A program made the position numbers and the translations under genes. Shown here piece after piece: positions 1 through 43,080 of a stretch of 43,080 nt of DNA. The stretch's first letter is position 1, and each line of letters opens with the position of its first letter. The DNA is taken from the NCBI GenBank assembly GCA_017881445.1, contig JADGQX010000008.1, positions 1 to 43,080 of the forward strand. The letters are read 5' to 3'. Source of the DNA: Gemmatimonadota bacterium (GTDB taxonomy: Bacteria > Gemmatimonadota > Gemmatimonadetes > Longimicrobiales > RSA9). The notes beneath the pieces were generated by a model. It ran no database searches. It was not told the DNA's origin and saw nothing but the letters and a program-made list of their open reading frames with translations.

Positions 1-1
1 C

Positions 2-703
2 CCGGAGTTCGTGGCGGACGGGGCCGCCGACGTGGGCATCACGGGCCGCGACCTGGTGGAGGAGTCGGGGCGTGAGCTGGAGGTGCTGCTGGACCTCGGC
101 TTCGGCCGCTGCCGCCTGGCCGTGGCCGTACGCGACGACGACCGGCGCGACGTGCGCGCCCTCGCCCAGGGCACGAAGGTGGCCACCACCTTCCCGCGGC
201 TGACCCGCCGCTGGTTCGAGGCGGCGGGCACCCGGGTGGACATCGTGCCCATCTCGGGGTCGGCGGAGATCGCGCCCCACCTGGGCGTGGCCGACATCAT
301 CGTGGACCTGGTCTCGACCGGCTCCACGCTGCGCATGAACGGGCTGCGCGAGGTGGCCACCGTGCTGGAGTCCACGGCGCTGCTGATCGCCACGCCGGAG
401 GCGCTGCGTGCGGCGGGACAGGGCGGGAAGCTGCTGGAGCTGGTGGCGGCGCTGGAGTCGGTGATCCGGGCGGAGGGCAAGCGCTACCTCATGGCCAACG
501 TGCCGCGCAGCATGCTGGCCGAGGTGAAGCGCATCCTGCCCGGGATCAGCGGGCCGACCATCGTGGACGTGCTGGACAGCGGCGAGTTCGTCGCCGCCCA
601 CGCGGTGGTGGATCGGCGGGAGGTCTACCGCACCATCGCGCAGCTGAAGGCCATCGGCGCCACGGGGATCCTGGTGACGCACATCGAGAGGCTGATGCCA
701 TGA
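2..703 (+). CDS. hisG: ATP phosphoribosyltransferase, long form (5'-truncated)
   Basis: HisG condenses ATP with PRPP, the first and feedback-regulated step of histidine synthesis, in the cytoplasm. The reading frame is open from base 2, so the N-terminus lies outside the window; about 233 residues remain. Visible are the central segment with the VGITGRD motif near the start, a phosphate-loop-like VDLVSTGSTLR, and at the end the HisG_C regulatory domain (about the last 75 residues, ending ATGILVTHIERLMP). That ACT-like domain marks the long, HisZ-independent form, in keeping with the absence of hisZ from the operon. The TGA stop overlaps the next start in ATGA. The family call is very secure; the true start cannot be seen. 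Confidence 0.96.
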   Translation, partial: PEFVADGAADVGITGRDLVEESGRELEVLLDLGFGRCRLAVAVRDDDRRDVRALAQGTKVATTFPRLTRRWFEAAGTRVDIVPISGSAEIAPHLGVADIIVDLVSTGSTLRMNGLREVATVLESTALLIATPEALRAAGQGGKLLELVAALESVIRAEGKRYLMANVPRSMLAEVKRILPGISGPTIVDVLDSGEFVAAHAVVDRREVYRTIAQLKAIGATGILVTHIERLMP

Positions 704-3270
704 GCGACGCGGCTACCTCCGGATCGGGGGCGAACCAGCCTTCGCGGGCGGCCTCAGAGCGGGAGAGCGGGAGAGTGGGAGAGCGGGAGATCGCGGTAGA
801 AGCGGCGCTGGCGGAGCTGACTCCCGAGCAGGAGGCGGTGCTGCTGGACCGGGGACGGGCAGCGGACGCGGCGGTGGAGGAATCGGTGCGCATGATCCTC
901 TCCGATGTCCGGGCCCGGGGTGACGAGGCGCTGCGCTCGCTGGCCCGCCGCTTCGACCGGGTGGAGCTGGGCGGGATCGAGGTGCCGAATGAGGCCTGCC
1001 AGGAAGCGCTGGCGGCGCTCGCGCCCGAGGTCAGGGCGGCACTGGAGCGGGCGGCGGCCAACATCGCCGCCTTTCACCGCGCCCAGCTGCCGCCCCCGCT
1101 GGAGGTGGAGGTCGAGGCGGGCGTCCGCCTGGGCCGCCGCGCCGAGCCGCTCGGGCGCGTCGCCGTCTACGCCCCGGGCGGCCGGGCGGCGTATCCCAGC
1201 AGCGTGCTCATGGGCGTGGTGCCCGCCCGGGTGGCGGGGGTGGAGCAGGTCGTGGTCTGCTCGCCGCCCGGGCCCGACGGCCGGCCGCCGGCCATCGTCC
1301 TGGCGGCGTGCGCGCTGGCGGGCGCGGACCGCGTCTTCGCCCTGGGCGGCGCCGGGGCGATCGCGGCCGTAGCCTACGGCACCGCGACGGTGCCGCGGGT
1401 GGACAAGGTGGTGGGACCAGGCAACGCTTACGTCACCGAGGCCAAGCGCCAGCTGAACGGCGTGCTGGCCATCGACTGTCCCGCGGGCCCATCCGAGGTG
1501 CTGATCCTGGCGGACGACAGCGCCGACCCCGTGCTGCTGGCGGCGGAGGTGATCGCCCAGGCGGAGCACGACCCGGATGCGGCTTCGGTGCTGGTCTGCA
1601 CGGATGCGGAAGTGCTGGGCGCCGCGCGCCGGGAGCTGGCCCGCCTGCTGCCCTCGCAGCCGCGGCGGGAGATCGTGGAGGCGTCGCTGGCGGCGCGCGG
1701 CGCCTTCCTGCGCGCGGACTCGCGCGAGCAGGCGATCGCCTTCGCCAACCGCTACGCGCCCGAGCACCTGCTGGTGCTGCTGCGGGACCCGCGCGCCGCC
1801 CTGGAGGCACTGCGCCGCGCGGGCAGCATCTTCCTCGGCCCGGGCAGCTCGGTGGCGTTCGGCGACTACCTCACGGGCGCCAACCACGTGCTGCCCACCG
1901 CCGGCCTGGCCCGCGCCTACGCCGGGCTCTCCACCATGGACTTCCTGCGCTGGTACACCTACCAGGAGGTCTCGCGGGAGGCCGCGGCGGCGCTCGCCGG
2001 CGACACGCAGGTGCTGGCCCTGGCCGAGGGGCTGCCGGGGCATGCGCTCTGCGCGCGGCTGCGGGACCCAGAGCGGGACAGCGGGACAGCGGGAGAGCGG
2101 GAGAATGCCGGCGACCGCCGGCTCCCGCTCTCCCACTCTCCCGCTCTCCAGGACTGGCGCGAGAGCGCACCCAGCGCCCTTCCCTTCCGTGCCGCGTACA
2201 GGGACATCGCGCTCTACGACCCTCAGCGGTCGCCCATCGAGATCGACCTGAGCGACAACACGTCGCTCTTCGGCGCGCCGCCGGCGGGCATGCGGGCGGT
2301 GCGGGAGCTGGAGGAGGAACGGGTCACGCGCTACCCGCCGGTCTACGCGCAGGAGCTGAAGGCGGCGCTGGCGGAGCTGCACGGCGTCGCGCCGGAGAAC
2401 GTGGTGACGGGCTGCGGCTCCGACGACGTGATTGACAGCGCCATCCGCGCGTTCTGCGAGGCGGGCGACGTGGTCGCCTACCCGGACCCGACCTTCAGCA
2501 TGCTGCCGCTGTTCGCGCGCATGAATGCGGCCCGGCCCGTGCCCGTGCCCATGGGGCCGGGCTTCGAGCTGGACGAGGAGGCGCTCCTTTCGGCGCGGGG
2601 CCGGATCACGTACATCTGCAACCCCAACAACCCTACGGGCACGCTGCTTTCCCCGGACAGGATCCGCCGGGTGACCCGGGAGGCCACCGGCGTCGTCCTG
2701 CTGGACGAGGCCTACGCGGATTACGGCGCCACGAGCCTGATCGAGGACGCCATCAGCTCGGGGCGGGCGGTCGTGCTGCGGACGCTGTCCAAGTCCTTCG
2801 GGCTGGCGGGGCTGCGCATCGGCTACGCGATCGGGCCCGTGGCGCTGGTGCGCGAGATCGAGAAATCACGGGGTCCCTACAAGATCGGCGCGGCGGCGGA
2901 GGCGGCGGCGCTGGCGGCGCTGCGGCACGACCGTGACTGGGCCGCGGCCAACGTCGCCACCGTGATGGCCAACCGGGAGCGGCTGGCCCGGGAGCTGACG
3001 GAGCGGGGGCTGCGCGTCTGGCCCTCCGCGGCCAACTTCCTGCTGATGCAGGCACCGGCAGGGGCCGCCCCGGCCGCCCCGGGCGCCCCGGGCGCCACCG
3101 CGGCGATCGTGGCCGGGCTGCGGGGCGCGGGTGTGGCGGTCCGGGCCTTCCCGGGCGTTCCCGGAGCGGGCGACTGCATCAGGGTGAGCGTCGGCCCCTG
3201 GCCGCTGATGCAGCGCTTCCTGGACGCGCTGGAGGCCGGGACGGTGGAGGCGGCGAAGGTGGGTCGATGA
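700..3270 (+). CDS. hisDC: HisD-HisC fusion: histidinol dehydrogenase + histidinol-phosphate aminotransferase
   Basis: One 856-residue reading frame carries two enzymes. Residues about 40-455 are histidinol dehydrogenase (histidinol to histidine, two NAD+ oxidations): the Zn ligands are recognisable as AQAEHD, FGDYLTGANHVLPT and the GLPGHA histidine (H448), and the catalytic Glu-His pair as RYAPEHL. Residues about 495-856 are the PLP aminotransferase HisC: NPNNPTGT, LLDEAYADYG and the Schiff-base lysine K698 in SKSFGLAG. Both catalytic sets look intact. The start at 700 is fixed by the ATGA overlap with hisG. Odd points: a low-complexity stretch ERESGRVGERE near residues 20-30, and a linker at about 459-483 encoded by an inverted repeat, which replaces any hisD stop/hisC start. 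In most bacteria these are separate genes. A sequencing frameshift is unlikely because the frame is continuous through both domains and the linker. Confidence 0.95.
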   Translation: MSDAATSGSGANQPSRAASERESGRVGEREIAVEAALAELTPEQEAVLLDRGRAADAAVEESVRMILSDVRARGDEALRSLARRFDRVELGGIEVPNEACQEALAALAPEVRAALERAAANIAAFHRAQLPPPLEVEVEAGVRLGRRAEPLGRVAVYAPGGRAAYPSSVLMGVVPARVAGVEQVVVCSPPGPDGRPPAIVLAACALAGADRVFALGGAGAIAAVAYGTATVPRVDKVVGPGNAYVTEAKRQLNGVLAIDCPAGPSEVLILADDSADPVLLAAEVIAQAEHDPDAASVLVCTDAEVLGAARRELARLLPSQPRREIVEASLAARGAFLRADSREQAIAFANRYAPEHLLVLLRDPRAALEALRRAGSIFLGPGSSVAFGDYLTGANHVLPTAGLARAYAGLSTMDFLRWYTYQEVSREAAAALAGDTQVLALAEGLPGHALCARLRDPERDSGTAGERENAGDRRLPLSHSPALQDWRESAPSALPFRAAYRDIALYDPQRSPIEIDLSDNTSLFGAPPAGMRAVRELEEERVTRYPPVYAQELKAALAELHGVAPENVVTGCGSDDVIDSAIRAFCEAGDVVAYPDPTFSMLPLFARMNAARPVPVPMGPGFELDEEALLSARGRITYICNPNNPTGTLLSPDRIRRVTREATGVVLLDEAYADYGATSLIEDAISSGRAVVLRTLSKSFGLAGLRIGYAIGPVALVREIEKSRGPYKIGAAAEAAALAALRHDRDWAAANVATVMANRERLARELTERGLRVWPSAANFLLMQAPAGAAPAAPGAPGATAAIVAGLRGAGVAVRAFPGVPGAGDCIRVSVGPWPLMQRFLDALEAGTVEAAKVGR
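756..790 (+). repeat. Octamer repeat array (AGAGCGGG family), copy 1, inside hisD
   Basis: About four and a half copies of the octamer AGAGCGGG with one C-to-T change. Bases 763-789 are the exact reverse complement of 2122-2148 in the hisD-hisC linker. It encodes ERESGRVGERE ahead of the conserved HisD fold. No matching opposite arm is seen close by, so this is a single arm. Confidence 0.9.
2071..2148 (+). repeat. Octamer-based inverted repeat, copy 2, forming the HisD-HisC linker
   Basis: Left arm 2077-2103 and right arm 2122-2148 are reverse complements at 24 of 27 positions. The spacer holds a second hairpin, GCCGGC-gacc-GCCGGC at 2107-2122. The whole element is read through in frame and encodes an ERDSGTAGEREN / LPLSHSPAL peptide between the two enzymes. 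Confidence 0.92.
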
Positions 3271-3863
3271 TCGTGGGCATGATCGATTTCGGTGTGGGCA
3301 ACCTGCACTCGCTGGCCAAGGCCATCGAGCGCGGCGGCGCGGAGGTCCGCATCGAGACCGACCCGCACCTGGCGCTGGCTGCGGATGCGCTGGTGCTGCC
3401 CGGCGTGGGGGCGTTCGGCCCGGCCGCGGCGGCCATCGAGGGCGCGGCTCCCCGGATCCGTGATGCGCTGCGCCAGGGGTTCCCCTGCCTGGGGATCTGC
3501 CTGGGTATGCAGCTGCTGTTCGAGGGCAGCGACGAGTCGCCGGGCGCGGGACTGGGCGTCTTCCCCGGCCGGGTGCACCGGCTGGCGGCCAAGCGCGTGC
3601 CGCACATGGGCTGGAACGGCGTGGCCGCGGAGCGGGACCCGCTCTTCCGCGGGGTGGAGCACATGCTGGCATACTACGCCAACAGCTACGTGGCACAGCC
3701 GCTGGAGGCGCAGGACATCATCGCCACCACCGAGTACGAGGGGCATGCCTTTGCCGCGGCGGTCCGGCGCGTGCGCACCTGGGGCGTGCAGTTCCACCCG
3801 GAGAAAAGCTCGGACGCGGGCGTGACGCTCATCACCAACTTCCTGCGGGAGGCGGCGCGTTGA
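3267..3863 (+). CDS. hisH: Imidazole glycerol phosphate synthase, glutaminase subunit
   Basis: HisH hydrolyses glutamine and passes ammonia to HisF, making IGP and AICAR from PRFAR. The 198-residue protein is a standard class I glutamine amidotransferase: oxyanion loop LPGVGAFG, nucleophile C78 in GICLGMQ, and H177/E179 in QFHPEKSS. The conserved VPHMGWN segment is present. The ATG at 3267 overlaps the hisDC stop by 4 nt (ATGA), implying translational coupling. Nothing is missing or unusual. Confidence 0.97.
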   Translation: MIVGMIDFGVGNLHSLAKAIERGGAEVRIETDPHLALAADALVLPGVGAFGPAAAAIEGAAPRIRDALRQGFPCLGICLGMQLLFEGSDESPGAGLGVFPGRVHRLAAKRVPHMGWNGVAAERDPLFRGVEHMLAYYANSYVAQPLEAQDIIATTEYEGHAFAAAVRRVRTWGVQFHPEKSSDAGVTLITNFLREAAR

Positions 3864-4582
3864 TCGCCTGGCCCGCCGTGGACCTGAAGGGCGGGCGCGT
3901 GGTCCAGCTCGTGGGCGGCCGCCCGCAGGACGAGCGCGTCTCCCTGGCCGATCCGCTGGCGGTCGCCCGCCACTGGCTCGAGCTTGGATTCCGCGGCCTG
4001 CACGTCATCGACCTGGACGCCGCCCTGGGCACCGGCTCCAACCGGGAGTCGATCGCGGCGATCCTGGCCGCGCTGGACGTCCCGGTGCAGGTGGGCGGCG
4101 GGCTGCGCGACGACGCCGCCCTCGATGCCTGCCTGGCGGCCGGGGCCGCGCGGGCGATCGTGGGCACGCGGGCGGTGCGCGACCGGGAGTGGCTGCAGCG
4201 CGCGGCGCTCCGCCACCCGCATCGCATTGTCGTCGCAGCAGATACGCGGGCAGGCGACGTGCTGGTCCGGGGCTGGACCGAGGGAGCGGGGATCGACCTG
4301 CTGGAATTCGTCGCCTCGCTGGCGGGGCTGCCGCTGGCGGGGATCCTGGTCACGGACGTGAGCCGCGAGGGTCGCCTGGCCGGGGCGGACGCGGCCCTGT
4401 TCGGCAAGGTCGTCGCCGCCACGGCCCATGCCGTGCTGGCGGCCGGCGGCATCGCGACGCTGGAGGACCTGCGCCGTCTGGCCGACGCCGGCGTCGCCGG
4501 CGCGGTCCTGGGAATGTCCATCTACGCGGGCGACATCGACGGCGCTACAGCCGCCGTGGTGGCCCGGGAGTTCGCGGCGTGA
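3860..4582 (+). CDS. hisA: ProFAR isomerase (HisA)
   Basis: HisA is a (beta/alpha)8 barrel that performs the Amadori rearrangement of ProFAR to PRFAR. The 240-residue protein starts IAWPAVDLKGGRVVQL, whose aspartate is the first catalytic residue; the second lies in LVTDVSREG. Two half-barrel phosphate sites (VGGGLRDD and AAGGIATLEDL) are evident. The start is a TTG at 3860 overlapping the hisH stop (TTGA). The N-terminus aligns with the family only from this codon and no later ATG would keep the first strand, so TTG is the likely start. Confidence 0.96.
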   Translation: MIAWPAVDLKGGRVVQLVGGRPQDERVSLADPLAVARHWLELGFRGLHVIDLDAALGTGSNRESIAAILAALDVPVQVGGGLRDDAALDACLAAGAARAIVGTRAVRDREWLQRAALRHPHRIVVAADTRAGDVLVRGWTEGAGIDLLEFVASLAGLPLAGILVTDVSREGRLAGADAALFGKVVAATAHAVLAAGGIATLEDLRRLADAGVAGAVLGMSIYAGDIDGATAAVVAREFAA

Positions 4583-5136
4583 GCACGATTCAGCGGGAGA
4601 CGGGCGAGACGCGGGTGGAGCTGATGCTGCGCCTGCCGGAGGAGGATGCAGCGGGCGGGCCGGCGCAGGTCGCCACGGGCGTGCGCTTCCTCGACCACAT
4701 GCTGAACACCTTCGCGCGCTACTCGGGTCTCGAGCTCCGGGTCGAGGCGCAGGGCGACCTGCGCCACCACCTGGTGGAGGACGTGGCCATCACGCTGGGG
4801 CTGGCGCTGCGGCAGGAGATCCCCGCAACCTGCACTCGCTACGGCAACGCCACCGTGGTCATGGACGACGCCATGGTCCAGGTGGCGCTGGACGCGGGCG
4901 GCCGGCCCTACTACCGGGGGCCCGTGCCCAGCGTGCTCTACGACCACTTCTTCCGCTCGCTGGCCGACAACGCGGCCCTGACGCTGCACGTGCGCGTGCT
5001 GCGCGGCCATGACCGGCACCACATGGTGGAGGCCGCCGTGAAGGCACTGGGCCTGGCCCTGCGCATGGCCCTGGCTCCGGGCCGCGCCGTCTTCAGCACC
5101 AAGGGCGCGGTGCGCATCGACCGGGAGGAGGCGTAG
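4579..5136 (+). CDS. hisB: Imidazoleglycerol-phosphate dehydratase
   Basis: HisB here is the monofunctional dehydratase (185 residues) that turns IGP into imidazole acetol phosphate. The Mn-binding histidine motifs are complete: FLDHMLNTF, DLRHHLVEDVAITLG, and the second-half HHMVEAAVKALGLALR. No HAD-type phosphatase domain is fused, consistent with the separate hisN-type gene downstream. The GTG start at 4579 overlaps the hisA stop (GTGA). The frame stays open further upstream, but that part runs opposite conserved HisA coding and is not part of the gene. Confidence 0.96.
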   Translation: MSTIQRETGETRVELMLRLPEEDAAGGPAQVATGVRFLDHMLNTFARYSGLELRVEAQGDLRHHLVEDVAITLGLALRQEIPATCTRYGNATVVMDDAMVQVALDAGGRPYYRGPVPSVLYDHFFRSLADNAALTLHVRVLRGHDRHHMVEAAVKALGLALRMALAPGRAVFSTKGAVRIDREEA

Positions 5137-5139
5137 CCG

Positions 5140-5988
5140 ATGCTCCGCAAGCGCGTGATCGTCTGCCTGGACGTTCTCGACGGCCGCGTGGTGAAGGGCG
5201 TCAGCTTCAAGGGGCTCAAGGACATGGGCGATCCCGTCGAGCTGTCCGAGCGCTACCAGGCGGAGGGTGCCGACGAGATCGTCTTCCTCGACATCTCCGC
5301 CACCGCCGAGGGCCGCGGCACGCTGCTGGACGTGGTGCGCCGCACGGCGGAGCGCCTGTTCATCCCCCTGACGGTGGGCGGCGGCATCAACGCCATCGAG
5401 GACATCGAGGCGGCGCTGCGGGCCGGCGCCGACAAGATCAGCATCAACACCGCGGCCGTGACCCGGCCGGAGCTGCTGTCGCTCTCGTCGCAGCGGTTCG
5501 GCGCCCAGTGCGTGGTGGCGAGCATCGACGCCCGGCTGGAGCGGCGCCAGGTCGAGGTGGCCACGCGGGTGGACCAGGGCTCCGCCACCGTGGGCGACCG
5601 AGCCGAGCCGGAGGACCTGTGCTGGTTCCGGGTCTTCACGCACGGCGGGCACACCGCCACCGAGCTGGATGCCGTCGGCTGGGCGGCGCAGTGCGCCTCC
5701 CTGGGCGCGGGCGAGATCCTGATCACCAGCATCGACCAGGACGGCCACCGCCAGGGTTTCGACCTCGAGCTGACCGGTCGCATCGTGAAAGTCGTGAGTG
5801 TGCCCGTCATCGCCAGCGGCGGCGCGGGCACGGCCCAGCATTTCGTGGATGCCTTCAAGCTCGCCGGCGCCGACGCCGCCCTCGCCGCCGGCATGTTCCA
5901 CGACGGCAGCACCAGCGTGGGCCAGGTGAAGGCGATCCTGGCCGCCGCCGGCGTTCCCGTCCGACCCCCGGGGGTGATGACGCCATGA
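5140..5988 (+). CDS. hisF: Imidazole glycerol phosphate synthase, cyclase subunit
   Basis: HisF receives ammonia from HisH and cyclises PRFAR to IGP. The barrel hallmarks are present: [15 protein letters not shown] with the first catalytic Asp, [16 protein letters not shown] carrying the second Asp, and [10 protein letters not shown]. At 282 residues it is longer than the usual 250-260; the extra length is a polar insert around residues 140-165 plus a short C-terminal extension. It starts 3 bp after hisB, the only junction in the operon without overlap, so the stretch remains one transcription unit. Confidence 0.96.
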
Positions 5989-6761
5989 CCCGCGATTCCC
6001 TGGCGACGCAGCTGGAGTTCGCCATCGATGCTGCCTGGCGCGCGGGACGCGCCACGCTCCCCCACTTCCAGACCGGCGTGCTGGCCGAGGCCAAGGCCGA
6101 TCTCTCGCCCGTGACCGTGGCGGACCGCGCGGCCGAGACGCTCTGCCGCGCCCTGATCGAGGCCCGCTATCCGTACGACGGCATCCTGGGCGAGGAGCAG
6201 GGGGCGAGGCGGCCGGGCGCGCGCCGTCGCTGGGTCATCGACCCGATCGACGGCACGCGCGCCTTCGTCCACGGCGTCCCCCTCTACTCGGTGCTGCTGG
6301 CGCTGGAGGAGGAAGGCGAGCCGGTCCTGGGCGTGATCCACTTCCCGGCGCTGGGCGAAACCGTGTGGGCGGCGCGGGGGGAGGGCTGCTGGTGGGACGG
6401 CCGGCGGGCCCTGGTCTCCCAGGTGGACCGGCTGGAGGAGGCCACCGTGCTGACCAGCGAGGGCACCTTCCCGGACGAGGCCACGGCCTCGGCCTGGCGC
6501 CGCCTGGCCGGCCGCGCCGCCAACGCCCGCACCTGGGGCGACGCCTACGGCTACGCCCTGGTCGCGACCGGTCGCGCCGAGGTCATGATCGACCCGCACT
6601 TCGAGGTCTGGGACTCGGCGCCGCTCAGGCCCATCATCGAGGAAGCGGGCGGGGTCTTCACCGACTGGACCGGCGCCCCGACCCATCTGGGCGGCAACGG
6701 CATCGCCACCAACGCGGCGCTCGCCCGGCACGTGCGCCAGCTATTGAGGGGGGAAGCGTGA
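5985..6761 (+). CDS. hisN: Inositol-monophosphatase-family histidinol phosphatase
   Basis: This 258-residue protein has the IMPase fold: metal-binding glutamates in GEEQG, the signature [12 protein letters not shown] and the C-terminal [16 protein letters not shown]. The family includes inositol, FBP and PAP phosphatases, but position settles the role: it lies within the his operon, overlaps hisF by ATGA and hisIE by GTGA, and histidinol-phosphate phosphatase is the only step not otherwise encoded here. It should dephosphorylate L-histidinol phosphate with Mg2+. The substrate assignment rests on context. Confidence 0.9.
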
Positions 6762-7363
6762 GGATCCGGAGCGTGCAGGAGCTGGACGACGTCGCCTTCG
6801 ACAAGCTGGGCGGGCTGGTCCCCGTGGTCGCGCAGCACGTGCGCACGGGCGAGGTCCTGATGCTGGCGTACGCCGATCGCACGGCCCTGGAGCGGACGCT
6901 GGAGACGGGCGAGCTCTGGCTCTGGTCCCGCTCGCGCGAGGAGCTCTGGCACAAGGGCTCGACCAGCGGCAACACCCAGCGCCTGGTGGCGCTGCACACC
7001 GACTGCGACAGCGACGCCGTCCTGGCGCTGGTGGAGCCATCGGGCCCCGCCTGCCACACGGGCGACTGGACCTGCTTCGGGGCCATGCCCACCCTGCCGG
7101 CGCTGGCGGAGGTGCTCGAGTCCCGCAGCGAGCGCATGCCGGACGGCAGCTACACGACGCGGCTGCTCTCCGATCTGAATCTGCGGACCAAGAAGCTGGG
7201 CGAGGAGGCGGTGGAGCTGGCGACGGCCTGCGCCCTGGGCGATGCCGGCCGCGCCGTGGAGGAGGCCGCCGATCTGCTCTATCACGCGCTGGTGGCCTGC
7301 CGGGCGGTGGGCGTGACCACGGCGGAGGTCCTGGGCGTGCTCGAGGCGCGGCTCGAACGCTGA
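6758..7363 (+). CDS. hisIE: Phosphoribosyl-AMP cyclohydrolase / phosphoribosyl-ATP pyrophosphatase
   Basis: This bifunctional enzyme performs steps two and three of the pathway. Residues about 1-110 are HisI with LWHKGSTSGNTQ, the DCDSDA metal site and ACHTG; residues about 112-201 are HisE, an all-alpha NTP-pyrophosphatase-like domain with KKLGEEAVELATA and EEAADLLYHAL. The GTG start at 6758 overlaps the hisN stop (GTGA). It is the last gene of the operon; the convergent chemoreceptor gene ends 6 bp further on, with no room for a classical terminator. Confidence 0.97.
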   Translation: MRIRSVQELDDVAFDKLGGLVPVVAQHVRTGEVLMLAYADRTALERTLETGELWLWSRSREELWHKGSTSGNTQRLVALHTDCDSDAVLALVEPSGPACHTGDWTCFGAMPTLPALAEVLESRSERMPDGSYTTRLLSDLNLRTKKLGEEAVELATACALGDAGRAVEEAADLLYHALVACRAVGVTTAEVLGVLEARLER

Positions 7364-7369
7364 GTGCCG

Positions 7370-9076
7370 CTACAGCTGGAAGCCCTGCACCAGCTGCTTC
7401 AGCGCCTCGGCGGAATGCAGCATCTCGAGGGAGGCGGCGCTCATCTCCTGCGTGGCCGCCGACTGCTCCTGGGCCGCGGCACTGACCTCCTCCGCGCTGG
7501 CGGCGTAGGACTCGGAGGTGCTGCCCACGCTGGAAACGGTCTTCTCCACGGTGGCGACGGCATCCTCGTTGGAGACGGCCGCCTCGCCCACGCGCTCGGC
7601 GGCGTCGTGGATCTCGGCCACGGCGGCGATGATCTCGTCGAAGGCGAGCTCGACGGCGCGGGAGACCTCTTCCACCCCCTCCACCTTGGACGTGCCCTGC
7701 TGCATGGTCTCGATGACGTCCTGCAGCTCCTTGCGGATGTGCGAGACGGAGCCCGCGACCTCGTCGGCGGCGCGGGCGCTGGCGTTGGCCAGCTTCCCCA
7801 CCTCGTCGGCGACGACCGCGAAGCCGCGGCCGTGCTGGCCCGCCCGCGCCGCCTCGATGGCGGCGTTGAGCGCCAGCAGGTTGGTCTGCCGCGCGATCGC
7901 CTGGATCGTGGCGGCGAAGGTGGTGATCTGGCGCGAGGCCGTGTCCAGCTCCGACACCTCCTTGCCCGCGGCCGTGACCACGTTGCGCACCTCCAGCAGC
8001 GTGCGGGCGGCGATGGCCACTTCCTTCCGCCGCGCGCCGGCGATGGTCCCGATCTGCTCGCTGAGCCGGCGCAGGTGCAGTGCCGTCTCGCTCACCTCGG
8101 TCGCCCGGGAGCGGATCTCGCCCAGGGCGGCATCCACCGTGCGCAGCCCCGATGCCTGGGCCTCGGCGCCCGCCGTGATCTCGACCATGGCGTTGGCGAC
8201 CTCGCCACTGGACGCAGCCACCTGCTCGGAGATGCTCGAGAGGTTGGTGGCCGAGGAGCCGATCTTCTGCGCCGTATCGACCGTGGCGCCCACCACCGTG
8301 CGCAGCCGGTCGGCCATGGAACCGAATGCGCCCGCCAACAGCTTGAACTCGGATGGCATGACGCCCGTGACCCGGACGTTCAGATCGCCCTCGCCGAACC
8401 TGTTGGCGGCGTCGACCAGCCGCCGCAGCGGGCGATGGATGGCCGACACGGTGCGCAGCACGAAGATCACGCCTCCCAGCGTGGTCAGGATCAGGACGAA
8501 GAGCAGTGCGATCTCGCGACGGACCGCGTCGGACTCCACCTGCCGGGCGGCGCCCTCGACGCGGTTCGACTGGGCGCCGTTCACGGCGCGCAGCAGGGCC
8601 TTGAGCTCGAGGGCCAGAGGCTCGGCGTTGTCCAGGCGCGCAACGGCGGCGGCGGTGCGGCCGGCCTGGCGCTCGACCGCGGCCCGGCCGTACTCGGTCT
8701 CGATGCGGGCGTGGAGCACGTCGATGCGTCCGAGCTGCTTCCGGTTCTGGTCCGCGAACCCGGGGAGCCGGCCGTAGCGGTCGAGAAGGTCCCGGGCGGA
8801 AGCGCCCTCGGAGCGGAACGTGACCAGCGCCCGCGGGTTGCCGCTGGCGACGAAGTGCTCGCCCGCCAGCATCTGGTTCAGCACCGTGGCCTCGAGCTGG
8901 CTGCCCAGGTCCAGGCTCTTGTGGAGTTGGTCCATGCGCGCGCTGATCTCATCGGTCAGCTGGCTCATGGACAGCATGCCGAACCACCAGATGACGACCG
9001 TACCGGTGATCACGATGCCGAACGCCAGCACCAGCCGACCCTGGATGCGACGGAAGTACTCGCGGAGCTCGCGCAT
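7370..9076 (-). CDS. Methyl-accepting chemotaxis protein
   Basis: A 568-residue transmembrane chemoreceptor. The order is TM1 (about 14-36), a roughly 150-residue periplasmic helical sensor, TM2 (about 189-210), HAMP (about 208-262) and a long cytoplasmic signalling coiled coil. The conserved hairpin tip [20 protein letters not shown] lies near residues 399-418. The start at 9076 ([10 protein letters not shown]) puts a normal amphipathic leader before TM1; the open frame runs to 9334 but that part has no membrane or domain logic. No CheA/CheW/CheR genes lie nearby. The ligand cannot be deduced. Confidence 0.93.
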
Positions 9077-9242
9077 GGAGAACGCCTGTCGCGACGCAAA
9101 ATGGTTTGCCGAGGAGGCTGCAAAATAGGCCGGGAACGATAGATTGGTCAACGACCGGCGCGATTCCGTCACCCCGGACCTTGCCGCCGGGCGCCCGCGG
9201 CCGGCAGCTTTCCGGCGAAGCCGCCCCGCAGAGGAGAAGCCG

Positions 9243-9989
9243 ATGCCCGATCCGAGCCACCTGCCCGTCGCGCTGCGCGAGGAGCGCGAGCGGACGATCC
9301 GTATGCTGTGCGACCACTTCGCCCTCGACCACATCGAGGTCGCGGAGTTCGAGCGGCGCCTGGACGAGGCGAACCGCGCTCAGAGCCTGCCCGCCCTGCG
9401 GGGCCTGACCGCCGACCTGCCCGTGGCGGCGCAGGCCTCGGCATCCGCGTCCGCGTCTGCGTCCGTGCCCGTGCCCGCACAGCGGGGCGCGAGCCTGCCC
9501 CCGGCCCCCTTCGGCCAGCGGGCGCGGCAGGTGATCGTCGGCCTCATGGGCGGCGCCACCCGCCGCGGCCGCTGGGCACCGGCGCAGGAGAGCACGGCGG
9601 TGGGAATCATGGGCGGCGTGCTGCTGGATTTCAGGGAAGCGCAGCTGCCGCCGGGAGAGACGGTGGTGCACGCCTTCGCCTTCTGGGGCGGCGTGTCCAT
9701 CGTGGTGCCGCCCGGGCTGGACGTGTCGGTGGGTGGCGTGGGCATCATGGGCGGCTTCGACCACGTAGCTCAGGGGGCCGGACCGCCGAGCGCCTCCGCG
9801 GCCAGGCTGCGCATCGACGGCGTCGCCATCATGGGCGGAGTGGACGTGCGGGTGCGGCCCGTCGGGGAGCCCACGGCATGGGATCCCCACGGTGGCGGCG
9901 CGAACGCCCGGGAGAACCGGCGGGAGGCGCACCGCAAGCTGCGGGAGGAGACGCGTCGCCTCCGGGACGAATGGCGGGGGAGGCAGTGA
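9243..9989 (+). CDS. DUF1707-like / LiaF-C-like protein
   Basis: A 248-residue protein with two parts. Residues about 3-60 ([27 protein letters not shown]) resemble the DUF1707/SHOCT-like helical domain. Residues about 95-210 carry repeated IMGG turns ([42 protein letters not shown]) typical of the C-terminal LiaF/cell-wall-active-antibiotic-response beta domain. No transmembrane helix is seen, unlike true LiaF. The start at 9243 follows GAGGAG with good spacing. The stop overlaps the ABC exporter GTG, so the two are probably co-translated. A role in envelope stress sensing is inferred from the family. Confidence 0.8.
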
Positions 9990-12100
9990 GCGAGCAGGAA
10001 CGCCCGGACGAGGACTCCCTCGGCAAGGCCTACGACTCCCGCCTGATGCGGCGGCTGCTGCGCTACCTGCGACCGTACCGGCCGCCGGTGGCCTTCGCCA
10101 TCGTGCTGCTGTTGTGCGGCGCCGCCCTCGAGCTGGTCGGACCCTACCTCACCAAGATCGCCCTGGACCGGGCGGTGCCCGCCCGGGACCTGCACCTGAT
10201 CGGGCTCCTGGCCCTGGGCTACCTGGGCACGCTGGTGGTCGGTTTCGCCCTGGAATACGGCCAGACCATCGTCACCACCTGGCTGGGCCAGCGCGTCATG
10301 TACGATCTCCGGCGCGAGATCTTCGGCCACCTCCAGCGCATGGGCCTGCCCTTCCTGGAGCACAATCCCGTGGGCCGGCTCATGACGCGCGTCACCAGCG
10401 ACGTCGAAGCCCTCAACGACCTCTTCAGCTCGGGCGTCGTCGCCATCTTCGGCGACGTCTTCGCGCTGCTGCTGATCCTGGGCGTGCTCACCTGGCTGGA
10501 CGTCCGCCTGACGCTGGTCACCATGGCGGTGCTGCCGCTCATGCTCTACACCACGCGCTACTTCCGGCCGCGCATGCGCCAGGCGTTCCGGGACATCCGC
10601 GTGCGTCTGGCCCGCATGAACTCCTTCCTGCAGGAGCAGCTCACCGGCATGGCGGTGGTGCAGCTCTTCGGCCGGGAGTCCCGGGCCGATCGGCGCTTCC
10701 GCCAGCTGGGCGAGGATTACCTGGAGGCGCATCTCCAGGCCGTGCTTTACTATGCGCTCTTCCTGCCCGTGGTGGAGATCCTGACCACCGTCGCCTTCGC
10801 CCTCATCGTGCTCTACGGCGGCAGCCGGATCGGCGGCGGCGCCCTCACGGTGGGCACCCTCTACCTGTTCCTGAACTACGCGCGCCGCTTCTTCCGGCCG
10901 ATCCAGGACCTGTCCGACAAGTACAACATGCTCCAGCAGGCCATGGCCTCCTCGGAGCGCATCTTCGGGCTGCTCGACACTCCCCCCGCCGAGCTGCCCG
11001 CCGCCCCCCTCCACCTCCCCACCCCGGGCCGGGGCGAGATCGAGTTCCGGGACGTGTGGTTCGCGTACCAGCGGCGGGGCCAGGCGCCGGTCGGGGCCAA
11101 GGCGCCGACTGAGGGCCAGCCTCAGGCGGCGGCCAGCCCCCGACCGGCAGAGCGGGAGAGCGGGAGAACGGGACAGCGGGAGCAACGGATCGATGCCGGG
11201 ACCGCGTTCCTGGGCGACGGCAGCGTCCGTCTTCCGCAGGATGCCGGCGCGGCCGGGCCCGAGGACGCGGAGACGCCGGACGAGAAACGGGCCGCCGAGG
11301 TGGCCGACTCCCGCTCTCCCGCTCTCCCGCTCTCCCGCTCTGAGAATGACGCGACGCGCGCCCCGCCCGCGAACGCCGGGTCGCCCGGAGACTGGGACTG
11401 GGTCCTGAAGGGGCTGTCGTTCCGGGTCGCGCCGGGGGAGAAGCTGGCGATCGTGGGGCACACGGGTGCGGGCAAGACGTCGCTGATCTCGCTGCTCATG
11501 CGCTTCTACGAGCCGCAGCGGGGGGAGATCCTCTTCGACGGCGTTCCCATCTCCCGCATCCCGCCGGAAGAGGTCCGCTCCCGGCTGGGACTGGTGCTCC
11601 AGGACGTGTTCCTCTTCAGCCGGGACGTGGCCTACAACATCCGGCTGGGCGAGACCGGAATGGGCGACGCCCGCGTGCGCGAGGCCGCGGCGCGCGTGGG
11701 TGCGGACCGCCTGATCGAGCGGCTGCCCGGGGGCTATGCCACGGCCGTGGGTGAGCGCGGCGCCTCGCTCTCCGTGGGCGAGCGCCAGCTGCTGTCGTTC
11801 GCGCGGGCGCTCGCCTTCGAGCCGCTGGTGCTGCTGCTGGACGAGGCGACCAGCTCCGTGGATTCCGCGCTGGAACAGCAGATCGAGGACGCGCTGGAGA
11901 CGCTCATGCAGGGGCGAACCTCCATCGTCATCGCGCACCGGCTCTCCACTGTCCAGAATGCCGGCCGCATCCTGGTGCTGCACCACGGCGAGCTGCGGGA
12001 GGAGGGCACGCACGAGGCGTTGCTGGAGGCAGGCGGCCTTTACGCACGGTTGTACGAGCTGCAGTTCGCTTACCGTGCGCCGGACGCCGCCGCGGATTAG
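9986..12100 (+). CDS. ABC exporter half-transporter with in-frame repeat insertion
   Basis: A 704-residue fused membrane/ATPase exporter. The transmembrane domain (about residues 20-310) has six helices. The nucleotide-binding domain (about 345-690) has Walker A GHTGAGKTS, Q-loop VLQDVF, signature LSVGERQ, Walker B LVLLLDEATSS and H-loop IAHRLS; all catalytic motifs are intact. GTG 9986 is chosen for its GTGA overlap and upstream GGGGGAGG; ATG 9971 in the same frame is the alternative. Between the first NBD strand (IEFRDVWFAYQ) and the second (WVLKGLSFRV), where only a short loop is usual, about 100 low-complexity residues are inserted, much of them encoded by an inverted repeat. Substrate unknown; likely homodimeric. 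Confidence 0.93.
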   Translation: MSEQERPDEDSLGKAYDSRLMRRLLRYLRPYRPPVAFAIVLLLCGAALELVGPYLTKIALDRAVPARDLHLIGLLALGYLGTLVVGFALEYGQTIVTTWLGQRVMYDLRREIFGHLQRMGLPFLEHNPVGRLMTRVTSDVEALNDLFSSGVVAIFGDVFALLLILGVLTWLDVRLTLVTMAVLPLMLYTTRYFRPRMRQAFRDIRVRLARMNSFLQEQLTGMAVVQLFGRESRADRRFRQLGEDYLEAHLQAVLYYALFLPVVEILTTVAFALIVLYGGSRIGGGALTVGTLYLFLNYARRFFRPIQDLSDKYNMLQQAMASSERIFGLLDTPPAELPAAPLHLPTPGRGEIEFRDVWFAYQRRGQAPVGAKAPTEGQPQAAASPRPAERESGRTGQREQRIDAGTAFLGDGSVRLPQDAGAAGPEDAETPDEKRAAEVADSRSPALPLSRSENDATRAPPANAGSPGDWDWVLKGLSFRVAPGEKLAIVGHTGAGKTSLISLLMRFYEPQRGEILFDGVPISRIPPEEVRSRLGLVLQDVFLFSRDVAYNIRLGETGMGDARVREAAARVGADRLIERLPGGYATAVGERGASLSVGERQLLSFARALAFEPLVLLLDEATSSVDSALEQQIEDALETLMQGRTSIVIAHRLSTVQNAGRILVLHHGELREEGTHEALLEAGGLYARLYELQFAYRAPDAAAD
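11149..11341 (+). repeat. Octamer-based inverted repeat, copy 3, inside the ABC exporter NBD
   Basis: Left arm 11149-11182 and right arm 11308-11341 match as reverse complements at 32 of 34 positions and are built of the octamer AGAGCGGG. The core between them is about 125 bp without an obvious gene. The whole is translated in frame (residues about 388-452: ERESGRTGQRE ... SRSPALPLSRS). Confidence 0.92.
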
Positions 12101-12167
12101 TACTCCCGGGCGCAATTCTTGCCCAACCCCGGGCAACGGCCCCCGTTTGTGGAGAACGACCCCCATC

Positions 12168-12563
12168 GTGGCAAGAAACGAAAGCGTCCCGATCCTCGTC
12201 GTCGATGACGACCCCAACTCCCTCGACATCGTCCGGACCTTCCTGGAGGCGCGCGGCTACCGCGTGGTCACGGCCAGCACGGGGAAGGAAGCGCTGTCGC
12301 GCATGGAGGAGCTACGCCCCGGGCTGGTGCTGCTGGATGTCATGATGCCGGGAATGGACGGCTGGGAAGTGGCGCGCGTGATCAAGAGCCACCCCGATTT
12401 CGGCTCCGTCCGCATCGTGATGCTGACCGCCCGCAGCGACTTCGCCGACAAGCAGCAGGGGCTCCGCTCCGGGGCCGACGACTACATCGTGAAGCCGATC
12501 CGGCTGGAAGAGCTCGGGACGCGGGTGGAGCGGAACATGAAGGCGCTGGAGCGTCCAGCGTGA
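12168..12563 (+). CDS. Single-domain response regulator
   Basis: A 131-residue stand-alone receiver: acidic pocket VVDDDP, phospho-acceptor aspartate in LVLLDVMMPGMDG, the switch threonine in MLTARS and lysine in YIVKPI. No output domain follows. The GTG start is preceded by GGAGAA about ten bases upstream. Its stop overlaps the start of the EAL-domain gene (GTGA), so it probably controls, or is controlled together with, that protein. No cognate histidine kinase is in the window. Confidence 0.92.
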   Translation: MARNESVPILVVDDDPNSLDIVRTFLEARGYRVVTASTGKEALSRMEELRPGLVLLDVMMPGMDGWEVARVIKSHPDFGSVRIVMLTARSDFADKQQGLRSGADDYIVKPIRLEELGTRVERNMKALERPA

Positions 12564-14197
12564 AGATCCTGGCGCACGTGACCGACGACGGCCTGCGTGA
12601 GGCGCTGCGCGCGTCGGCGGCCGATCTTGGCGCCGAGCTGCAGGAAGTCGACGGTCCGCTGCTGGACGGCGGCCGGTCGCTGCCGGCGCAGGCCGACCTG
12701 GTGGTGGCGGAGTCCGGCGACGACGAGAACCTGGACCGGCTGCGCGAGGTCACCAACCGCGTCGGCTCGTCGCTGCTGGTCGCCTGCCACGGCCTGGAGG
12801 AGTGCGAGACGGCGGCGCTCGCGGGCGTGGACGACTGGATCCTGCTGCCCGCCGACCGGCAGCAGCTCGGCGCCCAGCTGGCTCTCGCCCGGGAAAAGGC
12901 CGCCATCATGCGACCCCGGCGGGAGAACGAGCGGGCCGAGCTGCTCCGCTACGAGGAGCTCCTCTACGACAAGCTGACGGGCCTGCCCACGCTGCCGGTC
13001 ATGATGGAGCGCGCCCGGGAGCTGCTCGAGCGCCGCGGCGAGCTGACCGTCCTCTACATCCACTTCGTCTGGTACGAGAAGGTCGAGGAGATCTACGGCT
13101 GGCAGAAGCTCGACGACGTGCTCGCGACGACCGCGACGGCGGTCAAGGAGTTCTACGCCCGCGAGCATATCGGCAGCGAAAACCTGATGATGGTGTCCCA
13201 CATCGCCGATGACGACTTCATCCTCTTCACCGAGCTCGGTACCACCCCGGAAATCGCGGAGCAGCGGCTGAGGGCGCTGACGCAGCAGCTCGAGGACTAC
13301 CTGCGCACGCGCATCGAGGAGCTGCACGGAGAGGACATCGCGGCGCTGTGCGGCATCTACGTCGGAGCCGGCACCATCTTCCGCAACCCCAAGATCCGCA
13401 CGGAGCGGCTGATCTACCGCGGACTGCGGGAGGCGGAGCGAGCCGCGCGCAGCGCGGAGGAGTGGGAGCGGGCCCGCAAGGTGGGCGAGCTGAAGACCAC
13501 GCTGCGGGAGGGGCTGGTCTTCATCGAGTACCACCCCATCATCGTGACGGCCACTGAGGAGATCTACGGCTACGAGGCGCTGGCTCGGGGCACGCGCAAG
13601 GAGCTGCGCAGCCCGGAAGTGCTCTTCGAGGTGGCGGAGGAGGCCAACCTCGTCTGGGAGCTGGGTCGGCTGCTGCGCCAGCGCGCCGTGGAAGGGATGA
13701 TCCACGAGCTGAAGGACGGGCAGTTCCTGTTCCTGAACGTGGACCCCAAGGACTTCGACGACCCCACCTTCCGCGACATGGACCCGAAGGACCTGGGCAT
13801 CGACGACCCCAGCCGGGTGGTGCTCGAGATCACCGAGCGCACCGCCATCAAGGACTACCCCCGATTCCAGGAGTACCTGGCCGCATTCCGCAAGCGCGGG
13901 TTCCGCTTCGCCGTGGACGACGCCGGCAGCGGCTACGCCGGGCTCGGCTCCATCGCCAACCTGGCACCCGACTACATCAAGCTCGACATCTCGCTGATCT
14001 CGAACATCGACTCCAACTTCCTCAAGCAGAACCTGGTCGAGACCATGGTGTCGTTCGCGGAAAGCCAGGGCGCCAAGGTCATCGCCGAGGGCGTGGAGCG
14101 GCGCGAGGAATTCGAGACCGTCAAGGAGCTGGGCGTCCACCTGACCCAGGGCTTCCTCTTCCACCGGCCCAAGTACGCGGGCAAGCCCAGGACCTGA
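12560..14197 (+). CDS. Degenerate REC + degenerate GGDEF + EAL phosphodiesterase
   Basis: A 545-residue cytoplasmic protein. Residues 1-115 look like a receiver relic without the phospho-acceptor. Residues about 125-290 follow the GGDEF fold (LYDKLTGLPTLP start), but the signature is ADDDF in place of GGDEF, so cyclase activity is not expected. Residues about 305-545 are an EAL domain with the full catalytic set: YEALARG, FLNVDP, LEITE, VDDAGSG, YIKLD, AEGVE and TQGF. It is therefore likely a working c-di-GMP phosphodiesterase with an allosteric GGDEF relic. It is coupled by a 4-nt overlap to the receiver gene, an arrangement implying phosphorylation-dependent control in trans. Confidence 0.9.
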   Translation: MKILAHVTDDGLREALRASAADLGAELQEVDGPLLDGGRSLPAQADLVVAESGDDENLDRLREVTNRVGSSLLVACHGLEECETAALAGVDDWILLPADRQQLGAQLALAREKAAIMRPRRENERAELLRYEELLYDKLTGLPTLPVMMERARELLERRGELTVLYIHFVWYEKVEEIYGWQKLDDVLATTATAVKEFYAREHIGSENLMMVSHIADDDFILFTELGTTPEIAEQRLRALTQQLEDYLRTRIEELHGEDIAALCGIYVGAGTIFRNPKIRTERLIYRGLREAERAARSAEEWERARKVGELKTTLREGLVFIEYHPIIVTATEEIYGYEALARGTRKELRSPEVLFEVAEEANLVWELGRLLRQRAVEGMIHELKDGQFLFLNVDPKDFDDPTFRDMDPKDLGIDDPSRVVLEITERTAIKDYPRFQEYLAAFRKRGFRFAVDDAGSGYAGLGSIANLAPDYIKLDISLISNIDSNFLKQNLVETMVSFAESQGAKVIAEGVERREEFETVKELGVHLTQGFLFHRPKYAGKPRT

Positions 14198-14543
14198 TCC
14201 GACTTCCGGGCGACCGCAGGTTCACATCGGTTCACGCGAAGACGCAAAGGGGCGAAGACGCCAAGGCCTGCTTCGTCGCGAACCCTCGGGTGACCGGGCG
14301 GCGGAAACACCCGGTATTCTTGTTCAACACCAACAAAAACAACAACTTGCGTGGCCCGGGGACATCGAGTGAGCCGGGTCGCGGCGGTGCCGGGCGGGTG
14401 TTCTTCGGCGCTTCGTGTCTTCGCGTGGACCGAGGCTGGCCGGAGCCGGCATGTCCAGGCAAATCCGGACGCTCTATCGACCCTATTGTAGCCAGGCGCC
14501 GCCGGCGGTTAATCTGGCGGCATCTCTCGGTATCGGAGGCTGC
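14198..14543. other. Intergenic region, 346 bp
   Basis: There is no convincing gene. It holds the inverted repeat described at 14233-14427, whose core is unusually A-rich for this window (around 14322-14348), and the leader of the mannosidase gene with a GGAGG at 14535-14539. No clear sigma70 promoter was found. Confidence 0.6.
14233..14427. repeat. Inverted repeat flanking an A-rich core
   Basis: Arm 14233-14258 (CACGCGAAGACGCAAAGG...) and arm 14402-14427 are reverse complements at about 22 of 26 positions, about 143 bp apart. Inside are further partly matching segments around GGAAACACCCGG (from 14303) and CGGGTGTTCTTCGG (from 14395). The left end starts TTCACGCGAAGAC, in the style of the TTTCACC repeats at 21.9 and 38.4 kb. 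It looks like a small non-autonomous palindromic element. Confidence 0.65.
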
Positions 14544-17500
14544 ATGCGGATGACGCGGTCGGCGTTTTGCCTCCTCCTGCTGGCGGCGGGCGGCACCACG
14601 GCGGTGCGGGCCCAGGCGCAGACCAGGAAGAGCACGGGTCCGGACCTCACGAAAGAGCCCGTCCTCTACGTGGTGCCCTACGCGCACCTGGACACGCAGT
14701 GGCGCTGGGACTACCCGACCACGATCGGGCAGTACCTGCCGCGCACCATGCACGACAACTTCGCGCTCTTCGAGAAGTACCCGCACTACGTGTTCAACTT
14801 CAGCGGCGCCAACCGCTACCGCATGATGAAGGAGTACTACCCGGCGGACTTCGCGCGGGTGAAGGCGTACGTGGCGCAGGGACGCTGGTTCCCCTCGGGC
14901 TCGTCCATGGAGGAGAACGACGTCAACAACCCGTCGGCCGAGTCGATCATGCGCCAGGTGCTGTACGGCACGCGCTGGTTCCGCGCCGAGCTCGGCCGGA
15001 CCAGCGCGGAGTACATGCTGCCGGACTGCTTCGGCTTCCCGGCGTCGCTGCCCAGCATCCTGAGCCACATGGGGCTCAAGGGCTTCTCCACGCAGAAGCT
15101 GACCTGGCACTCCGCCTCCCCGGTGGGCGGCCCGGGCTCGCCCCAGGAGACGCCGGCCGGCCTGCCCTTCAACGTCGGCTGGTGGCAAGGACTCGATGGC
15201 CACGGCGTCATCGCCGCGCTCAACGCCATGGACTACAGTGGCGACGTCACCTACGACGTCAGCAAGACGCCGCCGGCGCCGGTGCCGCCGCAGGCGCCGC
15301 TGACCGACTGGCCGGAGCGGCTGCAGCGCAACGGGCGTCATGGCCTCTTCACCGACTACTACTACTACGGCACCGGCGACGTGGGCGGCTCGCCCCGCGA
15401 GTGGTCCGTCCGGATCATGGAGGCGATCGCGACCCGCGGCAGCACGGCGCTGCCGCTGCCGGGCGAGCGCTCGGGCGAGGGCGCGCCCGTGCCGACGCTC
15501 GGGCCGGTGGTGCAGGTGGGCGATGGCCCGGTCGCGGTCCGTCAGACGACCGCCGAGCGCATGTTCCTGGACATCCGCCCCGAGTGGATCGCCCGGCTGC
15601 CGAAGTACCAGGGCGACCTGGAGCTGATCGAGCACTCCGCCGGGTCGCTCACCTCCCAGGCGTACATGAAGCGCTGGAACCGCCAGAACGAGCGCCTGGC
15701 GGATGCGGCCGAGCGCGCCTCGGTGGCCGCCATGTGGCTGGGCGCGCGGCCCTACCCGCTCCGGCGCCTGAACGACGCCTGGACGCTGGTCATGGGCGGC
15801 CAGTTCCACGACATCATCCCCGGCACCAGCTTGCCCCGGGCCTACGAGTTCGCCTGGAACGACCAGGTCCTCGCCCTGAACCAGTTCGCCGGCGTGCTCA
15901 CCAGCGCGTCGGAAGGCATCGGGGCGGCGTTGGACACCCGGGCGAAGGGGACACCCATCGTCGTCTACAACCCGCTGGGCATCGACCGGGAGGACGTGGT
16001 CGAGGCGACGCTGCCCTTCCCCGGCGGCACGCCCGCCGGCGTCCGCGTCCTCGGCCCCGACGGCCGGGAGGTCCCGGCGCAGGTCAGCGGCGGCAGGGTG
16101 CTGTTCCTGGCGAAGGTGCCGTCGGTCGGCTACGCCGTCTACGACGTCCAGCCGGCTCCGGCGGCGGCGCCGTCGCCCGCTCTGAAGGTGACGCCCCGGT
16201 CGCTGGAGAACGCGCGCTACGCGGTCAGCCTCAACGACGAGGGCGACATTGCCAGCATCCACGACAAGCGCCTGGGCCGCGAGCTGCTGAGTGCGCCCCT
16301 GCGCCTGGCCATCACCACCGACAAGCCCTCGCAGTGGCCGGCCTGGAACATGGACTGGACCGACCAACAGAAGCCGCCGCGGGCGTATGTGGGCGGCCCG
16401 GCGGCGATCCGGGTAGTGGAGGCCGGCCCGGCGCGTGTCGCGCTCGAGGTCGCGCGGGAAGCGGAGGGCTCGCGCTTCGTGCAGACCATCCGCCTGGCCG
16501 CGGGCGCGGCCGGCGACCGCATCGAGATCGCCAGCGCCATCGACTGGCACACGCCCCAGGCGAACCTCAAGGCCACCTTCCCGCTGGCGGCGTCCAACCC
16601 GGAAGCTACGTACAACTGGGACATCGGCACCATCCGGCGCGGCAACGACCGGCCGAAGCAGTACGAGGTTGCGTCGCACCAGTGGCTGGACCTGACCGAC
16701 CGCGGCGGCGCCTTCGGCGTCACCGTGCTGACGGGCGCCAAGAACGGCTCGGACAAGCCCGACGACAGCACCCTGCGCCTGACGCTGGTGCGAACGCCGG
16801 GCATCAGCCCCGGCTGGGAGGAATACGGCGACCAGTCCACGCAGGACTGGGGGCACCACGAGCTGGTCTACGGGCTGGCCGCCCACGCCGGCGACTGGCG
16901 TGCGGAGCACTCGCTCTGGCAGGCGCTGCGCCTGGAGCAGCCGCTGGTCGCCTTCGTCGGAGCGCCGCACGCCGGCGCGCTGGGAAAGCAGCTCTCGCTA
17001 GTGCGGGTCAGCACGCCGGCCGTGCGCATCCTGGCGCTCAAGAAGGCGGAGGCCTCGGACGAGGTGGTCGTGCGCCTGGTCGAGACGGAGGGCCGCCCGC
17101 AGAAGGGCGTGGGCGTCGTCTTCGCGGCGCCGCTCACGGCCGCCCGCGAGCTGAACGGCCAGGAGCAGCCGCTCGGCGGCGCGCGCCTGGCCGGCGGACA
17201 CCTGGTCGCCGACTTCACGCCCTACCAGCCCCGCACCTTCGCCGTGAAGCTGACGGCGCCGGAGGCGCGGGTAAGGCCCGCCGGCATCACCTCCCGGCCC
17301 CTCTCGCTTCCGTACGACGTCGTGGCCGCGTCCGGCGACGGCGTGGCCTCCGAGCACGCCTTCGACGACGCCGGCAACGCGCTGCCGGCCGAGCTGCTGC
17401 CCGCGGAGCTGGAGTACTCCGGTGTTCGCTTCCGGCTGGCCGCCGCCGGCACGGGCCAGCCCAACGCCCTGGCTGCGCACGGTCAGAGTCTCGCCCTGCC

Positions 17501-18065
17501 GGCCGGGAGCTATGACCGGGTATACGTGCTGGCCGCGTCGGCCGATGGCGATCGACCCGCCACCTTCCGCCTGGGCGACGCGGGCACGGAGCTGACGGTG
17601 CAGGACTGGGGCGGATTCGTGGGGCAGTGGGACGACCGGCAATGGCGCATCGTGCAGCAGCCGGTACCCGACGAGCCCGCCGCCGGCGACACCACTCGCG
17701 CCGCGCGCCATGCCCGCGCCATCCGCGAGCGGGTGCAGCGCGAGGGCCCGATCCTGACCTCCGAGTTCACGGGCGTGATCGTGCCCGGGTTCGTCAAGCC
17801 CGCGCAGGTGGCCTGGTTCGCCTCGCACCACCACCGGCCCGATGGCAGCAACGCGCCCTACCAGTACGCGTATCTCTACGCGTATGCCCTCGACGTGCCG
17901 CCGGGCGCGACCACGCTCACGCTGCCCGACGACGAGCGCATCCGCGTCCTGGCCGTCACCGCCGCGCGCGTGGGCCCGCGGCTCGCGCCCGCCCAGCCGC
18001 TGCACGACACGCTGGAGCGCACGGACGGCACCGCGGTGCCGGTGCCGTCCGTGCGCAGGCCATGA
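14544..18065 (+). CDS. Secreted GH38 alpha-mannosidase
   Basis: A 1173-residue glycoside hydrolase family 38 protein acting outside the cytoplasm; it should remove terminal alpha-mannose from glycans. A signal peptide is clear (TRSAFCLLLLAAGGTTAVRA). Zn-site residues are in VPYAHLDTQWRW (H48, D50), the nucleophile is D161 in LPDCFGFP, and a further Zn histidine is in GQFHDIIPGTS. Beta-sandwich domains follow to the C-terminus. The start at 14544 is chosen because GGAGG precedes it and the signal peptide begins there; ATG 14550 is equally possible. The stop overlaps the next ATG (ATGA). It stands without transporter or other sugar genes, so it may scavenge mannose from host or plant glycoprotein. 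Exact linkage specificity is unknown. Confidence 0.93.
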   Translation: MRMTRSAFCLLLLAAGGTTAVRAQAQTRKSTGPDLTKEPVLYVVPYAHLDTQWRWDYPTTIGQYLPRTMHDNFALFEKYPHYVFNFSGANRYRMMKEYYPADFARVKAYVAQGRWFPSGSSMEENDVNNPSAESIMRQVLYGTRWFRAELGRTSAEYMLPDCFGFPASLPSILSHMGLKGFSTQKLTWHSASPVGGPGSPQETPAGLPFNVGWWQGLDGHGVIAALNAMDYSGDVTYDVSKTPPAPVPPQAPLTDWPERLQRNGRHGLFTDYYYYGTGDVGGSPREWSVRIMEAIATRGSTALPLPGERSGEGAPVPTLGPVVQVGDGPVAVRQTTAERMFLDIRPEWIARLPKYQGDLELIEHSAGSLTSQAYMKRWNRQNERLADAAERASVAAMWLGARPYPLRRLNDAWTLVMGGQFHDIIPGTSLPRAYEFAWNDQVLALNQFAGVLTSASEGIGAALDTRAKGTPIVVYNPLGIDREDVVEATLPFPGGTPAGVRVLGPDGREVPAQVSGGRVLFLAKVPSVGYAVYDVQPAPAAAPSPALKVTPRSLENARYAVSLNDEGDIASIHDKRLGRELLSAPLRLAITTDKPSQWPAWNMDWTDQQKPPRAYVGGPAAIRVVEAGPARVALEVAREAEGSRFVQTIRLAAGAAGDRIEIASAIDWHTPQANLKATFPLAASNPEATYNWDIGTIRRGNDRPKQYEVASHQWLDLTDRGGAFGVTVLTGAKNGSDKPDDSTLRLTLVRTPGISPGWEEYGDQSTQDWGHHELVYGLAAHAGDWRAEHSLWQALRLEQPLVAFVGAPHAGALGKQLSLVRVSTPAVRILALKKAEASDEVVVRLVETEGRPQKGVGVVFAAPLTAARELNGQEQPLGGARLAGGHLVADFTPYQPRTFAVKLTAPEARVRPAGITSRPLSLPYDVVAASGDGVASEHAFDDAGNALPAELLPAELEYSGVRFRLAAAGTGQPNALAAHGQSLALPAGSYDRVYVLAASADGDRPATFRLGDAGTELTVQDWGGFVGQWDDRQWRIVQQPVPDEPAAGDTTRAARHARAIRERVQREGPILTSEFTGVIVPGFVKPAQVAWFASHHHRPDGSNAPYQYAYLYAYALDVPPGATTLTLPDDERIRVLAVTAARVGPRLAPAQPLHDTLERTDGTAVPVPSVRRP

Positions 18066-18679
18066 AACGAGTGGCGAAGGCAGTCGGCCGGGTGGCGCTG
18101 AGCCTTGAAGGAGAGCGGCGACGGTGGGTCGTGAGACGATCAGGCTTACGGTGCTCAGGCGTGATGTTCCTCTGTCTCCTTGGTCCCAGCCACGTTGGCG
18201 CACAAGGCGTTGGCGGAGACTCCATTGCTCACATCCAGGTGATGGCCATCCGCGCCCTGGGCGTTCCAATGCGCTCAGTGACATGCGTGGGTGTTTCCAC
18301 AACCGGGGACGAGGATCCCCGACGCGCCGCCGACCCGGATTCGGTGCTTCTCTCGAAGCTAGGGTGGCTACCCGGATTATTGCCGAACTCCGCTTGCGTG
18401 TTTGTATCGGGCGAGGCGCACCAGGCGGTTTTCAGCCGCGTTAGTCATAAGCCAGGCGTGCTTGTGACCGTCACTGTCCCGGTTTGGTATTCGAGTTCGA
18501 CCGAGTGGGTGGTTGACGTGCAGTACTATGTCGGAGGACTGTTCGCCATGGGAAAACGCTGCACGCTGAAACGTGCACCTGACGATGCCAGGATGTCCTG
18601 CCCCCGGCAGGTGGATCTCCTGACTATCGTACCGAATCACCTACGTCGTCTAACCCTGTCGTATTCACGAGCGGCGTAG
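18062..18679 (+). CDS. Secreted protein of unknown function
   Basis: A 205-residue frame starting in an ATGA overlap with the mannosidase. A signal-peptide-like segment (SGVMFLCLLGPSHVGA) lies at residues about 33-48, so GTG 18131, which would put it at the N-terminus, is a plausible alternative start. The mature part has scattered cysteines and beta-rich stretches (VLVTVTVPVWYSSSTEW) but no family I recognise. From about 18.13 kb the base composition is less GC-rich than in the mannosidase, marking the edge of the compositional anomaly that continues to 21.9 kb. Confidence 0.55.
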   Translation: MKRVAKAVGRVALSLEGERRRWVVRRSGLRCSGVMFLCLLGPSHVGAQGVGGDSIAHIQVMAIRALGVPMRSVTCVGVSTTGDEDPRRAADPDSVLLSKLGWLPGLLPNSACVFVSGEAHQAVFSRVSHKPGVLVTVTVPVWYSSSTEWVVDVQYYVGGLFAMGKRCTLKRAPDDARMSCPRQVDLLTIVPNHLRRLTLSYSRAA

Positions 18680-19032
18680 CGGGAGGGTAGTGTAGGGGGA
18701 AAGCCACATGGCGCATCTGTCGTTGCGGCCGTAGGATATGGGTTGCGAGATCCAATCCAAACGACAGCGACGCCAAACACGCCATGGGTGAAGAACAAGC
18801 TACGCTGTTTGCGCTGGGTTTCAACCGGTCGCTGCGGGTGGAAATCGTTCGCTTTGTTCGTCGTTTGTTTCGGCCGTCAATATGACCGCCAAATCGTTCC
18901 CATCGTCGGGAAGCCGGTTCACCTTACGCCGTGAGCTAATCCGTTTATATGGGGCGTAACCCTACGGCGGATAACAGATGCCTCCGCTCACAGCCTGGCC
19001 GGTTCAGTAATCCCGTTGTAGTGGCGCGCGAG
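18680..19032. other. Intergenic region at edge of low-GC insert, 353 bp
   Basis: The stretch lacks an intact gene and is clearly poorer in GC than the flanks. It contains the transposase-like N-terminal scrap at 18784-18885. No terminator with a T-run was seen, though two genes converge here. Confidence 0.6.
18784..18885 (+). pseudogene. Possible IS1380-family transposase N-terminal remnant
   Basis: A 33-codon frame reads MGEEQATLFALGFNRSLRVE and then diverges to a stop at 18883. The LF-x-FNRS-x-RVE pattern is how I remember many IS1380-family transposases beginning, and here it breaks off straight after that signature. The rest of the transposase and its terminal repeats are absent. The identification rests on about 20 residues only. 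Confidence 0.4.
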
Positions 19033-20280
19033 TCAAACACCCCAGAGCCTTCCCGTTGCCATGGTCTCGTCCATTTCCGAATATTTTTTCAGCACTTCGG
19101 TGCGATACTCGGGCGAGATCGAAACGGCCTCTGCGGCAATCCGCTCGCAGTAGCCGCATGCCTGGCAGTTCGTGGAGGCGCAGTCACGGTTGCGAAAGCC
19201 GTCCAGAAAATCCTCCGGGATCTTCCGCGCCTCCACGCGGATCGGACACTCCGACAACGGCGAGAGCCAGCCTTGCAGGCGCGCCAGGTCGAGCATCGGT
19301 TTCATTCGAAGCGGATTCACCTGCCGCGGTTTCCAGAAGTGACGCAGACTCCAGAGCGATTCCTTGCGGACGGGTTGCTTGAAGCCATACGACAGCAGCA
19401 GTTCCGCCAGATTGCCATCGAACCGCCGCTCGCTATAGGCTTTGACCCGCCGTAGCAGTTCCGCCGACGGAATCCCCCGTTCGAGCAGCTTGAAGGTCGT
19501 ATACCCCATCGCTTCATAGACGGCGAGGTCCTCCGGCCGGATCCAAGCTGACTTGATGAACTGCGACGGATCAGTCAGGCGTGTCCGCGAGCAACGCAGG
19601 AAGCAGTAGTCGATGAAGAGCGTGCTGGTGTCGTCAGATGCATGGGCGAAACCGTTCTGATGATAACTTTGCATCGGACAGTTCATCAGGCAGACGTGGT
19701 TTGCGATCAGTTCCAGATCGCAACGGACCGCTTTGCGGATGGCCGCCAAGCGGCGAAAGTTCCGGTTGATCGAGAAGCTCTCCAGCACGATCGCATCCGC
19801 CCCGAGTTCTTCCCAAAAGCGGGCGCGCCGGGGGGTGTCCACCTGGGCGTAAATGCCGACCCTTACCTTGAACTCGGGAAAACGGCGTTTGACCAGTTCC
19901 AGCAGAAAAGGGGTGGAGACAGTGACCCGGCGCACGCCCAGTTCGCCGAGTTTGGTCAGCAGCGCCGTCACCCGTTTCTGCCAGGGGCGGGTCCATTCGC
20001 GGTTGCCGAAACAGGCGCCATTCAAAAGATAGTTGAAGGCGATGCCATGACGGTCGAGCACGCTTATATAGCTCTGCAGATCTTCTTCCGAAAGCGGTGT
20101 CGCCAGATAGCGAGGACGGCCGCTGCTGACACCGTCGTTGGGGAGCTTGCCGTAGACTTCATCAACCGGGTAGGCGGCGAGCGCGGGAATCAGTTCCGGA
20201 TCGTAGTTCGCTGCCAGTGAGAACTTGGTCGCTCGGGGTATGGCAGGCGCGTCGGCTGGATCGGAGCCGGTTGTTTTCAT
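19033..20280 (-). CDS. U32-peptidase-like Fe-S protein
   Basis: A 415-residue protein similar in layout to the U32 peptidase / UbiU-UbiV group: a barrel-like N-terminal half (FSLAANYDPEL ... VSTPFLLELVKRRFP ... RVGIYAQVDTPRRARFWEELGADAIVLE), then cysteine pairs HVCLMNCPMQ (C197, C201) and DYCFLRC (C226, C230). A C-terminal cluster C367-C372-C375-C378 could hold another Fe-S centre. Members act in tRNA/rRNA hydroxylation or O2-independent hydroxylation rather than as proven proteases, so the substrate is open. It lies 12 bp after the alpha/beta hydrolase gene and is the last of three genes in the less GC-rich insert. Confidence 0.75.
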   Translation of the reverse strand: MKTTGSDPADAPAIPRATKFSLAANYDPELIPALAAYPVDEVYGKLPNDGVSSGRPRYLATPLSEEDLQSYISVLDRHGIAFNYLLNGACFGNREWTRPWQKRVTALLTKLGELGVRRVTVSTPFLLELVKRRFPEFKVRVGIYAQVDTPRRARFWEELGADAIVLESFSINRNFRRLAAIRKAVRCDLELIANHVCLMNCPMQSYHQNGFAHASDDTSTLFIDYCFLRCSRTRLTDPSQFIKSAWIRPEDLAVYEAMGYTTFKLLERGIPSAELLRRVKAYSERRFDGNLAELLLSYGFKQPVRKESLWSLRHFWKPRQVNPLRMKPMLDLARLQGWLSPLSECPIRVEARKIPEDFLDGFRNRDCASTNCQACGYCERIAAEAVSISPEYRTEVLKKYSEMDETMATGRLWGV

Positions 20281-20292
20281 AAAAGAGCGACC

Positions 20293-21117
20293 TCAGGTCT
20301 TCAGGAATGCCAGCAGATCGGCGTTGAGCTTGTCCTTGTGCGTGGCGGCGAGGCCATGCGGTGCGCCCGCGTAAATCTTCAGGGTCGCGTTCCGCACCAG
20401 TTTTGAGGAGCGGAGAGCCGCAGCGCCGATCGGCACAATCTGGTCGTCGTCGCCGTGAACGATCAGCGTCGGCACGTCGAACTTTTTCAGGTCTTCGGTG
20501 AAATCCGTCTCGGAGAATGCCTTGATGCAGTCGAAGGTGTTCTTGTGACCGGCCTGCATTCCTTGGAGCCAGAACGAGTCGATCATGCCCTGCGAAACCT
20601 TGGCCCCGGGCCGGTTGGCTCCAAAGAACGGACCGCTCGCGAGATCCTTGTAGAACTGCGAGCGGTCGGCGCTGGAACCGAGGCGGATCGCGTCAAACTT
20701 CTCCATCGGCAAGCCGCCGGGATTGGCCGGCGTTTTCAACATCAGCGGCGGAACGGCGGCGATCAGCGCGGTCTTGGCCACCCGTTTCGTGCCGTGGCGG
20801 CCGATATAGCGGGCAACTTCGCCGCCGCCCGCGGAGAAGCCGATTAGGACGGCACGCTTCAGGTCGAGCGTTTCGATGAGCTCCGAGAGGTCGTCGGCGT
20901 AGGTGTCCATGTCATTGCCATTCCATGGCTGGCTCGACCGGCCATGGCCGCGGCGGTCATGGGCAATGCAGCGATAGCCGGCGGAGGCCAGGAACAGCAT
21001 TTGAGCCTCCCAGCTATCCGCATTGAGGGGCCAGCCGTGGCTGAACACCACCGGCTGCCCCGTGCCCCAGTCCTTGTAGTAGATCTGCGTTCCGTCTTTC
21101 GTCGTAATCGTGCTCAT
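20293..21117 (-). CDS. Non-heme chloroperoxidase-type alpha/beta hydrolase
   Basis: A 274-residue cytoplasmic hydrolase of the cofactor-free haloperoxidase/esterase group. The catalytic triad is visible: nucleophile S95 in IGFSAGGGE, an aspartate in [10 protein letters not shown] (about D225) and H254 in GAPHGL; the oxyanion segment is SHGWPL. Length and order match the family. The natural reaction is usually ester or lactone hydrolysis; perhydrolase activity is incidental. AAGGAAAAAC precedes the ATG. Codon use is less GC-extreme than in surrounding operons, suggesting transfer with its neighbours. Confidence 0.9.
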
Positions 21118-21207
21118 TGTTTTTCCTTTTTTCGACGTGGGTCGTCGACCATTCCCATCATTCTAACGCTCCCGCTCACCTATCCACCCCATTGCGCCGT
21201 CGACTCC

Positions 21208-21798
21208 CTATTTTGTCGTTTCACCGTCGAAGTGCTCGTTGTCGGCCTCCGCGGCGGCGCGGGTATGGTGGATGACGCCATCCCGATGATTCGGCGGCGC
21301 ATAAATCGTATAGAGCTTCAGTGAAACACTGCCGGTATTGATGATGTTGTGATTCGTCCCAGCCGGGACGACCACCGCGAAGCCCGGTCGGATCGCCGTC
21401 CGCACGCCATCGAGCACCACCTCACCGGAGCCCTCCTCGACGCGGAAGAACTGGTCGAGCTTGTGGACTTCCGCCCCGATCTCTTCCTTGGGCTTTAGCG
21501 CCATGAGCACGAGCTGGCAATTTTCGGCCGTGTAAAGCACCCGACGAAAATCGTTATTCTTGACGGCGAGACTCTCGATATCCTGCACATATCCTTTCAT
21601 GGTGCCTCCGTGTTCGTTCATCGTTTGTTTCGGTTCCTTTATTTCCTGGGAGCGTTCCGCTGTTTTGTCCCCCGTCATGTTTTTCCCCTCCGCTGGCTCG
21701 GCGGATCGCGCTCCGACGGGGAACCAGATCACCAGGGCCAAGGCGAAACTGGAACGGATGAGGCTCGTATGCGTTTGTTGTTTCATGTCCGATTGCAT
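21208..21798 (-). CDS. Cupin-domain protein with N-terminal signal sequence
   Basis: The full 196-residue frame begins with a signal peptide (LIRSSFALALVIWFPVGARSA), then a polar linker, then a cupin barrel from MKGYVQDIES at residue 67. Metal ligands of the cupin are partly visible (EIGAEVHKLDQFFRVEEGSGEV and GTNHNIIN). An internal ATG at 21600, exactly where the cupin begins, is preceded by GGAGG, so a 130-residue cytoplasmic form may be made as well as, or instead of, the exported form. It heads the three-gene set. The function of this cupin group is not established. Confidence 0.8.
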   Translation of the reverse strand: MQSDMKQQTHTSLIRSSFALALVIWFPVGARSAEPAEGKNMTGDKTAERSQEIKEPKQTMNEHGGTMKGYVQDIESLAVKNNDFRRVLYTAENCQLVLMALKPKEEIGAEVHKLDQFFRVEEGSGEVVLDGVRTAIRPGFAVVVPAGTNHNIINTGSVSLKLYTIYAPPNHRDGVIHHTRAAAEADNEHFDGETTK

Positions 21799-21868
21799 TT
21801 CTCTTGCCGTTTTGGTTCGCGGTTGGCGTTCGACTGATCTAACGCCACGCCGGTTCCCGATGTCGCTA

Positions 21869-21900
21869 CCTCGGTGTCCTCCGTGTCCTCGGCGGTGAAA
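21869..21900 (-). repeat. TTTCACC...GAGGACAC dispersed repeat
   Basis: On the minus strand the 32 bases begin TTTCACCGCCGAGGACACGG and continue with GAGGACACCGAGG. About 26 of 31 positions match the segment at 38352-38382. Similar purine-rich phrases occur scattered through many environmental genomes; here it marks the right edge of the low-GC insert. Confidence 0.6.
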
Positions 21901-21930
21901 GATGTTGCCGTTGGAGGCGAGCGCAGCGCC

Positions 21931-21969
21931 AAAAAAAACGACCGCCGCCTGTGCAGCCAGGCGGCGGTC
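21931..21969 (-). terminator. Intrinsic terminator (minus strand)
   Basis: A perfect 12-bp stem (21940-21951 with 21958-21969, GACCGCCGCCTG) with a 6-nt loop is followed on the minus strand by eight T (21931-21938). It is about 400 bp after the DUF4015 stop, so it ends either that transcript or a separate RNA. Confidence 0.9.
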
Positions 21970-22366
21970 ATGGTAGGAAACCCCCGCTTGCGACGGGGAG
22001 GCAGGCCATCCAGTGGGATTACGAGGGCGGCGGTCCCCGCACGGGCTCGCCGCCCCGGTACCGGCAACCCTTGCGCAGCGCGAGCCGTGGCGGCGTCAGG
22101 GGTACCTTCGACCCCGGTCCGGGTTGGCGCCCGGCAGCGGGATCACGTCATGGACCGCGGCGAGCCGCGGCGGGCGTTCCGGCCTCACCCGTGCTTCCGG
22201 GGCTGCCCTGCCCCGGCGAGTGACGGCCCCAAGAACTCAAGCGCCGGCCACCGGCGGCCGGCGGCCGCCCGTGCGCGCGCAAAGGAGAAGCTCACACGAC
22301 CACCGCCACGGCAATCCGTCCTCGACAGCGTCGTCGACAGCCGCGCTGAGGAATGCAGCCTGCAAC

Positions 22367-23620
22367 TTATTGTCGGTGCCCGGCGGCGGGTGTAGGAGGA
22401 ACCTTTAATCTCGGGGAAGATTTGCCGGACGTGTCCGCCCGCGCGGCTGCCGGGGCTGCCGCCGGGACGTCCGGCTCGCCCGCGGGCCGCAGGGCGGCGA
22501 AGGTGAAGTTGCTGCCCGGGTTCCACAGGATCCACTCGCGGATGCCGGAGTCGTAGACCGCGCGGATCTGCTCGCGCACCTCGGCGGCGCCGTAGCGGGG
22601 CTTGCCCATGGTGAAGTCCTGCAGCCAGGGGCGGATGGCCGCGGGGTGCGGCACCTTGCTGCGGGAGAGCGCGTACTGCATGGCCGTGTGGACGGTGCGG
22701 TAGGGGTGCGCGTTGGGATGCTCCATGTCGTAGTCGCCGCGGTAGAAGTGCGACGGGTAGACCATGGGGAGCAGCACATCGGCCACGTCCACCAGGCGCT
22801 CCCACTTCTGGCCGATGCCCATGTCGTCGTCGGCCGAGACCGTGGCGCCGAAGACGTCGGCGGTGATGGGCACGCCGTAGGGTGCGAGCTGGGCCTTGGA
22901 GTACTGGATGAACTCGCGGATCGCGTCCATGCGGCTGCGCCCGCGGGCGTCGGAGAAGAGCTGCGTCGCCCGCAGGTTCGGCACCACGTCGGGGAAGCGC
23001 ACGTAGTCCCACTGGACCTCGCCGAAGCCCAGCTCGAGCGCCTCCCGGGCAATGGCGATGTTGTAGTCCCAGACCTCGCGGTTGTACGCGTCCACCCAGA
23101 AGAGCCCGTCGCTGTCGCGCCAGAGGGAGCCGTCCTTGCGCCGGATCGCCCAGGCCGTCTTCGCCCGGGCCAGCGTCGTGTCCTTGAAGCAGACGATGCG
23201 GGCAATGGGATAGACGCCGTGCGCCTTCAGCTGGGCCAGCACCCCGCGGATGTCGCGGATGTAGTCGCGGTCGGCGCCCACCTGGCGCACCAGCGGCAGG
23301 CCGCTGCGGTAGCTGACCAGCCCGCCCTCCTTCACATCGATCACGAAGGTATTGATCTCGGTGCGGTCGGCCACGCCCAGCAGCTTCGCCAGCTTGCGCG
23401 GCGAGCCGGCGGCCCAGGCGTTGAGGTACAGTCCCCGCACCTGCGCGGGCTTGGGCACGTGCAGCGCCGCATTGCGCTCGCGGGGCGAGCCCTGCGCCCC
23501 CAGGGCACCCGCGCCGGTCCCGGCCAGGGCGAGCAGCAGCAGCGCCGCCCGTTGCAACCGGCGCGCGCCGGCCGGGACGCCGGCGTCGCAGGTGAGCCGC
23601 CGGCGGCGGAAGTGGATCAT
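22367..23620 (-). CDS. DUF4015 putative glycoside hydrolase, secreted
   Basis: A 417-residue protein with a signal peptide (RAALLLLALAGTGAGALGA) and a TIM-barrel of the DUF4015 (putative glycosyl hydrolase) family. Typical segments are VRGLYLNAWAAGS, INTFVIDVKEGGLVSY, IARIVCFKD, GFGEVQWDYVRFP and DVLLPMVYPSHF; the acidic residues in QWDYVRFPD and DVFGATVSADDD are likely catalytic. The start at 23620 has AGAGGA at good spacing and begins just before the signal. It follows the CysO-MoeB fusion by 16 bp. The polymer cleaved is unknown; action on cell-wall or capsule glycans is a guess. Confidence 0.85.
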   Translation of the reverse strand: MIHFRRRRLTCDAGVPAGARRLQRAALLLLALAGTGAGALGAQGSPRERNAALHVPKPAQVRGLYLNAWAAGSPRKLAKLLGVADRTEINTFVIDVKEGGLVSYRSGLPLVRQVGADRDYIRDIRGVLAQLKAHGVYPIARIVCFKDTTLARAKTAWAIRRKDGSLWRDSDGLFWVDAYNREVWDYNIAIAREALELGFGEVQWDYVRFPDVVPNLRATQLFSDARGRSRMDAIREFIQYSKAQLAPYGVPITADVFGATVSADDDMGIGQKWERLVDVADVLLPMVYPSHFYRGDYDMEHPNAHPYRTVHTAMQYALSRSKVPHPAAIRPWLQDFTMGKPRYGAAEVREQIRAVYDSGIREWILWNPGSNFTFAALRPAGEPDVPAAAPAAARADTSGKSSPRLKVPPTPAAGHRQ

Positions 23621-23636
23621 CGTTGGTCCTCTTGCG

Positions 23637-25100
23637 TCAGTAGCGCGGTAGCGAGGGATCGACGTCGTTGCTCCAGGCGGCGATGCCGCCGCGCAGGTGC
23701 GAGATCTTCCCCAGCCCGGCGCCGCGCAGCGCTTCCAGGGCGCGGCCGCTGCGTCCGCCGGTGTGGCAGTAGAGCACGACCGGCCGGTCGCCGTCCAGCT
23801 CCGCCAGGTGCTCGCCCAGCTGGCCCAGGGGGAGCAGGCGCGCGCCATACGGCTCCAGGTTGGCAATGCGCCACTCGAAGGGCTCCCGGATGTCCACCAG
23901 GTCGATGGGCTCGCCCGCGTCCAGCAGCTGCTTCAGCTGGAGGGGCGTGAGCTCGGCCGGCAGGCCGGCGGTCGCGGCGGCAGCCGGGGCGACGACGTCG
24001 CCCGACGGCTCCGCTGCCGGGCGCAGCCCGCAGAAGTCCTCGTAATCGATGAGGGCCGTGATGCTGGGGTGCTCGCCACAGACGGGGCAGTCCGGGCTCT
24101 TGCGCAGCCGCAGCTCGCGGAACTTCAGCTCGAGCGCGTCGAAGAGCACCAGCCGGCCGAGCAGCGTCTCGCCCGCGCCCAGGATCAGCTTCATGGCCTC
24201 GAGCGCCTGCAGCGAGCCAATGATGCCCGGGAGCACGCCCAGCACGCCCCCCTCGGCGCAGCTGGGCACCAGTCCGGGCGGCGGCGGCTCGCGGAAGAGG
24301 CAGCGGTAGCAGGGGCCATGGCGCCCATCGAAGACCGAGACCTGCCCCTCGAAGCGCAGGATCGAGCCGTAGACGTACGGCTTGCCCAGCAGCACGCAGG
24401 CGTCGTTGACCAGGTAGCGGGTGGGGAAGTTGTCGGTGCCATCCACAACGATGTCGTAGCCGCCGATGACCTCCAGCGCATTGTCGCTGTCCAGCCGGAG
24501 ATCGTGACGCAGAATGCGCACGTGGGGGTTGAGGTCCTCCAGCCGGGCGGCGGCCGCGTCGGTCTTGCGCCGGCCCAGGTCCGACTCACCGTAGAGGATC
24601 TGGCGCTGCAGGTTGCTGGCGTCCACCTGGTCGAAGTCCACCAGCCCGATGGTGCCCACGCCCGCGGCGGCCAGGTAGAGCGCGACGGGCGAGCCCAGGC
24701 CGCCGGCGCCCACGATCAGCACCCGCGCCGCCTTGAGCCGGGCCTGTCCCTCGGGGCCGACTTCCGGCAGGGCGAGGTGGCGCGCGTAGCGGCCCAGCTC
24801 CGCGGGGCTCAGCGGCAGCGGCTCCTCCCCCCCGGCAATGCTCGGCACGATCACCAGTCGGTCTCCATCCCGGAGCGGCGTGCGCTCGCCCTCGAGCCAG
24901 CGCACGTCCTCCTCGTTCACGTACACGTTCACGAAGCTGCGCAGCCGGCCGTCGTCGGAGAAGAGGTGGCGACGCATGGGCGGAAACGTCGTCGCCAGCT
25001 CCTGCAGCGCCGCGGCGACGCTGCCCGCGGCGACCTCGACCTCCGTCCGACCGCCGGTATACCCGCGCAGCGGCGCCGGGATTCCCACTTTGACGCTCAC
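23637..25100 (-). CDS. CysO-type ubiquitin-like carrier + MoeB/ThiF E1 + rhodanese fusion
   Basis: One 487-residue protein with three modules. Residues 1-91 match the Mycobacterium sulfur carrier CysO closely (IP-x2-LR-x2-TGG, FVN-x-YVN-x-EDVR, DGD and the closing AGG). Residues about 97-345 are an E1-like adenylyltransferase: GAGGLGS nucleotide loop at 131, Zn cysteines C264/C267 and C338/C341, and C281 in SCAEGGVLG as likely thio-transfer residue. Residues about 385-487 are a rhodanese with active C445 in YCHTGGRS. In Mycobacterium CysO is separate and MoeZ (E1+rhodanese) thiocarboxylates its C-terminal glycine. Here Gly90-Gly91 is internal and must be exposed before it can be adenylated. 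The GTG start overlaps the JAMM stop (GTGA). A MoaD role for molybdopterin is the alternative, but the sequence is CysO-like. Confidence 0.9.
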   Translation of the reverse strand: MSVKVGIPAPLRGYTGGRTEVEVAAGSVAAALQELATTFPPMRRHLFSDDGRLRSFVNVYVNEEDVRWLEGERTPLRDGDRLVIVPSIAGGEEPLPLSPAELGRYARHLALPEVGPEGQARLKAARVLIVGAGGLGSPVALYLAAAGVGTIGLVDFDQVDASNLQRQILYGESDLGRRKTDAAAARLEDLNPHVRILRHDLRLDSDNALEVIGGYDIVVDGTDNFPTRYLVNDACVLLGKPYVYGSILRFEGQVSVFDGRHGPCYRCLFREPPPPGLVPSCAEGGVLGVLPGIIGSLQALEAMKLILGAGETLLGRLVLFDALELKFRELRLRKSPDCPVCGEHPSITALIDYEDFCGLRPAAEPSGDVVAPAAAATAGLPAELTPLQLKQLLDAGEPIDLVDIREPFEWRIANLEPYGARLLPLGQLGEHLAELDGDRPVVLYCHTGGRSGRALEALRGAGLGKISHLRGGIAAWSNDVDPSLPRY

Positions 25101-25582
25101 GTGGCGCCCTCCCCGCCCACGAGCTCCTCCTCCCCGAAGCCGGACCGGTCCTCCCGCAGGCACCAGGCGCGGGCCAGCCCCCGGCTCACGTCCACGATCA
25201 CGTACGTGTACCACGGCCACGCCCATTCCAGGTCCGTCGCCGACGGGACCGGTCCCGCCCCTGGATGGGAGTGGTAGAAGCCCACCACCTCCAGCCCCCG
25301 CAGCGCCGCCTCCGCCTCCGCGGCGCGGACGAGCGCGGGCGCGATGCGGTAGCGCGCGGGACTCGCATCCTCGTTGGGCAGCGCCAGCGCCCGCAGCACG
25401 CGCCGCTCGTCCGCGCCGGCGCCCTGGCCGATCAGCGCGCCGCAGCACTCGGCCGGCGCCGCGGCGCGTGCATGCTCCAGGATGGCGCCCAGCACCGGCT
25501 TCGGCAGGCGCACGCGGCGCGCTCCCGGCGCGGGCCCCGGGGCGGCACCGGTCGGCGCGGGAATCTGCGCACTTTCATCCAT
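25097..25582 (-). CDS. JAMM/M67 metallopeptidase (Mec-like)
   Basis: A 161-residue Zn peptidase of the JAB1/MPN group. The full JAMM set is there: E45 in AECCGALIG, then HSHPGAGPVPSATD with H104, H106, S114 and D117. Small bacterial members (Mec in Mycobacterium) release cysteine or peptides from CysO-type carriers after Gly-Gly. It directly precedes and overlaps the CysO-E1-rhodanese fusion, so the fusion is its obvious substrate. The start at 25582 has AGAGGTG at proper spacing; the first 20 residues are a Pro/Ala-rich leader without a membrane segment, so it is cytoplasmic. CysM, the third partner in Mycobacterium, is not in the window. Confidence 0.92.
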   Translation of the reverse strand: MDESAQIPAPTGAAPGPAPGARRVRLPKPVLGAILEHARAAAPAECCGALIGQGAGADERRVLRALALPNEDASPARYRIAPALVRAAEAEAALRGLEVVGFYHSHPGAGPVPSATDLEWAWPWYTYVIVDVSRGLARAWCLREDRSGFGEEELVGGEGAT

Positions 25583-25608
25583 GGCCGCACCTCTGTACGG
25601 AAGCCACG

Positions 25609-27828
25609 TCAGAACGACACCCGGACGCCGGCGTTCAGCACCCGCCCCTCCAGGGGCGCCCATTCGTCGGTGGTCCAGCGGCCGCCCAGCCCGGGCGTGG
25701 CGCGCAGCAGCGGGTCCCAGCGGGTCTGGCGCACGTCCGTGAGATTCTCCGCGTTGGCGAACAGCTCGAAGCGGCCAACCCGCTTGGCGGCAATGACCTC
25801 CACGGTGGCGAAGCCCGGGGTGAAGGTGCGGTAGGGATCGTCCTCCACGCGCTGGCGGCCGGTGTAGAAGACCTCCAGCGCGACGCGGGCCCCGGCTTCG
25901 TCCTCCTCCCAGGCGACGTCCACGCCGCCGGCGTTGCGCGGCGTCAGCGGAATCTCGATGCGCGTGCCCTCGTCGGGCGAGAATTCCGTCGCCTGCTGGT
26001 GCGAGAAGGTGGCGGTGACCAGCAGCGGCTCACGGGCGTAGACCGCGAACAGCTCCGCGCCCGCCGTGCGGATCGGCCCGGCCGCGTTCACGAGCCGGAA
26101 GGCGGTAGAATCGCCGGGACGCGGCACGCGCGCAAAGGGCGGCGGCACGCGCGCGCTCAGCACCGGGTTCTGCACGCGCACGGCGAACAGGGTGCCGCTG
26201 AGCTGGAACGGCCCCACCTCGCCGCCCACGTCCAGCGACGCGCTGGACCCGGACTCCGCGCCCAGACGACCCGGCGGCGCCAGCCAGGTGAAGCCCACCT
26301 CCTCCACCTCCGACGACAACGGTGTGGGCGCGAAGAAGCCACGCCCGCCCGAGAGCCGCACGCTCCAATCGTCGCCCAGGCGGTAAAGCGCCGACACGCG
26401 CGGCGACAGGAACGTGCCGTAGCGGTCGTGCCGGTCGAGGCGGAGGCTCGCCTCCAGCGCCACGGCCTCGATGGGCGTGTACGTGTCCTCGGCGAAGAGC
26501 GATGCCGTGCCGAAGTCGAAGCCGAAGGTGTCGCGCGGGGCCGTCCGCAGCCCCTCGTACTCGCCCGAGAGGCCGAGCACCGCCGTGTTCCGGCTGCGGG
26601 CGAGCGACAGGGTCGCCTCGGCGAAGGCGTTGCGGCGGCTGTCCGTCTCGCTTGCGGCACCAAAGCGCCGGCCGTGGTGCGTCAGCATCGCCGACGCGCG
26701 CACGCCCAACAGCGTCGCGGGCGTCAGCAGCAGGTGGGCGACGACGCCGACGTCGCCGTGGCGCGTATCGAGCCCGTCCTCGAAGGGCACTCCCGACGGC
26801 GCCACGGCGCCCGGCACGGTCCCGCCCCGGCGGTTCTCCGCCATCCAGCCCGCCGTCAGCAGCAGCGAGCTGCCCCCCGGCGACGTCCAGAACAGTCGCG
26901 GCCTGGCCTCGGCGCGGTCGTACCCGGCCACGTCGGTCCAGCCGTCGCGGTCCACGTCCTCCTGCCCCTGCCGGTGCGCGCCGCCCAGGAAGGTGTATCC
27001 CCAGCGGTCGCTAAGGCGGCGCGACAGCCAGAGGAGCCCGTCCGTGCCGGCGCGCGTCGTCTGGCTCAGCAGGAGCCGCCGCCCGTCGGCCGGAGTGCGG
27101 GAGATCAGGTCCACGACGCCGCCCAGGGCGGACGGGCCGTAGAGCGCCGTGGCGGCGCCCTTGATCACCTCGACCTGGCGCAGGTCCAGCGGCGGCGACT
27201 GGACCAGGCTGAACGATGGCGCGTGCGCGCCGTACAACGGGAGGCCGTCCGTCAGCAGCAGCGTGTAGCGCCCCGGCAGTCCCTGCACCCGGATGGTCGC
27301 GCCGCCCAGCCCGGGCGCCACGGGCTGCACCTGGATCCCACCCATCTCGACCAGCAGGTTGGTCATGTCGCCCGGGCGCGTGAGCGACTTCTCCTCCACG
27401 TCCTCCGGCGCCAGCACCTCCACGCGTGTGGGCTCCTGCTCGATCCGCACCTCGGAGCGGGCCGCGTGCACGATGATGGGCGGCTCCTCCTGGGCGACCA
27501 CCATCAGCTCCACGGAGATCGCCGTGTCCGCCGACGGGCGCAGGAGCAGGGCGACGGTGTCCACGCCGTAGCCGGGCTTCCAGACCAGCACGCGCCGCAG
27601 GCCGGCCGGCAGCGTCAGCCGCGCGCGGCCCGCGCTGTCGCTGAGCACGAGCACGCCACCGCTGCGCACCTCCGCGCCCGGGAGCGCGCGGCCTTCGGCC
27701 GCCACGGAGACGGTCACGTGCCCGGGTGCCCCCTGGGCGGCCAGCGGATGGCGCGGCGCCATCAGGAATCCGGGAGCCAACATCAGGGCGGCCGCGATCC
27801 CCGCCGTGACACGTGCGGACTTCGTCAT
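25609..27828 (-). CDS. TonB-dependent outer-membrane receptor
   Basis: A 739-residue outer-membrane transporter. After a signal peptide (ITAGIAAALMLAPG-like, ending LAAQG) comes a carboxypeptidase-regulatory-like beta domain (about 35-115), the plug domain with IRVQGLPGRYTLLLTDGLPLYG and [23 protein letters not shown], and a 22-strand-type barrel ending in the outer-membrane terminal phenylalanine (VRVSF). A short DNA-like calcium motif (DVDRDGWTD) sits in a barrel loop. The ligand (siderophore, cobalamin, metal or glycan) cannot be read from sequence. It lies 16 bp after waaA and 26 bp before the JAMM gene, so probably one transcript. Confidence 0.93.
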   Translation of the reverse strand: MTKSARVTAGIAAALMLAPGFLMAPRHPLAAQGAPGHVTVSVAAEGRALPGAEVRSGGVLVLSDSAGRARLTLPAGLRRVLVWKPGYGVDTVALLLRPSADTAISVELMVVAQEEPPIIVHAARSEVRIEQEPTRVEVLAPEDVEEKSLTRPGDMTNLLVEMGGIQVQPVAPGLGGATIRVQGLPGRYTLLLTDGLPLYGAHAPSFSLVQSPPLDLRQVEVIKGAATALYGPSALGGVVDLISRTPADGRRLLLSQTTRAGTDGLLWLSRRLSDRWGYTFLGGAHRQGQEDVDRDGWTDVAGYDRAEARPRLFWTSPGGSSLLLTAGWMAENRRGGTVPGAVAPSGVPFEDGLDTRHGDVGVVAHLLLTPATLLGVRASAMLTHHGRRFGAASETDSRRNAFAEATLSLARSRNTAVLGLSGEYEGLRTAPRDTFGFDFGTASLFAEDTYTPIEAVALEASLRLDRHDRYGTFLSPRVSALYRLGDDWSVRLSGGRGFFAPTPLSSEVEEVGFTWLAPPGRLGAESGSSASLDVGGEVGPFQLSGTLFAVRVQNPVLSARVPPPFARVPRPGDSTAFRLVNAAGPIRTAGAELFAVYAREPLLVTATFSHQQATEFSPDEGTRIEIPLTPRNAGGVDVAWEEDEAGARVALEVFYTGRQRVEDDPYRTFTPGFATVEVIAAKRVGRFELFANAENLTDVRQTRWDPLLRATPGLGGRWTTDEWAPLEGRVLNAGVRVSF

Positions 27829-27844
27829 GTGGGTCCGTGCTCTC

Positions 27845-29251
27845 TCAGGCGCGGACCCGGGCGGCGGCCAGCTGCTCCAGCACCAGCTCCGCGTTGGCCG
27901 CCGCCCCGCCCAGCCGGGAGCGGACGTAGGCCTGGGCCGCGGCCGCCGCCCGCCGGCGGCTGGCGCCATCCGGCTGGCCGCACAGCTCGGCCAGGCAGCT
28001 CTCGAGCTCGCGCGCGTCGCTGACCTCCCAACCGCCGCCCGCCGCCTCCAGCTCGACCGCGTCCCGGGAGTTGCCCTGGGTGGGCCCGAACAGCACCGGC
28101 ACACCCAGGGCGGCGGGCTCGACCACGGAGTGCAGCCCGGCGGCATGGAAGCCGCCGCCGACGTAGGCCACGGTGGCCAGCGCGTAGAGGTCCGCCAGCA
28201 CCCCCACGCGGTCCACGACCACCACGTCCACCCCCCCGGTATCCTGCCCCGCCTCGATGGCGGCCAGGCGCGCATGCCGCAGGCCGGCGCCGGCGAGGCG
28301 CGCCTCCAGGGGGGCGAGGTGCTCCTCGTCGGGCTCGTGCGGGGCGATGACCAGGCGCCAGCGCCGGCCGGCGCCGGCTGCCGCCCGCGCCTGGACGAAG
28401 GCCGGGACCAGCCGCGCCTCGTCCGCGCCCCAGGTCGAGCCCGCGACCAGGGTGGTGGCGTCGGCGTCGCGCAGCCGCTCCAGCAGCGGGTCGGCCGGTC
28501 GCGCGCCGTGCACCCGCTCCCAGACCTGGTCGAAGCGGGCGTCGCCCGTGACGCGCACACGCTCCGCCGGCACGCCCAGGCGCGCGAAGCTGGCGGCATC
28601 GCCCTCGCCTACCGCGCCCACCGCCTGCAGCCGGCGGTAGGTGGGCCCCAGCAGGAAGCGCGAGGGCGGGCGCAGCCGGCTCGACCCCGCCGCCAGCACC
28701 GCGTTCACCATGGTCAGGCGCGCGCCCTGCCGGGCGGCCAGCGCGGAGAGCACGGGCCACGCCTCCGTGCGCACCCAGGCCAGGGCGGAGGGGCGCAGCG
28801 CCGCCAGGGCCCGGGTAACCTCGGCGGGCAGGTCCCAGGGCAGGTAGTCGGCCACGTCGGCGCCCACACGGGCGGCCAGCCGCTCGGCCGAGGGCGAGAA
28901 ATGGGTGAAGGCCACCTGCAGACCGGGGTCGCGCTCCCGCAGCGCGGCGATGATCGCCTGCGCCACGAGCGCCTCGCCCACGGAGGGGGCGTGCACCCAG
29001 ACCAGCGGGCGGGCGGGATCGCGCTCGGCTGCGGCCCAGGCCGTCAGGCGCGCCACGGCCCCGCGCCGGGCCTCGACCCCGCGCGCGACCTTGGCGTTCA
29101 TGCGCCCGGCCAGGGGCAGCAGCGGGCGCAGGGCGGCGAGGGCGCAGGCGTAGAGCCACTCGCGCGCGAGCAGCCGCCCGCCGGGCCGCTGCCGCTCCTC
29201 CAGCGGTGCGCTCCCGCCCGAGCGCTGTCGCTCCTCCGCGGGAGCGCTCAT
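27845..29251 (-). CDS. waaA: 3-deoxy-D-manno-octulosonic acid transferase
   Basis: A 468-residue GT30 enzyme (KdtA) that adds Kdo to lipid A precursor at the inner membrane. The N-terminal hydrophobic stretch (EWLYACALAALRPLLPLAG) is followed by VWVHAPSVGEA with the catalytic glutamate (E93). Further family marks are TEAWPVLSALAARQG, MVNAVL, VTGDARFD, AGSTWGADE, VIAPHEP and GGGFHAAGLHSVVEPAALGVPVLFGP. The GGHN of many homologs is replaced by AGLHS. The first 25 residues are a near-tandem repeat (SAPAEERQRSGG, SAPLEERQRPGG) encoded by two 36-bp units, absent from typical WaaA. ATGA overlap with the 65-aa gene upstream supports the start. Confidence 0.92.
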   Translation of the reverse strand: MSAPAEERQRSGGSAPLEERQRPGGRLLAREWLYACALAALRPLLPLAGRMNAKVARGVEARRGAVARLTAWAAAERDPARPLVWVHAPSVGEALVAQAIIAALRERDPGLQVAFTHFSPSAERLAARVGADVADYLPWDLPAEVTRALAALRPSALAWVRTEAWPVLSALAARQGARLTMVNAVLAAGSSRLRPPSRFLLGPTYRRLQAVGAVGEGDAASFARLGVPAERVRVTGDARFDQVWERVHGARPADPLLERLRDADATTLVAGSTWGADEARLVPAFVQARAAAGAGRRWRLVIAPHEPDEEHLAPLEARLAGAGLRHARLAAIEAGQDTGGVDVVVVDRVGVLADLYALATVAYVGGGFHAAGLHSVVEPAALGVPVLFGPTQGNSRDAVELEAAGGGWEVSDARELESCLAELCGQPDGASRRRAAAAAQAYVRSRLGGAAANAELVLEQLAAARVRA

Positions 29252-29445
29252 CCGGGCGCCAGCTCCCGGTTCTCCGGCTCGACCAGGCGGCGCACTTCCG
29301 CCACATCGGCGGACCGGGCCACCTCGGCGGGCAGCCGCTGCGCCGCCTGCGCCATGGCTTCGCCGAGGTGCGCCGCCTCCACGTCCTCGACGTGGTACTG
29401 GTAGCGCGACTGGCCGTGGCGCACGGTCACGCGGTAGATGGGCAT
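29248..29445 (-). CDS. Small conserved-looking protein of unknown function
   Basis: A 65-residue protein, MPIYRVTVRHGQSRYQYHVE at the start, with an alpha/beta pattern and an acidic C-terminus. CCAGGAG precedes the ATG at ideal spacing, and the stop overlaps the waaA start (ATGA), which supports real expression. I recognise no family. It is the first gene of the waaA-to-DUF4015 set. Confidence 0.65.
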   Translation of the reverse strand: MPIYRVTVRHGQSRYQYHVEDVEAAHLGEAMAQAAQRLPAEVARSADVAEVRRLVEPENRELAPG

Positions 29446-29501
29446 GGAGCTCCTGGATCGGGTTCGCGCCGGCAGGATGGACTCGGCGCCGTCGTCGCTC
29501 G

Positions 29502-29507
29502 TATATT
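29502..29507 (+). promoter_or_regulatory. Possible -10 element for a leaderless methyltransferase mRNA
   Basis: TATATT stands seven bases before the GTG at 29515, and no Shine-Dalgarno is present. A transcript starting at that distance from a -10 box would begin at the start codon itself. No clear -35 was found. Confidence 0.35.
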
Positions 29508-29514
29508 CGGCGCC

Positions 29515-30570
29515 GTGCGCTATATCGGCAACAAAACCAAGCTGCTCGACTTCATCGGCGAGGTGCTGGGCCGTCGCGGCATCCGCGGGGGCAGCGCCGT
29601 GGACCCCTTCTGCGGCACGGCCAGCGTGGCCCGCTCCCTCAAGCGACGAGGCTTCCGGGTGCTGGCGGCCGACGTGCTGGAGCTGGGTCACGTCTTCGCG
29701 CATGCCTACGTCCAGGCATCGCAGCTGCCCGACGTCGCCGCCCTGGCCGGCATGCTGGGGTCCCGCGTGGATTCCGCCACCGCCGTCGTCGCCCGGCTGA
29801 ACCGGCTGCGGCCCCGCCCCGGCTTCATCCACGCCCACTTCTCACCCGCCGGCGCCGACGGGCGCATGTATTTCACCCCCGAGAACGCGGCCCGCATCGA
29901 TGCCATCCGCTCCCTGCTGGGCGAGTGGCACGCCGACGGCCTGCTGGAGGAGGACGGCTTCTACCTGCTGGTCACGGCCCTGGTCGAGGCGGCGGACCGC
30001 GTGGCCAACACGACGGGGGTGTACGCCTCGTACGTCAAGAGCTGGCAGCCCAATGCGCTCAAGCCGCTGCACCTGCGACTGCCGCGCGTGGTGCCCGGCG
30101 TCGGCTCCCTGGCCGTGCGCGCCGATGCGCGCGCCCTGGTACCCGGCCTCGAGCCCTTCGACCTGCTCTACATCGATCCGCCCTACAACAACCGCCAGTA
30201 CCCGGCGTACTACCACATCCCCGAGATCATCGCCATGGGCTTCGCGCCGCCCCCGGTGCTGCGGGGCAAGGTCGGACTGATGCTGCACGACACCGACAAG
30301 CGCAGCCCGTTCACCAGCCGTCGCAAGGGACCCGCCGTGCTGGAGGAGCTGGTCGCCGGCGCCCGCTGCCGGCACATCGCCCTCAGCTACAATGCCGAGG
30401 GCGTCATCGGCGAGGAAACGATCGAGCGCATCCTGAAGGCGTACGGCCGGCAGGGTACCTACTACTGCTACAAGCGCCGCTATCGCCGCTACCGCTCCGA
30501 CGCCGACAGCGCCGCCCGCCGCTATCGCGCCGACGTGGTCGAGGAGCGGCTGTACTGCGTGGACCGCTAG
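29515..30570 (+). CDS. D12-class DNA N6-adenine methyltransferase
   Basis: A 351-residue alpha-class adenine methyltransferase. The order is the AdoMet-side motif RYIGNKTKLLDFI at the N-terminus, motif I as DPFCGTASVA (residues 30-39), and catalytic motif IV DPPYNNRQYPAYYH (from 221), then SYNAEG. No restriction endonuclease gene lies next to it, so it appears to be an orphan methylase for regulation or protection. GTG 29515 is chosen because homologs begin with the RYIG segment; an ATG in another frame at 29444 does not lead into it. The stop interlocks with the convergent gene's stop at 30567-30570. Confidence 0.88.
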   Translation: MRYIGNKTKLLDFIGEVLGRRGIRGGSAVDPFCGTASVARSLKRRGFRVLAADVLELGHVFAHAYVQASQLPDVAALAGMLGSRVDSATAVVARLNRLRPRPGFIHAHFSPAGADGRMYFTPENAARIDAIRSLLGEWHADGLLEEDGFYLLVTALVEAADRVANTTGVYASYVKSWQPNALKPLHLRLPRVVPGVGSLAVRADARALVPGLEPFDLLYIDPPYNNRQYPAYYHIPEIIAMGFAPPPVLRGKVGLMLHDTDKRSPFTSRRKGPAVLEELVAGARCRHIALSYNAEGVIGEETIERILKAYGRQGTYYCYKRRYRRYRSDADSAARRYRADVVEERLYCVDR

Positions 30571-32270
30571 CGCTCCGGCGCCGCCACGTCCGCCCGCAGC
30601 ACTCCGCCGGCCTCCGTGGTCACGCGTATGTCGCGGCCGTAGGCCCGGGTGCCGTCCAGACGCCGGACGATGGCGCGCAGCGTCACGGGTGCCCCGCCCG
30701 GGATGCCGCAGAGCAGGTAGCGCCCTCCCGCGTCGGTCGCCGCCTCCAGGTACTCCATGCGGATCACCACGGGCGACCCCTTGATTACCCGTTGCCAGCT
30801 GGCCCGCACCACCGTGCCGGCGCCCGCGTCCGCGACCTCGCCGAAGAGGATGGACGCATCGGGGAGCAGCGCCTCACCGCAGGCCCGGCGCCGGGCCTCC
30901 GCCCGCGTGGGCAGCCCCAGCGCGACCACGACCTCCGCCGTGCCTTCCACCAGCGCGCGCTGCGCCGGGGGCAGCACGGCCGCGGAGTCCAGCGCCGGAT
31001 GTGTGAAGGCGACGTCGTACCGTCCGGGCGGCACGCCGGCGATGCGGAAGCGACCGTCGTCGTCCGAGGACGTGGCGTAGACGGTGCCCGAAAGGTAGAC
31101 GCGGGCGCCGGCCAGCGGGCGCTGCCGGGCGCTGTCGTACACCACGCCGGTCACGGCACCCGCCGCCGCCGCGGCGGTCCCCCCGCCCGGCGTGGCGACG
31201 CCGGGAATCCGCATGTTCAGGACCTCGCCCGTGGTCTCGTGCAGGGCATAGGCCGAGATGTCGTCGAGACGGCCGCCCACGATGCGCATGGAGCGCCGCA
31301 GCAGCGGGAAGGTCAGCCGCCAGCGCTCCACGATCCAGGCGCCCGTGGGCAGGCGCCGGTACTCCACGCGGCCGCCGGCCTCCATCCCGGGGAATTCCAG
31401 CCCGGTGTATGTAAACTCGATGGAGCGCAGCTCGCCGGAGCGCGCATCCAGGAAGGCGGTGCCCTCGATGCCCACGGGTCCGCCGCGCCGGGCTCCCCGG
31501 AAGTTCACGGCCAGATCCCCCTCGGGCGTGTCAGAGCGGGGTCGCAGCTCGAGGCAGTTCGTGTCCAGGAACTCATCGGAAGCCAGAACCTCGTCGTCCG
31601 GTCCGGAGTAGACGAAGCCACCCGCCGCGTCGCGCTGCACGTACCCTTCCTTCGCCAGCTGCTTGGCCGACAGCGAGGCAAAGGGCCGGCTCGAGACGCC
31701 CACGCTCTCCTTTACGCTGTCGGACAACACCACGCGCGAGGGCAGCGCGATCACGCGCTCGTGGCGCCGCAGGGTGTACTCCACCCCGCGCAGGCCACCG
31801 GTCCAACTGCTGACCCGCAGCGCCTTGCGCACCTCCTCCCAGACCCGCGCGGTAGCCTCGCCCGCCCCGGGGCGGAGCTGGCAGCGCCGGCGACCCGACA
31901 CCTCGATGGCCGCCAGCGGGATCGCGTCCGCCTCCAGCGTGAGTGTCACCGACCGGCGCTCACCCGCCGCCAGCGTGAAGGGCGCGAGCTTGCGGGTGGT
32001 CATGCCCAGGCGCTCGGCCACCACGCCGTAGCGGCCGACACCGGGCGCGGTCAGCAGGAAGCGGCCGGCCTCGTCCGTCAGCACCGCCGTGCGATTGTGC
32101 CCCGCGGAGTCCTGCAGGACGACGAAGGCGCCGCCCAGCCCCACGCCGCCATCGGCATCCAGGACGCGACCGGCCACGGTCTGGCCGGCGGCCGGCATGC
32201 GTGCCAGCAGCAGGGCGAGCGCCGGGAGGGCCAGGCGGGCGCAGGACTGGAGGGTGCGGACTGGGATCAC
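30567..32270 (-). CDS. Secreted protein with two carboxypeptidase-regulatory-like (CnaB-type) domains
   Basis: A 567-residue exported protein. A signal peptide (ALPALALLLARMPAAGQ) is followed by a first beta-sandwich (about 30-110: [23 protein letters not shown] ... TDEAGRFLL), a central beta-rich region with no family I recognise, and a second regulatory-like domain (about 370-440: VTGVVYDSARQRPLAGARVYL ... DDDGRFRIAGVPPG). GTG 32270 with GGAG five bases upstream is preferred; the frame is open to ATG 32339. Such proteins are abundant in diderm soil bacteria and bind surfaces or carbohydrate, but the function here is unknown. DUF423 lies 47 bp upstream on the same strand. Confidence 0.75.
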   Translation of the reverse strand: MIPVRTLQSCARLALPALALLLARMPAAGQTVAGRVLDADGGVGLGGAFVVLQDSAGHNRTAVLTDEAGRFLLTAPGVGRYGVVAERLGMTTRKLAPFTLAAGERRSVTLTLEADAIPLAAIEVSGRRRCQLRPGAGEATARVWEEVRKALRVSSWTGGLRGVEYTLRRHERVIALPSRVVLSDSVKESVGVSSRPFASLSAKQLAKEGYVQRDAAGGFVYSGPDDEVLASDEFLDTNCLELRPRSDTPEGDLAVNFRGARRGGPVGIEGTAFLDARSGELRSIEFTYTGLEFPGMEAGGRVEYRRLPTGAWIVERWRLTFPLLRRSMRIVGGRLDDISAYALHETTGEVLNMRIPGVATPGGGTAAAAAGAVTGVVYDSARQRPLAGARVYLSGTVYATSSDDDGRFRIAGVPPGRYDVAFTHPALDSAAVLPPAQRALVEGTAEVVVALGLPTRAEARRRACGEALLPDASILFGEVADAGAGTVVRASWQRVIKGSPVVIRMEYLEAATDAGGRYLLCGIPGGAPVTLRAIVRRLDGTRAYGRDIRVTTEAGGVLRADVAAPER

Positions 32271-32317
32271 GGGAGCTCCAGCGTCGGAGCGGATGGGTTC
32301 GCGCCGGGCGTCGAGGG

Positions 32318-32686
32318 TCAGGCCCGGCCGGCCGCCCATGCGAGCAGCAGCCAGCCGGCCAGGAGGCTGAGCCCGCCGATGGGGGTGACCGCCCCCAGCC
32401 AGCGGGGCGCGCCGAAGGCGAGCGCGTACAGCGTTCCGGAGAAGATGGCGATGCCGGCGACGAATGCCCAGCCGGCCGCCACCGCGGCGCCGCCGGGAAA
32501 GCGGCCCGTGGCCCAGCCGACGGCCAGCAGCGCCAGGGCGTGGTACATCTGGTAGCGCACGCCGACCTCGTACACGTTCAGCCGGTCGGGCGCGAGCCGG
32601 CCCGACAGCGCGTGAGCGCCGAAGGCACCGAGCGCCACGGCCGCGAAGGCGAGCAGCGCCCCGATCACGAAGAAGGTCCGCTCCAT
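32318..32686 (-). CDS. DUF423 family membrane protein
   Basis: A 122-residue inner-membrane protein with about four hydrophobic helices, matching DUF423 in length and motif: the start ERTFFVIGALLAFAAVALGAFGAHAL and later YHALALLAVG and FSGTLYAL. Its biochemical role is not established. The start at 32686 gives the usual family N-terminus; the frame extends to 32755 but without support. It is transcribed divergently from the metallopeptidase gene at 32819. Confidence 0.9.
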   Translation of the reverse strand: MERTFFVIGALLAFAAVALGAFGAHALSGRLAPDRLNVYEVGVRYQMYHALALLAVGWATGRFPGGAAVAAGWAFVAGIAIFSGTLYALAFGAPRWLGAVTPIGGLSLLAGWLLLAWAAGRA

Positions 32687-32818
32687 GACGCGGAGGTTAC
32701 GCCCGCGACTCCGGCGCGTCAACGCCGCGGCGGCGCCATCGGCCATGCGTGGCACAAGGTGCTTCCCGGGCCTATCTTGCCCCTCTTGTCCCCCCCCACG
32801 GCACCCGAGCGCGAGCCC

Positions 32819-33910
32819 ATGCCACTTTCACGCCTCTTCCACCGGCCCCGAGGCCGGGCCGCTCTGTTGGCGCTCGCGCTGCCCGCGCTGCTGGCAGGCT
32901 GCTCGCCCACCTACGTGATCCGGGCGGGCATCGCCGAGGCCAGGATCCTGTCGCGCCGCCGGCCCATCGCCGACATCGTCGCCGATCCGGCCACCACGCC
33001 CGCCACGCGCCACAAGCTCGCGCTGGTGCTGGACGTCCGGACCTACGCCGACCGCGTGCTCGGGCTGCGCACCGGCGCGAGCTACACCACCTTCTCCCGC
33101 GTGGACAGCGACACGCTGCTGCTGGTCCTGCAGGCCGCGCCCAAGCTGGCGTTCCGCGAATACACCTGGTGGTTTCCCATCGTGGGGCGCGTGCCCTACA
33201 AGGGCTATTTCGACTTCGACCGCGCCCGCCAGGACGCCGCCGACCTCGAGCGGCAGGGCTACGACGCCTACGTCCGGCCCAGCAGCGCCTTCAGCACCCT
33301 GGGCTGGTTCAACGACCCGCTGCTGAGCACCATCCTGCGCTACGACGACCTGGACATCGCCAACACCGTCATCCACGAGCTCACCCACAACACGCTCTAC
33401 GCACCCAGCCAGATCGCCTTCAACGAGAGCTTCGCCAACTTCGTCGGCGGCCACGGCGCCATCGACTACGTCTGCTCCGTGGAGGGCGACGCCTCCCCCC
33501 GCTGCGACCTGGCCCGCCGCCGCTGGGCCGACGACCTCGTCTTCGGCCGCTTCCTCTCGGACCTCGTGGGTCGGCTCCAGGCCCTCTACGCCCACACCGA
33601 GCTGCCGGCCGCCACCCGCCTCGCCCTGCGCGACAGCGTCTTCCAGGACGCCCGTCACCGCTGGGCCGCCCAGACCGAGCCCGCCCTGCTGACCACACAG
33701 TACCGCGGCTGGGGCCAGCGCGCCGTGCTCAACAACGCCGCCATCATCGCCCGCCGCATCTACTACGACCGCCTCGACGTCTTCGAGGCCGCCTACGCCA
33801 GGACCGGCGGCGACCTGCGGAAATTCGTGGCGGCCGTGAAGGATGCCGTCGGAAAGCAGAAGGACGCATACCAGGCAGTCGCGGGAATCGGCGTGACACC
33901 CGGAAGCTGA
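32819..33910 (+). CDS. Predicted zinc aminopeptidase, lipoprotein
   Basis: A 363-residue protein of the predicted aminopeptidase group (PF10023 type). A lipobox LLAGCS follows the hydrophobic leader, so it should be lipid-anchored. The active site is VIHELTHNTLY, an HExxH, with a likely third ligand glutamate in FNESFANFVGGHGA. Early segments YTWWFPIVGRVPYKGYFD and GYDAYVRPSSAFSTLGWFNDP match the family. No membrane partner or operon is evident. Substrate specificity is unproven for the family. Confidence 0.88.
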   Translation: MPLSRLFHRPRGRAALLALALPALLAGCSPTYVIRAGIAEARILSRRRPIADIVADPATTPATRHKLALVLDVRTYADRVLGLRTGASYTTFSRVDSDTLLLVLQAAPKLAFREYTWWFPIVGRVPYKGYFDFDRARQDAADLERQGYDAYVRPSSAFSTLGWFNDPLLSTILRYDDLDIANTVIHELTHNTLYAPSQIAFNESFANFVGGHGAIDYVCSVEGDASPRCDLARRRWADDLVFGRFLSDLVGRLQALYAHTELPAATRLALRDSVFQDARHRWAAQTEPALLTTQYRGWGQRAVLNNAAIIARRIYYDRLDVFEAAYARTGGDLRKFVAAVKDAVGKQKDAYQAVAGIGVTPGS

Positions 33911-33921
33911 GGACGCCCGGC

Positions 33922-34039
33922 CCTTAACCTCCTGCTCCTGCTCCGGCTTCCCCTGATCTCGCCCCTTCCCCCTCAGCGCTCAGGGTGAAGCGCAAAGACC
34001 AGGGCAAGCGAAAGGGAAAGCAGGAGCAGGAGGTTAAGG
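33922..34039. repeat. 19-bp perfect inverted repeat
   Basis: CCTTAACCTCCTGCTCCTG at 33922-33940 is exactly repeated inverted at 34021-34039, extendable by two more pairs inward. The loop of about 75 bp has smaller pairings around CCTCAGCGCTCAGG (33971-33984). It lies between the peptidase stop and the leuS promoter. It may end transcription, though no T-run follows, or be another palindromic repeat family. Confidence 0.8.
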
Positions 34040-34094
34040 CCTTCCCGGGCCCGGGCGGCCGCGCTGACCTCCGCCGCTCTGCGGGCGCCCTCGG

Positions 34095-34124
34095 TTGAAC
34101 GCACCCGCCGCTTGGCGGGATAAT
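34095..34124 (+). promoter_or_regulatory. leuS promoter with palindromic spacer
   Basis: TTGAAC (34095-34100), an 18-bp spacer and GATAAT (34119-34124) make a good sigma70-type promoter 41 bp before the leuS ATG. The spacer and first -10 base contain a perfect hairpin CCCGCC-gctt-GGCGGG (34104-34119), placed like an operator. Confidence 0.65.
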
Positions 34125-34164
34125 GCTCGTTTAACGCGATACTTACCTCCGACGGGCGCCAGCC

Positions 34165-36654
34165 ATGAGCACGCAGGATCCGAACGAGTACCGCCCCAGC
34201 GCCATCGAAGAGAAGTGGCAGGCGATCTGGGCCGAGCGCGGCACCAACACGTTCACGGACGAGGAGCTGCGCGGGGCGGAGAACCCCTTCTACAACCTCA
34301 TGATGTTCCCCTACCCCTCGGCGGAGGGGCTGCACGTGGGGAACATCTACGCCTTCACGGGCGCCGACATCTTCGGCCGCTACCAGCGGCTGCAGGGCAA
34401 AACGGTCTTCGAGCCGATCGGCTTCGATGCCTTCGGCATCCACTCGGAGAACTTCGCGCTCAAGATGGGCACCCACCCCATGGAGCTCATCCCGCGCAAC
34501 ATCGCCAACTTCACGCGCCAGCTGAAGCGCGTGGGGCTGATGTACGACTGGAACCACACGGTCGACACGACCGACCCGCGCTACTACCGCTGGACGCAGT
34601 GGGTCTTCCTCCAGCTCTACCGCGCGGGACGCGCCGAGAAGCGCGAGGCGCCCGTCAACTGGTGCCCCTCCTGTCACACGGTGCTGGCCAACGAGCAGGT
34701 CATCGCCGGGGCGTGCGAGCGCTGCGGCAGCATGGTCGAGCAGCGCATCCTGTCGCAGTGGTTCTTCAAGATCACCGACTACGCCAAACGCTTGCTCGAG
34801 AACCTCTCCTGGATCGACTGGTCGGAAACCACCAAGAAGGCGCAGGAGAACTGGATCGGCAGAAGCGACGGCGCCGAGGTCCATTTCCCTCTCGCCCGGC
34901 GCAAGGTGGCCGACGACCGCCACGAGAGCGCGCAGGTCCACGCCCAGAAGCCGGTCATCCCCGTCTTCACCACGCGCCCCGACACCATCTTCGGCGCCAC
35001 CTTCATGGTGCTGGCGCCCGAGCACCCGCTCGTGGACACGCTCACGGCCCCCGGCCAGAAGGCGGCCGTCGAGGAGTACCGCCGCGGCGTCGCCGCCATG
35101 GACCTCGTCTCCCGCAAGATCGACAAGGAGAAGACCGGCGTCTTCACGGGCGGGTATGCCGTCAACCCCGCCACGGGCGAGGACATCCCCGTCTGGATCG
35201 CCGACTACGTGCTCATGGAGTACGGCACCGGCGCCATCATGGCGGTGCCCGGCCACGACGAGCGCGATTTCGAGTTCGCCACGAAGTTCGGCCTGCCCAT
35301 CCCGCGCGTGATCGCCGCCTCCCTCGACGACGCCGACGCGCCCCTGATCGCGGCGGAGGCCGGCGATGGCGTGCTCGTGCACTCCGGTCAGTTCACGGGC
35401 CTGCCCTGGGCCGAGGGCAAGCAGGCAATCACTAAGTGGTTGTCAGAAAGAGGTTTAGGCGAGGCGCGCGTGAACTACCGGCTGCACGACTGGTGCATCT
35501 CCCGACAGCGCTACTGGGGACCGCCCATCCCCATCATCTACTGCGAGAAGTGCGGCACCGTGCCCGTGCCGGAGGAGCAGCTGCCGGTCGTGCTGCCCTT
35601 CGTCGCCGACTACAAGCCGGACGAGTCCGGGATCTCGCCGCTCGCCCGGGTCGAGGAGTGGTACCGCGTCGCCTGCCCGACGTGCGGCGGCGAGGCGCGG
35701 CGGGAGACCGACGTCAGCGACACGTTCCTGGACAGCGCCTGGTACTTCCTGCGCTACCCGTCGGCCAACGACCAGGCGGCGCCGTTCGACCCGCAGATCA
35801 CGGCGAAGTGGCTCCCCGTCAACAGTTACATCGGCGGGGAGGAGCACGCCGTGCTGCACCTGCTGTACAGCCGCTTCATCACCATGGTGCTGCACGACCT
35901 GGGGCACCTCGCCTTCGAGGAGCCGTACCTGCGCTTCCGCAAGCATGGGCTGATCATCAAGGAAGGCTCGAAGATGTCCAAGAGCCGGGGCAACGTCGTG
36001 GTCCCGGACGACTACATCGCGCAGTGGGGCGCCGACGCCTTCCGCACGTACCTCATGTTCCTGGGCCCGTACCAGGAGGGCGGCGACTTCCGCGACCAGG
36101 GGCTCGTCGGTCCTTTCGGCTTCCTCAAGCGGCTCTGGGACACGGTGCTGCCCGTGGAGGAGCTCGGGACCGAGGCGCCCGGCGCGGAGCTGGAGCGGAA
36201 GCTCCACGCCACCATCCGCAAGGTGGGCGAGGACGTGGCCGGCCTCAGCTACAACACCGCCGTGGCCGCCATGATGGAGTACCTGAACGCGGTGCGCGAA
36301 GGCGGTCGCGGGGCCAACCGCTCCGAGATCGAGCCGCTCGTCGTGCTGGTCGCGCCCTTCGCGCCCCACCTGGCCGAGGAGCTCTGGAGCCGCCTCGGCC
36401 ACGCCCACGGCATCTTCGAGGGCGCCAACTGGCCGCAGTACGACCCCGCCCGGACCACCCAGGACACGGTCGAGTTCGTCGTCCAGGTCAACGGCAGGGT
36501 GCGCGCGCGGCTGCCCATGCCGCGAGGCATCCCCCAGGGCGAGGCCCAGGCTGCGGCGCTGGCCGACGACAACGTGAAGCGGTTCGTTGATGGCGCTGCC
36601 GTGCGGAAGGTGGTTTTCGTGCCGGACAGGCTCATCAATCTGGTCGTCGGCTAG
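34165..36654 (+). CDS. leuS: Leucyl-tRNA synthetase
   Basis: An 829-residue class I synthetase charging tRNA-Leu. The HIGH motif is HVGN (57-60), the KMSKS loop is at 603-607, and Zn-knuckle cysteines appear as CPSCHTVL/CERCG and again as CEKCG/CPTCG. The CP1 editing domain is present with TTRPDTIFGATFMVLAPEHPL split over the conserved threonine-rich strand and GTGAIMAVPGHDERD. Length is normal. It is apparently monocistronic with its own promoter; two tRNA-Leu genes lie about 1.5 kb downstream. No T-box-like leader is present. Confidence 0.98.
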   Translation: MSTQDPNEYRPSAIEEKWQAIWAERGTNTFTDEELRGAENPFYNLMMFPYPSAEGLHVGNIYAFTGADIFGRYQRLQGKTVFEPIGFDAFGIHSENFALKMGTHPMELIPRNIANFTRQLKRVGLMYDWNHTVDTTDPRYYRWTQWVFLQLYRAGRAEKREAPVNWCPSCHTVLANEQVIAGACERCGSMVEQRILSQWFFKITDYAKRLLENLSWIDWSETTKKAQENWIGRSDGAEVHFPLARRKVADDRHESAQVHAQKPVIPVFTTRPDTIFGATFMVLAPEHPLVDTLTAPGQKAAVEEYRRGVAAMDLVSRKIDKEKTGVFTGGYAVNPATGEDIPVWIADYVLMEYGTGAIMAVPGHDERDFEFATKFGLPIPRVIAASLDDADAPLIAAEAGDGVLVHSGQFTGLPWAEGKQAITKWLSERGLGEARVNYRLHDWCISRQRYWGPPIPIIYCEKCGTVPVPEEQLPVVLPFVADYKPDESGISPLARVEEWYRVACPTCGGEARRETDVSDTFLDSAWYFLRYPSANDQAAPFDPQITAKWLPVNSYIGGEEHAVLHLLYSRFITMVLHDLGHLAFEEPYLRFRKHGLIIKEGSKMSKSRGNVVVPDDYIAQWGADAFRTYLMFLGPYQEGGDFRDQGLVGPFGFLKRLWDTVLPVEELGTEAPGAELERKLHATIRKVGEDVAGLSYNTAVAAMMEYLNAVREGGRGANRSEIEPLVVLVAPFAPHLAEELWSRLGHAHGIFEGANWPQYDPARTTQDTVEFVVQVNGRVRARLPMPRGIPQGEAQAAALADDNVKRFVDGAAVRKVVFVPDRLINLVVG

Positions 36655-36686
36655 CGCGACCCGGCAGAGGGGGCGCAACAACGATG

Positions 36687-36719
36687 GCGAGGGCCGGGCG
36701 CAGATTCCCCGGCCCTCGC
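36687..36719 (+). terminator. Stable hairpin after leuS, no T-run
   Basis: GCGAGGGCCGGG (36687-36698) pairs perfectly with 36708-36719 around a 9-nt loop, 33 bp after the leuS stop. There is no U-tract, so it may act with Rho, or only stabilise the mRNA end. Confidence 0.5.
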
Positions 36720-36735
36720 GCGCATCCCTGGAGAT

Positions 36736-36841
36736 GGGGAGCAACATCAGGCCGGGCGACCCGGCGTTTCCTTCCGGGACCGGAGCGGCAGCGCCCTGGG
36801 CGCCGGGGGTACGCCGGGCCTCCCGAATGATGTTGCTCCCC
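36736..36841. repeat. Palindromic element with ~31-bp terminal inverted repeats
   Basis: GGGGAGCAACATC (36736-36748) recurs inverted as GATGTTGCTCCCC (36829-36841), and the match continues inward with few differences, up to about 31 bp, to ACCCGGCGT/ACGCCGGGC. A third copy of the end, GATGTTGCTCCC, stands alone at 36895-36906. The pattern is that of a small non-autonomous repeat. Confidence 0.75.
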
Positions 36842-37004
36842 CTCATCAGGGAGGCGGAGTGAGGGTCGCGCTTGTGCGCCTGGACCCGGCCTTCGATGTT
36901 GCTCCCACTCTGCCGTCTGGCGCTTGCCGCAGGGGCCCGCCGAGGCTACTCTGGCGGCCCCCCGCATGGCCCCAGGAACAAGGCCAGACAAGGCAAACGC
37001 GGCC

Positions 37005-37033
37005 TTGACAGTCACCCTGACCACGGTTAACGT
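37005..37033 (+). promoter_or_regulatory. Promoter of the tRNA cluster
   Basis: A consensus -35 TTGACA (37005-37010) is followed after 17 bp by TAACGT (37028-37033), a weak -10. This puts transcription start close to the first tRNA at 37049. Confidence 0.55.
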
Positions 37034-37048
37034 AATGGCCTGTACTGA

Positions 37049-37122
37049 CGCGGGGTGGAGCAGTCTGGTAGCTCGCCGGGCTCATAACCCGGAGGTCGCG
37101 GGTTCAAATCCCGCCCCCGCCA
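37049..37122 (+). tRNA. Initiator tRNA-fMet (CAT)
   Basis: Anticodon CAT at 37083-37085. Position 1 is C and faces C72, so the first pair is open, and the anticodon stem has three consecutive G-C pairs; both mark the initiator. CCA is not encoded. Confidence 0.96.
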
Positions 37123-37130
37123 TTCTCCCG

Positions 37131-37149
37131 GCCCTGGCTTGGCCAGGGC
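37131..37149 (+). terminator. Weak hairpin after tRNA-fMet
   Basis: GCCCTGGC-ttg-GCCAGGGC, followed by TCGTTTG. It has a short loop and a poor T-run, so it is probably a processing or attenuating structure. Confidence 0.35.
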
Positions 37150-37293
37150 TCGTTTGTGAGGAGCCTTGATGCCGGCTCGACCGTCCCCGCGAGACAGCTC
37201 GCGATCCGTGCCGCCGGGCAGCCGGTGGCAGCGGTCGTGGACGGCGACGGCGGGAGAGGGATAGCGAGCGCGAGCCGCGATCGCGATTCCCCC

Positions 37294-37323
37294 GCCCGCG
37301 CCGCTTCAGCCGCGCGGGCTTTT
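37294..37323 (+). terminator. Probable intrinsic terminator between tRNA-fMet and tRNA-Phe
   Basis: GCCCGCGC (37294-37301) pairs with GCGCGGGC (37312-37319) and TTTT follows. No promoter is seen between this point and tRNA-Phe at 37342, so partial read-through is likely. Confidence 0.5.
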
Positions 37324-37341
37324 CATCGGCGGGAGGTCCGG

Positions 37342-37414
37342 GGCCAGGTAGCTCAGTTGGTAGAGCACACGACTGAAAATCGTGGTGTCGGCAGTTCGAC
37401 TCTGCCCCTGGCCA
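37342..37414 (+). tRNA. tRNA-Phe (GAA)
   Basis: Cloverleaf with acceptor GGCCAGG/CCTGGCC, anticodon GAA at 37375-37377, T-loop TTCGACT and discriminator A. No encoded CCA. Confidence 0.97.
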
Positions 37415-37417
37415 TAT

Positions 37418-37490
37418 AGGTCCGTAGCTCAAGTGGTAGAGCACCGGTCTCCAAAACCGGGGGTTGCAGGTTCGAGTCCTGCCGGGCCTG
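37418..37490 (+). tRNA. tRNA-Trp (CCA)
   Basis: Anticodon CCA at 37451-37453, acceptor AGGTCCG/CGGGCCT with one G-T pair, and discriminator G as expected for Trp. It starts 3 bp after tRNA-Phe. No encoded CCA tail. Confidence 0.97.
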
Positions 37491-37520
37491 CTGGGTGACT
37501 TGTTTGACAGACGGTTCGAG

Positions 37521-37593
37521 GCCCCCATCGTCTAGTGGCCTAGGACGCGGCGTTCTCAGCGCCGAAACCGGGGTTCGATTCCCCGTGGGGGTA
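37521..37593 (+). tRNA. tRNA-Glu (CTC)
   Basis: Anticodon CTC at 37555-37557, stem CGGCG/CGCCG, T-arm CGGGG-TTCGATT-CCCCG. The first acceptor pair is G-T. It is the second Glu isoacceptor of the cluster, with TTC at 37739. Confidence 0.96.
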
Positions 37594-37658
37594 TGGCAGC
37601 GCGGGTACGGCCCCCGCCGCGCTGGGGCGATACGTTGGGGGAGGCACCGACGGAGTGT

Positions 37659-37730
<72 letters not shown>

Positions 37731-37738
37731 CCAGTCGG

Positions 37739-37810
37739 GTCCCCATCGTCTAACGGTTAGGACGCCAGCCTTTCAAGCTGGTAACCCGGGTTCGACTCCC
37801 GGTGGGGGCA
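37739..37810 (+). tRNA. tRNA-Glu (TTC)
   Basis: Anticodon TTC at 37772-37774, stem CCAGC/GCTGG, T-arm CCGGG-TTCGACT-CCCGG, discriminator A. Confidence 0.97.
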
Positions 37811-37821
37811 TTGCACAGAGC

Positions 37822-37894
37822 GCGGGCGTAGCTCAGTTGGTAGAGCGTCTGCTTGCCATGCAGAAGGTCGCCGGTTCAAGTCCGGTCGCCCGCT
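37822..37894 (+). tRNA. tRNA-Gly (GCC)
   Basis: Anticodon GCC at 37855-37857, acceptor GCGGGCG/CGCCCGC, discriminator T as usual for bacterial Gly. Confidence 0.97.
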
Positions 37895-37928
37895 CTGAGG
37901 AGCCGCCTGAGGGCGGGTGCAGGACGTG

Positions 37929-38002
37929 GGGGCGGTAGCTCAGCCGGTTAGAGTGCCGGTCTGTCACACCGGAGGTCGCGGGTTCAAATCCCGTCCGCCC
38001 CG
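37929..38002 (+). tRNA. tRNA-Asp (GTC)
   Basis: Anticodon GTC at 37963-37965, acceptor GGGGCGG/CCGCCCC, discriminator G as expected for Asp. Confidence 0.97.
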
Positions 38003-38009
38003 CTCGAAC

Positions 38010-38021
38010 GCTCTTTGACAA
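38010..38021 (+). promoter_or_regulatory. boxA-like antitermination sequence
   Basis: GCTCTTTGACAA, 8 bp after tRNA-Asp, differs by one base from the rrn boxA core of Escherichia coli. It may recruit Nus factors to keep polymerase going through the remaining tRNAs. It also contains TTGACA, but no -10 follows. Confidence 0.45.
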
Positions 38022-38037
38022 CTCGGGTTCGTGATTC

Positions 38038-38059
38038 CGGCCGGCGAATTCGCCGGCCG
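38038..38059. repeat. 22-bp perfect palindrome between tRNA-Asp and tRNA-Ala
   Basis: An uninterrupted self-complementary sequence centred on GAATTC (38046-38051), with arms CGGCCGGC/GCCGGCCG. As RNA it would form a hairpin in the precursor, possibly guiding RNase cleavage; as DNA it is a symmetric binding site. Confidence 0.75.
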
Positions 38060-38063
38060 CCGT

Positions 38064-38136
38064 GGGGCTGTAGCTCAGCTGGGAGAGCGCTTGAATGGCA
38101 TTCAAGAGGCCAGGGGTTCGAGCCCCCTCAGCTCCA
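38064..38136 (+). tRNA. tRNA-Ala (GGC)
   Basis: Anticodon GGC at 38097-38099. The acceptor carries the G3-T70 pair that identifies Ala (GGGGCTG/CAGCTCC). Nearly identical outside the anticodon arm to tRNA-Ala at 38743. Confidence 0.97.
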
Positions 38137-38138
38137 CT

Positions 38139-38224
<86 letters not shown>

Positions 38225-38241
38225 CTGCAGGAAACCGGGTC

Positions 38242-38325
38242 GCCCACGTGCTGGAACTGGTAGACAGGCTGGTTTGAGGGACCAGTGCCGGAAACGGCGT
38301 GGAGGTTCGAGTCCTCTCGTGGGCA
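38242..38325 (+). tRNA. tRNA-Leu (GAG)
   Basis: Anticodon GAG at 38276-38278, class II with variable arm GCCG-gaaa-CGGC, discriminator A. Confidence 0.97.
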
Positions 38326-38351
38326 TTCCGATACCGGCATCCGACGGGACG

Positions 38352-38382
38352 TTTCACCACGGAGTACACGAAGGACACAGAG
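38352..38382 (+). repeat. TTTCACC...AGGACAC dispersed repeat
   Basis: TTTCACCACGGAGTACACGA followed by AGGACACAGAG, in the spacer between tRNA-Leu and tRNA-Arg. It matches the copy at 21869-21900 at about 26 of 31 positions, on the opposite strand. Confidence 0.6.
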
Positions 38383-38452
38383 CGGGATTTGTTGTGGTGA
38401 CGGATGAGTTCCGTGTGGCCTCCGAACGCGAGGCGCCCACGAAGTCCGATAC

Positions 38453-38526
38453 GCGCTCGTAGCTCAATTGGATAGAGCATCTGACTACGGATCAGAAGGT
38501 TACAGGTTCGAGTCCTGTCGAGCGCG
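38453..38526 (+). tRNA. tRNA-Arg (ACG)
   Basis: Anticodon ACG at 38487-38489; the A is normally deaminated to inosine by TadA to read CGU, CGC and CGA. Acceptor GCGCTCG/CGAGCGC, discriminator G. Confidence 0.97.
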
Positions 38527-38530
38527 CCAG

Positions 38531-38614
38531 GGTGGGGTACCAAAGCGGCTAACTGGGGCAGACTGTAAATCTGCTGGCCACCGGCCTACGGAGGTTCGAA
38601 TCCTCCCCCCACCA
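38531..38614 (+). tRNA. tRNA-Tyr (GTA)
   Basis: Anticodon GTA at 38565-38567, long variable arm typical of bacterial Tyr, discriminator A. It starts 4 bp after tRNA-Arg. Confidence 0.97.
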
Positions 38615-38625
38615 CTCGTGTCAGG

Positions 38626-38700
<75 letters not shown>

Positions 38701-38742
38701 TACCGCCGGCCGGGTTCCGCCGGGCGGGCATAGAAGGAAATT

Positions 38743-38815
38743 GGGGCTGTAGCTCAGCTGGGAGAGCGCTGCAATCGCACTGCAGAGGCCAGGGGTTCGA
38801 GCCCCCTCAGCTCCA
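38743..38815 (+). tRNA. tRNA-Ala (CGC)
   Basis: Anticodon CGC at 38776-38778, G3-T70 identity pair, near-duplicate of the GGC gene at 38064 apart from the anticodon arm. Confidence 0.97.
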
Positions 38816-38863
38816 TCGGTCGTCTCACCCGTTCCGGGCCGCCCGTGTCGGCGCGGGTGAGGA

Positions 38864-38909
38864 GGGCGGGCGGAAGCCCACGGCACGAGCCGTGGGCCCG
38901 GCACCCGCC
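38864..38909 (+). repeat. Extended hairpin between tRNA-Ala and tRNA-Thr
   Basis: GCCCACGGC (38876-38884) pairs with GCCGTGGGC (38889-38897) around ACGA, with a further outer GGGCGGG/CCCGCCC pairing. No T-run, so more likely a processing structure than a terminator. Confidence 0.55.
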
Positions 38910-38958
38910 CGAGAGACCGCCGGTCGGCGCCAGGGCGCGCTGGCTTGCGACTGACCGC

Positions 38959-39030
38959 GCCACCGTAGCTCAGGGGTAGAGCACTCGATTCGTAATCGAG
39001 CGGTCCTCGGTTCAAATCCGAGCGGTGGCT
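38959..39030 (+). tRNA. tRNA-Thr (CGT)
   Basis: Anticodon CGT at 38991-38993, normal T-loop TTCAAAT (contrast the GGT gene), acceptor GCCACCG/CGGTGGC, discriminator T. Confidence 0.97.
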
Positions 39031-39118
39031 CTCCCGTCTGGCCCGGCGGGCGCGCACGAGAGTGGGACGAGCGGGCCGGACCCACGGGTCGGCGCTGGCC
39101 GACGGACGGACGGCCCAT

Positions 39119-39191
39119 GCGGGAGTAGCTCAGTTGGTAGAGCATCAGCTTCCCAAGCTGAGGGTCGCGGGTTCGAGCCCCGTCTCCCGCT
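39119..39191 (+). tRNA. tRNA-Gly (CCC)
   Basis: Anticodon CCC at 39152-39154, acceptor GCGGGAG/CTCCCGC, discriminator T. Confidence 0.97.
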
Positions 39192-39288
39192 CTGGAACAG
39201 TGCAGTGCGACGGCCAAGGCAAGCCCGCGCACGTTCCCGTCAACGTGAACGGTTGCGCTTGCGCTTGCGGCCGTTTGTTTTGCTTTTC

Positions 39289-39361
39289 TGCCCCTTGGTG
39301 TAATTGGCAACACGCCTGACTCTGGATCAGGAGAGTCCTGGTTCGAACCCAGGAGGGGCAA
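39289..39361 (+). tRNA. tRNA-Gln (CTG)
   Basis: Anticodon CTG at 39322-39324, acceptor TGCCCCT/AGGGGCA with the weak T1-A72 pair typical of Gln, discriminator A. Confidence 0.97.
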
Positions 39362-39397
39362 CTTGGAGGGAGGCCGCGCCGCCGCGGCCGACGGTTT

Positions 39398-39483
39398 GGA
39401 GAGGTAGCCAAGTGGTTACGGCAACGGTTTGCTAAACCGTCGGGCTCGCAAGGCCCGCGTGGGTTCGAATCCCACCCTCTCCG
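39398..39483 (+). tRNA. tRNA-Ser (GCT)
   Basis: Anticodon GCT at 39431-39433, long variable arm, acceptor GGAGAGG/CCTCTCC, discriminator G as in Ser. Confidence 0.97.
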
Positions 39484-39529
39484 CTGAGGGTTGCCGCCGC
39501 AGGCGCTCCGGCGACCCGACTGGAGCATT

Positions 39530-39615
39530 GGACGGGTGTCCGAGAGGCTTAAGGAGCACGATTGGAAATCGTGTGGGGTTAACAGCCCTCGTGGGTTCGA
39601 ATCCCACCCCGTCCG
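39530..39615 (+). tRNA. tRNA-Ser (GGA)
   Basis: Anticodon GGA at 39564-39566, long variable arm, acceptor GGACGGG/CCCGTCC, discriminator G. Confidence 0.97.
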
Positions 39616-39656
39616 TGGCCGTGGCGGGGTTCGACCGCCGGCAGGACAGCGACAAG

Positions 39657-39730
39657 CGGGGAGTAGCTCAGCCCGGTAGAGCACTGCGTTCGGGACGCAG
39701 GGGCCGCTGGTTCAAATCCAGTCTCCCCGA
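39657..39730 (+). tRNA. tRNA-Pro (CGG)
   Basis: Anticodon CGG at 39691-39693, acceptor CGGGGAG/CTCCCCG, discriminator A as expected for Pro. Last tRNA of the cluster. Confidence 0.97.
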
Positions 39731-39772
39731 CTGAATTCGGGTGGTCGTCCCCGAGACCGCCCGGCAGCATCG

Positions 39773-39813
39773 AAGGCCCGGCAACGCCATGGCGTTGCCG
39801 GGCCTTTTTGTTT
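39773..39813 (+). terminator. Strong intrinsic terminator of the tRNA cluster
   Basis: A 34-bp perfect palindrome (39773-39806, arms AAGGCCCGGCAACGCCA and its complement) leads directly into a T-rich tract TTTTTGTTTT on the plus strand. Confidence 0.95.
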
Positions 39814-39894
39814 TGGCGAGGGCGGGAGCGGCAGCGGCGCCCCCTCTGGCTGCAAGTCACCGTGCCGGCACGGCGTCGGTCTGGCTCGCGGCGC

Positions 39895-40536
39895 CTAGGA
39901 CGCGGCCGACGGCCGGATCACGAGAATGATGGCGCCGCCGGCGTCGTCGGACTGGCCGAGCACGACCGGCTTGCCGACGGTGGCGGTGACCGTGCTGACC
40001 ATGCGGACCTGGCCGGCGCCCAACTCGATGGAGATGGCGACTCGCTTCTCGCTGCCCGAGACCCGCACGCGGTGGACCCGGCCCCTCACGGAGAAACGGG
40101 GCGTCGACCGGAGGAAATCCTCCTCCTCACTGGTCTGGACGCGCGTGGATCCGAGGAGCCTGTAGCCACGGTACTTGAACATCTCCCGCAGGGTGGTCTC
40201 GATGTCCGCGATGGCGGTGTCGCTCTGGATGAAGCCATCGGCCTGGAGCACCTGGATGTCCAGGACGACATCGCCGGCGTCGGGGCCGCCATCGTACTTC
40301 TGCAGCAGGTCGGCGATCACCTTCTGCCGATCCGGCCGCTCGGTGACGGAGATCAGCTTCTGCTTCCCGGAGAGGAAGCCGCCCTCGCGGATGTATGGTG
40401 TGAGCAGCGCCACGGCTTCCTCGTTGGTGAGGCGCGTCAACTCGTAGGTCCGGGTCTCCATGCCGCGCTTCTTGTCGCAGGCGGCGGGAGCGCACACGCC
40501 CGCGAGGAGCAGGGCGACAAGCAGGACTCGTTTCAT
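39895..40536 (-). CDS. Lipoprotein with secretin N-domain-like fold
   Basis: A 213-residue exported protein with leader RVLLVALLLAGVCAPAAC, whose terminal Cys could be a lipobox. The segment TYELTRLTNEEAVALLTPYI followed by VTERPDRQKVIADLLQKYDG has the pattern of secretin N1/NolW-like domains: an initial strand, a helix that contains an EEA motif, then a strand and a second helix. No secretin pore domain follows. The later beta-rich half ends VVLGQSDDAGGAIILVIRP. It is the last gene of the S41-sigma-anti-sigma set and overlaps the anti-sigma stop by ATGA. The role is unknown; it may be the envelope component the system responds to. Confidence 0.65.
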   Translation of the reverse strand: MKRVLLVALLLAGVCAPAACDKKRGMETRTYELTRLTNEEAVALLTPYIREGGFLSGKQKLISVTERPDRQKVIADLLQKYDGGPDAGDVVLDIQVLQADGFIQSDTAIADIETTLREMFKYRGYRLLGSTRVQTSEEEDFLRSTPRFSVRGRVHRVRVSGSEKRVAISIELGAGQVRMVSTVTATVGKPVVLGQSDDAGGAIILVIRPSAAS

Positions 40537-40952
40537 GGTTTGCCTCTGAAGTTCGTGAGCCAGATTACGGTCATGTCGTTCCGCTGCATCACCACGGCCT
40601 GCTGGCCGGGTGCGGGGGTAACGACGGGTTCGTCGGGGAACATCAGCTGCGCCAGCAAGGGCGACGGTCGCAGCGGTGGCCGCTCCGGGTGTTGCGCCAG
40701 CAGGAATGCCGCGGCCGCGGCCGCGGCCAGGAGCGGCAGTGGCGCCCAACGCCAGCGGCCGGCGTGGCGGCGAGTCAGGCGGCCCAGGCCTTCGTCGAGC
40801 AGCCTGTACCCGGCCAGGACCCGGCGCAGCTCGCTCGAGCAGGCGACGCATTCGTGCAGATGCGCGGCGACTTCCGCCGGCGGCTCTCTCAGCTCGCCCA
40901 TCTCGGCGCCCAGCAGCCACTCCCTGACGTGCACCTCCGCTCGCTCCGTCAT
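40533..40952 (-). CDS. Anti-sigma factor (zinc-finger type)
   Basis: A 139-residue membrane protein. The N-terminal HLHECVACSSEL is the H-x3-C-x2-C of ZAS anti-sigma domains, followed by one transmembrane helix (APLPLLAAAAAAAFLLA, about residues 70-86) and a short extracytoplasmic tail. It overlaps the ECF sigma gene by ATGA, the usual place of a cognate anti-sigma factor, so it should hold that sigma inactive at the inner membrane until signalled. Confidence 0.88.
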   Translation of the reverse strand: MTERAEVHVREWLLGAEMGELREPPAEVAAHLHECVACSSELRRVLAGYRLLDEGLGRLTRRHAGRWRWAPLPLLAAAAAAAFLLAQHPERPPLRPSPLLAQLMFPDEPVVTPAPGQQAVVMQRNDMTVIWLTNFRGKP

Positions 40953-41515
40953 TCGAACATCTCCGGGTGCCTATCCAGCATGATCCGGCGCAGGGCGCGG
41001 CGCGCGCGCATCAGGTGTACCCGCGCGGTTTCCGGCTTGATACCGAGGGCGTGGGCGGCTTCCGCCGCCGTTTGCCCCTCCTGGTCGACCAGCTCGATGA
41101 GCTGCCGCTGGCGCGGCGGCAGCTCTGAGAAGAAGCCGCGGATCAGGCTGGCGAGGCGGTCGTCGTGTACGCGAGCCAGCCGGTCCTCCGTCGCGGCCGG
41201 GAGCGCCGCGAGTTCGTCCTCGTCGACCGTCGCATGTCCGCGGCTCCGGCCCCGAACGTCCAGGGCGGCGTTGCGCACCACAGTGTAGAGCCAGGTCGTG
41301 AAGCGGGCGCGCCCCTCGAAGCCGCCCAGACGCTGGTGCAGCGTGATCGAGACCCGCTGCGCCACGTCCTCGGCGTCGTCGACGTCGCCGGTGATGACCA
41401 GCGCCCAGCGAACGATGCGATCGCGCATACCGCCGATGAGTGCATCGGCCGCGGCCCGGTCGCCGCCGTCGATTCGTTCGATGAGCTGCCGCAGCCCAGC
41501 CTCGCTCAAGGCCAC
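40949..41515 (-). CDS. ECF-family RNA polymerase sigma factor
   Basis: A 188-residue sigma factor. Region 2 is DAEDVAQRVSITLHQRL with FTTWLYTVVRNAALD; region 4 is LPPRQRQLIELVDQEGQTAA then a helix-turn-helix ending ARVHLMRARRALRR. Regions 1 and 3 are absent, as in ECF sigmas. It starts with GTG 3 bp after the S41 protease stop, and its own stop overlaps the anti-sigma start. No obvious autoregulatory promoter was identified in the 42.6-42.8 kb region. Confidence 0.93.
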   Translation of the reverse strand: MALSEAGLRQLIERIDGGDRAAADALIGGMRDRIVRWALVITGDVDDAEDVAQRVSITLHQRLGGFEGRARFTTWLYTVVRNAALDVRGRSRGHATVDEDELAALPAATEDRLARVHDDRLASLIRGFFSELPPRQRQLIELVDQEGQTAAEAAHALGIKPETARVHLMRARRALRRIMLDRHPEMFE

Positions 41516-41518
41516 GCG

Positions 41519-42568
41519 TTACCTGGTTGAGGCGAACATGTCGTCGTGCGCCTCCTTCCACATGGCGAAGCGCCGATCAGCGGGCCGATCGGCCATGAGC
41601 CGCTCCAGGGCGAGCTTGAGCGCAGCCCGGCTCGCATCCTTCGCCGGGACGGCCACATCAGGGGCAATGCCATCCGCGTCCCAGTTCGTCCCGGTCGCCG
41701 CGTGCACCACCCGCGCGGTCGGCACGAAGACGGCGAAGTGCTCGTCGATTTGCTGGAAGGCGCCCGGATTGGCCCCGCCCCGCGTCTTCTCCCCCACGAC
41801 CGTCGCGTGCGCGAAGTACCGGAGATCATACGTCAACCCTTCCGCCGCCGAGAACGTCCGGTTGCTTGTCAGCAGATATACGGGCCTGCCGAGGTACTTC
41901 GGCCCCGGGACATAGGCCGCGCTCCAGATCTGATCCGGGGCGAGCGCGTCGCGCCGCTCCAGCGTCGCCAGCTTCATCTGGTCGCCGATGAAGTAGGACG
42001 TGATCAGGGACACCATGTCGGCGTGGCCACCTCCGTTCTGCCGCAGGTCGATGATCAGGGCGTCGGTGTTCGCCAGGAGTTGCATGGCGGCCTGGAGGGT
42101 CACCCCGGCGAGCGCGGCGGGCTCGAACCGTCCCAGCTCGAGGTAGCCGACGTTGCCGGTGAACCGCTGGATCGAGTAGAAGCCGAAGTTGCGGGCGGCC
42201 CCCCGCTCCGCGTCCTCCCCGGTGCCGGCCGATGCTCCGGGTCCAGCCAGAGGTCGCGGCTCGGAGCTGAAGACGAGCTGGAGGTGTCGGTCGCGGGACC
42301 AGCTCCGTAGATCCTGCGTCAGGGCGGTGCTGAGCGAGGCGGCGGTCGCGCAGCTGTCATAAGCCGCGCGAACAGCGCGCTTCGACAAACGGCTGCGAAT
42401 CGCGGCCGCCAGCTTTGCGTCGAAGTAGTCCTTCCCCACCCGGCTGGCGACGGCATCCAGGATCCGGGCACGGTACGCGGCATCCACGGGGAAGTCCGCC
42501 TGCTGCGCGGGGAGCGGGGCGGAGGCCAGGGCGGACAGGGCTAGGGCAGCGGGCAGGGTCCATCTCAT
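41519..42568 (-). CDS. S41-family C-terminal-processing-type peptidase
   Basis: A 349-residue exported serine protease. Signal peptide WTLPAALALSALASAPLPAQ; an N-terminal helical domain like that of retinol-binding-protein-type S41 members; then the core with VGYLELGRF, LIIDLRQNGGG and the nucleophile S240 in TSNRTFSAAEGL. No PDZ domain is seen. AGGAG precedes the ATG. It heads an operon with an ECF sigma/anti-sigma pair, unusual company for this family, and might act in their signalling by proteolysis. Confidence 0.9.
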   Translation of the reverse strand: MRWTLPAALALSALASAPLPAQQADFPVDAAYRARILDAVASRVGKDYFDAKLAAAIRSRLSKRAVRAAYDSCATAASLSTALTQDLRSWSRDRHLQLVFSSEPRPLAGPGASAGTGEDAERGAARNFGFYSIQRFTGNVGYLELGRFEPAALAGVTLQAAMQLLANTDALIIDLRQNGGGHADMVSLITSYFIGDQMKLATLERRDALAPDQIWSAAYVPGPKYLGRPVYLLTSNRTFSAAEGLTYDLRYFAHATVVGEKTRGGANPGAFQQIDEHFAVFVPTARVVHAATGTNWDADGIAPDVAVPAKDASRAALKLALERLMADRPADRRFAMWKEAHDDMFASTR

Positions 42569-42832
42569 CGGCAGCTCCTGTTGTCAGGGTCACTACCGCT
42601 GAGAGGCAACGACGAGGCAGAGCGTCTACACGGCGCCGGATCGCGACGGCGGGGTTCGTCGCCGCAGGGCGCCATGCAGGCTGGACGGCGAGAGCAGGGC
42701 CACCGGCGAACGAGCCCACCCGGGGAGATCCCCGGGCGGACTCTCAGCGTCGGGAGTGCGCCGGCTCGTTCCCGAGCAGCGCCCGGCCGGCCTCGAGGCT
42801 CGTGGTCCCCGCGACCGCGACCACCCGCGGGC
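42569..42832. promoter_or_regulatory. Upstream region of the S41-sigma operon
   Basis: A 264-bp spacer between two minus-strand genes. It contains a compact hairpin CCGGGGA-ga-TCCCCGG (42720-42735) nested in a 9-bp outer pair GAACGAGCC (42709-42717)/GGCTCGTTC (42763-42771). No T-run follows. No clear promoter was recognised. Confidence 0.45.
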
Positions 42833-43080
42833 TCAGCTCCGGGCGCGATAGACGAGCCGGTAGCTCATGGGCTCGGAGAGCTTGGGACTGACCACGTGGA
42901 CGCTCACGGTGAGCGTCCGTCCGTCGGGGCTGAGCGTGTAGGTATTGGTGCGCACCCCGTCCTCGGCGATGAAGCGATGCGTGTAGCTGTGCGCGTCGAG
43001 GTAGGAGGCGACGCGGAGGGTTTCGATGTCGCCCCCGCCGGTCTTCCGCTTCCACGTGACCGTGCCGGAGTCCGGCGCCG
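42833..43080 (-). CDS. C-terminal end of an unrecognised protein (partial)
   Basis: The minus strand is open from the window edge to a TGA at 42833-42835, giving about 82 residues with no start in the window. The sequence is a run of beta strands (GDIETLRVASYLDAHSYTHR ... RTNTYTLSPDGRTLTVSVHV ... SYRLVYRARS), resembling the end of a lipocalin-like or DUF1579-style secreted barrel. The family cannot be fixed from this fragment. It precedes the S41 operon in the same direction. Confidence 0.6.
   Translation of the reverse strand, partial: APDSGTVTWKRKTGGGDIETLRVASYLDAHSYTHRFIAEDGVRTNTYTLSPDGRTLTVSVHVVSPKLSEPMSYRLVYRARS

Follow-up and report, generated by a model that had tools for sequence, protein, structure and literature searches.

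The DNA analysed here, called the window hereafter, is a contig of 43,080 bases (C398) from a Gemmatimonadota MAG of 4.75 Mb in 420 contigs. Table 1 lists the features around the region of interest. When the minus strand is followed past the spacer and the terminator, the genes come in the order cupin, alpha/beta hydrolase and U32-like protein. In our reading of the frame, the likely ATG of the DUF4015 gene is at 23618-23620, and its stop codon is at 22367-22369. Only 16 nt separate the MoeZ stop from this ATG, and therefore the two genes probably form one operon. Judged from its sequence, the DUF4015 protein ends normally, with a C-terminal tail of normal length: counted from the beginning of the conserved WILWNP motif, the stretch up to the stop has 55 codons, compared with 19-290 in relatives. 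The best matches of the protein with named records are Gemmatimonadota MAGs. For DUF4015, one paper was among the literature matches listed, on Bacillus sporulation (PMC12700454).

Table 1. Features of the MoeZ-DUF4015 region, with window coordinates.
Feature	Position	Strand	Remark
TonB-dependent receptor gene		-	same strand as the MoeZ-like, DUF4015 and cupin genes
MoeB/MoeZ-like protein (ThiS-ThiF-rhodanese)	23637..25448	-	
DUF4015 putative glycosyl hydrolase	22367..23620	-	Pfam PF13200, E 8.3e-108
GC-rich non-coding spacer, putative 3' UTR	21972..22366	-	DUF4015 stop to terminator
Intrinsic (Rho-independent) terminator	21931..21971	-	stem-loop + U8
Cupin gene	21208..21798	-	next gene downstream of the terminator, inside the low-GC block

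A textbook terminator had been proposed for the minus strand in an earlier sequence-only reading of this DNA, and our analysis confirmed it. The two arms of its 12-bp stem (21969-21958 and 21951-21940) are wholly complementary, the loop has 6 nt, and U8 follows, which appears as A8 at 21931-21938 on the plus strand; the stem has 14 pairs if the flanking positions (21971-21938) are counted. In a strict scan, with a stem of at least 9 and a T run of at least 6, it was the sole match in the window, and no match was found in 50 shuffled windows. Being stronger than chance, the stem-loop and U run qualify as an intrinsic terminator. A looser scan was performed on the window together with 20 other stretches of the genome (358,769 bases in all). 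It gave 7 terminator-like sites, and strong intrinsic terminators are therefore rare in this genome. The second site in the window, at 39804, has a 15-bp stem and follows a tRNA array. When compared with the usual intrinsic terminator, the perfect GC-rich stem, the short loop and the unbroken U8 are alike, while two features differ: the strength, which is unusual for this genome, and the position, 397 nt past the stop codon. The latter agrees with the earlier remark that the terminator lies far beyond the end of DUF4015.

On the other hand, the description of the spacer as a chain of GC-rich hairpins did not survive comparison with shuffled sequences. Without the terminator, the spacer is 395 nt long; its minus strand folds with z = -1.47 (6 of 100 dinucleotide shuffles were as stable) and its plus strand with z = -0.84 (18 of 100). 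Among 108 background windows of 396 nt from the same contig, 21 have z of -1.5 or lower, and the mean is -0.49. The whole block including the terminator reaches z = -2.7 or -3.3 in two runs, and we account for these lower values by the terminator being included. This can be followed in overlapping 100-nt windows of the minus strand: z is -4.43 for the window with the whole terminator and ranges from -2.03 to +1.28 for the other 26 of the 27. Outside the terminator, neither the shuffles, the contig windows nor the 100-nt scan revealed more structure than base and dinucleotide composition would give, and the apparent hairpins of the spacer are a product of its 72-76% GC. The locus can serve as a calibration case, as at this GC content almost any 400 bases resemble a chain of hairpins by eye, and the one real element, the terminator, is told from its background only through shuffled sequences and neighbouring windows.

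The stretch from the DUF4015 stop to the terminator had also been described as free of coding logic, which is borne out. Its six frames score from -0.21 to -0.30 per codon, compared with a mean of -0.20 for the best frame of shuffled sequences and +0.32 for real coding sequence of the contig. A hidden protein was rejected as well: nine open-frame fragments that overlap the block or lie close to it, as well as three larger frames, were compared with Pfam and gave no family, with one sub-threshold low-complexity match as the sole hit.

The terminator sits at the edge of a low-GC block. The GC content falls to 58-61% between about 18.0 and 22.0 kb, compared with 64-79% in the other 1-kb bins of the contig, and the genes in this block are those for the U32-like protein, the alpha/beta hydrolase and the cupin. 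None of 40 relatives was found to have the U32-like gene. As to an empty site, with GH38 beside DUF4015 and no low-GC block, a GH38 match was found in one relative only, on a different contig from DUF4015. From its composition and genes, the 4-kb block was probably acquired. Ahead of the cupin gene, in the leader that follows the terminator, there is at 21859-21905 a copy of a dispersed repeat of 30-50 bases (GATGTCGCTACCTCGGTGTCCTC...), which is matched at about 40 other places in the genome. In fuller copies, the inverted repeat TTGTT..AACAACA lies upstream and there is a second palindrome as well; in our reading the repeat resembles a REP-type element. As the cupin leader carries a repeat that is dispersed through this genome, the block can be argued to be resident in the genome and not an assembly error.

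The boundary brings in one alternative for the spacer, namely that a gene formerly located after DUF4015 has decayed, the spacer being what is left of it, and that its old terminator was kept when the low-GC block (18.0-22.0 kb) arrived. Both the end of the spacer at the block edge and the failure to find the U32-like gene in the 40 relatives would fit such a history. However, no frame has a coding signal or a Pfam family, and tblastn of the block peptides against the collected loci gave nothing better than E ~0.02 apart from the window itself. We regard a decayed gene as quite improbable.

Another alternative is a small RNA gene that is independent of DUF4015, at most about 400 nt long, and has a promoter of its own. 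What speaks for it is that RNA genes of this genome, too, are followed by strong terminators: besides the site at 39804 after the tRNA array, there is a hairpin after the rnpB/tRNA cluster, another after ssrA, and a T run after ffs. The promoter search, however, turned out otherwise. The score was built from our own simple weights on the E. coli consensus and is of the sigma-70 type only. In 22420-21972 the best score is 5.5, and in the stretch added by extending the search to 22900 it is at most 5.1, while 190 background windows have a median of 5.6 and a maximum of 11.3. All four RNA units of the same genome that were used as positive controls (the rnpB/tRNA cluster, the tRNA array, ssrA and ffs) score 10.2-12.3, and every one of their sites has the form TTGAC[AC]-N17-TANNNT. 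The minus strand from 22900 to 21930 thus has no promoter-like site, and a general scan of the minus strand over 18500-26000 found none either. This disfavours a small RNA transcribed separately from a promoter of the sigma-70 type. As neither conservation nor excess structure was found for the block, we consider an independent gene very improbable indeed.

Conservation in relatives was among the points on which the sequence-only reading had made the case for an RNA depend, and no homologue was found. The DNA search covered 394 other genomes of the phylum, 98 other relatives and the genome itself, and returned only short GC-rich matches; those listed are about 20-70 bp long, and the best of them, with E 5e-6, consists of 26 identical bp in a single genome. 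For DNA of 75% GC, and with so much sequence searched, we judge this match to have arisen by chance. The spacer DNA had no matches in plasmids. A genus-specific RNA would be missed in this comparison because no genome of the same genus is among the relatives searched. The downstream context of DUF4015 was compared over 56 loci, 36 of which have the C-terminal motif; without the window itself and two loci at contig ends, 33 rows with a readable stop are left, including the same contig from two collections in some cases (e.g. L031/L060, L033/L061, L039/L063 and L045/L069) and three rows with less than 800 bases downstream. The sequence after DUF4015 differs among the relatives read, with gene names assigned in our own reading. 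A terminator-like site within 800 nt past DUF4015 was found in just one of the 33 rows (L050), and the terminator is therefore not a conserved partner of DUF4015.

Known RNA families were also considered. An Rfam search of the whole window at the gathering score, a check that the sequence-only reading had proposed, was carried out and gave 21 tRNAs only, with no family at the block; likewise, 14 DUF4015 neighbourhoods of relatives gave no family at this score. The block was rejected as the RNase P RNA, tmRNA or SRP RNA of this genome, as copies are on other contigs: RNase P RNA on C6, tmRNA on C183, and an SRP RNA match, below the cut-off, on C205. No 6S RNA (RF00013) turned up in the genome, but its model recovers only 5 of 14 controls, so this absence says little. 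A permissive Rfam search of 21800-22500 listed suhB, ctRNA_pGA1, mir-9235, tfoR and Ms1, all below gathering. The suhB/mmgR match (RF00519) covers 22005-21927 (E 0.0036) and spans a small hairpin and the terminator; its 26.1 bits fall short of the gathering score, which is 41. The locus is like this family in having a hairpin and then a terminator hairpin, and differs from it in that the score is sub-gathering and that similarly weak matches, without shared sequence, occur in most controls. The suhB model responds in 12 of 14 control genomes; among 41 genomes, this one included, it gives matches with E of 1 or lower in 18, none of the 41 being above the cut-off. In our reading, eight of the match loci, compared side by side, have no more than a hairpin and a T run in common. 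We rejected the suhB/mmgR assignment as a generic hairpin-plus-terminator match, below gathering and with no locus specificity.

The same match enters into a third alternative, a genus-specific small RNA derived from the 3' UTR. In this case the last 80-120 nt would be cut by RNase from the MoeZ-DUF4015 mRNA and act by base pairing, the parts being the small hairpin at about 21982-22005, the single-stranded UUUCCUACC and the terminator, and a promoter of its own would be unneeded. The sub-threshold suhB/mmgR match on 22005-21927 counts in its favour, as does the arrangement of the 3' end, which in general is that of Hfq-type sRNAs. The lack of specificity of the suhB model in both genome sets, the lack of a common sequence in the eight loci and the lack of excess local structure outside the terminator all count against it, and we think it unlikely. 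If there were such a small RNA here, it would be lineage-specific. In a literature search on small RNA and intrinsic terminators, no Gemmatimonad report was among the matches listed.

We consider it likely that the block forms the 3' end of the MoeZ-DUF4015 transcript, with about 400 nt of 3' UTR and an intrinsic terminator, and that termination is plainly intrinsic. RNA polymerase would read through DUF4015 into the GC-rich spacer of about 400 nt, the GC hairpin of 12-14 bp would form, and the polymerase would pause on U8 and release. The terminator would then separate the high-GC MoeZ-DUF4015 unit from the cupin and hydrolase genes of the low-GC block, which run downstream in the same direction. 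Both the co-transcription of the spacer with DUF4015 and the termination in the cell are inferred from the DNA. Three points count against this reading. The first is the length of the 3' UTR. The distance from stop to site is 33, 47 and 97 nt at three of the five sample sites outside the window, compared with 397 nt here; it is 719 nt at a fourth, and the fifth has no upstream stop, while four of these five sites carry a flag for falling within another open frame. The second is that strong intrinsic terminators are rare in this genome and that the other site of the window comes after the tRNA array, so RNA genes too are marked in this way. The third is that the terminator is not conserved with DUF4015 in relatives (one of 33 rows). 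Of the two readings offered earlier, the long regulatory 3' UTR stands as far as a 3' UTR with a terminator fits a transcript end, but nothing shows a regulatory role. The independent structured RNA was not upheld, as the block has no excess structure outside the terminator, no Rfam family at the gathering score, no homologue in the relatives searched and no promoter-like site of the sigma-70 type.

Several other RNA units of the genome were recorded along the way. In the tRNA array of the window, 21 tRNA genes are packed into 2.7 kb (37049-39731), with a promoter-like TTGACA-N17-TAACGT upstream and the 15-bp terminator at 39804. The rnpB gene lies between tRNA genes on C6 (L100); upstream there is a promoter-like site of canonical form, TTGACA-N17-TACACT, and the downstream tRNA is followed by a hairpin. 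A c-di-GMP-I riboswitch is present in the same genome (L123, 4980-5067, minus strand) with 60.7 bits.
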